Source: Stictocephala bisonia (lineage: Eukaryota; Arthropoda; Insecta; Hemiptera; Membracidae). From it: a stretch of DNA of 64,000 bases. Both the position numbers and the translations under genes were made by a program. Shown piece by piece: positions 1-64,000 of this stretch. Numbering within the stretch: position 1 is the stretch's first letter; every line of letters starts with the position of its first letter. The notes beneath the pieces were generated by a model. The model searched no databases and had not been told where the DNA came from. It was given only the letters and a program-made list of their open reading frames with translations. Location: assembly GCA_035578905.1 (NCBI GenBank), contig JAQJVL010000058.1, positions 2,485,388-2,549,387 on the forward strand. Direction: 5' to 3'.

Positions 1-365
1 TTGATCAGGTGATCTGTATTTGGTGTTAACCTTTTTTCCTCGGTAATTAAAACATGTGGTGAAACGTGAAAATAAAAAACAAATAATTGTGCGTTGCCAC
101 AATAAATTTAAGTAATCCTAGTTTTTCACACGGACAGCTCTACGTCGCTTGCTCGAGAGTAGGCTCACCAAAAAACCTTTACATTTATACACCAAATAAG
201 AAGACCAAAAATATTGTTTACCCGCTAGCACTCATTTAATAAATAATGGTTTTTTTCTATAATTCTTTTATTGCTTTATTTTGGTATGTCAATGAAAAAT
301 GAAAGGCGAGACAACGCCCACCGGGTTCAGCTAGTATTTTATATATCTAAATACTAGGAATGTTT

Positions 366-605
366 TTCACATTAGAACCCACCCATACACATAATGGTAT
401 TGACTCACCCGCCCACCCATATACGTACAGTGGTATTGATCCACCCGCCCACCCACAGGTACAGTGGTATTGACCCACCCGCCCACCCATATACGTACAG
501 TGATATTGACCCACCCGCCCACCCATACAAGTACTGGTATTGACCCACCCGCCCACCTATATACGTACAGTTGTATTGACCCACCCATACACATAGTGGT
601 ATTGA
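366..605 (-). repeat. G-rich minisatellite, locus 1
   Basis: About six units of 34-36 bp; the G-rich strand is the minus strand. The unit core on that strand is GGGTGGGCGGGTGGGTCAAT followed by ACCACTGTACGTGTAT. A perfect four-run G-quadruplex motif sits at 474-488. Open frames through this block are repeat artefacts. Confidence 0.9.
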
Positions 606-1729
606 AAATTACAAAAAAGAAAATAACAACAAAGATAGGGTAAACTGCAATTGGAAATGGCATGTTAGATAACATGGCATAAGTGGTTTTTAACAAGTAC
701 AATTAGCAAAACTGCACACCTTGTTGTTTTTCAATTTCAAGAATAACTTTAATAACTGAAGTGTGTGCAGTTTATGAAAGCACACATAGTAGCAAGATTT
801 AGTATGGATTTTAGGAATTACATAAGAAACTGTGGCGGTTGCTCTCCGGATCCAACCACTTAATTATGTTTACGTGTGTCTGTATAACACACATATACCT
901 TAATGCTGTAGCTAAGGGGCTAAGGCGGTCCGGGTTCCATTCCAAGTGTAAACAGATTTTACCCCTGTGCCGCTCCCATAGTTGAAAGCTTTTTGATTAA
1001 ATCTTTAAACATATCAACTTGTTTGGAATGGAGTGCTACCTTTTTTTATAAATAGTAGTAGTAATATTACAAAATTAGTGAGTGTTGTGTGAATAAATGT
1101 ATTGTTTTGAAACAATAGCTGGCCGTAAGTCCATAGTTTCTGATTAAATTTGTAGTAAATAAACTTAAATTGAATATAAAACTATCAACATACTCACACA
1201 GGACTAAAGCACATGTTTTTATGCCATTTTTACTATCAAAATTTTCACCTTTAAACACTAGCTACTATTAGAAGACACTTTGGAAACATTAAATTTAACT
1301 ATTATCTAATATTTGACTGAAAAAAAATCACATTTAATGATATATAAATAACCTGACCACAAGAAGTATATACACTGTATCTACTTTGATTCTAGTGGTG
1401 AATCTAGACAAGCTGCAACAGTCAGGTTGTAACAGTAACAGCTGGTGATGTAGAGGCTGTAACAGCTGTGTATGGCCAGTCATAACATTGTCATTGATAA
1501 CAATAGCCACCCTAGCTCATCTTCAAGGTCAGTCTTATTATCAATGAATGAACTGTCCTATACTCATACCAGGACTGCTTTGGTGTAAGCAGTTGTGAAT
1601 GATTGATTATACTTTTTAATTAATACACATTAAATTGATTTTTTTCCTCTCTGGTGAGTTCTAAAGACAAAAATTGAAATATTCTGAAGCTATTCATCTG
1701 AGGTGTAAATATACTGTACATATAAAATA

Positions 1730-2932
1730 ATGAAAAATAAAACTCAGAAATATCCCTGTGGACAATGCACAAAAAATATAACTAAAATAAGTCCCTCTGT
1801 TCTATGTAAGGGAATGTGCACACAGTGGTATCATGTAAAATGTACTTCTCTTTCTCAAGAAGAATTTAACAGCCTGAAAAAATCCTCTAAAAAATGGATT
1901 TGTAATCAATGTCTGTCTGTTGATGTTACTTTAGGGAACGATAGGGAAGCAATAGAAATAAGTAATGACATAACACAGGAGCTTGAGACGCAAAATGAGA
2001 TTATTAAAACACTAACAGAGGACTTGAATGAGGCAAATGAAGTAATTAAACATCTTAAGAGCCATACATTTCAGCTTGAAACTATGCTCTTAAAAAAAGA
2101 AGAAGCAATAATAATGTTAGAAAGAAAAGTTAATTTATTAAATAATAAAGCTAAGGATGCTAATAGGATTGGTGGTTTAAGATCTCACATAGGAGAATAT
2201 AGCCTACCAATAATACACTCTACCCCAGTCGGCTCTGTAACAAGAAACACTGAGAAAAATAATAATACGTCCTTTGCTATGGTTGTTAAGGGAAAGAAAA
2301 CTTGTAATCCCGCAAAAATAAATAAGCCTAGTAATATAGAGTCCACTGTTCTGTCCAACCGTTTTCAAGCCCTGAGTAGTGAAGAGGAAGAAAACTCTAA
2401 TGGTCCTGTCACTGTAAATAGTGTACAGGATTCAATGAAAGCTAGGCAGAAGGTGAATAAAATACTAATCTGTGCCGATAGCCATGGCAGAGATTTAGCA
2501 TGGCATATAAATAAATCCCAAAAAGAATACGAAGCAGTAGGTTATGTGCGGCCAGGTGGTCGAACAAAACAAGTGTTAGAAAGAAGAAATATCGAAGAAG
2601 CTAAACTTACTAAGGATGATGTTTTAGTTGTATGCTGTGGGACAAATGACGTGGCGAGAAACGAAGCTGATGAAGTAATGGAAGGTGTAACGAATATCTT
2701 AGACTCAGCTAAGGAAACTAAAGTTGTTATTGTGAATCTGCCAAACAGGTATGATTTACCAGACTGGTCATGTGTGAACAAGGAAGTAAGGAAAACCAAT
2801 CAACGACTTCAAGAGCTCAGCAGAAAATATGAAAATGTAATTTTGGTGGAGGCGAGCAAAGCTGAAAGACACTGTCATACACGCCAAGGTCTCCATCTCA
2901 ACCACAGGGGGAAAAAGCGTTATCAGAAATGA
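1730..2932 (+). CDS. LINE ORF1: PHD finger, coiled coil and SGNH-type esterase domain
   Basis: 400 codons, open throughout. Residues 10-61 form a complete Cys4-His-Cys3 PHD-type zinc finger (C10, C13, C26, C30, H35, C38, C58, C61). Residues about 75-140 are heptad-like and charged (coiled coil). Residues about 240-398 resemble the SGNH hydrolase of CR1-type ORF1 proteins: ADSHGRDL (nucleophile Ser), CCGTNDV (Gly/Asn block) and GLHLNHRG (catalytic His). ORF1 proteins bind the element RNA; the role of the esterase is not settled. It is followed after 82-136 nt by the reverse transcriptase ORF. Confidence 0.85.
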   Translation: MKNKTQKYPCGQCTKNITKISPSVLCKGMCTQWYHVKCTSLSQEEFNSLKKSSKKWICNQCLSVDVTLGNDREAIEISNDITQELETQNEIIKTLTEDLNEANEVIKHLKSHTFQLETMLLKKEEAIIMLERKVNLLNNKAKDANRIGGLRSHIGEYSLPIIHSTPVGSVTRNTEKNNNTSFAMVVKGKKTCNPAKINKPSNIESTVLSNRFQALSSEEEENSNGPVTVNSVQDSMKARQKVNKILICADSHGRDLAWHINKSQKEYEAVGYVRPGGRTKQVLERRNIEEAKLTKDDVLVVCCGTNDVARNEADEVMEGVTNILDSAKETKVVIVNLPNRYDLPDWSCVNKEVRKTNQRLQELSRKYENVILVEASKAERHCHTRQGLHLNHRGKKRYQK

Positions 2933-3068
2933 TAACTGAAGCTGTAGCAGTGAAGCAGCAGCCAGGACGTTCCCGCTGTGAAAATGATGAGCAACCTAAC
3001 CCACCAGGCACTGAGTCGCTGTCGGGAAACGCCTCTCCTCTCATACAGAACAACCACCCATAGAACAT

Positions 3069-5897
3069 GTGTCAACAGATCTTAACATTTATCATTGTAA
3101 TGTTCGGTCTATAAGAAATAAATTAAATGAGATAGATATTTTTTTGACAAGCATCAGCTGTGACATTTTAACATTAAATGAGCACTGGTTATTCGAGGGA
3201 GAATACTCTCTCTACATCCCCGCAGGATATAAATTAGGTAGTATCTGTGGTAGGGATAATTTATTTGCACGAGGTGGAGGCAGTGTTATATATGTTAAGC
3301 AAAATATTGAGGCCCAAACTTTAGATGTAAAACAATTTTATATGGACAGCATCTTTGAAGTAACTGCCATTTTACTACCAAATATTAATTTAATTATATC
3401 CACTCTTTACAGAACTCCAGATTCGAATGTCAACCAGTTTTTAAATGTACTTGAATCTTTTTTATTGTGTTTGAGTAAGAAATATATAGGATTAACTTAT
3501 GTAATTGCTGCTGATTTTAACATAAATATACTGTCCAGATCACTTGAGAGAGAATGTTTTTTAAATTTACTTCGCTCGTTTGATATGTACTGGTTAAATG
3601 AAGAACCAACTAGGGGTGATAAATGTTTAGACAATATTGTTACAAATTTTGATAGAAAGAAAGTGAATTGTTCTGTAATAGAACCCCACTTATCTGATCA
3701 TGCCGGGGTCTATGCACAATTTAAAGAATTAGTTATTAAAAACAGAGTTGATAAAAATGTGTCTGTTAAAATTAAAAGAAATTTAAATCCTGCTTCACTG
3801 TCATGTCTTAGAAACAAATTGTCTCAGATTGAGTGGATGCAGTTAGGAAATTATAGTAATGTTGATCAAGCTTTTGATATTTTTAATTTATTACTGACAA
3901 ATTCATTTAATGAATGCTGTAGTATTAAGGAAGTAAAAATAAGGAATGGGCCAAATATAAATATTAAATGGTATACTCCAGAGTTAAAAAAATTTAAAGA
4001 ATATGTAACAACTTTTTATGATCGATATAAAAATAGCAAGGGTACACCAAATGAAATAGTTTTTAAGCAAGATTATATAGAAGTGAAAAGAAGGTACAAA
4101 AATAAAATTATCTATTGTAAAAAGGTTGCAAATGAACAATATATTATGAATTCTTCTAATCAATGTAAGGCGGCATGGAATTTGATTAAAGCTGAGTCAA
4201 ATTCAAAAACATATAGTCAAGAGGTATTTGTAGACTCTGATACTTTTAATACTCATTATGTTAATGTGGTTAATAACCTAAATATATCTGGGGACAACAA
4301 TGTGTCTAATAACCAGGCTTTAGAATTAGTCAAGGATTTTGTATTACATAAAAACTCGGAGGGTAAAATGTTAACTTGGCAAAAAATCAAAACTACTGAC
4401 ATAATAAATTGTGTAACCAATTTAAGTACCTCGTGCAGTGAAGATTATTATGGGCTGTCTAATAAGGTTTTAAAGTATATAATTGAGGTAATAGTCAACC
4501 CATTATCTTTCCTGTTCAATAAAATGTTGGAACAAGGTATTTACCCTAGGGCACTCAAAGTAACCAAGGTGATACCAGTTTACAAAAAAGGTGACAGATT
4601 GAGCCCATCAAGTTATCGACCTATTTCTCTGGTCCCAATTATTAGTAAAATTCTTGAATCATGCATAAAAGGTCAAATAAATTCTTTTTTTATTAGTAAT
4701 AACTTGTTCTGTGAAGAACAGTTTGGTTTTATGTCAGGTAAAAATACAATCAAAGCAGTGGAAAATGTGGTTAATAAAGTTCTGGCAAATTTTGAAAATA
4801 AACTCTTGTCATCTGCGTTACTGATTGATCTGTCAAAAGCTTTTGACTGCATAAATCCTGAGATTCTTAAACAAAAGTTACTTTGCTATGGTATAAGGGA
4901 CAAGGAGCTCAGTCTATTGATATCATACTTGAGTGACAGGAAACAAATGGTTGTACAGGGAGAAGATAAATCTGTTTTTAGAAAAGTAGAGGTTGGAGTT
5001 CCACAGGGATCAGTCCTTGGGCCTCTACTTTTCATTATCTCGGTAAATGATTTTCCTTTCAATGTTCCTTGCCCTTCAATTTTATATGCGGATGATACAA
5101 CGCTTGTTAATTGTAATACAAATTTAGATAAACTTATTATTGAAGAAAAACATGCCTTAGATATAGCAATAGAATGGTTCCACTCTAACTCTTTGATTGT
5201 AAATGACCAAAAAACTGAAAGTATTGTATTTTCGCTGGATTATTCTATTTATAAGGAATACAAACCTGTTAAGCTGTTAGGTATCCATATAGATAGTAGG
5301 TTAAGCTGGGACTGTCATATAGAACATTTGTGTATAAAACTATCTAGAGTTATTTTTCTCCTTCGAAAACTAAGAACCTGTGTCACTCTTAACATGTTGA
5401 TCACTGCGTATTACGCTTTTTTCCATTCCCATATGAGGTATGGGATAACTCTATGGGGTAACTCTTGTGGGGCACAAACTGTTTTTAAATGGCAGAAAAA
5501 GGCTCTAAGGGCAATTAAAAATATATCAGCTAGGGAATCTTGTGTGCCATTGTTTAAAGAGTATAAAATAATGACTCTCCCTAATCTTTATATTTACTGT
5601 TGCTTGATGGATATCAAGCAATCTTTGAAAAATCGTCCTACAAGACAAGAAACACATAATTATCCTACTAGGAAAAACTACCTTCTCGAAACAATACCAG
5701 TAAGATTAGAAAAGACAAAATGTAGTCATGTTTTTATGAAAATCAAATTATTTAATAAATTGCCAAAAGAATTATGGTGTTTGCCCTTGAAGCAGTTTGA
5801 AATAAAAGTAAAAAAGTTTTTAAAGGAAATTGTTTTTTATTCAATAGACGAATATTTGGCCTATGATATTGATATTAGTGTTGTAAGTAGTTTTTAG
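3069..5897 (+). CDS. LINE ORF2: AP-type endonuclease and reverse transcriptase (CR1-like)
   Basis: About 942 codons, uninterrupted. The frame is open from 3015 and has no ATG near its start (3069 is GTG), so translation probably depends on reinitiation or readthrough from ORF1. Endonuclease motifs: NVRSIRNKLNEID, LNEHWL, YRTPDSN, ADFNIN, SDHAGVYAQF. Reverse transcriptase motifs: VIPVYKKGD, SYRPISLVPIISKILE, LIDLSKAFDCIN, GVPQGSVLGPLLF, and the catalytic YADD in ILYADDTTLV. The C-terminal region has no RNase H. Intact catalytic residues suggest a recent insertion. The clade (CR1 or close Jockey-superfamily) is inferred from ORF1 layout. Confidence 0.9.
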   Translation: MSTDLNIYHCNVRSIRNKLNEIDIFLTSISCDILTLNEHWLFEGEYSLYIPAGYKLGSICGRDNLFARGGGSVIYVKQNIEAQTLDVKQFYMDSIFEVTAILLPNINLIISTLYRTPDSNVNQFLNVLESFLLCLSKKYIGLTYVIAADFNINILSRSLERECFLNLLRSFDMYWLNEEPTRGDKCLDNIVTNFDRKKVNCSVIEPHLSDHAGVYAQFKELVIKNRVDKNVSVKIKRNLNPASLSCLRNKLSQIEWMQLGNYSNVDQAFDIFNLLLTNSFNECCSIKEVKIRNGPNINIKWYTPELKKFKEYVTTFYDRYKNSKGTPNEIVFKQDYIEVKRRYKNKIIYCKKVANEQYIMNSSNQCKAAWNLIKAESNSKTYSQEVFVDSDTFNTHYVNVVNNLNISGDNNVSNNQALELVKDFVLHKNSEGKMLTWQKIKTTDIINCVTNLSTSCSEDYYGLSNKVLKYIIEVIVNPLSFLFNKMLEQGIYPRALKVTKVIPVYKKGDRLSPSSYRPISLVPIISKILESCIKGQINSFFISNNLFCEEQFGFMSGKNTIKAVENVVNKVLANFENKLLSSALLIDLSKAFDCINPEILKQKLLCYGIRDKELSLLISYLSDRKQMVVQGEDKSVFRKVEVGVPQGSVLGPLLFIISVNDFPFNVPCPSILYADDTTLVNCNTNLDKLIIEEKHALDIAIEWFHSNSLIVNDQKTESIVFSLDYSIYKEYKPVKLLGIHIDSRLSWDCHIEHLCIKLSRVIFLLRKLRTCVTLNMLITAYYAFFHSHMRYGITLWGNSCGAQTVFKWQKKALRAIKNISARESCVPLFKEYKIMTLPNLYIYCCLMDIKQSLKNRPTRQETHNYPTRKNYLLETIPVRLEKTKCSHVFMKIKLFNKLPKELWCLPLKQFEIKVKKFLKEIVFYSIDEYLAYDIDISVVSSF

Positions 5898-6150
5898 AGG
5901 ATCTGAAAGTTGTCTGAATCTTATTGTTTATTTATTATTTATTATTCATTAAGTCCTTGTTGTTATAGTTTGTTATTGCATTGTTGTTTTAATTAATTTG
6001 TTTATTATATTGTTACCACCTCATTTAGCTTTACTATTGTTAATTTCTTAAGCATGACTTATGTAAGTTTTACTTGTAACAAATAAGGCTTGACTTTGTC
6101 AATTGCACATTTTGTGTTTAAAGACAATAAATAATTCTTGATTCTTGAAA

Positions 6151-6977
6151 AGTCACATTAAGTCGAGGGTCCAACGAGCTTACAAAACAAAAATAGGATC
6201 GTCTAAGCAGGCAAGGGGAACTGTGTCTTAATTGGGCATATCTTTTTTTTCTCTTTTTTTATGAATGGTACTTTTTGAGAAACCATAATATAGTCGAACA
6301 TTGCATTAGTTTAATTTAGCCTAAGCACTAGTTCTACAAATGCTTGCGTGTTAGAGAAATTAAAAGCCTATTTTATTACTAAATTCATGTTAAAACTACG
6401 TAAAATTTTGTTTAATATATATTTTTTGGAAATAGTTAATTGTGAAAATTAAAGAGATATGACTTGTTAGGCTTTATTAATTCTGGACATGCTTTGTATT
6501 AATATGTGAACAGTATCTATAAACATAAATTTAGAAATAACACAATTTTTGTTCACATAAAAAGTATAAAAAAATGTAAAATCAAAACATCACAGGCAAA
6601 GAGCATACAATTAACCTTATCTAGATTAAATTTAATCTTATTTTGCTCACCATCTTGCTAGCCTTGAGGTTACCAATTCTACTTCTAACAGAGAGTGTTA
6701 CAAGGTTTGCTAAAGGGGTTTGGGTTGTTGTCCAGTTTGAAAACTAAGTTGAAAAATACCGCCGGCGTGAACAGAAAAAACTGAGGTTTGGATCGTTGTC
6801 TAGTTTATATACTATAAAAAATGCAATCGGCGTGGACAGAAAAAAAATCTTGTTCAAAGTGTGTTCAAACTGTGCAAATGCCTTGAACAGACCTAGTGTC
6901 AAAAAATCTAAGCAGTAATCTAACATCACACACAAAATAAAGCAAAACTGAGAAACAAAAATCTGAATAAAGCAGAC
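6151..6977. other. AT-rich G9a intron sequence
   Basis: No gene beyond the doubtful micro-exon at 6684-6651. A short CCGGCGTGAACAGAAAAAA stretch at about 6761 recurs, diverged, at about 6828, a local direct repeat. Confidence 0.5.
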
Positions 6978-7187
6978 CTTGGCAAACTAAGTGGATCAAC
7001 AGTACACGCAACATGCAACAAGCGTTCTAACTTGTCCTTGTCTAGAGGTGCAGGAAGACCCTGAGAGGTGATCTGCAGGCCAGACGGCAACACCAAAGTG
7101 TCAGGTAGCACAATCGGGGCATTTAGATTTTGTTCTTTTTCCTCATCACTAATTGGTATGTAGGTAAATGTCATTTTTGCACTGGGC
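6978..7187 (-). CDS. G9a: G9a exon: linker before the ankyrin repeats
   Basis: The acceptor TTTTACAG adds one base that completes the Met codon. The peptide runs PSAKMTFTYIPISDEE, then an LPSGLQITSQGLPAPLD segment and KDKLERLLHVACTVD. The donor CAAG/GTCTGC leaves the frame in phase 2. This fits the linker between the cysteine-rich domain and the ankyrin repeats. A possible next 34-nt micro-exon at 6684-6651 (acceptor TGTTAG, donor GTGAGC, phase-compatible) was seen but is too short to trust. Confidence 0.75.
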
Positions 7188-10100
7188 CTGTAAAACAAAC
7201 AACTGAACTTTTAACAAATATATAGAACACTACTTACTTATTTACTTAATTACAGAAAATAGTTATCAGCCATATCAAATATGCATTAGAGTTGTGCGAG
7301 CGGATCAGTTCCAGCAGCTCCGAGTTGAACTATGGATCAGCTCCATATGGCACTCCAGCTCTAACTACAGCCCCGAATTTTCAAATTACAAGCATGGCTG
7401 CGAACTAATGGTGTTCCAATAATTTGCTCTTCAGTTAACATATTTTACCTGAAGAGCAATATTTTGTTCATCACAATATTTTGCTATAGAAACTCCGCTA
7501 CTATAAGTACTTTGACTGGTTATAAATTTTAATCGTCTATAGCAATTGACTCCTAAATTGTTTTTATTTAATCACTTTCTTTTTTTATTAATACAGCATG
7601 ATTCTTGAATCTTTTTACAAATGTATTACAGCTTATTTACATGTTTAAATTAATAAACATTAGCTTACAACAAACCATACACTAATATAGGCCAATATTT
7701 TTTTAAATCAATGTTATTAGATGCAAAAAATGTTCTTTCATTGTAAATACATAATTGGATAGTTACATTTTCTTATTGGGCTTCTGTATTGGTAGGAAAA
7801 CCGGATATTTGTGAGCTCCCAGGCTGATGTTGACTTCGCACGCCTCACTGCTGCCACAGTGCGGACATAGTTGTTTCTCTTGTTCCACCAACTGGCAATC
7901 CTTGTGATACTGGTGATACGACCAACACTGCATGAATTTCCCCTGCACAATACATAAACTTAAATATTATTTAGTTAGGAAAATAATTGACTGAGCAAAA
8001 CAACGTCTCTGCTCTAATTCAATCATTCAGCATTAATTTGTCTATGTTTATTATTTACTAGCTCAACCCGACAACACTTCCTGAGGCTTAGTCTGATTTT
8101 AACTATTAGTCGTTATTTTTGTCTTTTGTAGAAAAATAAAAATCTTCATTGTTTTCTTGATTTATCTGAAATTAAGTAACTTACAGTTGTTCTCATAAAC
8201 AATCATCTGGCGACTATAATACTTACAGATTATGATTTGGATATAATAAGCACATAAATCAGCTGGCCACAGTAGCACTTTTTCAGCACTGACATTTAGT
8301 TTCTTTTGTAAAGTGCGGGTAACTCGGTATATGCTTGAATGCCATGTTCCCGTTTACAATTACTGTAGGAATTAAATGTGTAAAAACACTTTTGTATATA
8401 AATGCAATGTTGTTTAACAATTTTAAGTGAATACAATGTCTACTTTTTGAGTTTTGTGTATACAAACATAAGGAAGTTTTATTTTTTTACATATAGATAG
8501 ATTTGTTGTGCCAGAATTACTATAAATGAAGATAGTCATAAATTTTGATACTGTATAGATATGGAAAGTTACCTTATTTTAATTTAGTCCTAATTTTAAA
8601 TATCAGCCATTTATTCAAAGATGGCATCTGTTTCAGCTTCTTTTTTAACTATACTAAACAGTTGTAGAATAGCCCAAGTTGAACCAAGAACATTTAGTCC
8701 TTCCACTTAACATTCGTCAAATATGTTAAGTTTTGGATGAACCGTTTTTCAGTTATGGACCAGAAATATGAGCCATGTACGACTTAAAACTTTTTTCAAA
8801 AATATGCCTGTATTGACAAACCAAGGTTTGGGATGAGAAAAAAACCGGGAAAAAACTGTAGATAATTTCTTACCTAAACATGAATGTTCATAAAAATATA
8901 AATTTGATTAACAGTTTAAAATATGTGGCAGGCAGTGCATAGCGCAATTGTTTTACCATTAATTAATAAATAAATAAATTTCTGATCGACTTAACTTTTT
9001 AAAAAATTGGCTACATTTCTATGGCAACATTTTGTGATACAGAAAAAGGTCATAAGATAAAGGTTGTAGAAAAAAACTTCAACCATACTCAGTAATTGTT
9101 GATGTTTTTAAAAAATAAGCCTGGTTTTAGACAACATCCCGGTATAAGGAAAAACTCATGAGCCTAGAATTGTAGAAAACTCAATACCTGGCCATGAAAG
9201 ATTCAATATATTTTAATTTTGATTGACTGTTTTTACCTAACAGCCCAAAAACAGTAGCTGTCAGTAGCCATCCCTGCTCCTAAAGTTTGCTTGCTCATTT
9301 ATATAACAGCTGTTGTGATTTTTTTTATGTTTTTAATCAAAAACCAATTCAGATACATAAATGATAGGATTTTAGTATCAGGAAGTGATCCAAGCCCATC
9401 AATTTCCCATCCACCAGGATTTTAAATGAGTTTACAAATGGACAGTGATATAATTAAACCTTCTCACTTAAATTACTATGCTTGGTACAGTACAAATTTA
9501 TATAAGCTTGGCACTTTTCAATACATGGAATGTATAAAGAAGCATTGAATAAATATTTAACGAACATGAACTACGTTGAATCACTTTTTCTTGGAGATAG
9601 TGAACTTGCCTTAAAAAGGCATTTCAGTACTAAAACGCAATTAAACTTTGACATCTACAGAGAACTGAAAATAATTAAAATTCAATCAACAAGCTGACAA
9701 CAAACAAACAAGCAACAAATTTTATATATGCAGCTAAATTTCTTTTGCCCGTAATTTTCATTAGTCACTAAGAATTCATTGACTCAGTCACTAAGAATTC
9801 TGAGTCAATCCACAATATGCTAAAACTTGTTTGAAGTGCTTTTTTACGTAAACATTTAACTTACCGATTCACATGGGCCACAGACCTTTTCTGAACTTTA
9901 TTCAATAAGTTATGTACAGACTCGGTAGAACCTTCGACATTGTAGTCAGAAGCCTTAGCAACTAATATTTCATGCTGGTACCTGTGTGCAGAAGATGCCA
10001 CAGCCTGGACAACAGTTGTGACGTTGAAGCCGTTCATAGTGAACGTCACAAAGTACTAGGAAAGGCACTCGCGCACTAGGTCGAAGCAGGCGAGCATCCT

Positions 10101-13100
10101 CCTTCTTCACAGCATTACAACAACCAATGAGGCGACCGTCCAGTGAATCCACAGCTTGGCAATAGATTTCTGATTCAGTGCCCGCTGTTTTAGGATAGAT
10201 TGACGTTTTTCTGTTACACAGGCACAATCCAGCTGAACCCACCTGAAATGTATTACAACAACAAAAGTGTCACATATTAATCATTTTGAGAAGCCTATAT
10301 ACATCCATCACAAACCGTGTCTGCGTAAAGTAATCAAATAAGGGGTCTGTCAAGTAAAACCTAATACCACAGATAACTAACTCTACCCAGACAGCTCTCA
10401 GTATACAGGAAAAGCATGCATGCAGTTTAAGGTGTATGTAGGTAACACGCACAATAGGACCGTGAATTTAGGATGCGACATTGTCGCATTGAACAAGTAT
10501 TACATCTCAAGTAATATTATCAGCTGATATTTATTATTGTAATACAGTAGAACCCCGGTTAACCAGAACCCGGGTCAACCGAAACAGATCCGTAAATATT
10601 ACAAGTAAGTTACGTAATACAGTAATAACAAAACCAAACACTGTAAGTACAAAACTGAACTAATAACCACATAGCGTCAGTTTTCCACATCAAAACAAAG
10701 TAACTGCAGCAATAACACCACTCACGATCCAAGCAGCTGACGAGACTTTAAAAGTAAACAAATTTTGTAAATAACACATTGCTGTATTACGTTTTCTGAA
10801 AACGATTACGAGAACTCCATAGGCATTTAATTTGAATTGATTCATAGGCTTTCAAATAATATTTAAATGCCTGTGCCGATGTCTGGCTACATATAACAAC
10901 TATATTAAGCGTAGTGCACATTGTCATATGCATCGGTCGTCACCGATAATTCTGATGAACTTTCCAACCAAGATATTGTAGAGACAGTGTTGCAGCCATC
11001 TGACAACACAATAGAAAACAAAGCTGACGTGGATGACGGAATAGGAAAAGTGACACCTGACGACGGATTTAATGCATTGAAGATAAGTCAAACTTTACTC
11101 TAAGGCCCAGACACCTAAATTTTAATAGAGATTCGTTTTTAAACAAGTTAAGTTATAATCATTTTTGGCATTATTTTAGGTTACCCTAAAATTTGTGGAA
11201 CAATGCAGCAAATCAATGCCTACTGATGTCCTTCTAATTAAAAGATGGTGGGACATCGCCACTAAAAAATGATGCCAAGGACTTAGAAAAACTAACAAAA
11301 ATCCACTTATTTCTGTAATACTTAATGTACAATGCTGTAGTAATTCCAGTTGTTCAGTTTATAGTATTTTCTTACCCATTATAACATTTTTGGGGGCTGA
11401 AATAAAATACTGCATACATGTAAAAAAAAATCAAGCACAATTCAAGGTTTTTCCAAGGGATTTCAAACAAAATTCAAGGCAAGCTTACAGAGGAAAATAT
11501 TTCTGAATCGACGTAATCACTCATTATAGTACAATACTTAAAAAAGCACATGTTTTATAGCTAGGTATGTCAATAATCTTGTAGGCCATAAAGAAATTGA
11601 ATTAATGCATAAGTATCCTACATTTAATTAGCAGTTACCTAAAATTTTTTATTCCATTGATAAATAGGCTCAAAATCTAGTGATATACCTAGCTTACTTT
11701 AATACAATTTTTACTAATAAGCCTACGGACTATTTGTGATAGGCCCAGCTTTAATTAATTACTGTTATATCAATAACACGATGAGTTGAAAACAAAACTC
11801 GTTTTTTATCTGATAAGTATGTGAAAAATACAACATATTTAAAAATCGTTATTTTTTGACAAATTTTTTTCATTTTACATGTTTTGGTAACCATGCAATT
11901 ACTTGTCACCTCTGAAAATACAATTTCTTGTTGAAAAAGTGGTAAAAATGTGAGTTTTTTAGGTTGATTTCATCCGCAGAAAACTCTTTTTTAACGGAAA
12001 ATCGAAAAAACTTTTTATCTGATAGTGAAAAAACAATTTTACAAAAAATAGTTTTACGTCAAATTTCTTTTCCATTTCACGTGTTTTTTTAAGCTGAACA
12101 CGAATGAATAATTGTGTTTGCAATAACATTATTTATTTAGCCTGAAAAATGCATTTTATACTTACCTAACCAAACATAACTTATCCTAATTGTCTATTTA
12201 CTCAACAAAAATTCGTAATTTGCGTTAAATTCGGGTGTTGGCCTCCGTGACAGCCTGCGGCTGTAACTCCGGCGGAAATATAGATGAATTTGGTTTTTGT
12301 GATTAATAGTTGTTATATATAATGATCGCGTAATGGCCGCTAATTGCGATTCGCTGCGAAAGTAGTTTTTCGTTATATCTCAAGAAATAATGGTAATAGA
12401 CCAAATTCCTATTCAGTACAAAAAACACATCAAAATAAAAAAACGATGGTTAAAATACTATTTAAACTAACAGAAATATGTCAAAAATACTATAATATTA
12501 TCAGCTGATATTATCAGTTGTGATATTAGTTTTCCGAATTTTTCGGTAAAATACGTAATTTCCGCGAAATGTTTTTTATGCTGATCACGAATATATAATT
12601 GGGTTATCTAGTAACATTATTTTTTCGGCCTGAAAAATACAATTTTTACTGACCTAACCAAACTTATCATGACTTTCCACTCAACAAATAGACATAATTT
12701 GCGTTAAATTATTGTGCCTGGCCTCCGTGACGGCCTATCGTCCGTCATTTCAGCAGGAGTATACGTGAATTCAGTTTTTTGTGGTTAAAATCTGATGTAT
12801 ATAATGATTGCTAATCGTGCTTCGCCGCGAAAGTAGTTTTTCCGTTATATCTTGAGAAATAATTTGTAAAAACAACACATCAAAATTAAAAAAATGATTA
12901 TAATATCATTTAAATTAACGGAAATATATCAAAAATATTAAAATGACATTAGTTTTTTTCGAATTGTTTGGTAAAAACAATTTCCGCAGAATAAAAAATT
13001 CTCACGAAATTGTAGTCAATTATTGACCCATTTCAGGTAGTTTTCAAATTTTGTTTGGTGGCAAGAAACTACATAATAACCTTGTTGGTTTTAATAAATA

Positions 13101-16100
13101 ATAATTCACACAAAACTAACAGTTTGTCAAAAATTACGATTTTAGAGTTAGTAGGCCTAGACCTTTAAGTCAATAAACTACAACACAAAACGTTCCACAC
13201 TTGAAACAACATCCAATGAACTTTATATTAATGTTTTTATCAACGATAAATTGTTTAAGTAATTCTGCATTTTATTGATAATAACTGAATAAATAATCCA
13301 CCCAGTTCTGGGAACCGAGCCTTAGGTATTGGACGGGTCGCAGGTGGCGGATAGCGAACGCTCCATCAGATATGGTGGACAGCTGCGAATAAGGGACAAC
13401 CTGAATAAGCAGTCCCGGACCGAGGCGGCAGCACCTAGAGGGCGTGGGGGGGTGATCCGTGGCGGGATCACACTCAACTAAGTCCACAGGAGCTCAATGA
13501 TAGTGCTGTGTCATGGCGAGGAAGTGCCGCCATCAAATAAGCACTGCCCGTACTGCCTTGTACAATAAGGTTTGGGTACTCAAAGACTAGGAGAAGGTAA
13601 CTCTGATATAAAACCGAGGTTATGTTAGGATCTCAGAGCTGTAGTGGAAGCAGCTAACCTAGAAGGCGACTCCAATAGCAAACCCCTGGTCCTCCAGGTT
13701 GGGGGTTGGGCGCTGGGCTGACAACCCGCCCTGTGAAACACAATTGTTACTCATCACCAACAAAAAGCCTCGGAAAATGAACAGAATAAAAGGATAATGA
13801 CTTGGAAATGCCCAAAAATGTTACGATTTGGTACATGGAACGTAAGAAGCCTAGCAATACCTGGAGCTAGTGACATTCTGGCACAGGAGTTAGAAAGATA
13901 CGACATGGATGTTGTAGCTTTACAAGAAACAAGGTGGCCTTTGGCAGGAAGGATTAACACTAAGAAATATCTTATTTACTATAGTGGCTGTGAGGATAAT
14001 AGATATTATGGGGGAGTAGATTTTGCTGTAAATAAGAGAATTGCAGAATCTGTGATACATTTTGAAGCCAAAGACAATAGAGTGTGCAATATTAGATTAA
14101 GAGGAAAGTTTAAAAATATATCTCTAGTCAGCTTTTATGCACCCACAGAAGAAGCAGAAGAGGATGAAAAAGACCATTTTTATGAACTTCTAGAAGAACA
14201 GGTGGAAAAGTTACCAAGTTATGATATGAAAATTGTTTTAGGAGATGCAAATGCTAAAGTAGGTAGGGAAGACATTTGGAAACCAGCCATAGGAAAGGAG
14301 AGTTTACACCAGGACTCAAATGACAACGGGACTCGACTTGCAAGCTTTGCCCTAGCAAACAACTTCAAAATATCCAGCACAATGTTCCCAAGAAGATATC
14401 CATAAATACACATGGACATCTCCAAACCGCGATACAAGAAACCAAATAGACCATGTTTTAGTAGATCAACGCCACAAAAGTAGTGTAATAGATGTAAGAA
14501 GTGTTAGGGGAGCAGAATGCGGGACGGATCACTCACTGGTTCTAGTCAAAATAGCCCAAAGAATAGCGATTCAGAAAAGAAAAGAAAAAAGTTGTAATGC
14601 AGATATAGACACAGGAAAACTAAAAGACAAACAAGTAACAAGTGAATTTAAGCTGAAACTGCAGAACAGGTTTGAAGTTCTACAAGACCTTCAAATAGAA
14701 GAGGAAGATGTAAATAAAAACTGGAACGGCTTTAAGGAAAATATAATCGAAATAGCAAGAGAAGTCTGTGGGAAAAAGAAAAGAACCAACAAAAAACCTT
14801 GGTTTGATGAGGAATGTGAACTAAAGTTAACAGAACGGAGGGAGAAGAAGAGGACCTGGATAAACAGCAATTCCATAGAGGATAAAGAACGATACAACGA
14901 GATAAACCGAGAAACAAGCAGGATATTGAGAAAGAAGAAAAGAAGGTACATAAACAGCTTGATTGAAAAAGCAGAACAAGAACGCACAGCAAACAATGCA
15001 AGAGAGTTTTATAAAAAAGTAAGGTTTTTTCAAAAGAGGATTCACTCCGAATCCATGTGGTGTGAAGAACAAAGAGGGAATTGTAGTAACTGAGACTCAG
15101 CAAGTTATAGAAAGATGGAGAGAATATTTTTGTGAGCTGTTAAATGTAGAAGGAGTGGACATCGCACCAGACGAGGATAACGAAGATATATGCTATCATG
15201 TACAGCCAAAAGTAGAAACACCAACCAGAGAAGAAGTCGAAGCAGCAGTTAAAGCTTTAAAAAACAATAGAGCCCCTGGTAGGGATGAAATACCTGCAGA
15301 GCTTCTAAAGAAGGGAGGAGATATAGTTATAGACAAGCTATGGGAATTGATAAAAATAATATGGGAAAGAGAAGAAATACCAAATGATTGGAGAGAAGCA
15401 ATAGTTGTTCCCATACACAAGAAAGGAGAGAAAGAAGAGTGTAGTAATTTTAGAGGCATCTCACTCCTTAGCATACCTTATAAAGTTTTATCTAAGATAG
15501 TATTAAGTCGTATTGAAGAGTATACATGCGAATTAATCCTAGAGCATCAGGCAGGTTTTATGAAAGGCAGGTCAACAACGAATCAAATATTTATTCTTAA
15601 AGAAATTATATCGAAGTACTGGGAGTTTAATAAAGAATTTTTTGCAATATTTATTGATCTCCAAAAAGCATATGATAGTTTAAATAGAGACTGTGGAAAA
15701 AGATGGACAAGTTTGGGATTCCAATAAAGCTGATAAATCTTGCTAGAACATGTATGATGGACTCCACAGGCTCAGTACGAGTAAATGGAAGAGTTTCGGA
15801 ACCCTTCAGAATCAATGCAGGTGTAAGACAGGGTGATGGACTCTCCCCAATCCTCTTCAACCTAGCGATAGAAGAAGCTCTCCAAAAGGTAGCAAAAATG
15901 GATGGAGGAATAACAATTGGCTCCAAAATTAATGTACTGGCATTCGCAGACGATGTAGTAATTTTTGCAGAAAATTTAGAAGACGTACGGCTGCTAACAA
16001 AATTATTCATGGAAGAAACAGAACAATTAGGTCTAAAAGTAAATGATGAAAAAACCAAATATATGCAATTTGCCAGAAATCCAATTAACATAAATCAAGA

Positions 16101-19100
16101 CACTCTCCAAGTAGAAGGCCATGAATTTGAAAAGGTAGATTCTTTTAAATATTTAGGCGTTGTAATATCTAGAGAAAACAAAGATGAAATAGAAATACAA
16201 AATAGGCTAAATCTTGCAAACAGATGTTTTTACGCATGCAGATGCGTAATACCACTGTACGTGTATGGGTGGGCGGTTAGTACATGTATATTTTTGTAAG
16301 TTTTGATCAAATGAATTTGAATCATCTACAATTAAAATGTATGCGAGGTTGTTTGTTATATTGTGGCAAATAGTCAAACCAAAGTAGCCTTTGTCTAGTG
16401 ATCAAGGGTTGAAAGTACTAACCCTTAGCCCAGTTGGGGATTCAAATCGCGGACGTTGCAGTATACAGTCTAAACAATTGTCCACTAAGCCAAATGAAAT
16501 AAATATTAATTTTATGAAAACTACAAATAATGATTAAACTCGGAAACTAAGACTGAAAATATTTTTTGGATGGTAAAATACCTCTGTACATGAATGGGTG
16601 AATGGGTGGGTGGGTGGGTGGGTCAATACTTCTGTACGTGTATGGGTGGGCGGGTGGGTCAATACCTCTGTTCGTGTATGGGTGGGTGGGTAGGTCAATA
16701 CATCTGTACGTGTATGGGTGGGTAGGTGGGTAAATACCACTGTATCACTGTAAGGTGGGTCAGAAGCCTTATTTAACTAAAAGATAGGCAACATGCATAA
16801 GATTACAATTAATTATTAAATATAATTGCTGTGACTGTTGTCTTGCATATTTATTTAATAATATGAAAGCTGGGCTATTAATGCATTTTTTTGATGTAAA
16901 CTTGATGAAGACAAACTAATGTCTTCAAAATTACTGTCACAAACAACCAAAATTCGAATATATAAAACAATCATCAGTCCAGTATTGCTCTATGGAGCTG
17001 AAACATGGAAAATCAATAAAAAAGAAGAAAGGAAACTAATTGTCTTTGAAAATAAGATCCTCAGAAAAATTTATGGGCCAATTTTTGAAGGAGAGTGGAG
17101 AAGGAGACACAACAGGGAGTTGAGAGAACTTTACAGGGACCCGGATGTAGTTTGTGAATTTAAATGCAGAAGGATTAGATGGGCTGGACATGTTTTAAGA
17201 AGAGAGGAGAATCATAATTTGAAACAAGTTATAATGAGGAATCCCGAAGGAAGAAGACCGAGAGGAAGACCACGGCAAAAGTGGTGGAAACAAGTGAAGG
17301 GAGACCTGGAGCGATTGGGAGTGACTGAGGAAGACGCGGAGGATAGAGACAGATGGAGGGACTTTGTTGGTGCGGCCAAATATCTTCTTAGATATGTGTG
17401 GCCATGGGAGTAAGTAGAGTAAGTAGGAGTAAGTAACTGAATGAATAAACTGGAAGGTTAATTAACAAAACACGCCGTTCACATTATCTCTTCTTGTTGC
17501 CCACCTGTTGTTACCGGTAATGGTAAACGTAAACAAAACAAATGCATCAGCCCATCCTGCTGTCGATGTATTTTCGTTATTTAAAAAGAACGCAACAGTT
17601 TCATTGAAACAATAACTAGGCACCAAAACGTTTCAACATTTTGCAAATAGCTGCAGTAGAACAGACAGCAACAGTGAGGGTCATCGGATATCAATAGAAC
17701 AAAACGATAACTCCCGAAGTTTAGTCGCAACTTTAACCTGCAGCGTAAGTTGCAACAGAATGTCAACAAATCTAAGAGGCGACGCTTGACATTGGATTGA
17801 TTTGCGTGTTTCGGCAAAATGCGGTGGGTGAAGCTATCATATTGTCTGCAACAATTTCATTCAACTGTTTCGACATCAAAACTGTTTCAGTTGCAACCGT
17901 TTTGTCAAACTATTCCATGTGTATTATTTTGAACATTTTAATGTTCCGAGTCGACTCGTGTCTTATCATACGAAGATTGACGATGTTTCCCGAACTTGAG
18001 TTTAACTGGAGCCCTGAAGTCCGAACCTTCCTGACGTCACCGGATTACTCTCGTCTCGCTCGACGAGAATTCCCGATGGTTACCGAAATTCAAGCATATT
18101 TCCAGGTTTTTTTCAAGGTGCCAGAAAATTCAAGCATAATTCCAGGTTTTCCCGAAATTCCCGGTGAGTAGCCACCCTGTGTATAATATAGACATTGTTT
18201 GCAAATTCATTTTTTCTACACACCATGTTGTAGGCTATTTTTAGCATACGACGGTTTAACCGAAAAATTGGTTATCCGAAACGGCTCTCCCCCCTTTATT
18301 TTAGTTAACCAGGGTTTTACTGTACTCGTTTTTAGTATGGTTCGTTGATTGAGTTCAATCTGGCAACGCCCCCCAGTTGACAGCCGTTCGACGCGCTTTA
18401 AAGTGGACACTTGGCACACTATGAACAATTTATTAACACTCTTTAGCATGTGACTGAGCTATCTAATTCTATGTGCTAATACCATTGACTAGAGAAAGAG
18501 AGATTGTCCAAGCCAATAGGTTTGCTGTAGACCTCTGAGTTGCTATCTAATGACGATTGGCTTCATGTAAGACTATTTTGCGTACTATTGGCTCAGCTAT
18601 TAGTCATTTCAGCATGTGCAGGAGAGAGATAGAGAAAGGGACAAAGAGATAGAGAGGGGGAGACTTCTGGCACTAACTGTGAAAACAGAACATGAACTAA
18701 TGTCACCTGATAGGAGAACGGCTCGCAGGACCCATATATCTCCTTGTTCATGTAGTCGATGCTTACACTGAAACTCAAAGCTTCCTGTAACTGTTCATAC
18801 AACATGAAGTGATACGAACAATTAATAGCACCAAATGTTTCACCCATGCAATGATACATCATCTTCAGTGGTATCTCGAGACTGAGATGACAGAGTATGT
18901 CAGGAAAGGCACGTCAGACACAATGGTACTCCAATCAGAGGGAAGTATGTAAAATCTTAATGTTTTGACTTTTCCAATTGGAATCTATTTTGTACATAAT
19001 CTGACGCATATGCCCAAATTGGCAGCCATATCGTAATCTGTGTTATTGATCTTGTTTTGAGCCTGCACAGCTTTGATGAGGAGACAGTGCAAAGATAAGA

Positions 19101-22100
19101 ATTAGGCTTTATCAGGTAAAGAAAAGGGAATATGAGAAGTTTAGGATTAATGGTGGAACTGATGCCTTATGAGCAGTCTACTTAACTGCAAAATTGCTGA
19201 ATTTAAGACTGATTTCAGAGAGTAGAACATATTACAAATTTTACGTTGAAAGGCAGTTAAAATATTTCAATACATAGACTAACCTAAAAAACATCAATTA
19301 TAGACTGAACCTAAACTATCTTGTATGATCAGCGATATTAAATTAAATGTAATCAAGGAAGTCATCACTTACACCAACAGAAATAGCTGTTGCTTCAGGC
19401 TTATCAGGCTCTGCTTCAACATCTGCCTGGCAAGGGGAAATCGTATCAACACGGCATCGTTTACTGTCATCTGAAACACACCAAGTACACAAACCTTTTC
19501 AGTCAAGTTGAGTAACCAAAAATGCACTGAACATAAGATATAAACACAATCATAATTAACCAGACGCCAAACTGAAGCACTGCTTTAGAATAAATTTTTA
19601 ATTATTTATTTATATATTACTTTTCTTGAGTAGCTTTAAGTGTTGAAATAGATTTAAGGTAAAGTACTAAACATAATAATTTTTAAGACTATTTTACTAT
19701 TTTCATATTTAGTTGACGTTAAGAAAATCAATATCTGAATTTATCAATAACCAGTAATAATAAGTTTTGCAAAATGTCTCAGTATTACTTACCTAAATCT
19801 TCATAATCTGGTTGATATTTACGTTTGTTATTATCTGAATGACAAACATCTCCCGGTACTGGACTTGGCTTATCATCTGGAAACATAAACATCATCCAGA
19901 TTCATTTGATTAACTGAATAGTTTTTAAGAAACTTACGTTTACAGGTTTCACAGTGGATCAAAAGTATAAAGTTTGGTAACTGCTGGGAAATTTAAATGC
20001 TGTTTGAGGCCTTTTCCTCATAACAAATTATTATGATGTAAATACCTATTTACAATAGCCCAGGATACCTTGAGCTGTGGCTTATGTCATAGTCAGTGTC
20101 GGGGGAGGGGAATCTCTACCAATTAAACAGCGTTTAGCGGGCTACTAGCATTGCTGTAAACATCAACTCGCCACGCCCACAAGTTACCTTTTTTTATAAC
20201 ACAACTCCCAGAATCTGAATACTCACCGATAGGCCTATTTATTTATAATAATATTACATGTTATTATAACAGGGTGTTTTATACTGTGGTATTATAATGT
20301 GTTATCATGTTATAATAATAGGCCATTATTATCTTTGTGGCTATTTTATCTTAAATGATAAAAATAAAATAAAATCATATGGCAAACAAAATAATTAAAC
20401 ACTTGTGAATTTATAGAATGTAGGTTATGTTAGTAAATAAGCACTGTACTACAATTTTTTATTGTATGCAGTCCATAATTTAATTTTACTATAAGAAATA
20501 CATAACTCTTGAATAACTTTGTGAACAGTATTAAATCTCTTTAAAGATAGACAGCTGTTTTAATTAAATTAATATTTAAATTGTAACATCTGTGGCTACT
20601 GTATTAAATACCTAACAACTGATAATATAAACAAAATTGCACTAATATTTGCAATTATGAACGCTTTTGGTACAAAAAGAAGGCAGCAATACTCCACTCT
20701 TCAATCAGCTGATCAGCAGCGGTAGCCAATGTCTGCATGTCAAACTAGTAAAAAGCCACGCATATGTATGCCGTATGCCGTACCCTTCCCCTCCGCTAAC
20801 CAGTAAGCATTTGAAAAGTAACGGTTTCAACAGCTGATGAATGATCTAACATGATCATAATATTTAAGATTTAACATTATTCTAATTGCTCTTTTTTTTT
20901 ATTGCAAAAAAGAGCAATTAGAATAATGTTAAATCTTAAATATTATGATCATGTTAGAGAACACTTTACAAACTTAAAGATTCTAACAGTGTTCGATCAG
21001 TATATTTTTGACTGCATTTTGTACATAAAAAATAATGAAAATAAACTGACATTCCGAAGACATACATAGCTATAATACCAGAGGGAAAAATGAAATTCAC
21101 ATACCACAACATAAATTAACATTCTATAATAAAAAAACTTCTTTTATTGGGACAAAAATTTATAAATAGCTTGCCAAATGATCTAAAAACTGAAGGAAAC
21201 TTAAATATATTCAAAACTAAACTTAAACTTTTCTTGCTATCTAAGCCATCATATTCACTGGATGAGTTCTCTAAAAGATTAGACACTTAGTTAGCAGCTA
21301 ATATCAATATGTAATAACTGTTTTACTGTATTTTTGTATTAGTTTGTAGATTTGCATTGAATTGTAAACTATTGTGACACTATTTACTGTACCGATGTAC
21401 ACGAAAATAAAGATGATTGATTGATTGATTGAGCTCTAGATATTCTGTGGCTACTGCAGGTACTACCAATATTGTTCTAGTTGTTAGGCAATTAAAATAA
21501 ATGCCCTTTCTCAGGATCAGTCAACCAATCTATTTTTATTTCTTGTTTATATTGATATTTGTTTATATTTTTCTTACAGGAAAAAAAATAATAAGAATAC
21601 CAAAGCAATGTACTACATAGATAAAAGTGATCAGTAATTTAACTGCAAACATTTTAAAACTAAAATCATAGAAATGTGTGAACGGAAGACCAAGTGATAC
21701 ACTTTTAGTTAAGCCCTCACAAAAACGCCTATTGTGGGCATGTTTAGTTCTGCAGGCCTTAAAGATAAACATGTGTGTATGTTCTTCAAATCTATTAATT
21801 ATTTATGGTCCGGTTCTAAAGCTGTTTGGTTAATACACTGGGAAAATAATAATAATCAAATACATTGTCTGATTTAGAACATAAAATAACTGTGCTAATC
21901 ACACTTATTGTACGTCTCCTTTATATTGGTACTACACATTTTTCTTCTTTGAGAATTCATAATTCATTACTATGACACCGATTGTAGAGAAATGGGCAAA
22001 TGGTGAATGAGTGTAGATGAACTAGTGTAGTCATTGTGACCTAAGTAATTTACTATAAATATTTTCTGACATGGATATTTCTAATGTGCGCAAATTGTGT

Positions 22101-25100
22101 AAACTGCTCTTGAAAAATTGGGCATATTGTAATCATAATAAAAAATAATAAAATTTTTTTAGGATTTTTTCTCAGAACAAAGACTGATAAAACTGATATT
22201 TATGAATATAAATATAAAAAAAAACAATTATAATCGTGACAAAAATAAAGTTCTGACGTAGAATAATAACATACTATGTTAAATTGTTGTCAATAAATAA
22301 AATAAAAGCGTCATTTTGAGTGAAGTTAATAATACATATTATTTTTTTTTCAAGATCTTAGATTATTATGATAATGCTAAACTAATACCATATTTTTACA
22401 TATCTTATTTGATCAAATTGGATAAAAAAATAAATGTTTAGGCTAGTACCTACATATATACAGCTAAGAATACTACCCTCAGTAGCTCTGTATATCTTAG
22501 AAGTGGTTTCATATGCAAGTCAACAACATCTCACAAGAGGAAATGACGTTCACACCCTCAACACAAGAGCTGCACACGTCTACATTCTTCCCACCCATCG
22601 TCTGACTTTCTACGAAAAACAACCCACTTATGCTGGTGCAAAATTTCTAAACATCCTGCCACAAGAGATCAAATACACCACAGGACAGCAACAACTCCGA
22701 CGAAAACTGATCAACTGGCTTCTTGACCGGCCTTTTTATACAATAGAGGAATTCCTGAACTGGAGGACTAACTACCCGACCACATATCTCGAACCGTTGT
22801 GATTTATCAAAATTGTATTTTGTTTAATGACACCATTCTTGTCTCAATGATAATGAATAAAGTATATTGTCTATTGTCTATACATGGTTGAAAAATTAAA
22901 ATAGACTAAAAAATTAAATATTTACTCACTCTTAGTTCTCCAGCCTGTTTTTAGCCCTATATTGCATTATTTGTATGTAGGATTGTTATTATTATGATTT
23001 TGAAGTGTGAATATATTATAAATGCTAGTGCTTTTATATAAATATAATTTAATGTTGATTAATGGTAGGACTTGTTGAACAACGCCTAAATCTATTTTCC
23101 TTTTATGCACTGTCACTTCCACTAAAATATATTATATATGAACTACACTGAACTACACTAAACTACACTTTCATTTCAATTCACTACACTTATTATGGTA
23201 AATACGAGCGGTTGAGAGAGCATTGTGTATAAACAAAGATGCCTACACATAAACTGATGGCCGCTCTTCTACATCATCATTGTCACATGAGTATTGCCAA
23301 TGTACAGCCTGAAATTTCCTCGAGACGGTACAAACCAATGCAAGAACTTTCTGGCTTTCTACCCAATTTTGTATTTGTTTATCACAATAAATAACTTATT
23401 ACAACTTTTAACAACAGCCCGTAACACGAAAATACTGGCTTTCTAAAGAACACGCAAACAAGGGTATACAAACACATTTTTGGTAACACAACCAAAGCAC
23501 CTACGTTGCAATTTGTTTCGTTGGCTAGAGTATTTTATTCACTGCCACATTTTTTTGCAAACAATTTGTACACCTGATTTTGACTATTGGTTATTGTACA
23601 GTTACACGACAAACATCGGCCATTTTTCTAACACCTGACCCCCCTACTAGGTGGGAATTTTAAGTTGCACGTTTTAATTTTATTCCTACGTTTATAAAAT
23701 TGTATAAAAATATGAAATGTACAGAACAGAACATTCTGCGTAGATTCGTACCAAGTTTGTCGCTCTTGCTTTATGATAAACATATGTTTTATGGAGTTTT
23801 ACAAAAGAGCACGCAACGTGCCTACTTCCGCGATCGTGTATACGTTTGAAAATAGCATGCGAAGTGCCAGGATTCGCCATCTAGGGTTAAATAGTGTCCA
23901 CGCTGATGGCAACCATTCAACAGTCACCAATAACCAACCAGCCTATGATCATCAAAACACTTTGTCCCAAGTAGCTGGGAAACAGCACTGTAACAACAAT
24001 GATCAAATAACACTAGTGGCTATGTGTATAAGTGGTTTAGTTAACCTGTAATGAAAAATTGATTTAGTTACACTATATGTAATTAGTAATTTCATTTACG
24101 CAATACATATGGGTGAACAAATTATAATCTAGTATTGAATAATTAGTTTGTTTATACTCACCATTATGTAAATCCAAGGAATTAGTACTTCCACTCTCAT
24201 TTTGTACTATGTCGCAATCATTTCCTTCTTCAACGTTGTAACTTTCTTCTTTATCAATATGACTAACAACCTCATTCTCATTAGTAATTAAGCTGTTATC
24301 TTCATTTGAGATATTATCAATAGGTTCAGTTTTAATACTTATTTCAGCTGACATTTGACTGTGAGTAAAAGTTGAAGCGCTTGAATTTTTTTTTCTTCCT
24401 CTCTTGGACATGTGTAAAGATTTTTTTCTAACTACGCTTCCACCCGTGGTAAGTGAATATTTTAACCCTTTAAAATGCTTTGTGCGTCTCTTGCCAGTTT
24501 TAGTATAAATTTTATCTATTTTTACTGGTTTAAAGTCAGGTGGAGGTTCACTGGTCTGACTATTAGTACTAGCACTATTAAGGTTGGTGGTATCGTTAGA
24601 ATCGTCACTAAATTCATATTGATCTGATTTTGTGAACGTTGAATCTATATCTGTTTCAGTTTTTATTGTCACTGATGAGTCTGCTTCACTTACTTCATCC
24701 TGTTTTAAATCAGAATCAAATGAAGATTCAATTTTTGAACTTTTGTCCATTAAATTTGCTAATGCCTTTGGTGATTTTGATCTTGTAACAGGTTTGCTCA
24801 TTCTCATTTCACTTGGGCTTTGACGTGGTGATCTTGCTCCACGCCTAGTGCTTCTCTCTTCCACTTGATTAAGTGAACTGAATGACTTTTCTTTTCGTGC
24901 AATAGCACTTTGTAAAACAGATTCCCTGCAATGTTCTTTTGAAAAACGTCTTGACGATCTTGTCATGCCGGCATTTTCATTTTTCGTTTCACTGTCATTT
25001 ATTCTGCTACTACTTCTTAGTGACCTTCTACTTCGACTCTCCCACATACTTCCTTTATCATCAACATCGGATTTGTCTGTAATCGATGAGTCATTTCTTA

Positions 25101-25686
25101 TATTATACCCTGTATTAATTATATCACTGGTATTCTGACATACCATACTCCGTCTGCTGGTTCTACTACTTATTTCTCTGTCTCCTTCATTTGTTCGTAA
25201 AGTAAGAATTAATCGAGGTTTTTGCTCTTCTCCTCTTTCTTCTTCTTCTTCAGCGTCAAAAATTTTCTTATTTATAACAATTGGTAAATTGGAACTCTCA
25301 TCTGACATATGCCCTGACAAAGATTCTGTGTTATCAACTATTTCTTCTTTGACATCAACTCCCTCTTCACTATTTTTATCATCTAAAATAGCCTTCTGTT
25401 CCAAATTATTCATTGCTGATGCTTCCGAAGAGTCCTCATTTTCATTTCCATCTTCTGAGTTTCCTGTTCCTCTATTAAATTCACTCTTCATCTCTGAGAG
25501 GATTCTTTTAATTAATAAACTATCAACTTTTTCACTGTCACTGTTAATAGAAGATACACTAGCATCGAAATCGAGGTCATGCTCTTCCAATATATTGGAA
25601 GTCATAATTGGTCAATACATAGAACCTCAGTACATGTCAAAGCTATGCTTTAGACACTTCCCACACATCTTCTGTTTGGTTCGAAT
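6978..25686 (-). CDS. G9a: G9a/EHMT histone H3K9 methyltransferase, N-terminal part (6 exons, partial)
   Basis: Gene-level entry. Exons, in transcript order: 25686-24162 (ATG at 25605), 19876-19793, 19470-19373, 10242-9982, 7942-7767 and 7187-6978. Coding pieces of 1444, 84, 98, 261, 176 and 210 nt join with matching phases throughout, giving about 757 residues with no stop. Residues about 543-688 match the EHMT cysteine-rich zinc-binding domain: LCLC, YCQA, GCCNAV, VLCDVHYERL, CCPGCGIFC, then GKFMQC, HKDC and CPHCG. EHMT enzymes mono- and dimethylate histone H3 lysine 9 in euchromatin. The ankyrin repeats and catalytic SET domain that follow in this family are not visible and should lie left of the window. 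Introns of up to 9 kb are filled with transposons. Family assignment is strong; exon ends are inferred from GT/AG signals. Confidence 0.88.
7188..9981. other. G9a introns around the cysteine-rich exons
   Basis: Apart from the exon 7942-7767 no coding signal is seen. 7285-7400 has GTGTGCGAGCGG-like text resembling an hAT end without a partner. 9765-9815 has a direct repeat of TCACTAAGAATTC. Confidence 0.45.
7767..7942 (-). CDS. G9a: G9a exon: EHMT cysteine-rich domain, second part
   Basis: The exon begins GKFMQCW in phase 0, directly continuing the previous exon, and contains HKDC and LCPHCGS. It ends KPNKK plus two bases of a Met codon before donor GTAACT. The order GKFM-C-HKDC-CPHCG follows the human G9a layout. 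Confidence 0.88.
9982..10242 (-). CDS. G9a: G9a exon: EHMT cysteine-rich domain, first part
   Basis: Exactly 87 codons in phase 0, from VGSAGLCLC to CCPGCGIFCTQ. The acceptor is TTTCAG and the donor is GTACCA. The spacing of cysteines and the block VPFLVLCDVHYERLQRH are diagnostic for the EHMT1/EHMT2 zinc-binding region that precedes the ankyrin repeats. A second open frame over the same bases is a shadow and shows no family match. Confidence 0.9.
10545..10640. mobile_element. Tigger/pogo-like terminal inverted repeat (left end)
   Basis: TA followed by CAGTAGAACCCCGGTTAACC, the classic end of Tigger/pogo elements. The partner end is at about 18280-18322 (reads CAGTAAAACCCTGGTTAAC inward, followed by TA). 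The two ends may bound one element later opened by LINE and other insertions. Confidence 0.7.
10921..11103 (+). pseudogene. Tigger/pogo-like transposase C-terminal remnant
   Basis: A 60-codon frame: SDELSNQDIVETVLQPSDN then DDGIGKVTPDDGFNALK. The acidic SDEE-IV pattern followed by an EALNAL-like motif recalls the C-terminal tail of Tigger transposases. It lies just inside the Tigger-like left end. No DDE catalytic domain is seen. The assignment rests on this short motif only. Confidence 0.4.
12100..13060. repeat. Unclassified AT-rich dispersed repeat, tandem duplication
   Basis: Two diverged copies in tandem, about 480 bp apart. Both contain GGCCTCCGTGACNGCC (12240 and 12720), a GCGAAAGTAGTTTTTC block (12356 and 12827) and ATATAATGATCGC-like strings. 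A third copy lies at about 27100-27480. No coding frame is seen. The class is unknown. Confidence 0.7.
13797..15030 (+). pseudogene. RTE-like endonuclease region (frameshifted)
   Basis: Starts MTWKCPKMLRFGTWNVRSL and continues with LQETRW, SFYAPTEEAEE and LGDANAKVG, the AP-endonuclease motifs seen in proteins often mis-annotated as craniofacial development protein 2. A one-base shift at about 14393 moves the frame. The continuation reads DIHKYTWTSPNRDTRNQIDH then GTDHSLVLVK, completing the endonuclease. A second shift follows in a run of T at about 15028. Confidence 0.85.
15048..16243 (+). pseudogene. RTE-like reverse transcriptase region (frameshifted)
   Basis: Two overlapping frames. The first holds GRDEIPAELLKKGG, PIHKKGEKEECSNFRGISLL and IFIDLQKAYDSLNRD. 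After a shift at about 15700 the second frame holds INAGVRQGDGLSPILFNLA and the catalytic FADD in VLAFADDVVIF, then FKYLGVVISREN. The frame is cut at about 16243, where minisatellite-bearing DNA starts. Confidence 0.88.
16244..16911. mobile_element. Insertion with minisatellite and tRNA-like SINE inside the RTE-like LINE
   Basis: The LINE frame stops after NRCFYACR and resumes at about 16912 with LMSSKLLSQTTKIRIY. Between them lie minisatellite units (16245-16285 and 16590-16760; quadruplex motif at 16644-16658) and a tRNA-like segment on the minus strand. This shows that the minisatellite arrived as part of, or with, a mobile insertion. Exact ends and target duplication were not resolved. 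Confidence 0.7.
16370..16495 (-). mobile_element. tRNA-derived SINE fragment
   Basis: Read on the minus strand it has an A-box-like TGGCTTAGTGG (16492-16482) and a B-box-like GATTTGAATCC (about 16446-16436), spaced as in a tRNA. Acceptor-stem pairing is poor, so it is a SINE head and not a working tRNA. Confidence 0.5.
16912..17413 (+). pseudogene. RTE-like LINE C-terminal region
   Basis: Resumes the LINE after the insertion: SPVLLYGAETWKINKKEERK, RKIYGPIFEGEWRRR, RRIRWAGHVLRRE and RRPRGRPRQKWW, the usual C-terminal motifs following the reverse transcriptase in this group. It ends at TAA 17411-17413, close to the simple-repeat tail. Confidence 0.85.
18090..18322. mobile_element. Two DNA-transposon right ends
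   Basis: Positions 18090-18175 end in a sequence that reads inward CAGGGTGGCTACTCACCGG followed by AATTC-AAG-rich text, an hAT-like pattern. Related AATTCAAGG text lies near 11430-11480. At 18280-18322 is the Tigger-like end paired with 10545. A left hAT partner was not firmly found. Confidence 0.45.
18837..18868 (-). other. Degenerate CTGAAGA...GAAAC module
   Basis: On the minus strand CTGAAGATG is followed by a short hairpin-like spacer and GGGTGAAAC. This is the general pattern of a hammerhead core without its third strand. It is single, not in a foldback. A decayed ribozyme or a SINE core is possible. Confidence 0.35.
19373..19470 (-). CDS. G9a: G9a small exon
   Basis: A 98-nt exon between acceptor GTGTTTCAG and donor GTAAGT. 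It reads DSKRCRVDTISPCQ then ADVEAEPDKPEATAISVG and ends in phase 0, matching the phase-0 start of the cysteine-rich exon at 10242. Confidence 0.75.
19793..19876 (-). CDS. G9a: G9a small exon
   Basis: An 84-nt exon bounded by acceptor TTTCCAG and donor GTAAGT. It starts with two bases that complete the Asp codon opened by the previous exon and ends with one base. The peptide reads DKPSPVPGDVCHSDNN then KRKYQPDYEDL. The phase fits both neighbours exactly. Confidence 0.75.
   Translation of the reverse strand: MISQVQYREMFVIQIITNVNINQIMKI
20846..20957. repeat. Near-perfect hairpin with 52-bp arms
   Basis: Positions 20846-20897 and 20906-20957 are reverse complements with an 8-base loop. The right arm runs straight into a LINE 3' fragment, so the left arm is an inverted duplicate of the LINE fragment's start. 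Confidence 0.9.
20900..21432 (+). mobile_element. LINE 3' fragment with TGAT-repeat tail
   Basis: Short frames match the C-terminal end of CR1-like reverse transcriptase proteins (NSLPNDLKTEGNLNIFKTK, then LKLFLLSKPSYSLDEF). The 3' end is GATGATTGATTGATTGATTG at about 21412-21431. The 5' end is truncated and has an inverted duplicate (see the hairpin). Confidence 0.75.
22434..22885 (+). pseudogene. LINE ORF2 C-terminal fragment
   Basis: Frame 22434-22802 (122 codons) reads LRILPSVALYILEVVSYA, TRAAHVYILPTHRLTFYEKQ and YAGAKFLNILPQEIK, the typical C-terminal region of Jockey/CR1-type ORF2 proteins. A TATTGTCTATTGTCTAT tail follows at about 22866. A 5'-truncated insertion. Confidence 0.75.
24162..25686 (-). 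CDS. G9a: G9a exon with 5'UTR and start codon
   Basis: A poly-T tract and AG acceptor end at 25687, so this is not the first transcribed exon; an upstream non-coding exon is expected. The ATG at 25605 has an in-frame TGA four codons upstream, which supports this start. The exon encodes residues 1-481, a disordered-looking Ser/Glu/Arg-rich region. It has acidic patches near the start (EDSSE, EEEEERGEE), many SR/RS-type basic blocks, and a basic stretch near residues 370-410 (TGKRRTKHFKGLKY, SKRGRKKN) that resembles a nuclear localisation signal. It ends in AAT G before the donor GTGAGT at 24161. Such long, poorly conserved N-termini are normal for insect G9a. Confidence 0.85.
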
Positions 25687-25899
25687 CTAAAAAAAAAAAA
25701 AAACACAGTGTATGGTATTTTATTTAACTAGTCTTAAATCTGACTGCATGATAAAATTATAACTAATTATAGTCAAGAAAATCATAACACTTAAGATTCT
25801 AAAATGATGTGAGAGGTTGCCATACTGCCCTTTCCTGGTCATGATCTACTCAAAAACAGCACAGTGAATACTTCATCAAGAAACTACTTTCTTCATCGT

Positions 25900-26131
25900 A
25901 TTTTTTTTGTATAAATGAGAGGCCGATCTCCTTCTTAACCTTACTGTGCCCATTCCTCATAGACTATTGATCTGTGCGAAGAACTTATTCAGACAGAGTA
26001 AGGGGGCAAACCAGTACAGTAGAAGGTGAATATACTTACAAATCTTCCAGTCTAGGCCGGATTTGAACCAGCGCTATCTCTAACCCAAGCTTAAAGTCCT
26101 GACCTTAGACCGCTCAGCCACCAATTCGCCC
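25900..26131 (-). mobile_element. tRNA-derived SINE
   Basis: On the minus strand the head shows A-box TGGCTGAGCGG (26120-26110) and B-box GGTTCAAATCC (26069-26059), then a non-tRNA body towards 25900. The gap between boxes is long, as in class II (Leu/Ser) tRNAs. No acceptor-stem pairing, so not a functional tRNA gene. The body end is approximate. Confidence 0.65.
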
Positions 26132-27079
26132 ATATTTCTAACACACCCAAATGCATCGGAAACAATTTAAAAAAAGTAATCACAAACACAAATTCAAATA
26201 TATTGGAGTGACAGCTAGCAGGTCAGGCTGTTCCAGTAAATGTATCTTGTCAAACGTTTCAATTTGAATTAACTCAATTTAGTATATTTATTGCTATTAA
26301 CAATTTAAAAAAACGGCATGCTAACATCAGTAACTCTAAAAAATAGAGGCAGTCAAACAATCTTTCATACATTCTCAGTTTTATTTAATTCATTCCTCTC
26401 TATTCGCACTGAGTCGTATTAGAAACAGAGTTATCCCTTTTGGTTGGTTAACCATTTCACCCCAGCAACTCGTCACAAATTCATCAACAGAATATAACGC
26501 TTTAAAGAACGAAAGGCATCTTAACGAGCTTATAATTTTTTAAGATCGTTAAGTTGTTTTGATCCCTTCAGGTAGTTATATTCCTCAAACTCAGTTTCCA
26601 ATTTTTTAGCAGCTTTGTTGTCACAGCTGACCTAGTCAAATTATTTCTCTAATTCCATCTCGCTATTTAAAGCTGGTTAGCAAGCCTGAAGCTTATGGCA
26701 TACTTCAAAATGTGGTTGTTCTGTGTTGGTAAAAATTCAAAAAGTCCCTTCCTCTGGTGCCATAATGATGATCTGCATCAAAATAAACGGAAGTACAAAG
26801 TAAATTTAAGAATAGAGGCATTATGAATGAAGGGGCAGGGTAAGTTGGACAAATCAAGCTCCCAGAAGGCATCTCTACAAAGCTCTCTGAAATTCAATTT
26901 CACTATGGTTTGAATAGCTCATTTTTTTTACATCTAAAAACCCTTTAATATCTGTATTGTTTGGAACATAGCTGCCCCACAGTCTCGGCCTATGTCAGAT
27001 GAGATGTACAAGGCCATAATAAGCTGTCTAATACATACGAAAATTGGCATTAAAATGTTCACTTGTAAACCTAACTTAA

Positions 27080-27500
27080 CAACATATTCTTCATTAACAT
27101 TCACGATTTGTGTTAAATTCGAGTGCATGTCCTCTCGGACGGTCTGCCGGCCATCCCTGCAGTGAAAATATATACAAGTTCGTTTTCTTGTTTGTTAATA
27201 GTTGGTGTATATAATGATCGCATAATAGCTAATGGCGATTCACCGCAAAAGTAGTTTTTTCGTCATATCTTGAGAATAATTGTCAAGGTCTAACAGTTTT
27301 CAAATTCGTATTCAGCATAACAATAAAAAAGGTTTGACCAGTTATTTAAAATAATAGAAATACGTAAAAAGTTGTGAAATTGAGTTTTCAAAATTGTTTG
27401 CAGAATAAAAATCATCTCTCATGAAAATATAGTCAGTGCTTGACCCCATTTCAGAAAGTTTTTAAATTTTGTTAAGAGTGGTTTTAAACTGCATGATTAC
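27080..27500. repeat. Third copy of the unclassified AT-rich repeat
   Basis: Shares with 12.7-13.08 kb the order: ATTTGTGTTAAATTCG-like start, a GTCCTCTCGGACGGTC variant of the GC-rich block, GTATATAATGATCGCATAAT, a CGCAAAAGTAGTTTTTTCG block, then the TTGACCCCATTTCAG string. Same orientation. No frame. Confidence 0.65.
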
Positions 27501-28859
27501 CCAAAAATGCCCTTACAAGTTTGAAAATGTCTTTAAAAGTGAGATATATTCAAAGCATGCATCTATTTTAAATACTGGAAATTAAAGTTGGTATACAATC
27601 ATTGACAACTGTCTAGACTACTGTATATATTTATCTCAAAGACTATTGGCAATGTAACAAATACAGATGTGATGAGACTGTTGATAGCCTTGCTTGATGT
27701 AGTAGTTACTCTCCTCAGTTTAAGGACCAATGGAACTTAAAAAATTAGGAAATATGTGACTTTTGAAGATTACAAAATACACTGAGAAAATGTTTCTTTG
27801 AGCTGCATAGTCAAATTACAGCAATTTTGTTACTGGGAGCGAGATCATTTTTATCCCTTTACTTCAAAGTCTAAATTACAGGTATCTTATTACCAATCTG
27901 GAAATTTCAAACTGTGTTTAAGAACAACTGCCACTTTGAAATGAATTTATTCAAATGACTTGGTGTCAATTTCTAGTTTCCAATTCTAAACAATTTAAAT
28001 AGGCTTGAAACTATTTAGATATTACAAACTTCTGGATGCACTTATCTTCCATTAGCGACATTATTATATCATTTTTGCTGGTGGTATTTTAGTGCACAAA
28101 CTAAAATAAAATGATTAAATGTCATTTGGTTTAAGTTTTAGTGATGGATTTGAGGACAATTTGGACATTCTGTTTATAATGTCATTAACCTATTCTTGCA
28201 GCTTCTAAAGTCATGCTGCTTCATTGCAACATACCACGTTTAAACATTTCATGTTACTTCGGGCTCAAAAAAGCCGCCAGCCTTCTTTCCAGGGAAGATA
28301 TGCAATTTTGAACTTGATTATTACTCATTTCAGATGATAGTCTTTCCCAATGAAATTACGTGCATTTGGCCACATAGGCAATAAGTTACAATTATTGAGA
28401 ATGTTGTTCCCATGGTTGTTGCAGAATTTCTTAAGAAATAACTGACATGAAGGAGGATGACTTCAAGATTTGCATTCAGAATTAACCATATTAAAACGTA
28501 TTTATTTGTTAAATTTTCAACAGTTGTTGTTTTTCAATAAAATGTCTTAAAGAGCTGGTTTTGGCAGAACAAACATTGAACAGTCTATTACTAGCATACC
28601 GTAATAATTATGCTTTGAGTAACTTTATCATTTTTTTTTTTTTTTTCTTAATGGTTTTATACAAATCAATATTTCTGCTACTTTATGGACCTCTCTCAAA
28701 AATTTAAATTTTGACAATCAGTGTGTAAAGTATAAACACTGAACTATAAACATGGAACGCTGAGTTGAGCGGAAACAAGCCGGCTACTTTGGCCGTGCCC
28801 CACTCCTTTGAAGTGCAGAATAGCTGAACTGAACCTTGAGTTTTGCAGCTGAACTGAAC

Positions 28860-29150
28860 CACCAATACCACCGTACGTGTATGGGTGGGCGGGTGGGTTA
28901 CCACTGTATGTGTATGGGTTGGTGGGTGGTTCAGTACCACTGTCATGTATGGGTGGGTCAGTACCACTGTACGTGTACGGGTGGGTAAGTACCACTGTTC
29001 GTGTATGAGTGTACGCTCATAAATGTCAGCCTCATACTGTACATGTATGAGCGGGTGGGTGAGCCAATACCATTGTACGTGTATGGGAAGTTGGAGTCAT
29101 CACCACTGTACGTGTATGGGTGGGTGGGAGGGTCATGTATAAATAAGTAT
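28860..29150 (+). repeat. G-rich minisatellite, locus 3
   Basis: About eight partly decayed units. A perfect quadruplex motif lies at 28883-28897. Followed at once by a foldback element. A few more decayed units in the opposite orientation lie at 29640-29710. Confidence 0.85.
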
Positions 29151-29204
29151 AACAAAACTCATATATAAATTTATTGCATATGATCTTAGAACTTAGGCTT
29201 AAAC

Positions 29205-29475
29205 GGCCGGTGTCATAACTAGAATCTACATTTTCTGGTGACAACCGCTTCAAGGTACTATCTACAATATTTACAAGATGACCAGACGTTTCACCCATAC
29301 TGTGATATGGCATCCTCAATGGTTTCTCTGAGACTTTGTGAGAAACCAGTCTCAGAGAAACCACTGAGGATGCCACATCACAGTATGGGTGAAACGTCTG
29401 GTCATCTTGTAAATATTGTAGATAGTACCTTGACGCGGTTGTCACCGGAAAATGTAGATTCCAGTTATTGCACAT
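29205..29475. mobile_element. Foldback element with CTGAGGA...GAAAC module
   Basis: Arms of about 125 bp (about 29218-29338 and 29347-29472) are near-perfect inverted repeats around a small loop. The plus-strand arm has CTGAGGATG (29364) and GGGTGAAACG (ending 29396). The minus-strand arm has the same module with one change. It looks like a head-to-head dimer of a short element. Confidence 0.75.
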
Positions 29476-29592
29476 GACTTTGCATTAGGCTGAACTGTGA
29501 CATGTCAATAATTTTTATAAATTAGCATGACAAATAATAAAATTTGATTAGTTTTTAGAGCTGTTTGAAGAGGAAAGTTTCTATAAATTTAC

Positions 29593-29620
29593 CAACTCTC
29601 TGCGTATAACTTTATACGCA
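29593..29620. repeat. Perfect 12-bp-arm hairpin
   Basis: TCTCTGCGTATA, loop ACTT, then its exact reverse complement. It lies between a foldback element and decayed minisatellite units. Function unknown. Confidence 0.7.
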
Positions 29621-29719
29621 GAGATTGTACAGTATAACTGACTCACCCGCCTACACATACACTTACAGTGTCACTGACTCACCAGTGTATCCATACATGT
29701 ACAGTGGCACTGCAATACC

Positions 29720-31529
29720 AATGTAAGTTTTTCTTTTGTTTTAATATGTTTACATTTCAATGTTGTGTAAGCCTATTTTCCATTGTTTTGCCGTTGTTCT
29801 TGATAGTTTTACTATTACGTCTTGTTGTATTCTTGTTATTTATATTCCTAAACTACGATGAAAGCTTTCCTAAGGATTCCTGAAAGCCTGAAACCTGAAA
29901 ACCCTTGTAAATGTTGATTCATACCATTCAACTTCCCTTTGAGTTACTAAAAGTGAAGGATTCATACCATCAGATACTTCTTGATTATGTAGTGTACATC
30001 ATGAAGAAAGTGCATTTGAAGTTGGTGGGTTGAGAAAATTATTTTGTTAAATACTGTTCCGACTTTGACTTTCCACCCCACTTGGAATTAAGTCCACCAT
30101 AAGGAAGGCAAATCATCAATAAAATAGAAGTAATTTAATTGGTTTGAATGGTGTATATTAATAACCAGCCCAACATAACAACATTTATACATTGTAGTGA
30201 TTAAATGTATATAGGCAGTGATCATTAATCCTAACTATAAAAAATTAGCCATTAAAAGTAGCCTAAATATGATTTGATGTACCAACGCAAATACATCTTA
30301 ATTTTCCAAGTAATTTAGTCCGAAATATGTTAAATATAACTATAACTGTAATAGGTGATGTTTGTCTATCATAATACAACACGACAAAATTGTTTTGTTA
30401 AAAATTATTAATTTATCTCATATTATTTTTATAATAAACTATTAAAAACTCTCAATATATATTCCTTTTACAATGTATAAAACCCTTATCATAAGCAACA
30501 GCTTAAAATGGTTAACTAGGGTTACATACCCATTAAAGTGGACGAACGCAAAGAAAAGCAAAAGATTGTCATTGTGGATTATGCTACTGTGCCGGCAGAG
30601 TCACTTCATTGGGGTAGGGAAGCCAGCGGCGGCCAGCTCGCTCCACAGTCCATGCCTTCAGCGTTCCATGTTCCAGTTCTATGGGGAACATCCATTAATT
30701 TTCAACTTAAATGATTCCTTGGTTGCTGCTGTTCTCTGGGCTACACGTTGTTGTCACAATAATTTGTAGATAGGATACAGCATTCAAGGTTCTCTCCTGA
30801 AATGGATTAGCTGCTGATATAACCGATTTTGTTAATTTGTTTGTAAGATGGATATTTCTTTTATGGATATTTGTAATTTTTTTTCATCGGTAATTTGTGG
30901 CATTTAGTCTTTAATCAATTTTCCTGCCTTGTTATTTATTAATATTGTTAGGCCTACTATTAAAACCTTTTGTTCCCAATATCCGATTTTTCAGACGTCA
31001 GAAATATCACCTAATTTATCTGACGTCCTGATTTTCGGACAGATATGCTATCTCCTAATTTATCCTGCGTTCGATTTTCGGACGTTTAGTAACAAAATTA
31101 TAAAAATTTATTACGTTATCAACTTGAAATATGTTTAAGTTGCGATGTTCAGAAAGAACTGTTTTATCACACTAGTATGTTAAAATCGCTTTATATAGAC
31201 AATCACTGTGTGCAAGCAATAACAAACGTTGATTTATGTGGCTGAGGCCTGTAAATTAAACATATTCGTCAGTCAGCTGCTCTTGCTCACAGCATCGTAC
31301 GTGTTCACTTTAAATTGAATTTTTGTAAATTAGGTATATATTCATTTTTTAATTTTGTTTCTACAAATAAATTTAAGCTTAAATGTAGTGGGATTATTTT
31401 CTTATATTGTTGAAATAGGATGAATTCTAAAAATATAATAAAATTATTTTTATTTAATTCATTGTTAAATTATTTTCCTCATGATAAATAATAATTATTT
31501 TTTATTACACTAGTTTGTAGATTAGGTTA
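29720..31529. other. Intergenic or intronic DNA with a short dispersed repeat
   Basis: 30590-30690 on the minus strand resembles 28751-28850 on the plus strand (shared ACATGGAACGCTGA and CCACTCC/GAAGTG blocks). No coding support. Confidence 0.4.
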
Positions 31530-31533
31530 TTAA

Positions 31534-32270
31534 CACGTTCAGTGCGGCGCGACGGGTATACCCGACGGGCAGTTCCCTTCGCGCAGCCTGACGTCGGGTA
31601 TACCAGTCATTAGTCCATTGCTATGTTGTTTGCTCAGTGTGAGCTCGGCTCTTATCGAGGAAGATTCTTACGCTGTCAGGCCCTTGTGAACATTGCCATT
31701 GTTGTTTGTGCGCGTCAGTCCGGAGTTCCCAAGCGTTTTTCGTTCTCCGCCAGGTGTATCTTCTTTATTAGTTTATTGTTGTGTTATTAGTGTGTTAATG
31801 TATATATTTTAGTGTATTAATATGTACATTATTAATACACTAAATGTATTAATAATGTATATTATTAATACAAAGCCAGCACTATGCGCAGCTCGCTGCT
31901 TTGACAAGTTTCATAGTGAATAAATTTTCAATAAAATGGCGGTATGTAGGGTTGTAAATATTATAAATAGTAGATTTAGGATTCTTTTAGATATTGTTTA
32001 ATAGTTGTAAATCAGAACAAATATTACAGTGAAGTGTTTTAGTGTGTTTTCAACAAAAATATTACTATCAATAACAAGATTCCTCCACGAGGGCCTGGCG
32101 ACGGGTATACCCGACGCAGATGATGACGTCATAATTTTCACCTTTGACACCTCCCAAGGGATTTCTGTCATCATATCTGGGGTGTACTGATGTCAAGTGA
32201 AGTTATTTACGTTTAAAAAATTTTAGGCCTGGGTTAAGGATTTTTAATTTAGCCCTCAGCACTCAACGTG
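31534..32270. mobile_element. piggyBac-like non-autonomous element A (737 bp)
   Basis: Flanked by TTAA on both sides (31530-31533 and 32271-32274). Ends are CACGTTCAGTGC and, inverted, CACGTTGAGTGC (11 of 12 identical). Inside each end is a palindrome CGGGTATACCCG (31553-31564 and 32102-32113), with a further partial copy at 31594-31604. No transposase frame. TTAA target choice is the hallmark of piggyBac transposases. Confidence 0.85.
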
Positions 32271-32274
32271 TTAA

Positions 32275-34100
32275 ACAATAATAAAAATTTGATCATAAAT
32301 AAATGCCTATATAAATTTCTACAAAAATTTTCAATTTCCTAATTTGGCCCTGAGATCCTGAGAGATACCCTGTCAGAAGGCCGAGTTTTTAAAGACATAC
32401 TAGGCCCTACTCATGAAATTCCTGGGAGAGAAAGGGTTTGGCCTAACTATAGGTGATATTTCTTACCATTCTGTATTATCATGTCGCCATCATTATATTA
32501 ATTTGTAAAAATTGTATTTAACGTTGATAAATAAACAACAACAAAATGATTCACTTTTCTGTTAGTTAATAATAATTAGTATTACTCTATTAAACTTACC
32601 GTTTCATAACAGTGCAGTGGCCCAGGACCCAATATTGTGTGTATTAGCTAGAGTGAGCCAATCTGAATAGACTTTGCTCAAAGTCAAAATCCTATTTTGG
32701 AATAAAAGTTTCCTACAATTCAAATTACTTTAAATTTAGTAAAACATTTCATAACTTGCACTCAACATTTCTACCCAAAACAATCAATAGTGCATTCAAA
32801 CCATAACATTGCGGACTATTCAGTGGTTTATAAATAAATACCAAGATAAACCATAAAACATTGAGCTGTCGGTATCCGTCACCGGCCTATCTTTTGTTTA
32901 ATCAAATGTGCAAAAGTATAGGAAATGATATATTATTTTCCTGAGAATTTTATTTGGCGAAAATTTGTCTAAGAATATATTTACTAACCATTAACGATCA
33001 TAGCCAATTAACCGCTCAAAAGAGATGGAAGAGACGATAACTTGATATCTCAAAAAACATAAACGATACGTGACAAAAAACATTTTGTAATACACAAAAA
33101 CACTCAGTGGCAGAGCCAACCACAGTCTAGAAGCAAAAGCAAAGCAAACCAAACTAACTCCAGAGACTGACATACAGTCCTGACCTGACAACAATTATGC
33201 TAGCGCTAGCGTTCCTAGTGGTCGTAAATCACAGCTACGGGTATCAAGAAGCTTTATTTGATTGATCAAAAAGTTGAAATATGATTATATAATTGTTTAA
33301 TATTTTTAATGAAAGCTTAGAAATGTCACAGTGACAATGAAAACACCATCTATGTCTATATATCGATACTAAAACAAGTCATACTTGGTACTAAAAAACA
33401 ATAAAAGTATTGGAGCTTTAAAACTCATCTATGCTATAACAAGGTTTTAGTAGCAACCAAGAATACGATTTATTTAGCTAGTATGAGTGTTTCTGGCAGG
33501 AAGGGGTAGTTTGTTAAATATAATCAAAATATCTTTAAAAATACAGAGTTGCTAAATAGCGTCATCATATACAATCCTCAATATAAAATCAAAGTACAAC
33601 TAAAGAAATATAGGAGGGACTGACGATGCCCTGTTATAGCTTGGCAAAGTAGAGAGAAACTAATCGACACACATTTAGCACACTACTAAATGGAACCTCT
33701 GTTTCCTTCATCTCTATTCTTTACATATAAAATAACAAATATGTGTTTTTTATTTTCTATTTATCTGGCAATACATAAAGTAGAGTTTATGAATAACTTT
33801 TTTTATTTTATCTACGCCAGTAGCATTTTTACTTTTTAATACATTCGTTGTTAGGGACTGCGGATATAATAGCATTTTTAAGTACACTTTATGAATTGAA
33901 AATATATGATGCACCGGAGGAAGTGCATTTCTTGGCTCTGCATTAGTGAGGTACAACAAATAAATTCTTTGTTCGCCTTTAAAAAAAGTCCATAAATAAA
34001 TGTTTTTATAAATATCTTCTTTTATAAAACGTTAATATGTATTATTTTTTTTAAACACAAACATTCCTTGTCTCACATGGGCCACAAGCTAAATGCCACC
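32275..34100. other. AT-rich DNA, nothing recognised
   Basis: Only short chance frames on either strand. No terminal repeats or tandem arrays found. Confidence 0.4.
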
Positions 34101-34109
34101 AATTTAGGG

Positions 34110-35165
34110 TGGGTCAATACTACAGTACGTGTATGGGTGGGCAAGTGGGTCAATACTACTGTTCGTGTAAGGGTGGGCGGGTGGGTCAATACTACAGTAC
34201 GTGTATGGGTATAAACGGTTCTTCAGCAAAACTAACACCATTTTCTGCACCTGATTTGAGACTACCAGTACGGAAATAGTGGGCGAAATGCCGTCAAAAC
34301 CTATGGGTGGTTCTGACCTACTGGCCCACCCATAGGTGCAGTGGTTCTGATCCACTGGCCCAACCATAGGTACAGTGGTTCTGACCTACTGGCCCACCCA
34401 CAGGTGCAGTGGTTCTGACCTACTGGCCCACCCACAGGTGCAGTGGTTCTGACCTACTGGCCCACCCATAGGTGCAGTGCTTCTGACCTACTGGCCCACC
34501 CATAGGTGCAGTGGTTCTGACCCACTGGCCCACCTATAGGTGCAGTGGTTCTGACCCACTGGCCCACCCATAGGTGCAGTGGTTCTGACCTACTGGCCCA
34601 CCCACAGGTGCAGTGGTTCTGACTTACTGGCCCACCCACAGGTGCAGTGGTTCTGACCTACTGGCCCACCCATAGGTGCAGTGGTTCTGACCCATACTGG
34701 CCCATCCATACACGTACAGTGGTATTGACCCACCCGCCCACCCATACACGTACAGACGAATACAGACTGGGTGGGCGGGTGGGTCATTAGCACTGTACGT
34801 GTACAGGTGGGCGGGTGCGTCATTAGCACTGTACGTGTACGGGTGGGTGGGTCATTATAACTGCACGTGTATGGGTGGGCGGGTGGGTTATTAGCACTGT
34901 ACGTGTAAGTGTGGGTGGGTGGGTCATTACCACTGGAAGTGTACGGTTGGTTGCGTGGGTCATTAGCACTGTACGTGTACAGGTGGGTGGGTGCGTCATT
35001 AGCACTGTACGTGTACGGGTGGGTGGGTGGGTCATTATTACTGTACGTGTATGGGTGGGCGGGTGGGTTATTAGCACTGTACGTGTAAGGGTGGGTGGGT
35101 GGGTCATTACCACTGGAAGTGTATGGTTGGTTGGGTGGGTCATTAGCACTGTACGTGTATGGGTA
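34110..35165. repeat. G-rich minisatellite, locus 5 (largest, with orientation switches)
   Basis: Units run with G on the plus strand at 34110-34215, flip at about 34300-34755 (a 34-bp subfamily with CTACTGGCCCACCC and GGTGCAGTGGTTCTGAC), then flip back at 34770-35165. Perfect quadruplex motifs are at 34873-34887 and 35053-35067. Long frames here on both strands are repeat artefacts. Confidence 0.9.
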
Positions 35166-35167
35166 TA

Positions 35168-35255
35168 AACTGCGTGCGTGTGTGTGTGCGCGCGCGATTG
35201 TGTGTGTGTGCGCGCGCGTGTGTGCGTGCGTGCGTGTGTGTGTGTGTGCGCGCGT
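35168..35255. repeat. Alternating purine-pyrimidine tract (Z-DNA prone)
   Basis: About 85 bp of GT/GC dinucleotides, nearly unbroken, directly after the quadruplex-rich array. Such tracts can adopt Z-form under supercoiling. Confidence 0.85.
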
Positions 35256-36227
35256 GAAGTATTAACCGTCTGCTCAGTGAGAATTCGAACCTTGGATTCA
35301 AAAATGCGAAACCATAGAGCCATCACATTTATATGGACTGCTATGAGTCCAAGAGCTAGATGAGTTACGCAGCCTTGTTACTGGCTAAAGCTGTCAACTA
35401 ACAAATAATTGAAAAATAAACTGCCATTGACTAGGCTTCAGCAATTACAAAAATTATTTGTTTGTGCTATTTATTGAACGGGGGTTTAACGTTTTAACCA
35501 ACTACCTACGATTTTACTTACTTCAGTTTTTAAGTATCTCGTTTGAGACAGCTTTAAATACTTATATTATGACCATAATGAACACGTCCTATTTTTGTAA
35601 ACAGATAATGTGCTAGACGTAATTGGTCAATATATTAATTTGAAAAGTGAACAAATATTGTACTAGTATTTTCTGAGGCATGTCACCTTCTGTTGTCTCG
35701 TGCAACCTGACAAAATAGTATAAATTCATATACAGTATAACCTGTTTTAACATAAATAATCAGTAGCAAAACCTACTGAGTCTTCTCTTATACAACAATT
35801 ACATACCAAAATCAAATATACAGTACGTTCAACTTCAAATTTTTAGTATTGGTAATTTTGTAGTAATGTTACTGTCAATGTGATTCAAGCCGATACCGAG
35901 CTTCAGACTTACTTAAGCCCCTCATTTAATAAACCGTATTCACCTCATTCACAAAGCTATTGATGAAGACCTTACTAAAAATGTTGGCAAAACTATAATT
36001 GAAAAACATGTATTCACGTGGTGGTTTGACAACCATTGATTACTATGTCTGGTTTTGGAAATTCAAGATACCGGGAATCTCCTGCCGCCAAGAGCATCTC
36101 CTGTAGTCCCTGGTAGCCTTGTGTATGAGAGGTACCTTCTTCCTCTGCAATGAGGTCATTCAGGTGTCCCAGGGGTCGTACTATTCTCATCGCCGCGATA
36201 GACACTATCTACCACGATGACTTGAAA

Positions 36228-38010
36228 CCTTAGGATAGCCTTGTGGAATGCCAATGGAGTCGCAGGTCGTCGTAATGAACTTGTTTTGTTTGTAGAGAAA
36301 CGAGGCATTGATGTAATGCTGATTGCGGAGTCTCAACTACGCGTGCACACCACCTTCACGGTCCCTGGCTACTTAATGTTCAAGGGGGTCCGAGTCCCTG
36401 TTCAACGAGGTGGTCATGGAGGTGTGTGAGGTGGTGCTGCTGTTCTTGTTCGGCAGAGGTATTGCCTTGCAGGTTGGCGGAGAGGCCTGTATGCAGCCTA
36501 CGTGTACTCAGCTGTGGCATTCAACCCCGCTGAGCTTGGGGTTCTGTTCGTAGGGCATGGAGCAGTAATAGTCACGAGGGGGCTTAAAAGCAAAACATGC
36601 TTCCTGGGGATGTAGGCGGGCCAATCAACAAGGAATGGTTGTTTGGTGGTAATTTTAAGACAAGGGTTGCATAGGTGTAACTTCAAGTGCCTAGCCGACG
36701 CACCACCCACCACTGGCAAATCCAAAGCCTGATATACTTGACATCTTCCTATTCCAGGACTCCAGGGACCGCTGGATGTGTGCTTGGTCATCGTACCAGA
36801 ATCCTGTCTTGGCTACACTTGAGGCAGCCCCAAGCCTGGGTGGCCTCTTACTGGGCCCTAGGAAAGACTGAGTGGAAACACTATATAGCGAACCTCGAAA
36901 ACAAACTCCGGCTGCTGCCACCAACATCCGCCCAGAGCAATTTGGTTTCGGCGTGGCCACTTAATGACGCAACAGCTGGTGAGAGTTTTAAACATATTGG
37001 TAGATAACCATAATTTCAACCTGTGATATGTTGCACACATCATAAGGTCTGGCACGACCTGCTCTTCAAACTCTCCGAATCCCATCTGCCACTATGACTT
37101 CAGCAGCTGTCCATCTGTTGAAGTCATACCTCACTGGTAGAACGTTAAGGACATGTGTTGACAGCGTGCTGTCATTTCTGAGGCCAATAGAGTCTGGCTG
37201 CCACAGGATAGTGGACTGGGTCCAGTCATGTACCTTGTTTATACTAATGACCTGCTGCTTGTCCCAAGGGTATTGCTGTTTTTTTTTATGCTGATGATGC
37301 CATGCTTATTTACTGTACTTTATTGCCTGCTCAGGCGGTTACAGTGATGCAGAAGTAAATGGACGCACTCTCTCCGTGGCTTTAGAAGTGGGGTATTGCC
37401 ATAAACACCGATAAGAGTAATGCCATATTTTTCTGGAAGAAATTGGGGATGCCTGTCACCCTAAACGGCCAACCTAAGCCTAGAATCTTACTGTAGAGTA
37501 TCTTGGCGTGTCTTTTCATTCCAGGCTTAGGTTCAACAAGCACGCATCAAGGAAGATTACTGAGGCAAAGCATCTAGTGGGCATGCTCAACCCTTTCTCA
37601 GCTAGAAGTCTAAGCTGCCTGTTGGTGCTAAGCTGACCATTTTTCTGGTGACCGTTAGGGCTTGCTTGATGTACACCTGCATGGCTTGGCGGGCTCTCTG
37701 CAGCCAAACAAATAGGAAGAAGCTTCATACTGTTCAGGAAAGTCTCTTAGGTACATGTCCCGACAACCCTGGTTTGTCCGGAACACAACGATCCACAACT
37801 GACTTCGAATATCGATGCTGGCTGACTACGCGGTTACAACGTCTCGGAAGCTCTTCCAGACCGCTGCTGTATCCGATAAACCAGCCATCATGGAAAGAGT
37901 AAGGAGGAATGGACCTGAGGACATCCGCCCAAGGCCTGCAGCCATCCTGAACTGTGACCCTCCATAGATTGTGCACATGCTCTGTAGCGTAGCCTGAGCA
38001 AGGCTTATGC
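36228..38010 (+). pseudogene. Jockey-like LINE, heavily decayed
   Basis: The endonuclease start reads MWNANGVAGRRNELVLFVEK then GIDVMLIAESQLR (36241). Reverse transcriptase pieces with frameshifts: LLKSYLTGRTLRTCVDSVLS (37100), a broken PQGSVLGP-like block (about 37195), a YADDAML-like stretch (about 37285), and a C-terminal KLHTVQESLLG (37720). No frame is intact. A fragment of the same family recurs at 44028-44215. Confidence 0.8.
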
Positions 38011-39394
38011 AATTAATTAAAGATGCTTTTTTCTTGTTGCAGGACAGCCAGGATTTGAACTACCAGATATGTACTAATGCTAAGTTTCAGATATAACTCG
38101 CCAGACAGTGATCTACGACCAGAAGCTGGATCAGGCATGCAAGAGCATGGCAGCAGAGCTGGCCTTTATCTCCCTCAGGATTTAGGCTGGACCTGACGCT
38201 ATGCAGTTCTAGGGCAGATTGTCAGGTGGTTTTAGTGGATAAAAATCCCACACTACTAGCTGTAACTAGAAGATTTACCCCTGACTAAACAAAAATAAAT
38301 ATTTGCTTTACAACAATAACAAACAGTTTGGTAAATTACGTTATAATTTGGTCCGATTTATAAGAAACCAAATAGTCCAGTGTAGCAAAAGTTTATGCAG
38401 TACAAATGGCATTTTTTGCAAAATAATTTTACAGGTCAGGCCCTGTTTAATTTATTTTAACCCTAGAGAGGTGACTCGATATTTGTGACACAGGCACCAA
38501 TTTGAGACTTTGAGGTTTTCTAAGGGTGGTTTTTTTCTTTTCATATTTTTTTCAATGAGTACTGTCTTGGTGGTTTATTTTAACTTTACAAGCAGGATTT
38601 CTAGAAAAAAACATAGATTTTTAATGTTTAAAATTATTTTAATAATTACCGTACCTCGATTATTTAATTAGAAATTTGTAAAAGTCATAAAAAATATAAC
38701 TGGTCAAATATAAACTGTTGAAAAGTGACTATTTACGGATTATTTATGTCAATAATGAAAATAAATTTACAAACAAACAAATTTATCCAATTGTTTAAAA
38801 CAAATATATATATGTAAAATATAATTTGTAAAAATTGCTGTAAAATACGTCTTTCTGGTATTTGTCATAGTAGCGGTAATATATATATAAAGTAATAATA
38901 CAAAAAAATAATAAGAATACATAAATTGATAGAGCTAATTATATAAACTGTGATATTGTAATAATAATAAAACACAATTAGTTGTTTTTGTATTGTCAAA
39001 ACTAAACGATTTCCTTAACTTAGTATAAAATAAATGTATTGTTCAACTAATCCTATTAAATAGTTCTTAAAAACTAGAATGTTACAAAAAGTGGAATCAA
39101 CAAAAATACAGTAGAATGTTACAAGTAGTAGAATTGCCAAGATTTAAAATTTTGATTTGTAAAAAGATGTTAGGAAAATAGTCCTAACCACTCAGCGTCC
39201 AGAGTCACTTCAGAGTCCATGTCATCATTGGAATCCAATTGATCCTGTTCATCACAGCCAACCTCATTAAAATCAGGCTCAGGTGGGATTGAAAATTTGT
39301 AAGAAAAAAAGTAATGGGGGGGTGTATGGGGGGAACAATGTACACAGTGAGTATGAATCTACAAGCTCTGTAATGCACGCATAGTTTCACAATT
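38011..39394. other. AT-rich DNA, nothing firm
   Basis: A B-box-like GTTCAAATCC on the minus strand near 38060 hints at a SINE remnant. The rest is very AT-rich. Confidence 0.35.
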
Positions 39395-39770
39395 ACAACC
39401 CATACCTGTACAATGGTAGTGTAACCCCACCCACCAGCCCATATACATACAGTGGCACTGACCCACCCACCCACCTCTACACCTACAGTGGCATTGACCC
39501 ACTCGCCCGCCCATACACGTACAGTGGCATTAACCCACCTGCCCGCCAATACACGTACAGTGGTATCAATACCAATCAATCAATACCACTGTAAGTGTAT
39601 GGGTGGGCGGGTGGGTCAATACCATTTACGTGTATGGGTAGGTGGGTGGGTCAATACGACTTTACCTGTATGGTTGGGCGGGTGGATCAATACCACTGTA
39701 CGTGTATGAGTGGGTGGGTGGGTCAATATCACTGTACAGTGTACATGTCTGGGTGGACGGGTGGGTTTTT
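39395..39770. repeat. G-rich minisatellite, locus 6 (head-to-head arrays)
   Basis: Units have G on the minus strand at about 39415-39560 and on the plus strand at about 39580-39770, meeting at an ATCAATACCAATCAATC junction. A perfect quadruplex motif is at 39601-39615. The divergent layout matches locus 5. Confidence 0.9.
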
Positions 39771-41008
39771 TATCATAAGTTCAACTCCTTGTACTCCTCA
39801 AGAACAACAACATCTTAAATCCTTAATTAATGAGCTGGAAGAAAGGAAGTCTCGTAGTGAGCAAAATCTGATCATAAAATACAAAAATAATACTCCCTCT
39901 ATAGTTAGTGCTAAAAAAAAAAACGATTACTTATTCTAGGAGATGTTGAATGTGTTTCTGATGCTTTTCATAATCTATAACCTGTAAATATAAAGTATTT
40001 GTTAGATAAATTTACTAAACAAAATAATGTATTTATACTAAGAAACTAATTGTACTGAAGTATATAGTAAATTGATGTTAAAGTGTTTAATAATGGTTAG
40101 TTAAATTAATCATAACTCACCTAGAAGGAAATTACAACCACAGTTAGAAGAGAGATGACTTCGGTCTGTCAACAGCACTCTGAGTGACTAGTGCGCAAGA
40201 CCAAAACAAGAAATAACAATAACAAATCTAACTCCAAAATCAAGCTAACGCACCTGCAGGATCAATATTCCAGGAGGAACGATTAGTGAGTAGTTCAGCT
40301 CTCAGGCGCAGGTATCCAACCGGAAACAACAATAAAATACCATGTCAGTCTCCTGGACCGTTTGTCACCCCAGGGGGTTAAACTAACAGGAGGGTGATTA
40401 TGGTGAATAATTTTAGACAGAAGACATACTATAGCAAAATAATTTTAATGCAAATGTGTGAGAAGTGGAGAGTATGGACCATTTGGAATATTAATAAACT
40501 TTACCTGCAGTGAAGTCTGGCTGCAAACTGAGAGCGTCTAATCCTCAAAAGCCTGAACTAAGGGGGAGGAATCTACAGTTTATCGTGGAATCCGAACCAC
40601 AGGACATGTCTGATCTTGTTGGCTATACTGACAAGTTTGCTCTACTATTCAAATTGAACACTAGATTATCCGTAGTGGCCAAGATGATATGACTATTGAG
40701 CAGACACTTTATTCCATGTGACAACTATTGGTTCATAACTCATTGCTTTTATCATCCAACACCTTGACTCAAATAACAGGATTAAAACACTTTGGCTTTA
40801 AAACCTTTAACAAAATATTTAGTTAGATTTCAATTGGCAGTAGTTTTTACTAATTCAGAATCATCACAGTTATTTCAGCAATAGTAGAAATATATCCTGA
40901 TTTATTTATAGAACGTTGAGATTATTCTCCGTCATCCACTCTAATGGAACTGTATGTCAATGATTGCTTCAAGAAAATGAAGACAATTATATGACATCAA
41001 CTCAGTTC

Positions 41009-41081
41009 GCTGTAGTGTAATGGTGAGTAAGAAAACTCTCACCTATTTACACCTGATGAGACGAAACAACGTCGAAACAGC
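41009..41081 (+). ncRNA. Hammerhead ribozyme, type III topology, complete core (copy 1)
   Basis: Seen in order: stem III 5' strand GCTGT (41009-41013); cleavage-site base A17 (41014); stem I GTGTAA (41015-41020) pairing with TTACAC (41047-41052), with a distal helix GGTGAG/CTCACC (41022-41027 and 41038-41043); core CTGATGA (41053-41059); stem II GACG, loop AAACAA, CGTC (41060-41073); core GAA, then stem III ACAGC (41077-41081). Every invariant base of the hammerhead core is present, including G10.1-C11.1 and A15.1-U16.1. Cleavage is predicted after A41014. The chance of all three helices and the core arising together is very small. Confidence 0.88.
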
Positions 41082-41520
41082 ACACATGGAGACCATCTGG
41101 TCCACGTACCAACATTCTTTCGGTGTGGCCAATGCATAGCGACCAACTGTTGTCAGAAGGTGCCTTAGCAAGCACTATTTGGAGCGCTATTACTTTTGTT
41201 AACGCAGAGTAACCCGTAGACTGTTGTCCGGCGGAAAACTGCAATCATGTGTAATAATTGATGTCTTAGCGACCAATGGTTGAGGTTCGCCCTCACATGG
41301 TAGCGAGTAACATACTCGTGAGTCCAAAAACCATTCTTAACCAGGTCAGTATGGTTAAAGCGCTTGAAGATTGAATGTATGTATGAATTTATGAAGCACT
41401 TGTTGTATGAATGGAGTGTGAATGCACGGCTGTCACCACCTCATGTCGATAGGTGGAAAGGGGTCAGATGACCCGATTCATCAATTATTTGCGTTTCGAG
41501 ATGTCTGTCTCTCGTCAGTT

Positions 41521-41580
41521 GCACGAAGTAGCACAAGACGCTTTCGATCATAGGCGGATCGCCTGTGTTTGAATCAAGAT
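41521..41580 (+). other. tRNA-like (pol III promoter-like) stretch in the retrozyme-like repeat
   Basis: Contains A-box-like TAGCACAAGACG (about 41529) and B-box-like GTTTGAATCAAG (41568-41579). The 56.6-kb copy has the better B-box GGTTCGAATCG. It lies just before the repeat body of copy 2, so transcription from it would run through the ribozyme at 41725. Confidence 0.45.
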
Positions 41581-41724
41581 GGACTAGTTGTTAGTCCGAA
41601 GATCTTAGTAGTGGAGTAAGTTTATAGAACGTTGAGATTATTCTCCGTCATCCACTCTAATCGAACTGTATGTCAATGATTGCTTCAAGAAAATGAAGAC
41701 AATTATATGACATCAACTCAGTTC

Positions 41725-41795
41725 GCTGTAGTGTAATGGTGAGTAAGAAAACTCACCTATTAACACCTGATGAGACGAAACAACGTCGAAACAGC
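41725..41795 (+). ncRNA. Hammerhead ribozyme, type III topology, complete core (copy 2)
   Basis: Same layout as copy 1, with A17 at 41730, CTGATGA at 41767-41773, stem II GACG/CGTC and stem III GCTGT/ACAGC. Two differences lie in stem I: a 2-nt deletion near its loop and one mismatch in the proximal helix. The core is unchanged. Its cleavage site is 716 nt after that of copy 1. Confidence 0.85.
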
Positions 41796-42179
41796 ACACA
41801 TGGAGACCATCTGGTCCACGTACCAACATCCTTTCGGTGTGGCCAATGCATTCACACTCCATTCATACAACAAGTGCTTCATACATTCAATCTTCAAGCG
41901 CTTTAAACATACTGACCTGGTTAAGAATGGTTTATGGACTCACGAGTATGTTACTCGCTACCATGTGAGGGCGAACCTCAACCATTGGTCGCTAAGACAT
42001 CAATTTTTACACATGATTGCAGTTTTCCACCGGACAACAGTCTACGGGTTACTCTGCGTTAACAAAAGTAATAGCGCTCCAAATAGTGCTTGCTAAGGCA
42101 CCTTCTGACAACAGTTGGTCGCTATGCATTGGCCACACCGAAAGAATGTTGGTACGTGGACCAGATGGTCTCCATGTGT

Positions 42180-42241
42180 GCTGTTTCGTCTCATCAGGTG
42201 TAAATAGGTGAGAGTTTTCTTACTCACCATTACACTACAGC
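42180..42241 (-). ncRNA. Damaged hammerhead ribozyme (copy 3)
   Basis: Stem I, stem III and CTGATGA are kept, but 11 nt are missing so that CTGATGAGAC runs straight into GAAAC. The loss removes the loop and 3' strand of stem II, probably by slippage between two CGAAAC repeats. Expected to be inactive or very weak. Confidence 0.8.
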
Positions 42242-42475
42242 GAACTGAGTTGATGTCATATAATTGTCTTCATTTTCTTGAAGCAATCATTGAAATACAG
42301 TTCCATTAGAGTGGATGACGGAGAATAATCTGAACGTTCTATAAACTTACTCCACTACTAAGATCTTCGGACTAACAACTAGTCCATCTCGACTGATTTA
42401 TTTAGCTAAAATATTTTTGTACAGTCCTGGCAAACGCAAATAGACAGTTGTCACAGTTTTTTTTTATAGTTTTTA

Positions 42476-42780
42476 ATTAGTATATTGGAGAGATAGGACA
42501 TCAGCAAACTTACCTTAGAAGATGAGTTCACTAACACCAGAGTAGTAGTAACAATCACAAAATAAACACAATCTCACAAATTTTCAATGCCACTGGCATT
42601 TTCTACTCACCTGAAGAAAATATCAGTGGCATTGAAAATTTGTGAGATTGTGTTTATTTTGTGAATGTTACTACTACACTGGTGTTAGTGAACTTGTCTT
42701 CTAAGGTAAGTTTGCTGATGTCCTATCTCTCCAATATACTAATTCCTGGCCTAGTGCCCTTTAACCTAACTTAAAATTTT
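42476..42780. mobile_element. Foldback element, family F, copy 1
   Basis: Inverted arms of about 125 bp (TTAGTATATTGGAGAG at the left, its complement at about 42742). A tail ATTCCTGGCCTAGTGCCC followed by TTAACCTAAC follows the right arm. The centre holds CTGAAGA (42611) and, after a TCAGTGGCATT stretch, GAAAA (42634). Same family as 58180-58451. Confidence 0.8.
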
Positions 42781-45700
42781 AGTTTTCAAACGACTTTTTT
42801 TGGGCAAATTGCATATTTATGATTGGATACATTTTCTCTGTTTAACTGTACTAATAACTAAAATGAGAGAGCTTTGAAAACTGATATAGGCAACCAACTA
42901 CTGTGATAATAAAAAAAAAAGGATTAAACATCTGTTGGCGATAAATAGAGTAATAGTAAACCATAGTAAGTGAAATGGAAAGTAAATGAACGGACACTCT
43001 ATAACAGATTCAAATATTGAAAAATAAAAGGTTGAAATTATTAGGTGAGGGTCAGTGGAGTGTTCTTAAGTTAGTGAAATAATAATGTACATGGGTTGTT
43101 AATGACAGTTTTTCTAGTTAGTCATCTCATTTTCTCGAGAGAACATAGTATGTCTTTCTAAAAGTACACAGTAATAATAATGTTATTCCTAGAATGACAA
43201 AGATATAAAAATTCCCTCCAGGTGGTTAATTGTTAATCATACTAAAAGATTTCATTTAACATTAAAACATTCACAGGAATATTGTTTTAATGTGGTTTTA
43301 AAAATTTGAACTTTTCAAGAAAAGTTCTTATCTATTTCCTAAAAAGATTATTTCTTGGGTTCTAGAAATTGTAAAATTAATTACTTTTTAATACTTTTAA
43401 AATAAATAGTTATGATACTACATCCATTCCCGTAAGTAAATTAACTGATTTTAAATTGATTTAAAGCACTTTAAATTTATTTATCAGTTCAAAATAACTG
43501 AATTTACTTGCGTATATGAAAGTAGCGTATCATTATAATACATTTCATAAGGGTTACAACGCGACCAAGAAATTAAGTTTACAACCTCTGGAAGCCCAGA
43601 AAATATGTCAGGAAATTGATAAGAACCTATTTCCTTAAAAAGTTAAAATTCTGAAGTTGATAGAACTTAGAGGAAACATTCCTGTCAACTGCATATTAAA
43701 ATATAAATTCGATACATTAACATGCTTTTTAGTAATTAAGTGTAAAGTTGATACACAGTGAAAAAGTAGTTAAAATTCATGTGCTTTTTTGTACCAAATA
43801 CGATAAAAATTATTAAAACTTATAATACATTTTTGAAATGCATCTCATAATAAACAATTTAACCAGAAAAACAATGGTGTGATTGGATTTGTTGTAGGCC
43901 TCTTAGTTTCTTAGTAAACGATCTTTGAACTCAGCTACACATAATTTCTGAGCAGACAGTAGGATTGAGATAGGATGCTGCACCACCCAGTGATGAATGA
44001 AATATTTCTTGAGTGGTTAGTCCTCAAGTATCGATACTGGCTGACTATGCGGTTGCAACGTCTCGGAAGCTCTTCAAGGCTGCTGCTGTATCCGACAGAG
44101 CAGCCATTGCGGAAATAGTATGGAGGGGCGGGCCTGAGGACTTCTGCCCTAGGCCTGCAGCCATCCTGGACGATGACCCTCCATAGATGGCGCACACGCT
44201 CTGTAGCTTAGGCCTTTCTCTTATTCTCCGTCAAATACATTACTGTTGTATCATTCATTCCTCCGTAAATCTCTACGGTCTGAGGATGGTAAAAGTGGTT
44301 TACCAAAATCGTTCACCACAATAATTTTTACATTTTGTACTTATATTATATTTGTGTTATACGACATTAAATTGTTATTTAATAATATAGGGGAAAAATA
44401 CAAAACAATTTATTTTTGTTACAGCTTTTTAATGTTGGACACATACACAATAAACAATGTTATTGCCATAAATTTGTTCATAGATAAATAATTATTATAA
44501 AACAGAACAATTTTGATGTTAAAACCCTGATGTCACATGCTCTCTATCAAACTAAAACAACCACTTTAACTCAAATGTTTAGCTGTAACTCGCATTTAAT
44601 TCTGACAATGTTCTTAAACTTGCAAACATATAAATTCAAACATTCAGTGATAATACACCAACTAATTTAAACACGTCATAGACATAATAAAAATAAAAGT
44701 AGGGCAAAATCCCCAAAATAATGCTCTAAACCTTTACATTTGTACACTATAATATTTACACTTAGCTTACTAAATGTAATTCTTACACTAAGTACTTACA
44801 TTTGGAATAATATACACTTTTATGCTAATATTTACAATGTTACAAATCAATAAATTCAATAATCAGGTAATATCCTTGTGAGGCATTAATTTGGTTCATG
44901 AGATCAGAGCATATTTACACGGTACTCGTAAAACATAACATCTGTCTTTAGCAGTTCCTTCGACAAAAAATAACTAATGCGGACGTGTTGTTCTTTAAAT
45001 AAGCACTTTTTACAACACATCAGCAATACGTTTACTTTTTTCTATTTTGTTTTTGAAAAAGATGTCGTTTATTTCTTGATACAAGCTGAATGTATAAGTT
45101 ACTGAAAGTAGTCCCAATAAAATATTAAGGTAAGTGTTCCAAGACTTACTATGTAATTTTAAGCATCAGGAGGGTTTGTAGCTCTGCAAAATGGCTGTTA
45201 TAGTTAGACCACATCACAGATCAATTTACTTAAAATATTTTACAAGTAAATAGATACACGTAAATTAAATTTAAATACTCAGAGAAGGAAGAAACTGAGG
45301 TCATGTCTAATAGTACGCTGAATTAGTGTTTTGAGTAAGGAACTAAGTGTATTGAGTAGTCAGTTCTCTAGTTTGCTGTGGTGGAAGAAAACGGCAGCAC
45401 ATTGTACGTCCCACTCTCTCCAATCACCTACAGACTCTGGTGGAGGGGATGAGACGTCCTGCTCCTTTGTAATTACTTCCGTACCCTCTCGAACAACAAA
45501 CGTTTTGATATACCAGTTCTGTCAACTGGTCTTGATTCTAACTGCCACTGAAGTGTTCGATGTAGCTGTAAGAAAGCAACCTCTGTTTTTTCCTTCCCTC
45601 TGGTAAATATTATGAAATCATTAAAACCTCAAATCAGTTTTTCAGCTTGAAATAGAAATATGCTCCATACTTTGTTGTAAACTACAATTTACCGCAGTTT

Positions 45701-46599
45701 CACTAGTTAATCAGAATAAACAACATTGGTGAACGTGTAACTACTGAATTGCTTGGGTCACGTGATATATGGCTGTTTAATTTCTTTGACACCAATGATG
45801 CTTTAAAAATCATCTTAAAATTTAGTTACATAGTAGAAGGATCTAGACGCTAAATATGTTGAATTAAACTGGTTTCAAATATGGCTGTTAACAAACATTT
45901 TGGTAACTTTAATGTCTGTACATAACACTGAAAATACCAATATAATACCAACTTTAGACTACCACTACAAACGCTAAAGACAATTGATTTTAGGCAAGAG
46001 GCGGAATTTGTTTTGAAACTAATTAATACGCTTATATCAAAGTAAGCTTTCACTAGAAAAATATTTGTCGAAAATCTCTTACTAATTACTTATTTTGCCC
46101 TAAATAGATAAAAGATCACATGCTACTATCTTACTATACGTAAAATGTAATTTAACACTAAAACTACAATATTGTGACATTATTTATCTATCTAGATTTT
46201 AAAACTGTTAAAAAATTATTTCTTTGTTAATAAATATGTATAAATCTTTGTAAATCAACCATAATAACTAATTAATAAAACTACAGCAATGGCATTATAA
46301 TTCCAAAGCAAAACGATTCATTTGGTGACAGCAGAAAATAATTGATTTGTGCTTTAAAAAAAAAAAAAGATCAAACATAAAGGGGATCAATATTAAAAAA
46401 ATTCCATTGTCATGAATTATCTAAACTCAAACTTATCACCAAGAATTGTTTTAAAAGTTTGATGGCACCGACATATTCACATTATCTTCTTCACACAACA
46501 CAGTAAAAAAGTCACACTCACATTTGCTCTCCAAGTCAACAGAAGGTCCATAAAATGATATGACTTTATAAACAAGACAACTTACAATAAAACATAGTA
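42781..46599. other. AT-rich DNA with one LINE fragment
   Basis: Apart from 44028-44215 no element is recognised. A splice-bounded minus-strand frame at 45518-45360 is discussed as a finding. Text near 45330-45400 resembles 47570-47625. Confidence 0.35.
44028..44215 (+). pseudogene. Fragment of the decayed Jockey-like LINE family
   Basis: About 80 percent identical by eye to 37809-37990 (shared TGGCTGACTA, GTCTCGGAAGCTCTTC, CCTGCAGCCATCCTG). It is the 3' coding end and start of the 3' UTR only. Confidence 0.75.
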
Positions 46600-47128
46600 C
46601 AGTAGAGCCCTAGTGATCGAAATAATAAGTAAAGGTCATTGTACCTTAAGATTTTTCAAAATAATCTATCCACATGTTTAATACCTAACTGTAACGAGCT
46701 AAACACAATTAATTACTCCTGATCTACGTAATAAATCGTTTTTATACTTTAACAATACAGCAATTTATTTCCATATAAACGTTTGCTGCAGTTATTTTAT
46801 TCAACATTTTTTTATACATACTGACTTTTTCAGGCATATATTAAAGTAATCAACAAAACAACGCTTATCCTTTAAAAATTTCAAAGTAAACAAATTAATA
46901 TCTGATAATGATTTAAATTATCATAAAATAAAAACTTAAACTTCGCTATTACTCAGACTGCCCAAACTGTTACGACCACTTTGTGTGCTAATTTAGTAAG
47001 TCGATATTTTTCGTAAGAAAGTTCATCTGTAATAATAAGTTTATAACGTATTACTTATTTATATATATATACTCTGCGTCATTCAACAGTTTTTAGTACA
47101 TTGATTATGAAAAACCAGGGTTCTACTG
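46600..47128. mobile_element. Tigger/pogo-like short element (529 bp)
   Basis: TA on both sides. The left end reads CAGTAGAGCCCTAGTGATCG, and the right end read inward CAGTAGAACCCTGGTTTTTC. No transposase frame. Confidence 0.75.
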
Positions 47129-47639
47129 TATAACAATGAGTGTTAATTAGTATTGTTTCAAAATGAGTCATAAACTAAGCATACAACTAACTTCATTTTG
47201 TCTTAAATTCCTTATGCTAGGAATATACTAACCCTTTAATGAGTATGATAAAAAATATATCTAAAGTAGTGATGCTGTTCCATGACGCAGTTTTGAATTG
47301 ATCATAGAGTACTGCTGTTCTGGAACGTTCCATAAAAATTTTTGAAAACAACTTATATAACCACTTATAGCTGAAAGTACTATATAATACAAGCACTGTG
47401 GCAAGTTAAGTATCTAAAATAAATTACTTTTCATGATAAAAGAAATCACATTGTTAGTGACCTAACAAACTTGGTAGGATAAATAATTATCTGCTAAAGA
47501 TTAATTTACGAGGGATGTGGCTACATACCATCACAGAGTAGAAATAAACAGAGGTCGCATTCACAAGTGCACTAAATGTGTCGAGTAGTTGTTTCTATAG
47601 TTTACCATGTGATGGCAGGGCTAGCACCTTGTCTCCCCA

Positions 47640-48290
47640 AATACTAAAGGATTAACGCAGTAATTATCACTACAGATGTACATTAGAGATGTACACTGCT
47701 GATGGAAATGAGAGGGCTGATGCTCTGGCTAGGAGGGGGGCAAAGAGTCCTCTACTGGGGCCAGAGCCGGCCCTTGGTATCCCTTACCAGAAGGTAACGA
47801 GAAGAATTGATTGGTGGACCTTTGAGGGACACGCTGGGCTCAGGCAGTCTCGTGCACTTATTCAAGAACCAGATCGCAGTTACAGCGGAGCTTTGTTGAG
47901 CTTTGGCTGGGCCAAGGTGAGGACTGGAACAGGACTGCTGACCGGACATAATCTCCTTCATAGACATAAGAAGATTATGGGCCTAACAGAAGACTCCAGA
48001 TGTAGGCTCTGTGAGGAGAATGAGGAGAGCTCCATACACATCTTGTGCCATTGTGGAGCTCTTTCATCTCTCAGGTACAAGACTCTGGGTACTGCTTTTC
48101 TGGAACCAGAGGATATCAGTCGGGCTACACTCGGGGAGATCCTGTCCTTCATTAGTGGGACTTGTCTCTAGTGACACTGTTGCCAGGCTCGGGGCGCAAA
48201 GGGCCATGGAGTCTAGGCACAGTGGGCTTGGTGACAGGACCACAACCCGGTGTATCTAATCTATCTATAACTGCCACTGAGGCGCTGTTA
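47640..48290 (+). pseudogene. LINE RNase H C-terminal fragment (R1/Jockey group)
   Basis: Frame 47689-48171 begins DGNERADALARRGA, the last RNase H motif with its conserved Asp. It continues with a post-RNase H region TGTGLLTGHNLLHRHKKIMG and CRLCEENEESSIHILCHC, a CCHC-like finger common in these LINEs. 5'-truncated; the 3' UTR runs to about 48290. Confidence 0.85.
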
Positions 48291-48531
48291 ATTAAACAAA
48301 ACAAAAAAGGAAACGGTATTTCGTTAAAAAAAATGTTTGCGAATCTGACATTTTTGTGGCAGGCGGTTCAGTCAATGGGACTTCGATTCCTGAACTGAAC
48401 GGATAATCGGTACTTCACTAACTGAATAAAGTTCATGGCACAGTTCTGATAAGACATAATTATGTTTTGTTAGCACTTCTAGTAATTTCTGTGAACCACC
48501 GGCCATCCCACTTAGTGTTCCCTGGATTTAA

Positions 48532-49244
48532 CCCTTATCACAATGTAAGCGCATATATTAACTTTGCTCTTAACGCTGTAAGCACATATACACGTAATAA
48601 TAAAAAAATATTATTTTCATTTTGTTGGCCTGTCAATCACTAGGAGACTGATTTTTGTCTGGCAGTGTACATTTACGCTGCGCCGCCCAATGCCATAAGT
48701 GCATATACGTGCAGCTACTGTCGAGCCTCACATCTTTAAGACTGTGTAAATAGTTGTTTTTATCATTACTTTAGTTTAACATATGTTAGTAATTTATTAG
48801 TCTTAAGTGTCAATATGAATAATCCAGCCGATTTTGATTTTGTGGAAGGTATTAAATACATCGTATTCAAGTGCTATTTGTATTTACTTATTTTTTATTT
48901 TATGTGTTATGTGCAGGTCCTGTCTTTATCAGTTTATGTACTAGTAAATGTACTCTATTATACATATTTTATTAATAGTAATAATATTTTGTATTGATTC
49001 ATACTGCATAAGTGATCTATGCCTGAGGTTTACTTTCAAGTAAAAGTTTGTTTATTTACATATTCATATATAAGAAAAATAGTTAAAGTAAGCTAATAAA
49101 AGTTTAAACATGTTATCATATCTTTTATTTTTCTGTACAGAACAATAAAAAAAATGAGCAACTAAAAAATATAATTTTGATTTTTTTAAATAATAAATTA
49201 GCGCTTAATGGAACATAGGCATTGTATAAATGGCGCTTTAAGGG
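48532..49244. mobile_element. piggyBac-like non-autonomous element B (713 bp)
   Basis: TTAA on both sides (48528-48531 and 49245-49248). Ends CCCTTATCAC and, inverted, CCCTTAAAGC. Three subterminal copies of a GTAAGCGCATATA-like motif (48547, 48580, 48692). A 60-codon frame at 48815-48997 starts MNNPADFDFVEG and then turns hydrophobic. It may be a relic of a transposase start, but no domain is recognisable. Confidence 0.7.
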
Positions 49245-49795
49245 TTAAGTTTTATGCCTATGCATAGTTGAAATTTTCACAAATATACAATTTTAATATG
49301 TATAAATTAATCAGTAAACAGTATTATTATGCATGACAAAATGAAGTTGTTGAGTAATTGATTTATCACAGATAGTCATGTTTCAATCGACTTTGTACAA
49401 AACACAATCTGCCCCAACAGTTGTCAACCATTTTGGATTACATAGCATTAATGGTAAAAGTAATTGATAATTTATAGATAAGTTTGACAGTTGTTCTTTA
49501 AATTACTTGTTTAAAGAATCCTTAGTCCAGCTAATCATTAGTGTAAACAAAAGATTATAGGTAAACTGGTTATTTATAAACATAAATATAAAGATGGACC
49601 CTGAAAAAGCTATAAATACTTTTACAGATCAAATTAAATATATGTCTTGAAACGTCATTGTCGGTTCCCCTGACAACTGGTTCTAGATGCATTGCTGCTA
49701 AGCTTGTCCACTTCATAGCGTTCTTAAAAACATTACTTATTACTTACTGGCCTCTTTTGACTTGATAAAGAGTTAATTAATAGTAATGTTATTTT

Positions 49796-49979
49796 ATTGT
49801 TTAAGTTTTTTACTAACGTTGAGGGTGAATTTGAAAAGATTCGTACAGATGTTTTTGATATTCCATTTAAAAATTTGAATAGAAAATTAATTTTAAATCG
49901 ATTTCTCTGTTTAAATAGAGGTGCCATAAATCCGCACTATTTCAAAATTTATGTTACATATAGACCTGACCCAATGTAA
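49796..49979 (+). other. Possible coding exon of unknown type
   Basis: After an acceptor-like TTATTGTTTAAG the frame reads FFTNVEGEFEKIRTDVFD then IPFKNLNRKLILNRFLCL and ends at TAA. The composition looks protein-like, but there is no family match I recognise and no partner exon. It could be a transposon fragment. Confidence 0.2.
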
Positions 49980-50096
49980 TGTGTGAAAGGGTCCTAGATT
50001 ACTTTCCGATGCTACTGAAGGATTCACCGTACGGGGGTGTGAGTCAATGTGTGTGAATGCATTACTCTTCTCAGTCTATAAAAATATTAATGTTAC

Positions 50097-50102
50097 TTTA
50101 TT
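50097..50102 (-). terminator. Candidate poly(A) signal of the SLC16 gene
   Basis: An AATAAA hexamer on the minus strand about 500 nt after the stop codon. It is the first one seen downstream. It lies in an AT-rich trinucleotide run, so chance is possible. Confidence 0.35.
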
Positions 50103-50595
50103 ATTATTATTATTCACATATTGGCCAATCAGACCAGACAAAGTACAGTTAACGCTGTTCTGCCACAACTTGTTTCATTCTTTCAGAATGAGCTGTCTTT
50201 CTTTCACTAGACAAAGTTGTTACTGTTTTTCTTGTTCCAGAAACCTTAATGGTGACAACCCCTTGAATGATTATACAACTTGGTGCCTTTTATAAGACGT
50301 TACAAAAAAACTAATTTTCAATCTGTATTTAAGATTTAAATTGTTTTATATGCACAGTTTGCCAACATTGCATTCTGAACCAGCAGCCACTGTAGTTGGC
50401 CCCAACTAACTAATAACAACTATAGTAGTAAAATAAAGAAAGTTTGTTGTTTCAGATGTTATGTTCCAATAATTAAATTAAAAATCCTACATTTTGTTTA
50501 CAATCCCTCTTATCCCATATGTACTTTTAGTTTTTCATCAAAATTGCTTCCACGAGGCTGAATTAAAAAATAAAACTAACCAATCCAGTAGGGCT

Positions 50596-51026
50596 TCACA
50601 AAACCGATTCTATTTGTTTGATTTCGATAGGACCAGGTTTTACGGGCTGGCCTCCTACAGGACTTGGGGCTGTTTCTACGATCTCTGGGATATTGGTCAT
50701 CTCTTCATCTCCATCCTCGGCCTCCTCTTCCTCGTCTTCGTCAATGGGCGTAAGAGCGTCCATGATGACGGGCGGCTCCTCCTGGGGTACACAGCTCTTG
50801 AGCATCGGGGCAATGAAGCTGGCTATGGTTGCCAACAAAAAGAACCCGGCTGCCATGAAGAATGGGTACATGTATGAGAGCGTGGCATCGTACACCATCC
50901 CAGCGATGGGCGAGCCGACAATAGCAGCAGCACCGCGGAACAGGATCAGCAAGCCGAATGCGTTGGTCAGCTTGTCCAACCCCAAGAGGTCAACCAGGAT
51001 TATGGAGGTTAGAGAGATGTAGGCGG
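50596..51026 (-). CDS. SLC16 transporter last exon: helices 10-12 and tail
   Basis: The acceptor TTGTTGCAG at 51027 gives the correct phase, so the join reads GLAISAYISLTSIILVD. An alternative AG about 18 bases upstream would break the frame. The exon encodes the last helices (YMYPFFMAAGFFLLATIASF) and an acidic cytosolic C-terminus, with stop TGA at 50598-50596. The exon is unusually GC-rich for the window. Confidence 0.9.
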
Positions 51027-54000
51027 CTGCAACAATGACAAAGCTATTCAATGGGGGAAATAGGGCATTGCCAAACTTGAGATTGTAAGATCACTACCAA
51101 AAACATAAGAAACAATATACAAAACAGAAAGCATGTACAGAAATGTTTAATGCCACTGGCAGCGTCTTCAGGCTAGAAACACTCTAGCCTGTTGAGCCTC
51201 ATGCCAATTAACTGAGCCTGCTTTATCACTCTGATATATATGCCTTTGTACAATCAACTTCTTGTTATCTGTCATTGATAATAAAATATTACAACGGCTC
51301 ATTATATCTTTAAGTAAGTATACAATATTATATATGATTAAAAAGTGGACAATTCCAGTATCAGCTATTTTTCATCAAGATGTTTTGGTTGAGTAATACG
51401 TACGTGTATCAGCCAATCTGTCCAAGATGTTTCAATACGAGTTTCAGATCGTGTGATCCATCTTTAGGTTTCCTGTTTCGTCTGAGCACAGGACTAGTCC
51501 CAGTGTGTGTCGGCATGTGCTTTTTTTAAAATTTGTTCAATTTAAATATAATTGTTGACGTGAGTGAACCTTGATATATCATATAAGTGTGATGTGTATT
51601 TAATAACTTAATAAAGATGAAACAGATGACCTGATAATGGATCACTCGGTCTGAAACGCATCGTCCAGTTTTCACAAGTTGGACAGATTGACTGATACAT
51701 GTAAGTAATAGTTGATCATTGTCCGGGGCTAAAATGATTGATTTTAAGTTTTTGTTGAGTTAAAGAAGGGTATTATACCAGGTTTTCTTCTTCAACTCAA
51801 TGTCTCACCTTTGAATCGTATTATCACTGTCCAGCTAGATATTTTCCCACTTATATAGTGTGTTTTTTAACCTACCATATTTTAGTCTTAGGATATATTT
51901 AATTTTATTTTTATAGTAAATGGGAGACTTGGTTTGTGAATACTAGATAGTATAATTTTTAATTAATTGTATTTGTTATCTGTGCCATTAAGTTTTGATG
52001 TTTTTAGTGTGAGAATAGTTTTAAAAATCTTAAATTCGACTCGAGTTTAAAAAAAATTTAACAAAATCAAGTCGAGTTTTGCCATATGTTTGAGAGTAAA
52101 ACACTATAATCAAGACAAAAGTTCCATTTGTATAATAGATTATTAAGATAAGTATTTTATGTAGGCAACTGTATTTAAAGTATGATCATAATATCGTATT
52201 CGTAACCGGAGATGTTCTCGGTTATAATGTTCCCGGTGTATTCAGATTCATGATTCATGTACACCAGTCTCAATCGTACAGCCATGGCGGCTACAGCGAA
52301 AAGTATTCTCATTATTTATAAAGAAAGCACGTCCAAATAAGCTGTTCCAAATAGCCGTCACTAGTTATTCATATAAAACGTGATTCATCACAAAGAATCA
52401 GATCAGTTATTGAACCGTTACATAACTTTTACTAACATTTGATATTAACAGTTGCATTTATTTCAGGTCCATCCTTTAAAAGTTCACAAATAAAACTATT
52501 CCAAGACTGACAATTTCGGACAGTTCTAATTAAATCGTGTTCACTCTACAACAGAAACTAAGCATGGAACGTAAACTATCGGAATTGTAAAACTATAATA
52601 ATTTGAGAGAGAATGCCTGGAACAGTTTTGTTTTGACACCGTTACTAATAAAATAATGAAATAACGATTAGTGTAGCTACTACTAGTACATCGCCGACTC
52701 AACGAGTCCCAATATAAAATGTACTGCTAGCAAATGTGGATTTGATTTGTTATCCGTGTTGTTTTGAGTTTTTGTTGACGTTTACACTAGAGATGGAGAT
52801 TACAGTTACTTTTCCGATAACCTGTTATGTAATTCTATTATGTTCTGATAAAGTGTTATAATAATCTGTTATTTTTGTAACCTGTTACTCTTGACTCGTT
52901 GCTGTGACATTTCAGACAATTGTTTTGTTATGACCTGACGTTACTTAACGGCTCGAAGCCTCGTTATTTGTTGCGGCTGGTCTAGCTAACGTTCCAAGTT
53001 ACCAAAGGTTATGAAGCTGAAGTTATGCCTTATGTTACTGTATGATAATGAGTTACGGGCGTTGCGGCTTTGCTTGACGTTACAGAGTTACCGCTCAAAG
53101 TTCGTTCTGTTATCGATAATTTAACTGTAACATGCAAGAGTATTAAATTTCATTCGTAGTTCAGTTACAGTTCTGTTTACTTTTCAACACGCTATACTTA
53201 CTCTCCATTATCACTATGCGTTACAGTTACATGTTCGTTATAACCTTATCATGCATCACTTTGAGTTACAAAAATACCGGATATTTTGTGTAACCTGTTA
53301 AATCTATAACAAGTTACATTTCATTTATTTACCATGTTATTTATCCTGTTTCGTTAAATAACACCCATCTCTTGGCAACTCAAATTGAAACATGGAAGTA
53401 CGAATAGTACAATAAAAACGAAAACAAGGTTAACCTTGACCAGTCGGCAGTTGTTATCGCTAGTTAGTATTGTATTGACAATTAATTATTTTGTTTCTGT
53501 TAGTGGAAACAAAACATTGTAGTCAATGGTGAAATTGAGGTTAGCTGAAAAGAACATATTATTGTGTAACTACTGTTTTATGGATTATTAGGTTAACTTT
53601 CAATTGAACAAACACATTACACATTAATAGTTTTGTGAACTTTCGAAACTTTTTAAGTTTGTCAGCTTGATTTGATTACATTTTATAGATCAACTTTCGC
53701 AGTAGAGTTAGCCGTAAGGTTTTTAGTGCCAGGTTGCAATTTTTGTTTGATTTCAGTATTTTAAATTTGTACTCTGAGTATATTTTTGACCTCCTTTTTA
53801 TAATTTATGATAAATATTTCACATATTATTTTACAGTTTATTTAACACATATCTTAATGAGTATTTATATTTAATCACTGATACAATCATTTCATAGATT
53901 CTAAAACAATTTTCCGAACTTTATTGATTATTCAGCGAACTAAATAAATAGTATTTGAATGTATTGCTTACTCCATTTCATTATTTTCATTTTTGAAAAT

Positions 54001-57000
54001 TAGGAGATAAACACTAGATTTGAAAAAAACTCCAACTAGAAATTATGTCTAAAAACTCGACTCGACTCCTAAAACTGCTACTCGCAACCCCTAATTATTT
54101 TTTAAATCTTTTACAGTGATGAGCCAAAAACTTAGCAAAACATATATTCCTAATGGGGTTGATAGATAAATATAAGGTAGCAAGACACAAACTGAAAAAT
54201 TAACATTCCAAGCAGACCAATTATCTTTTAGGTATTTTGCCATAAGAGACAATGAACAGTTCCCTGTTTGCAGTAAGGCTATTATTAGTTTGTATGGAAT
54301 TTCAAATAAAGAAGTCTCCCGGCTCACCTGTATAAAGAAGTATAACACAACACATTGGAAACAGGAGAAGAAACCAATCTGATACAGTTTTACAAGATAA
54401 TTTAACAAAAAACCAAGATCATACTTCTGTATTTTAACAAAAATAACTCACTACACTCAACCAATACACTACACTCAATCACTACACTACACTCAATCAC
54501 TACACTACACTCAACCACTACACTACACTCAACCACTACACTGCACTCAACCATCCGTTCATTATTTAGATACAGATTTATCAGTCACTAAAATGCACAT
54601 ATGATTTATTTAGAAGTGCTAAGTGTGAATATAACTTTAAAATATTTTAAGGATACCTTTCGTATCTCTTGGGTGGACCTAGAAACGTGTTGGAGTGGCT
54701 GAGATGCTGTCTATAAACTAGGGGTGTGCGAGTACTTGAAACTTCGAGTATTTGATCGAGTATTTTACTACTCGAACTCGGCTCGAAGATCCTAAAACTA
54801 CTTGAAGTTCGATCGAGTAGTTGTATTTCACGAAATATCAGATTTACATCTTAATTTAGTTTTAAGAGTAAACAGTTTTATAAGTTATCAATAAAAAATG
54901 TTTGTGTTTTATTTTACCCTTAATCATACGTTATCAGTTTGGTACGTGTAATTATGAACTAAACAATACGCCTAAGAATAGATAGTACATGACGACAGTC
55001 AAATGAACTAGTCGACGTAGTGAACGAGTTTGTTCATTATGATTTGAACTAGTTCAGTTCAAAGTGATCAACAGAGCTGGGAATGTAGCGATCACTGTAA
55101 ATAGTTGCGATAACATATGTTGGTTGTCAAGTCTACTAGTCACTTGTAACCTAACCTAAAATAGCGTGAATAAAACAGAAGTGCTGGTTAGTGTCTTTAT
55201 GACCCAAGAAAGGAGACGAGAAATCTGTTTCAAGATGCTGTTACCATTACAAATCTAATAGTCTGTGCACCGTGGAAATTATGCATATTTTCGTTCATAT
55301 CAATAATACTGTTCAATTAAAGGGGTCCCGAGAACGGATCATCCCAAGAATCGAACTTCCCATCTTTTCTAGGTGAAAGTTCATCTTGGTTGTAGTATAG
55401 GTACGTGCAAGGAACCGTTCAGCCCCTTTTCGGAAATGAAATTATCGTATATTTCTTGCGAGTCGATTGAGGTCTATTTTGTTTTGTAATCTGAGCAGGG
55501 AATCGTCCAATGATTTGGCGTAAGAAAATACCGTATCATATCATAAAATATGGTAATGGCATTCTAGCAGCGTGTGACACAACATTATTGATTTATTTCC
55601 GTCAAATAAAAAATAGATTTATATCCGTGGCGAACGTCTATTAATTATTATTCTGAAAACACCTTAGATCGCCAAAACTGTGCGTAATATTTGCGCAAAC
55701 GATATTTTTTCCTATCAAAGTGTTGAACGGTTTTCTGACTAGGTTAGACAATAACACAGTTGGAGTGTAAAAGATGGTAAAGTACGATAATTTTGATCCG
55801 TAAATTCAATGAACGGTCCCCTGTTCACATTGACGTCGATGTAAACTGTATAACAATCACGAATCAACCAAAGTGAGGGAGAAACATGTTGGAAGACTTT
55901 TTCTAAACAAAATACGAGGAATTTAGAGATTCGGAAAATCATTTTTACTGAACCGAAGCCTTATCAAATGTGTCGCTTTTTATTCATAAGTTTATAGTTT
56001 AGCTGCCCAAAATCTTCACTGTATCACTAGTTGGCACTTAGCTGATATTTCAGACTGCATCTCATCGCCAATATCAGGTAGATCTATTATATTAGCCGAC
56101 TATGTCTATGGTTTTCATTCAATTACACCATGTTTTAATGAATTTCTCGTTATGACATAATTATTTATCTGTTGTTCAGTGTAGCCTCATGTATCGAAGT
56201 AGTTTCAAGTTGCACATATTTCATTACCGATCATAATTTTAAAACTAATTCATCCTAAGCGACTTTAAAATTTATTTTTAGTAAACCTGCTTAGTTATTA
56301 TTATCAACTGATTGAACCACAGTTGCTTGATAAGACACCTTCTGACAACAGTTGGTCGCTATGCATTGGCCACACCGAAAGGGTGTTGGTACGTGGACCA
56401 GATGGTCTCTGTGTGTGCTGTTTCGACGTTGTTTCGTCTCATAAGGTGTAAATAGGTGAGAGTTTTCTTACTCACCATTACACTACAGCGAACTGAGTTG
56501 ATGTCATATAATTGTCTTCATTTTCTTGAAGCAATCATTGACATACAGTTCCATTAGAGTGGATGACGGAGAATAATCTCAACGTTCTATAAACTTACTC
56601 CACTACTAAGATCTTCGGACTAACAACTAGTCCATCTCGATTCGAACCACAGTCTTTGTAATCCAGATTTTCAAATTCGGGTAAAATGTACAGTAAAATC
56701 TTCAAGAAGACTGTGCATAAATTTCTTATGAAGAAAGTGTTTTATTCCATTCCAGAATTTACCGATGGACTATGGAGTTGGTCAGATTTTAAATAAGTAG
56801 TCACCGTTGACAACCCTAGTTTTAATGACTTTTGCTATGTATTTTTGTAAAATATCCTACAGCAATAAAACATATTCTATTCTATTCTAATTCAGGGCTT
56901 ATTTCCGGTTAGTTGTAACCTTGTTATTACTGAATTAAATACCCACAGAATACAGATCCACTCTTCTTGGCGTATACAGAATCAATTTTTTGTTGAGAGG

Positions 57001-60000
57001 AGGCAATTTTCAAAGCAAAATGACCGCATTTGGCGATAATGCCTGAATTTTAGCATCAGTTTGGTTGAATGCAGCTTTTGCCAACAGGCTTCACTACGTT
57101 TTCGCGGTACACTTTGAACTGAACCACCAGATAAACATATCGGCCGGCTGTGAAACAGTATAATTGGCTTGCATAGAAAATCTGATCTGTGATATAAGTA
57201 AACAGATTAAATCTTCACGTTGTTTCAATTAATAATATACTTTCTTAATTTCTTACATAATATTAGTTCTGAAAAAAGGAAAAAAGTTAAACAAAACAAT
57301 GCCACATAAAAATATAGGAAGGCGGGAAGTAACAAGTTTTATTTATCAAATGTTATAGTTACAAACAAAAAATCAAAATTATTGTGTTCAGTTTATATGT
57401 ATATATTTACAAATCTGGCAAAACTTAACATAGGCTTAGGATGGTGTCTGTCTTTTACAGTTGTCTTGGGTGAACAGAAAATCCTTCTGTAAATACTCGC
57501 TCGAAAAATACTCGATACTCGAAAAAAATGCCAACTACTCGACTCGACTCAAACTCAAAAATCACTACTCGCACACCCCTACTATAAACATTTTACAAAC
57601 AAAACTTTAATGGACAGAACTTTGCATAGATAATTCCTTACAGTACAAAAGTTACAATTAAAGTCCAATCATAATTATTAATATACTTTTAAGCCTGGAT
57701 TAAAAGAGTCGAGTACGGAAAATACAGTTCCTACAAAATGTTGTTAAACTTGGCCTAGTAAATACAAACAGTAACTCACATATTGCAAGGCCAAATATGA
57801 TGGAGGTAACAATGTAGTGGGTGTAGGTGGAACAGAGTGGGAAGTAGAAGACTGCTCCGGTAGTAACTACTAAGCTGAGGTTGTTGAGTAGCAGAGAGTT
57901 GACCCAGGGGAAGTCCGCCACCCAACCACAGAACACTCGTCCAACAGTGTTGGTGATTCCGATTATGCTAAGCAGGAACGATGCCGACTGCTCTTCTATA
58001 TTCTGTTGTGAATCATAGTTGCATCAGGATACACGTATTCAGGAAAAATACATATATTTAGTTTTACTTAAGCCAAAAATCATGTTTGTTGTAATCTTTC
58101 ATAGAAATCATCATATACAGGGTGTCCCAAAAGTCTTATAACTTCATTATAATTTCTTAATTAGTAAATGTAGAACTATTAGAGAGATAGGACATCAGCA
58201 AACTTACCTTAAAAGACAAGTTCACTAACATCAGAGTAGTAGTCACAAACACAAAATAGACATAATGTCACAAATTTTCAACTACTCACCTGAAGAAAAT
58301 GCCTGTGGTGTTGAAAATTTGTGACATTATGTCTATTTTGTGTTTGTGACTACTACTCTGATGTTAGTGAACTTGTCTTTTAAGGTAAGTTTGCTGATGT
58401 CCTATCTCTCTAATATACTAATTCCTGGCCTAGTGCCCTTTAACCTAACCTAAATGTAGAACTATGAAACGTTAGTGTTTCGTCATTGGTATTGTTTCCT
58501 ACGTTATGACACATGTTTTAGTTATTTTGCCCAACGGGAGGGAACGTCCCGTGGAGGAAGTCGTGACAATTTTAAATGTAAGCCTAGGTTGAGTAGCAAC
58601 TCATTTTAAAGGTCTTTAATTTTAGAATACAATTCCACAAATACGACTTCAAAAGATTCACTCAGTAAAAAATGGCAGCGCTTTCAAGTTTTGTTTTATG
58701 AAAGCTAAACATTAAGGCTGTAACGAGTATTTTCATTTTTTCTTCAAGGAATGAAATGAACATGCAGAAGTACTAAAAATTATTTATTTTTTCAACTAGT
58801 GAGACAGTTTTAGACACCTGTTACGACGTGCAAAATTATCCCAAGTAAAACCGTTAGCAAAATTACAAAGCTTGTAAGGACTGCCATTTATGACCAAGAG
58901 AATCTTTTGAAGTTGCATTTGCGGAATTGTATTATAAAACTAAAGACCTTTAAAATATGGTGCTACTCAACCTAGGCTTACATTTAAAATTGTCATGACT
59001 TCCTCCACAGAACATCACCCCTTTTGTCGAAATGACTGAAAAATGTGTCTTAACGTAGGAAACAATACCAATGACAAAATACTAAAGTTTCATAATCCTA
59101 CATTTATTAATAATGAAATTATAACGAAGTTCTAAGACTTTTGGGACACCCGATAATGGCAGGTTGTTCCCTCACTAAGTGATTAACCAAATCCAAGACC
59201 ACTCAAAATCTGAGGTATTAAATTAAAAACCTGGTGTAGCTGCCATGATGTTATTGTCCATTTATTGTGGCTTGGGTTCGTCTACAGTATTAGCCATGAG
59301 TTGCATGAAATACCATTAAGAAATAACTAACAAACTAGCATACTTTATTTATCCTCCATCACAAAATATAGTAAGTTTTTAAAAGAAAATCCAAAATCTG
59401 ACGTTTAATTTGGGGAGTACAGTTCAGCCACTTTACCTGATTTTAAAAAGTAATTCAGCTTCTTCAAAGATACATGTAAACGGAAACAAACACAAGGAAT
59501 ACACAAGTGATGAAGAGGAATAGGAGCTTAATGTTTAATAAATAACGTGACAATGAAACCTTCGGTTTCAAACCATAGGTAGGTTTTAACCATTAACGGA
59601 TCTCTTGGCAGAACCCAGCCAAGTACCATTAAATTTAGTTGTGATTTACAGTAAAACCTGTCATAACCGGCCTAACATCATCCAGGGTAAGCCGGATAAG
59701 GAATTACCATAGTAAAGGCATGGCTTTCATGTAGCAAATGCATCAGTAGTATTGCAGTAATGCTTTGAAGGAACTATGTACAAGGAACAATGGATTGTTT
59801 AATAGCTGTGAGGGTTTTTCAAAATATTTAGTAGTAATTTTATAAAATAGCATGTGTTTTCTAACAAAAATAAAAACTAAAATATTGTTTGCCAGCTAGT
59901 ATCATACTTCTTAATTTAAGTAGTTCTATGATTTTATTTTAGAACATACAGTAAATAAAAAAAAACAGTAAATTACAGTATACTAAAAAAACTTGTACTA

Positions 60001-62050
60001 AGTGCATGGAACGACGACACAATCAATTGCAACTATTTGATCTACCTACACACCAGTGCAATGTTTCCAAAAATAGCATAGGCGACGTTTGTTAAGGGGA
60101 GACCCCTCATTACACTCCCGACCCCTCCTTTCCGAAGGTTAAGCACTGTGAACTAATATTCCTTTGCTTTGTCACCAAGCCGCCCGGGCCAGTTATATCT
60201 CAGGACAGGATATGCCAGGTTTTTACTGCACTAAAAATTAGTAAACAATTTATATTCCATTTTCTACTAAAACAATGCCTTACACAATAACCATCAAATT
60301 AGTTAATGTAAATGTTCTATTGTTATAATTTTTATACAAACATTATTACAAGCAAACCAATTTACAAAATGTAATCTATACATTTTACTTAAGTAAACCA
60401 ACCACAACTTGAAAGTATCCATTTAAGACTATGGGATTTTTAAATAATAAGGACACAAATTGTTTTGATTAATTCATTTACAGAAATGTTTACGTTAAGC
60501 TTCACTGACAGAAATAAATGTCTGCTAGTTGAAGGAGAATACTTACGCCTTCTTTAATGGCTGCTTCAACCAAATAAACAAATGGAACATACAATCCAGC
60601 CATGCCAAACACATTGCTGATACCAATAAGGAGGAAAACCGGATTCTTGAGCAAACTATAGTCCAACATGGAGGCCAGGACAGAACTGATGGAGTCAGGG
60701 AGAGTCAGACACGGGCACAGCTCCGCTGCACAGGCAACACACAACTTATCATCCCATCACAATAAGTGTTTTTAGAATAAAAAATAATTATTTTAAATAC
60801 CAGTATATCAAAGCAAGTGTAGCAAGAACCTTGACATAGAGATGGGGAGTAGACAAATAGACTAATGTGTGGGAGTATCAGCTGATTTGTTGTAGGACAC
60901 CCGGTTTTAGCAACAACTAGCCAGTCAGGCATTTTTCAAGATATTTTATTCAATTAAACAAAGGAATAATATTAAATTTTCTGTTACTTGACTAGTATTC
61001 ATAAATAAAACCAAAATTGTATTAGATAATTCATAATCATAACGATGAATGAACTTTTTGAAAATAACTAGATTTTTAAATCAGAAATAAAATACAAACA
61101 GCTGATTATTTACAATGGAGATCACAGTATTGCACCCCAATACATGATTGTGTTTTGCTATACAAGTTATTTGCTGCCATTTATCTGGGTTTTATTTGTT
61201 AATAAAAATATAAGCTCTGTAGCTTTGTTCTTTAATTTAGTTCACAAAATGAGATGCAGAGTTAACAGTGAAAATAATGGATTGAATTGAAAATAACCTA
61301 AACAATTGATTGTTTAGTTCTTTTGTTTGTTGAAACACTTTGCCTCCCTCCTTATGTCCCCACTACACATTCTCTCACATGCATGTCACATATCTTCATA
61401 CCATTTTTTCTTTAAGAGAGTCATCAATAAGATTAGATGTGCTGATGTTTCAATTTTTATTTAAAGTTTAACAAATTTAATTGATAGTTTATTTGTATTC
61501 ATTTTATGTTGTTTTAATTTTCTCTACGGAAGACAACTGAGAATTTGACAATAGTTAGCTGAAAATTGGATGAATACTACGTAGTTCCGATTCAACGTAA
61601 AGCTGTATCCTTTAGTTGCCCTGGATATTGGGCTATTAATAATAAATGGCTCTTTCTAAGAAACAGTCACCCTTAGTTAGTAACAGTGACTACACTCATT
61701 CATCTACTCTCATCACATTCGCCCATATATCTCTATGACTGATTTCTTAATACCTAATGGACAATAATGGTTTATACAATGTGTAAGTAATATAACTGAG
61801 TTTATTTAAAAATCATCCAGTAAAACTTACGTGCTGCTTTCTCGACATCGTTGACTCTATTGGTGCTGTACTGTGGGAGGGAGAGCACGCTTTGTCGGTA
61901 GCCGGCCAAGGACCTCTGCGACTGGTACTCGGGCAGGTTCATCACTGAGCCTGAGTAGAAGATGTCTTTGCGAGACAGTGGACGGACCAGCTCCTTCCTG
62001 GTCTGAATGCTGATGCGAGACATTGTGAAGTTTACACTTTCATTGTCCAT
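50596..62050 (-). CDS. Monocarboxylate transporter (SLC16 family, MFS), C-terminal half
   Basis: Gene-level entry. Exons 62050-61831, 60725-60547, 58002-57780 and 51026-50596 (220, 179, 223 and 431 nt) join in phase to give about 350 residues ending at TGA 50598-50596. SLC16 proteins are 12-helix major-facilitator carriers in the plasma membrane that move lactate, pyruvate and related substrates with protons. This part has the central cytosolic loop and the helices of the second half: [58 protein letters not shown] and FRGAAAIVGSPIAGMVYDAT. The tail is acidic (EDEEEEAEDGDEE). Helices 1-6 should lie beyond 64000. Substrate cannot be told from this half. The arrangement resembles the insect MCT12/14-like group. 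Confidence 0.9.
51138..51720. mobile_element. Foldback short retroelement-like repeats
   Basis: Positions 51393-51440 and 51675-51720 are inverted repeats (the outer part reads AATCTGTCCAAGATGT), and the inner arms also match. The plus arm has CTGATAATGG (51631) then CTGAAACGC (ending 51659). A separate module on the minus strand at 51171-51145 reads CTGAAGACGCTGCCAGTGGC. A small perfect hairpin GGCTAGA/TCTAGCC lies at 51171-51189. Confidence 0.55.
52790..53385. mobile_element. Possible hAT-like short element
   Basis: Ends AGAGATGG and, inverted, AGAGATGG, enclosing many GTTAT/GTAAC-type inverted motifs. No clear 8-bp duplication. Only the ends support it. Confidence 0.35.
54040..54094. mobile_element. 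Solitary hAT-like right end
   Basis: Read inward: TAGGGGTTGCGAGTAGCAG, then a GAGTCGAGTCGAG stretch. Close to the ends of the element at 54719-57581 but diverged. A matching left end was not found; ACTCGAG-type text near 52038 may be related. Confidence 0.5.
54447..54552. repeat. Tandem repeat of an 18-19 bp unit
   Basis: About five to six units of CACTACACTACACTCAAC or close variants. Shorter ACTACACT runs occur near 23140-23190. Confidence 0.85.
56318..56660 (-). mobile_element. Ribozyme-bearing repeat, copy 4
   Basis: On the minus strand it starts with a B-box-like GGTTCGAATCG (about 56651), then GGACTAGTTGTTAGTCCG, the hammerhead and the body ending GTGTCTTATCAAGCA. It matches the 40.9-42.4 kb copies closely. 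It is single, which shows the family can insert alone, here inside an hAT element. Confidence 0.85.
56417..56489 (-). ncRNA. Hammerhead ribozyme with a core mutation (copy 4)
   Basis: All three helices are kept, including stem I GTGTAA/TTACAC, stem II GACG/CGTC and stem III GCTGT/ACAGC. The core reads CTTATGA in place of CTGATGA, so invariant G5 is lost (base 56443). Known hammerhead biochemistry predicts loss of activity. Confidence 0.85.
57780..58002 (-). CDS. SLC16 transporter exon: helices 9-10 region
   Basis: Acceptor CACAACAG, donor GTGAGT. It reads [20 protein letters not shown] then GRVFCGWVADFP, the GR-F-GW-AD signature of SLC16 helix 8/9. It ends in phase 1. An hAT element ends only about 190 bp past the donor, in the next intron. 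Confidence 0.9.
58118..59153. mobile_element. Long-TIR DNA element with TA target site
   Basis: Starts CAGGGTGTCCCAAAAGTCTT after TA and ends with the inverted form before TA. Once the nested insertion is removed, the arms match for roughly 300 bp, including internal blocks TAAGCCTAGGTTGAGTAGC and GAATCTTTTGAAG-type text. No transposase frame. Superfamily uncertain (Tc1/mariner-like by target). Confidence 0.75.
58180..58451. mobile_element. Foldback element, family F, copy 2 (nested)
   Basis: 272 bp, flanked by an exact 14-bp duplication AAATGTAGAACTAT (58166-58179 and 58452-58465). Inverted arms of about 105 bp, a centre with CTGAAGA (58290) and GAAAA (58313), and the same 3' tail ending TTAACCTAACC as copy 1. 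The opposite arm of the host element (about 59085-59110) keeps the uninterrupted site. Confidence 0.9.
59649..60228. mobile_element. Tigger/pogo-like short element (580 bp)
   Basis: TA then CAGTAAAACCTGTCATAACC at the left; the right end reads inward CAGTAAAAACCTGGCATATCC. The right flank is CA, not TA, so one base of the target copy has changed. No frame. Confidence 0.7.
60547..60725 (-). CDS. SLC16 transporter exon: helices 7-8 region
   Basis: Acceptor TGCCTGTGCAG, donor GTAAGT. The two leading bases complete a Pro codon. The peptide PELCPCLTLPDSISSVLASM leads into hydrophobic helices [20 protein letters not shown] and PFVYLVEAAIKEG. It ends in phase 0. Confidence 0.87.
61831..62050 (-). 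CDS. SLC16 transporter exon: central cytosolic loop
   Basis: Acceptor TTTTAG at 62051; donor GTAAGT after 61831; 73 codons plus one base. The loop carries RKELVRPLSRKDIFYSGS and LPEYQSQRSL, a block I recall as conserved in insect SLC16 proteins. The ATG at the exon start follows an acceptor, so it is probably an internal Met and not the protein start. Confidence 0.82.
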
Positions 62051-63273
62051 CTAAAACAGTCAACGATCAAATAACATTTGTCACCATTACCTTGAAAAGA
62101 GAGACCATTATGTTGGTTTCAGTGCTTATCATAAATAGAACTTATTTCGGATTTTACTTAATAGAAAAAACTCTTTTATCTAAAAGATTATAGTAGACTA
62201 TTAAAAGGATATTTGTTTTTAAGAACCATTTATTTAACATTTATTCAATAGAGTAATTACTTATTAACAAAACTTTTTTATTCAACAGATATGATATTAA
62301 GGTGGCCGTTTCCCTGCACGAAAAACGTCCCAAAACATGGGTTTCTATTTCATTGATTCGGTCCTTATTAATGATTGTATCACTACACTTGAAGTGTCAT
62401 TGGATAGGGGAAGAACTGTTAGTGGACCACAACCTGCTTTTTTTTTAAATTATGTAAGTTTTTTAGTAATTGGCCAGTGAAGTAAGCAAAACTTAAATGT
62501 CATTATTGACTATTTTAAATTTAAAAACTCACAAAAGCAACTTATGGTCCACTAGATTGGACCTTTAGTAAACAAATATGACTCAATATACCTCATTCTA
62601 ATAATAAACACAAAACGTATAGTTGAAATACGAAAGCATGTTTTAGCCCCCTAATCACTGATTCGTGCGAACCAAGTGGCCATGGTATGAACTATTTGCT
62701 CTAACTTACTATCCTCGTAACGTATTTATACTCATCTATGTTTAAAGACCATCCTAAAAACATACTGATTATAGAACTGAATCTTTTTATAACCAAACCA
62801 AAACCGTCTTCCGCTTTTTATGGGCACTGGTTATGTCTTGCTACTCGTTCTACTGGCAAACATTTATATCACTTATTATCACATTCCATTTCATTTTCTA
62901 GTGTTTATTCTCAGTTAATTTAGTAAATTTAAAATATTGAAACTAGCCGAGTTCTAAAAAACATTTTCAGAATACATACCTTTACATTCTTCTTAGTTAA
63001 CCTAAATTCCAACCGTATTTTATACAATATAACCTTTGTAGTTTGTACTGTATTTTTTGTAAAAAGGAAGTAACATAAAAATTAAAACCCACATTAAGCT
63101 CAGCGCTTAAAATATGAGCTGAATCGTTGTGAGAAATCAATTAAGTCTGATATACGAATCATTTCACATATCATATTGGGCTACATTTTTATAATATATT
63201 GAAGAACTGAACATAATTGCTGGTGAAAATAATATTTATCATTTATCAAGAACTGCAAATAAATAAAACTTAA

Positions 63274-63959
63274 CCCTTTCCATCCTATGTCGGATGCTGT
63301 CCGACATTGTAATTTAGCCGTTCTACTCGTATGTCAGACGGCGCCCGACACGGCAATTACGCAAGTTTCGTTTGGTCATCGTTGTTCCCAATTCGTGCTG
63401 CTATCATGTGGAAACTAAATTAACTACAATCAGTCGTCATGGGAACTGGAATGTCACGTGATGTTATTCTTTCTTGTTCATTCTAACCTTCAGTTCGATG
63501 TTTCGTTAGTTGACACTTGACAGTAGTGTAAAAATGTCGGCTCATAGTAGTCCAAATCTTATGGATGCTAAAGTAATAAAACAGTTACAATGTGATTTAT
63601 CATATGGTGAATCAAGTGAAGATGAAGGTGTTAGTAATGATGAATTCCAAAATTTGAAAATATCTAAGAAAGTGACAGTGTTGTACAAGTAGGCCAAATT
63701 GTAAATAGTGATGATGGTGATATATATATATAATAGTTGAACGATATCATACCATATTACAAAAAACCTTTTTAGTTAACTTTTGTTTTCTTTCCATTTT
63801 ATCACATAAAATAGACATCTAATTGTTTAAATTCATTTTATAACATTTTAATTATTGCATAAACCTCACAAATACTGAACCGCTTCTTCCTACCAAAAAT
63901 ATGTCACAATATTACGATCTGAGAGGGCAAACAGGTAAAAAATATTCGAGTGGAAAGGT
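63274..63959. mobile_element. piggyBac-like element C (686 bp) with a transposase-start relic
   Basis: TTAA on both sides (63270-63273 and 63960-63963). Ends CCCTTTCCATCC and, inverted, ACCTTTCCACTC. Subterminal palindrome GTCGGATGCTGTCCGAC near 63288. Frame 63534-63692 on the plus strand reads MSAHSSPNLMDAKVIKQL then acidic YGESSEDEG, like the acidic N-terminus of piggyBac transposases, then stops. Confidence 0.65.
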
Positions 63960-64000
63960 TTAAAAATAAAGTATCAATGTCTATATTTTCTGTCTGTTCC

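Follow-up and report, generated by a model that had tools for sequence, protein, structure and literature searches.

The carnation retroviroid-like element is a small plant RNA of about 275 nt with hammerhead ribozymes on both polarities. In animals, retrozymes are described as type I hammerhead motifs in repeats of 150–450 bp (PMC7229834), and one review states that every retrozyme so far described has a single ribozyme (PMC11721086). Type III hammerheads have been reported as isolated motifs in termite genomes, in dipteran genomes, and in pairs in delta-like RNAs of termite and toad (PMC7936874), and a review of 2020 names insect 'elements with type III HHRs', the work being in preparation (PMC7761336). 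The sequence-only reading of the locus analysed here had supposed that a type III layout in an insect repeat would be unusual; this holds in part, but is qualified by the termite and dipteran reports (PMC7936874), and an insect element of this type may, taken alone, not be new. Judging by titles and the opening of abstracts, none of the matches listed from the open-licence literature describes an animal element that is integrated in the genome and has hammerheads on both of its strands.

The element lies in a 64-kb stretch of DNA, the whole of which was analysed and is referred to as the window. Its main copy is a single insertion of about 1.48 kb, in which 1.32 units in direct orientation are followed by 0.76 of a unit in inverted orientation, the whole being flanked by a 12-bp target-site duplication. 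The sense in which the hammerheads of the direct units are read is denoted A and the opposite sense B. The main locus comprises the following features.

40897–40908, plus strand: left target-site duplication, CTGATTTATTTA; its final four bases, TTTA, are common to the element
40905–41620, plus strand: complete 716-nt unit, A sense, GC 43.2%
41009–41081, plus strand: A hammerhead copy 1, type III, intact core, predicted cut 41014/41015, 24.5 bits
41491–41541, minus strand: B hammerhead, type III, intact core (CTGACGA, GAAA), predicted cut after GUC at 41537/41536, 22.5 bits
41621–41851, plus strand: second, partial unit in direct orientation, from the repeat search
41725–41795, plus strand: A hammerhead copy 2, type III, intact core, predicted cut 41730/41731, 21.2 bits
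41847–42392, minus strand: inverted partial unit (A sense on the minus strand), with 11-nt and 12-nt deletions relative to unit 1
42180–42241, minus strand: A hammerhead of the inverted copy, broken, the 11-nt deletion having taken stem II; still 28.5 bits
42369–42392, plus strand: element end common to both insertions, B sense, hairpin GGACTA-ACAAC-TAGTCC followed by ATCTCGA
42393–42404, plus strand: right target-site duplication, CTGATTTATTTA

The direct part begins at unit position 0 (40905), runs through one full unit and ends at about position 230 (41851); the inverted part, read on the minus strand, runs from unit position 669 through 716/0 to 521. The two parts meet at a 5-nt microhomology, TGCAT (41847–41851), and the inverted arms, of 309 and 181 nt, are 98–99% complementary. 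A direct repeat of at least 225 bp with a 715-bp period had been described earlier: the length agrees with the 233 and 231 nt found here (40905–41137 and 41621–41851), but the register is 716, changing to 714 past a 2-nt deletion in the second copy. Both plus-strand hammerheads had been recognised at that stage, but the inverted third copy (41847–42392) had been overlooked, as had the minus-strand hammerhead at 41491–41541, the target-site duplications and a second insertion at 56324–56643. With random placements of the same span as the main locus, a match of at least 12 bp arose in 3 of 20,000. The element was correctly described as lacking a coding frame: once circularised, the unit has ATG ORFs of at most 43 aa on the A strand and 36 aa on the B strand.

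Two candidate identities were rejected. A Kolmioviridae-like agent, with a delta antigen frame and a circle of about 1.5–1.7 kb, is excluded by the 43-aa maximum and the 716-nt unit, and a Penelope-like element, with a reverse transcriptase and hammerheads in its terminal repeats, by the absence of any long frame in the element; Penelope is possible as a mobilising partner. Exact words of the element had no match in prokaryote genomes, and a blastn search of the element against plasmids gave no match.

Type III hammerheads share a set of conserved core letters, and this consensus was used to assess the A motif. The A sequence, GCTGTA^GTGT...CTGATGA-GACG-AAACAA-CGTC-GAAACAGC, fits it at every conserved position; an alignment of phage hammerheads shows the same core letters. 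Helix I of copy 1 is extended, with 6 bp, an internal loop and a capping hairpin, and unconstrained minimum-energy folding gives a hammerhead topology for both plus-strand copies. The proposal of two full-core type III hammerheads at 41009–41081 and 41725–41795 is thus upheld, and so is its corollary, that plus-strand transcripts would release a 716-nt RNA, this being the interval between the predicted cuts at 41014/41015 and 41730/41731. The core is intact in two of the four A copies and broken in the inverted copy and in the second insertion. A strict type I/III descriptor finds three motifs in the 64-kb window, all inside the element, while its background is 21 matches in 139 Mb of Markov-random sequence with both strands counted; the hammerhead motifs exceed chance.

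Comparison of 42178–42241 with 41009–41081 reveals that one of two nearby CGAAACA repeats is gone from the inverted copy, a slippage-like deletion of 11 nt that removed stem II.

The B hammerhead has helices I, II and III of 6, 4 and 4 bp, two of the helix I pairs being G–U. It consists of the stem III strand GCGU, a predicted cut after C17, helix I with a 6-nt loop, CUGACGA, stem II with a 6-nt loop, and GAAACGC. It is a motif distinct from A, not a copy of it. Only one copy in the window covers the B region, and in that copy the core is intact (1 of 1). Strict type III matches number 2 in 213.5 Mb of random sequence with the B-strand composition of the unit, about 7e-6 per 716-nt unit, the stem cut-offs of this count having been chosen after B had been seen; a looser, earlier descriptor covering types I and III on both strands gives about 1e-4 per unit by chance. 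Folded alone, B has an active fold of −8.5 kcal/mol, less stable than its best predicted fold at −12.1. Placed in a 69-nt context, B takes a hammerhead shape in its best fold, but stem II then reaches into the core.

Rfam at gathering thresholds returned no matches across the whole window, and so no hammerhead family. At E ≤ 10, no hammerhead match was obtained for 40800–42500 or for 40995–41095 (A), and 41470–41560 (B) matched HH9 in truncated form with 14.5 bits and an E-value of 0.25, one weaker match from the same clan being omitted from the output. The sequence-only reading had named a poor covariance score as grounds for rejecting the ribozymes; nothing does reach gathering, but the test proves unsound. 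In a control on 16 of 19 phage loci, whose hammerheads had been fetched from viral contigs by motif words, the descriptor identified a regular type III motif in three (L122, L125 and L131; an irregular match in L129 was left out). None of these three passed gathering; the type II motif in L128 did. Rescored at E ≤ 10, the L125 motif reached 43.4 bits against a cut-off of 48.5, and both A and B are clearly further from the Rfam consensus than this phage hammerhead. Because the type III controls also miss gathering (3 of 3), the Rfam result is not decisive, and the argument that no Rfam score means no ribozyme was dropped.

A covariance model of our own was built from phage type III hammerheads: 44 motifs yielded 28 aligned rows, of which 7 with misaligned stems were dropped and 21 were modelled. 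The model contains no window sequence and was run unfiltered on both strands of the window. Its five best matches are the element's five sites, namely inverted A (28.5 bits), A copy 1 (24.5), B (22.5), A copy 2 (21.2) and the second insertion (18.6), and the sixth, which is unrelated, scores 10.8 bits (E 1.3). For the whole window the B hammerhead has an E-value of 4e-4, these E-values being rough and the gap in bits the robust part of the result. Checked on 30 of the 138 fetched loci, the model gave 38 matches with 13.3–38.7 bits; 31 overlap the fetching words and the other 7 hold the strict CTGANGA...GAAA core. The highest score in the window falls on a site that has lost stem II, so the score ranks relatedness to hammerheads and not activity. 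Judged by sequence together with model score, the 716-nt unit holds a full-core type III hammerhead on each strand.

The second insertion comprises the following features.

56314–56323, plus strand: left target-site duplication, GAACCACAGT
56324–56643, plus strand: second insertion, a truncated copy with the B sense on the plus strand and about 97% identity to the unit, stopping short of the B-hammerhead region
56417–56489, minus strand: A hammerhead of the second insertion, broken core (G5 changed), 18.6 bits
56644–56653, plus strand: right target-site duplication, GAACCACAGT

This copy is not inverted, and its duplication is of 10 bp; a match of at least 10 bp arose in 28 of 20,000 random placements with the span of the second insertion. 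Both insertions finish in one B-sense sequence, the hairpin followed by ATCTCGA; the internal copy reads ATCTTGA. We conclude from the target-site duplications and the second insertion that the element is mobile.

Target-primed reverse transcription extends a DNA strand from the target, and this strand is the complement of its RNA template. Of the two target-attached ends at the main locus, the left has the A sense on the top strand and the right has it on the bottom strand. Since both target-attached segments are A sense, both ends would, given target priming, have been made on a B-sense template. The second insertion is concordant, its constant end being 3′ and its truncated end 5′ in the B sense. 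If these two insertions were target-primed, then, the copied RNA would be the strand opposite to the one on which hammerheads were first noticed. The first cDNA begins 47 nt before the point at which the second was primed; the second runs for about 947 nt, past an uncut B site. This forward copy of 1.32 units through an uncut B site indicates that the template was circular or longer than one unit (multimeric). At the second priming point the target and the element have TTTA in common, which would fit annealing of the target end to the RNA at this position. Twin priming is a mechanism that yields inverted structures like that of the main locus. The earlier label 'retrozyme-like' suits a non-coding, mobile element with tandem type III hammerheads; it does not accommodate the second ribozyme motif on the opposite strand or the B-RNA template to which the insertions point.

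The reading that we favour, with a probability of roughly 0.6, is that of a non-LTR retroelement, non-autonomous and mobile as a 716-nt circular RNA whose two polarities each carry a type III hammerhead. In the proposed mechanism, transcription of tandem copies would produce A RNA that cuts itself at the two A hammerheads to give the 716-nt monomer, which a host RtcB-type ligase would close; RtcB is reported to circularise animal retrozyme RNAs in vitro (PMC7229834). B multimers, to be trimmed by the B hammerhead, would come either from antisense transcription of the genome or from A circles copied RNA to RNA; in plants, minus-polarity retrozyme RNA has been detected by RT-PCR (PMC4918200). 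LINE- or Penelope-type machinery would reverse-transcribe the B RNA at a nicked target, a step supported by the anatomy of the insertions, placing the common end ...CATCTCGA at the primed side and leaving duplications of 10–12 bp. At the main locus, both target ends would have been primed on B RNA by twin priming, giving the inverted structure. Hammerhead repeats of Nematostella carry 15-bp LINE-like duplications (PMC4918200), which may serve by analogy as a precedent for this route into the genome. A more ambitious version, to which we give tentative and rather doubtful standing, is an animal retroviroid: a 716-nt non-coding circle, with one hammerhead per polarity, that would multiply from RNA to RNA by a symmetric rolling circle and whose minus circles would enter chromosomes by target-primed reverse transcription.

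The status of B bears directly on a simpler account, in which the element is an ordinary retrozyme with one working ribozyme, A, while B is a fortuitous or decayed look-alike and the inversion a chance rearrangement. The single copy of B, its short helix III, its competing fold and an Rfam score of only 14.5 bits are all in keeping with this. We nevertheless consider it unlikely, in view of the chance rate of a full core (about 7e-6 per unit for type III on the B strand, rising to 1e-4 for types I and III on both strands), of a B score that lies within the range of the A motifs under the independent phage model, and of the insertions, which indicate a B-sense template.

Minimum-energy folds of the circular unit are 62–63% paired in both polarities, and each is more stable than its 25 dinucleotide shuffles (z = −3.8 and −5.8). 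In both predicted circular folds the A core is paired with the complement of the B core, through 24 and 20 pairs, a facing that arises partly because A and B share consensus letters. The same facing of cores has been reported in most avsunviroids and in several viroid-like satellites (PMC7461866). Ribozymes on both polarities, facing in the predicted fold, would suit an endogenised viroid-like or satellite RNA as well, that is, an exogenous RNA replicating by a symmetric rolling circle that resident LINEs occasionally copied into the genome, and not a transposon; so would the lack of coding capacity, the circular or multimeric template and the fact that paired ribozymes serve to find viroid-like RNAs (PMC11721086). 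Two insertions in 64 kb suggest, in contrast, many genomic copies and a more transposon-like behaviour, and three diagnostic words had no exact match in a viral-contig collection, a weak point since that collection may not hold such RNAs. On balance we regard this origin as distinctly improbable. A DNA fold-back element or palindromic rearrangement carrying hammerheads by accident, which the long inverted arms and a separate adjoining fold-back at 42475–42744 might suggest, is very improbable indeed, for the second insertion, though not palindromic, ends in the same sequence and carries a duplication of its own, the direct repeat crosses the 716-nt register with no seam, in the manner of a circle, and the outer ends fall at different unit positions (0 and 669), unlike terminal inverted repeats.

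For the favoured non-autonomous retroelement, we looked in the window for a partner LINE or retrotransposon bearing the element's tail, allowing up to 3 mismatches, and found none there.

Other features lie elsewhere in the window. A LINE at 1730–5897 has open frames: its ORF2, with a reverse transcriptase, is open over 942 aa, and its ORF1 has a GDSL-like domain and a PHD finger just below the curated cut-off. A second LINE at 13797–17413 is broken, with pieces of endonuclease and reverse transcriptase, and contains, at 16607–16744, one of several arrays of a 34–36-bp minisatellite. These arrays (CCCACCCATACACGTACAGTGGTATTGA-like), which by eye belong to one family, are short, scattered and in both orientations (378–586, 16607–16744, 28865–29011, 29627–29712, 34109–34210, 34307–35164 and 39426–39743); two of them face each other at 39426–39743. 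About 70 bp past the element, a long fold-back at 42475–42744 has two 130-nt arms, 95% complementary and 10 nt apart, and a 22-nt piece of it recurs at 39283–39304. Pfam searches of nine window ORFs identified the LINE proteins and a sub-threshold match to the major facilitator family MFS_1 at 50596–51051 on the minus strand (29.6 of 33.4 bits, below the curated cut-off), a possible host-gene exon that by eye is monocarboxylate-transporter-like. The segment 36000–38000 has a GC content of 45–51% in a window of 35% GC, and holds no ORFs of 120 aa, Rfam matches or strong repeats.

RNA surveys identify viroid-like RNAs by paired ribozymes, one on each polarity, and one such survey lists 20,364 species; a review argues that circles with one ribozyme in particular may be retrozymes, known retrozymes all having just one (PMC11721086). 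If our reading is correct, a mobile, genome-integrated element with paired hammerheads would break this one-ribozyme rule for retrozymes, and host genomes might then be the source of some 'viroid-like agents'. The proposed descent linking retrozymes and viroids would become testable in what is apparently an animal, and insertions would preserve a record of the RNA polarity used for reverse transcription, something that data on circular RNAs cannot provide by themselves. Should the circle also multiply as an animal retroviroid, it would connect retrozymes with viroid-like replicons, as a link that is still living or of recent date.

Compared with retrozymes in general, which are described as having one self-cleaving ribozyme (PMC11721086), the element has a second, predicted full-core hammerhead on the opposite strand. 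It resembles the metazoan non-LTR retrozymes of Cervera and de la Pena (2020; PMC7229834) in being non-coding, low in GC and built of tandem hammerhead repeats; target-site duplications, when present, exceed 4 bp in that group and GC is below 45–50%, and the values here are 12 and 10 bp and 43.2%. It departs from them in that their hammerheads are type I in repeats of about 150–450 bp, whereas those found here are type III in a 716-bp repeat, one per strand (PMC7229834). With the plant LTR retrozymes it shares a dimeric arrangement of type III hammerheads, which in plants lie about 600–1000 bp apart (around 700 nt) and here 716 nt apart, but the plant elements have 4-bp duplications and PBS and PPT sequences, in contrast to the 10–12-bp duplications of this element (PMC4918200). 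The plant retrozyme of J. curcas is reported to self-cleave in the plus polarity only, whereas a minus-strand hammerhead motif is present here (PMC4918200).

The type III motifs of this termite, toad and dipteran group are like A in an extended helix I with an internal loop and capping hairpin, and the delta-like RNAs of termite and toad are like the element in having a hammerhead on both polarities (PMC7936874). The element is half their size and has no frame of the size of a delta antigen, the GCCR/YGGC loop pairing is absent from motif A by eye, and the termite genomic type III motifs are reported as isolated, with no delta-like surroundings (PMC7936874). Avsunviroidae and other viroid-like RNAs with paired hammerheads are non-coding, with a hammerhead per polarity and opposed cores (PMC7461866, PMC13343976), and sequence and prediction together give the same arrangement here, one that is elsewhere characteristic of viroids. 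Viroids are described as having no DNA copy and a length of 234–506 nt, whereas the element is genomic DNA with target-site duplications and a unit of 716 nt (PMC7461866, PMC13343976).

As a precedent for a viroid-like RNA with a copy in DNA, the carnation retroviroid-like element comes nearest. It is a viroid-like RNA with a genomic DNA counterpart (PMC7461866, PMC7761336), but its DNA is described as joined to a pararetrovirus or the plant genome, while the element here has a 716-nt unit and target-site duplications. A retroviroid-like element combines a viroid-like RNA, with ribozymes on both polarities, and a genomic DNA copy; the DNA and both hammerhead motifs are present here, and the RNA is a putative counterpart. 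Overall, the element seems to be a new form intermediate between retrozyme and retroviroid, possibly a relative of viroid-like circular RNAs that resides in the genome, or the fossil of one.
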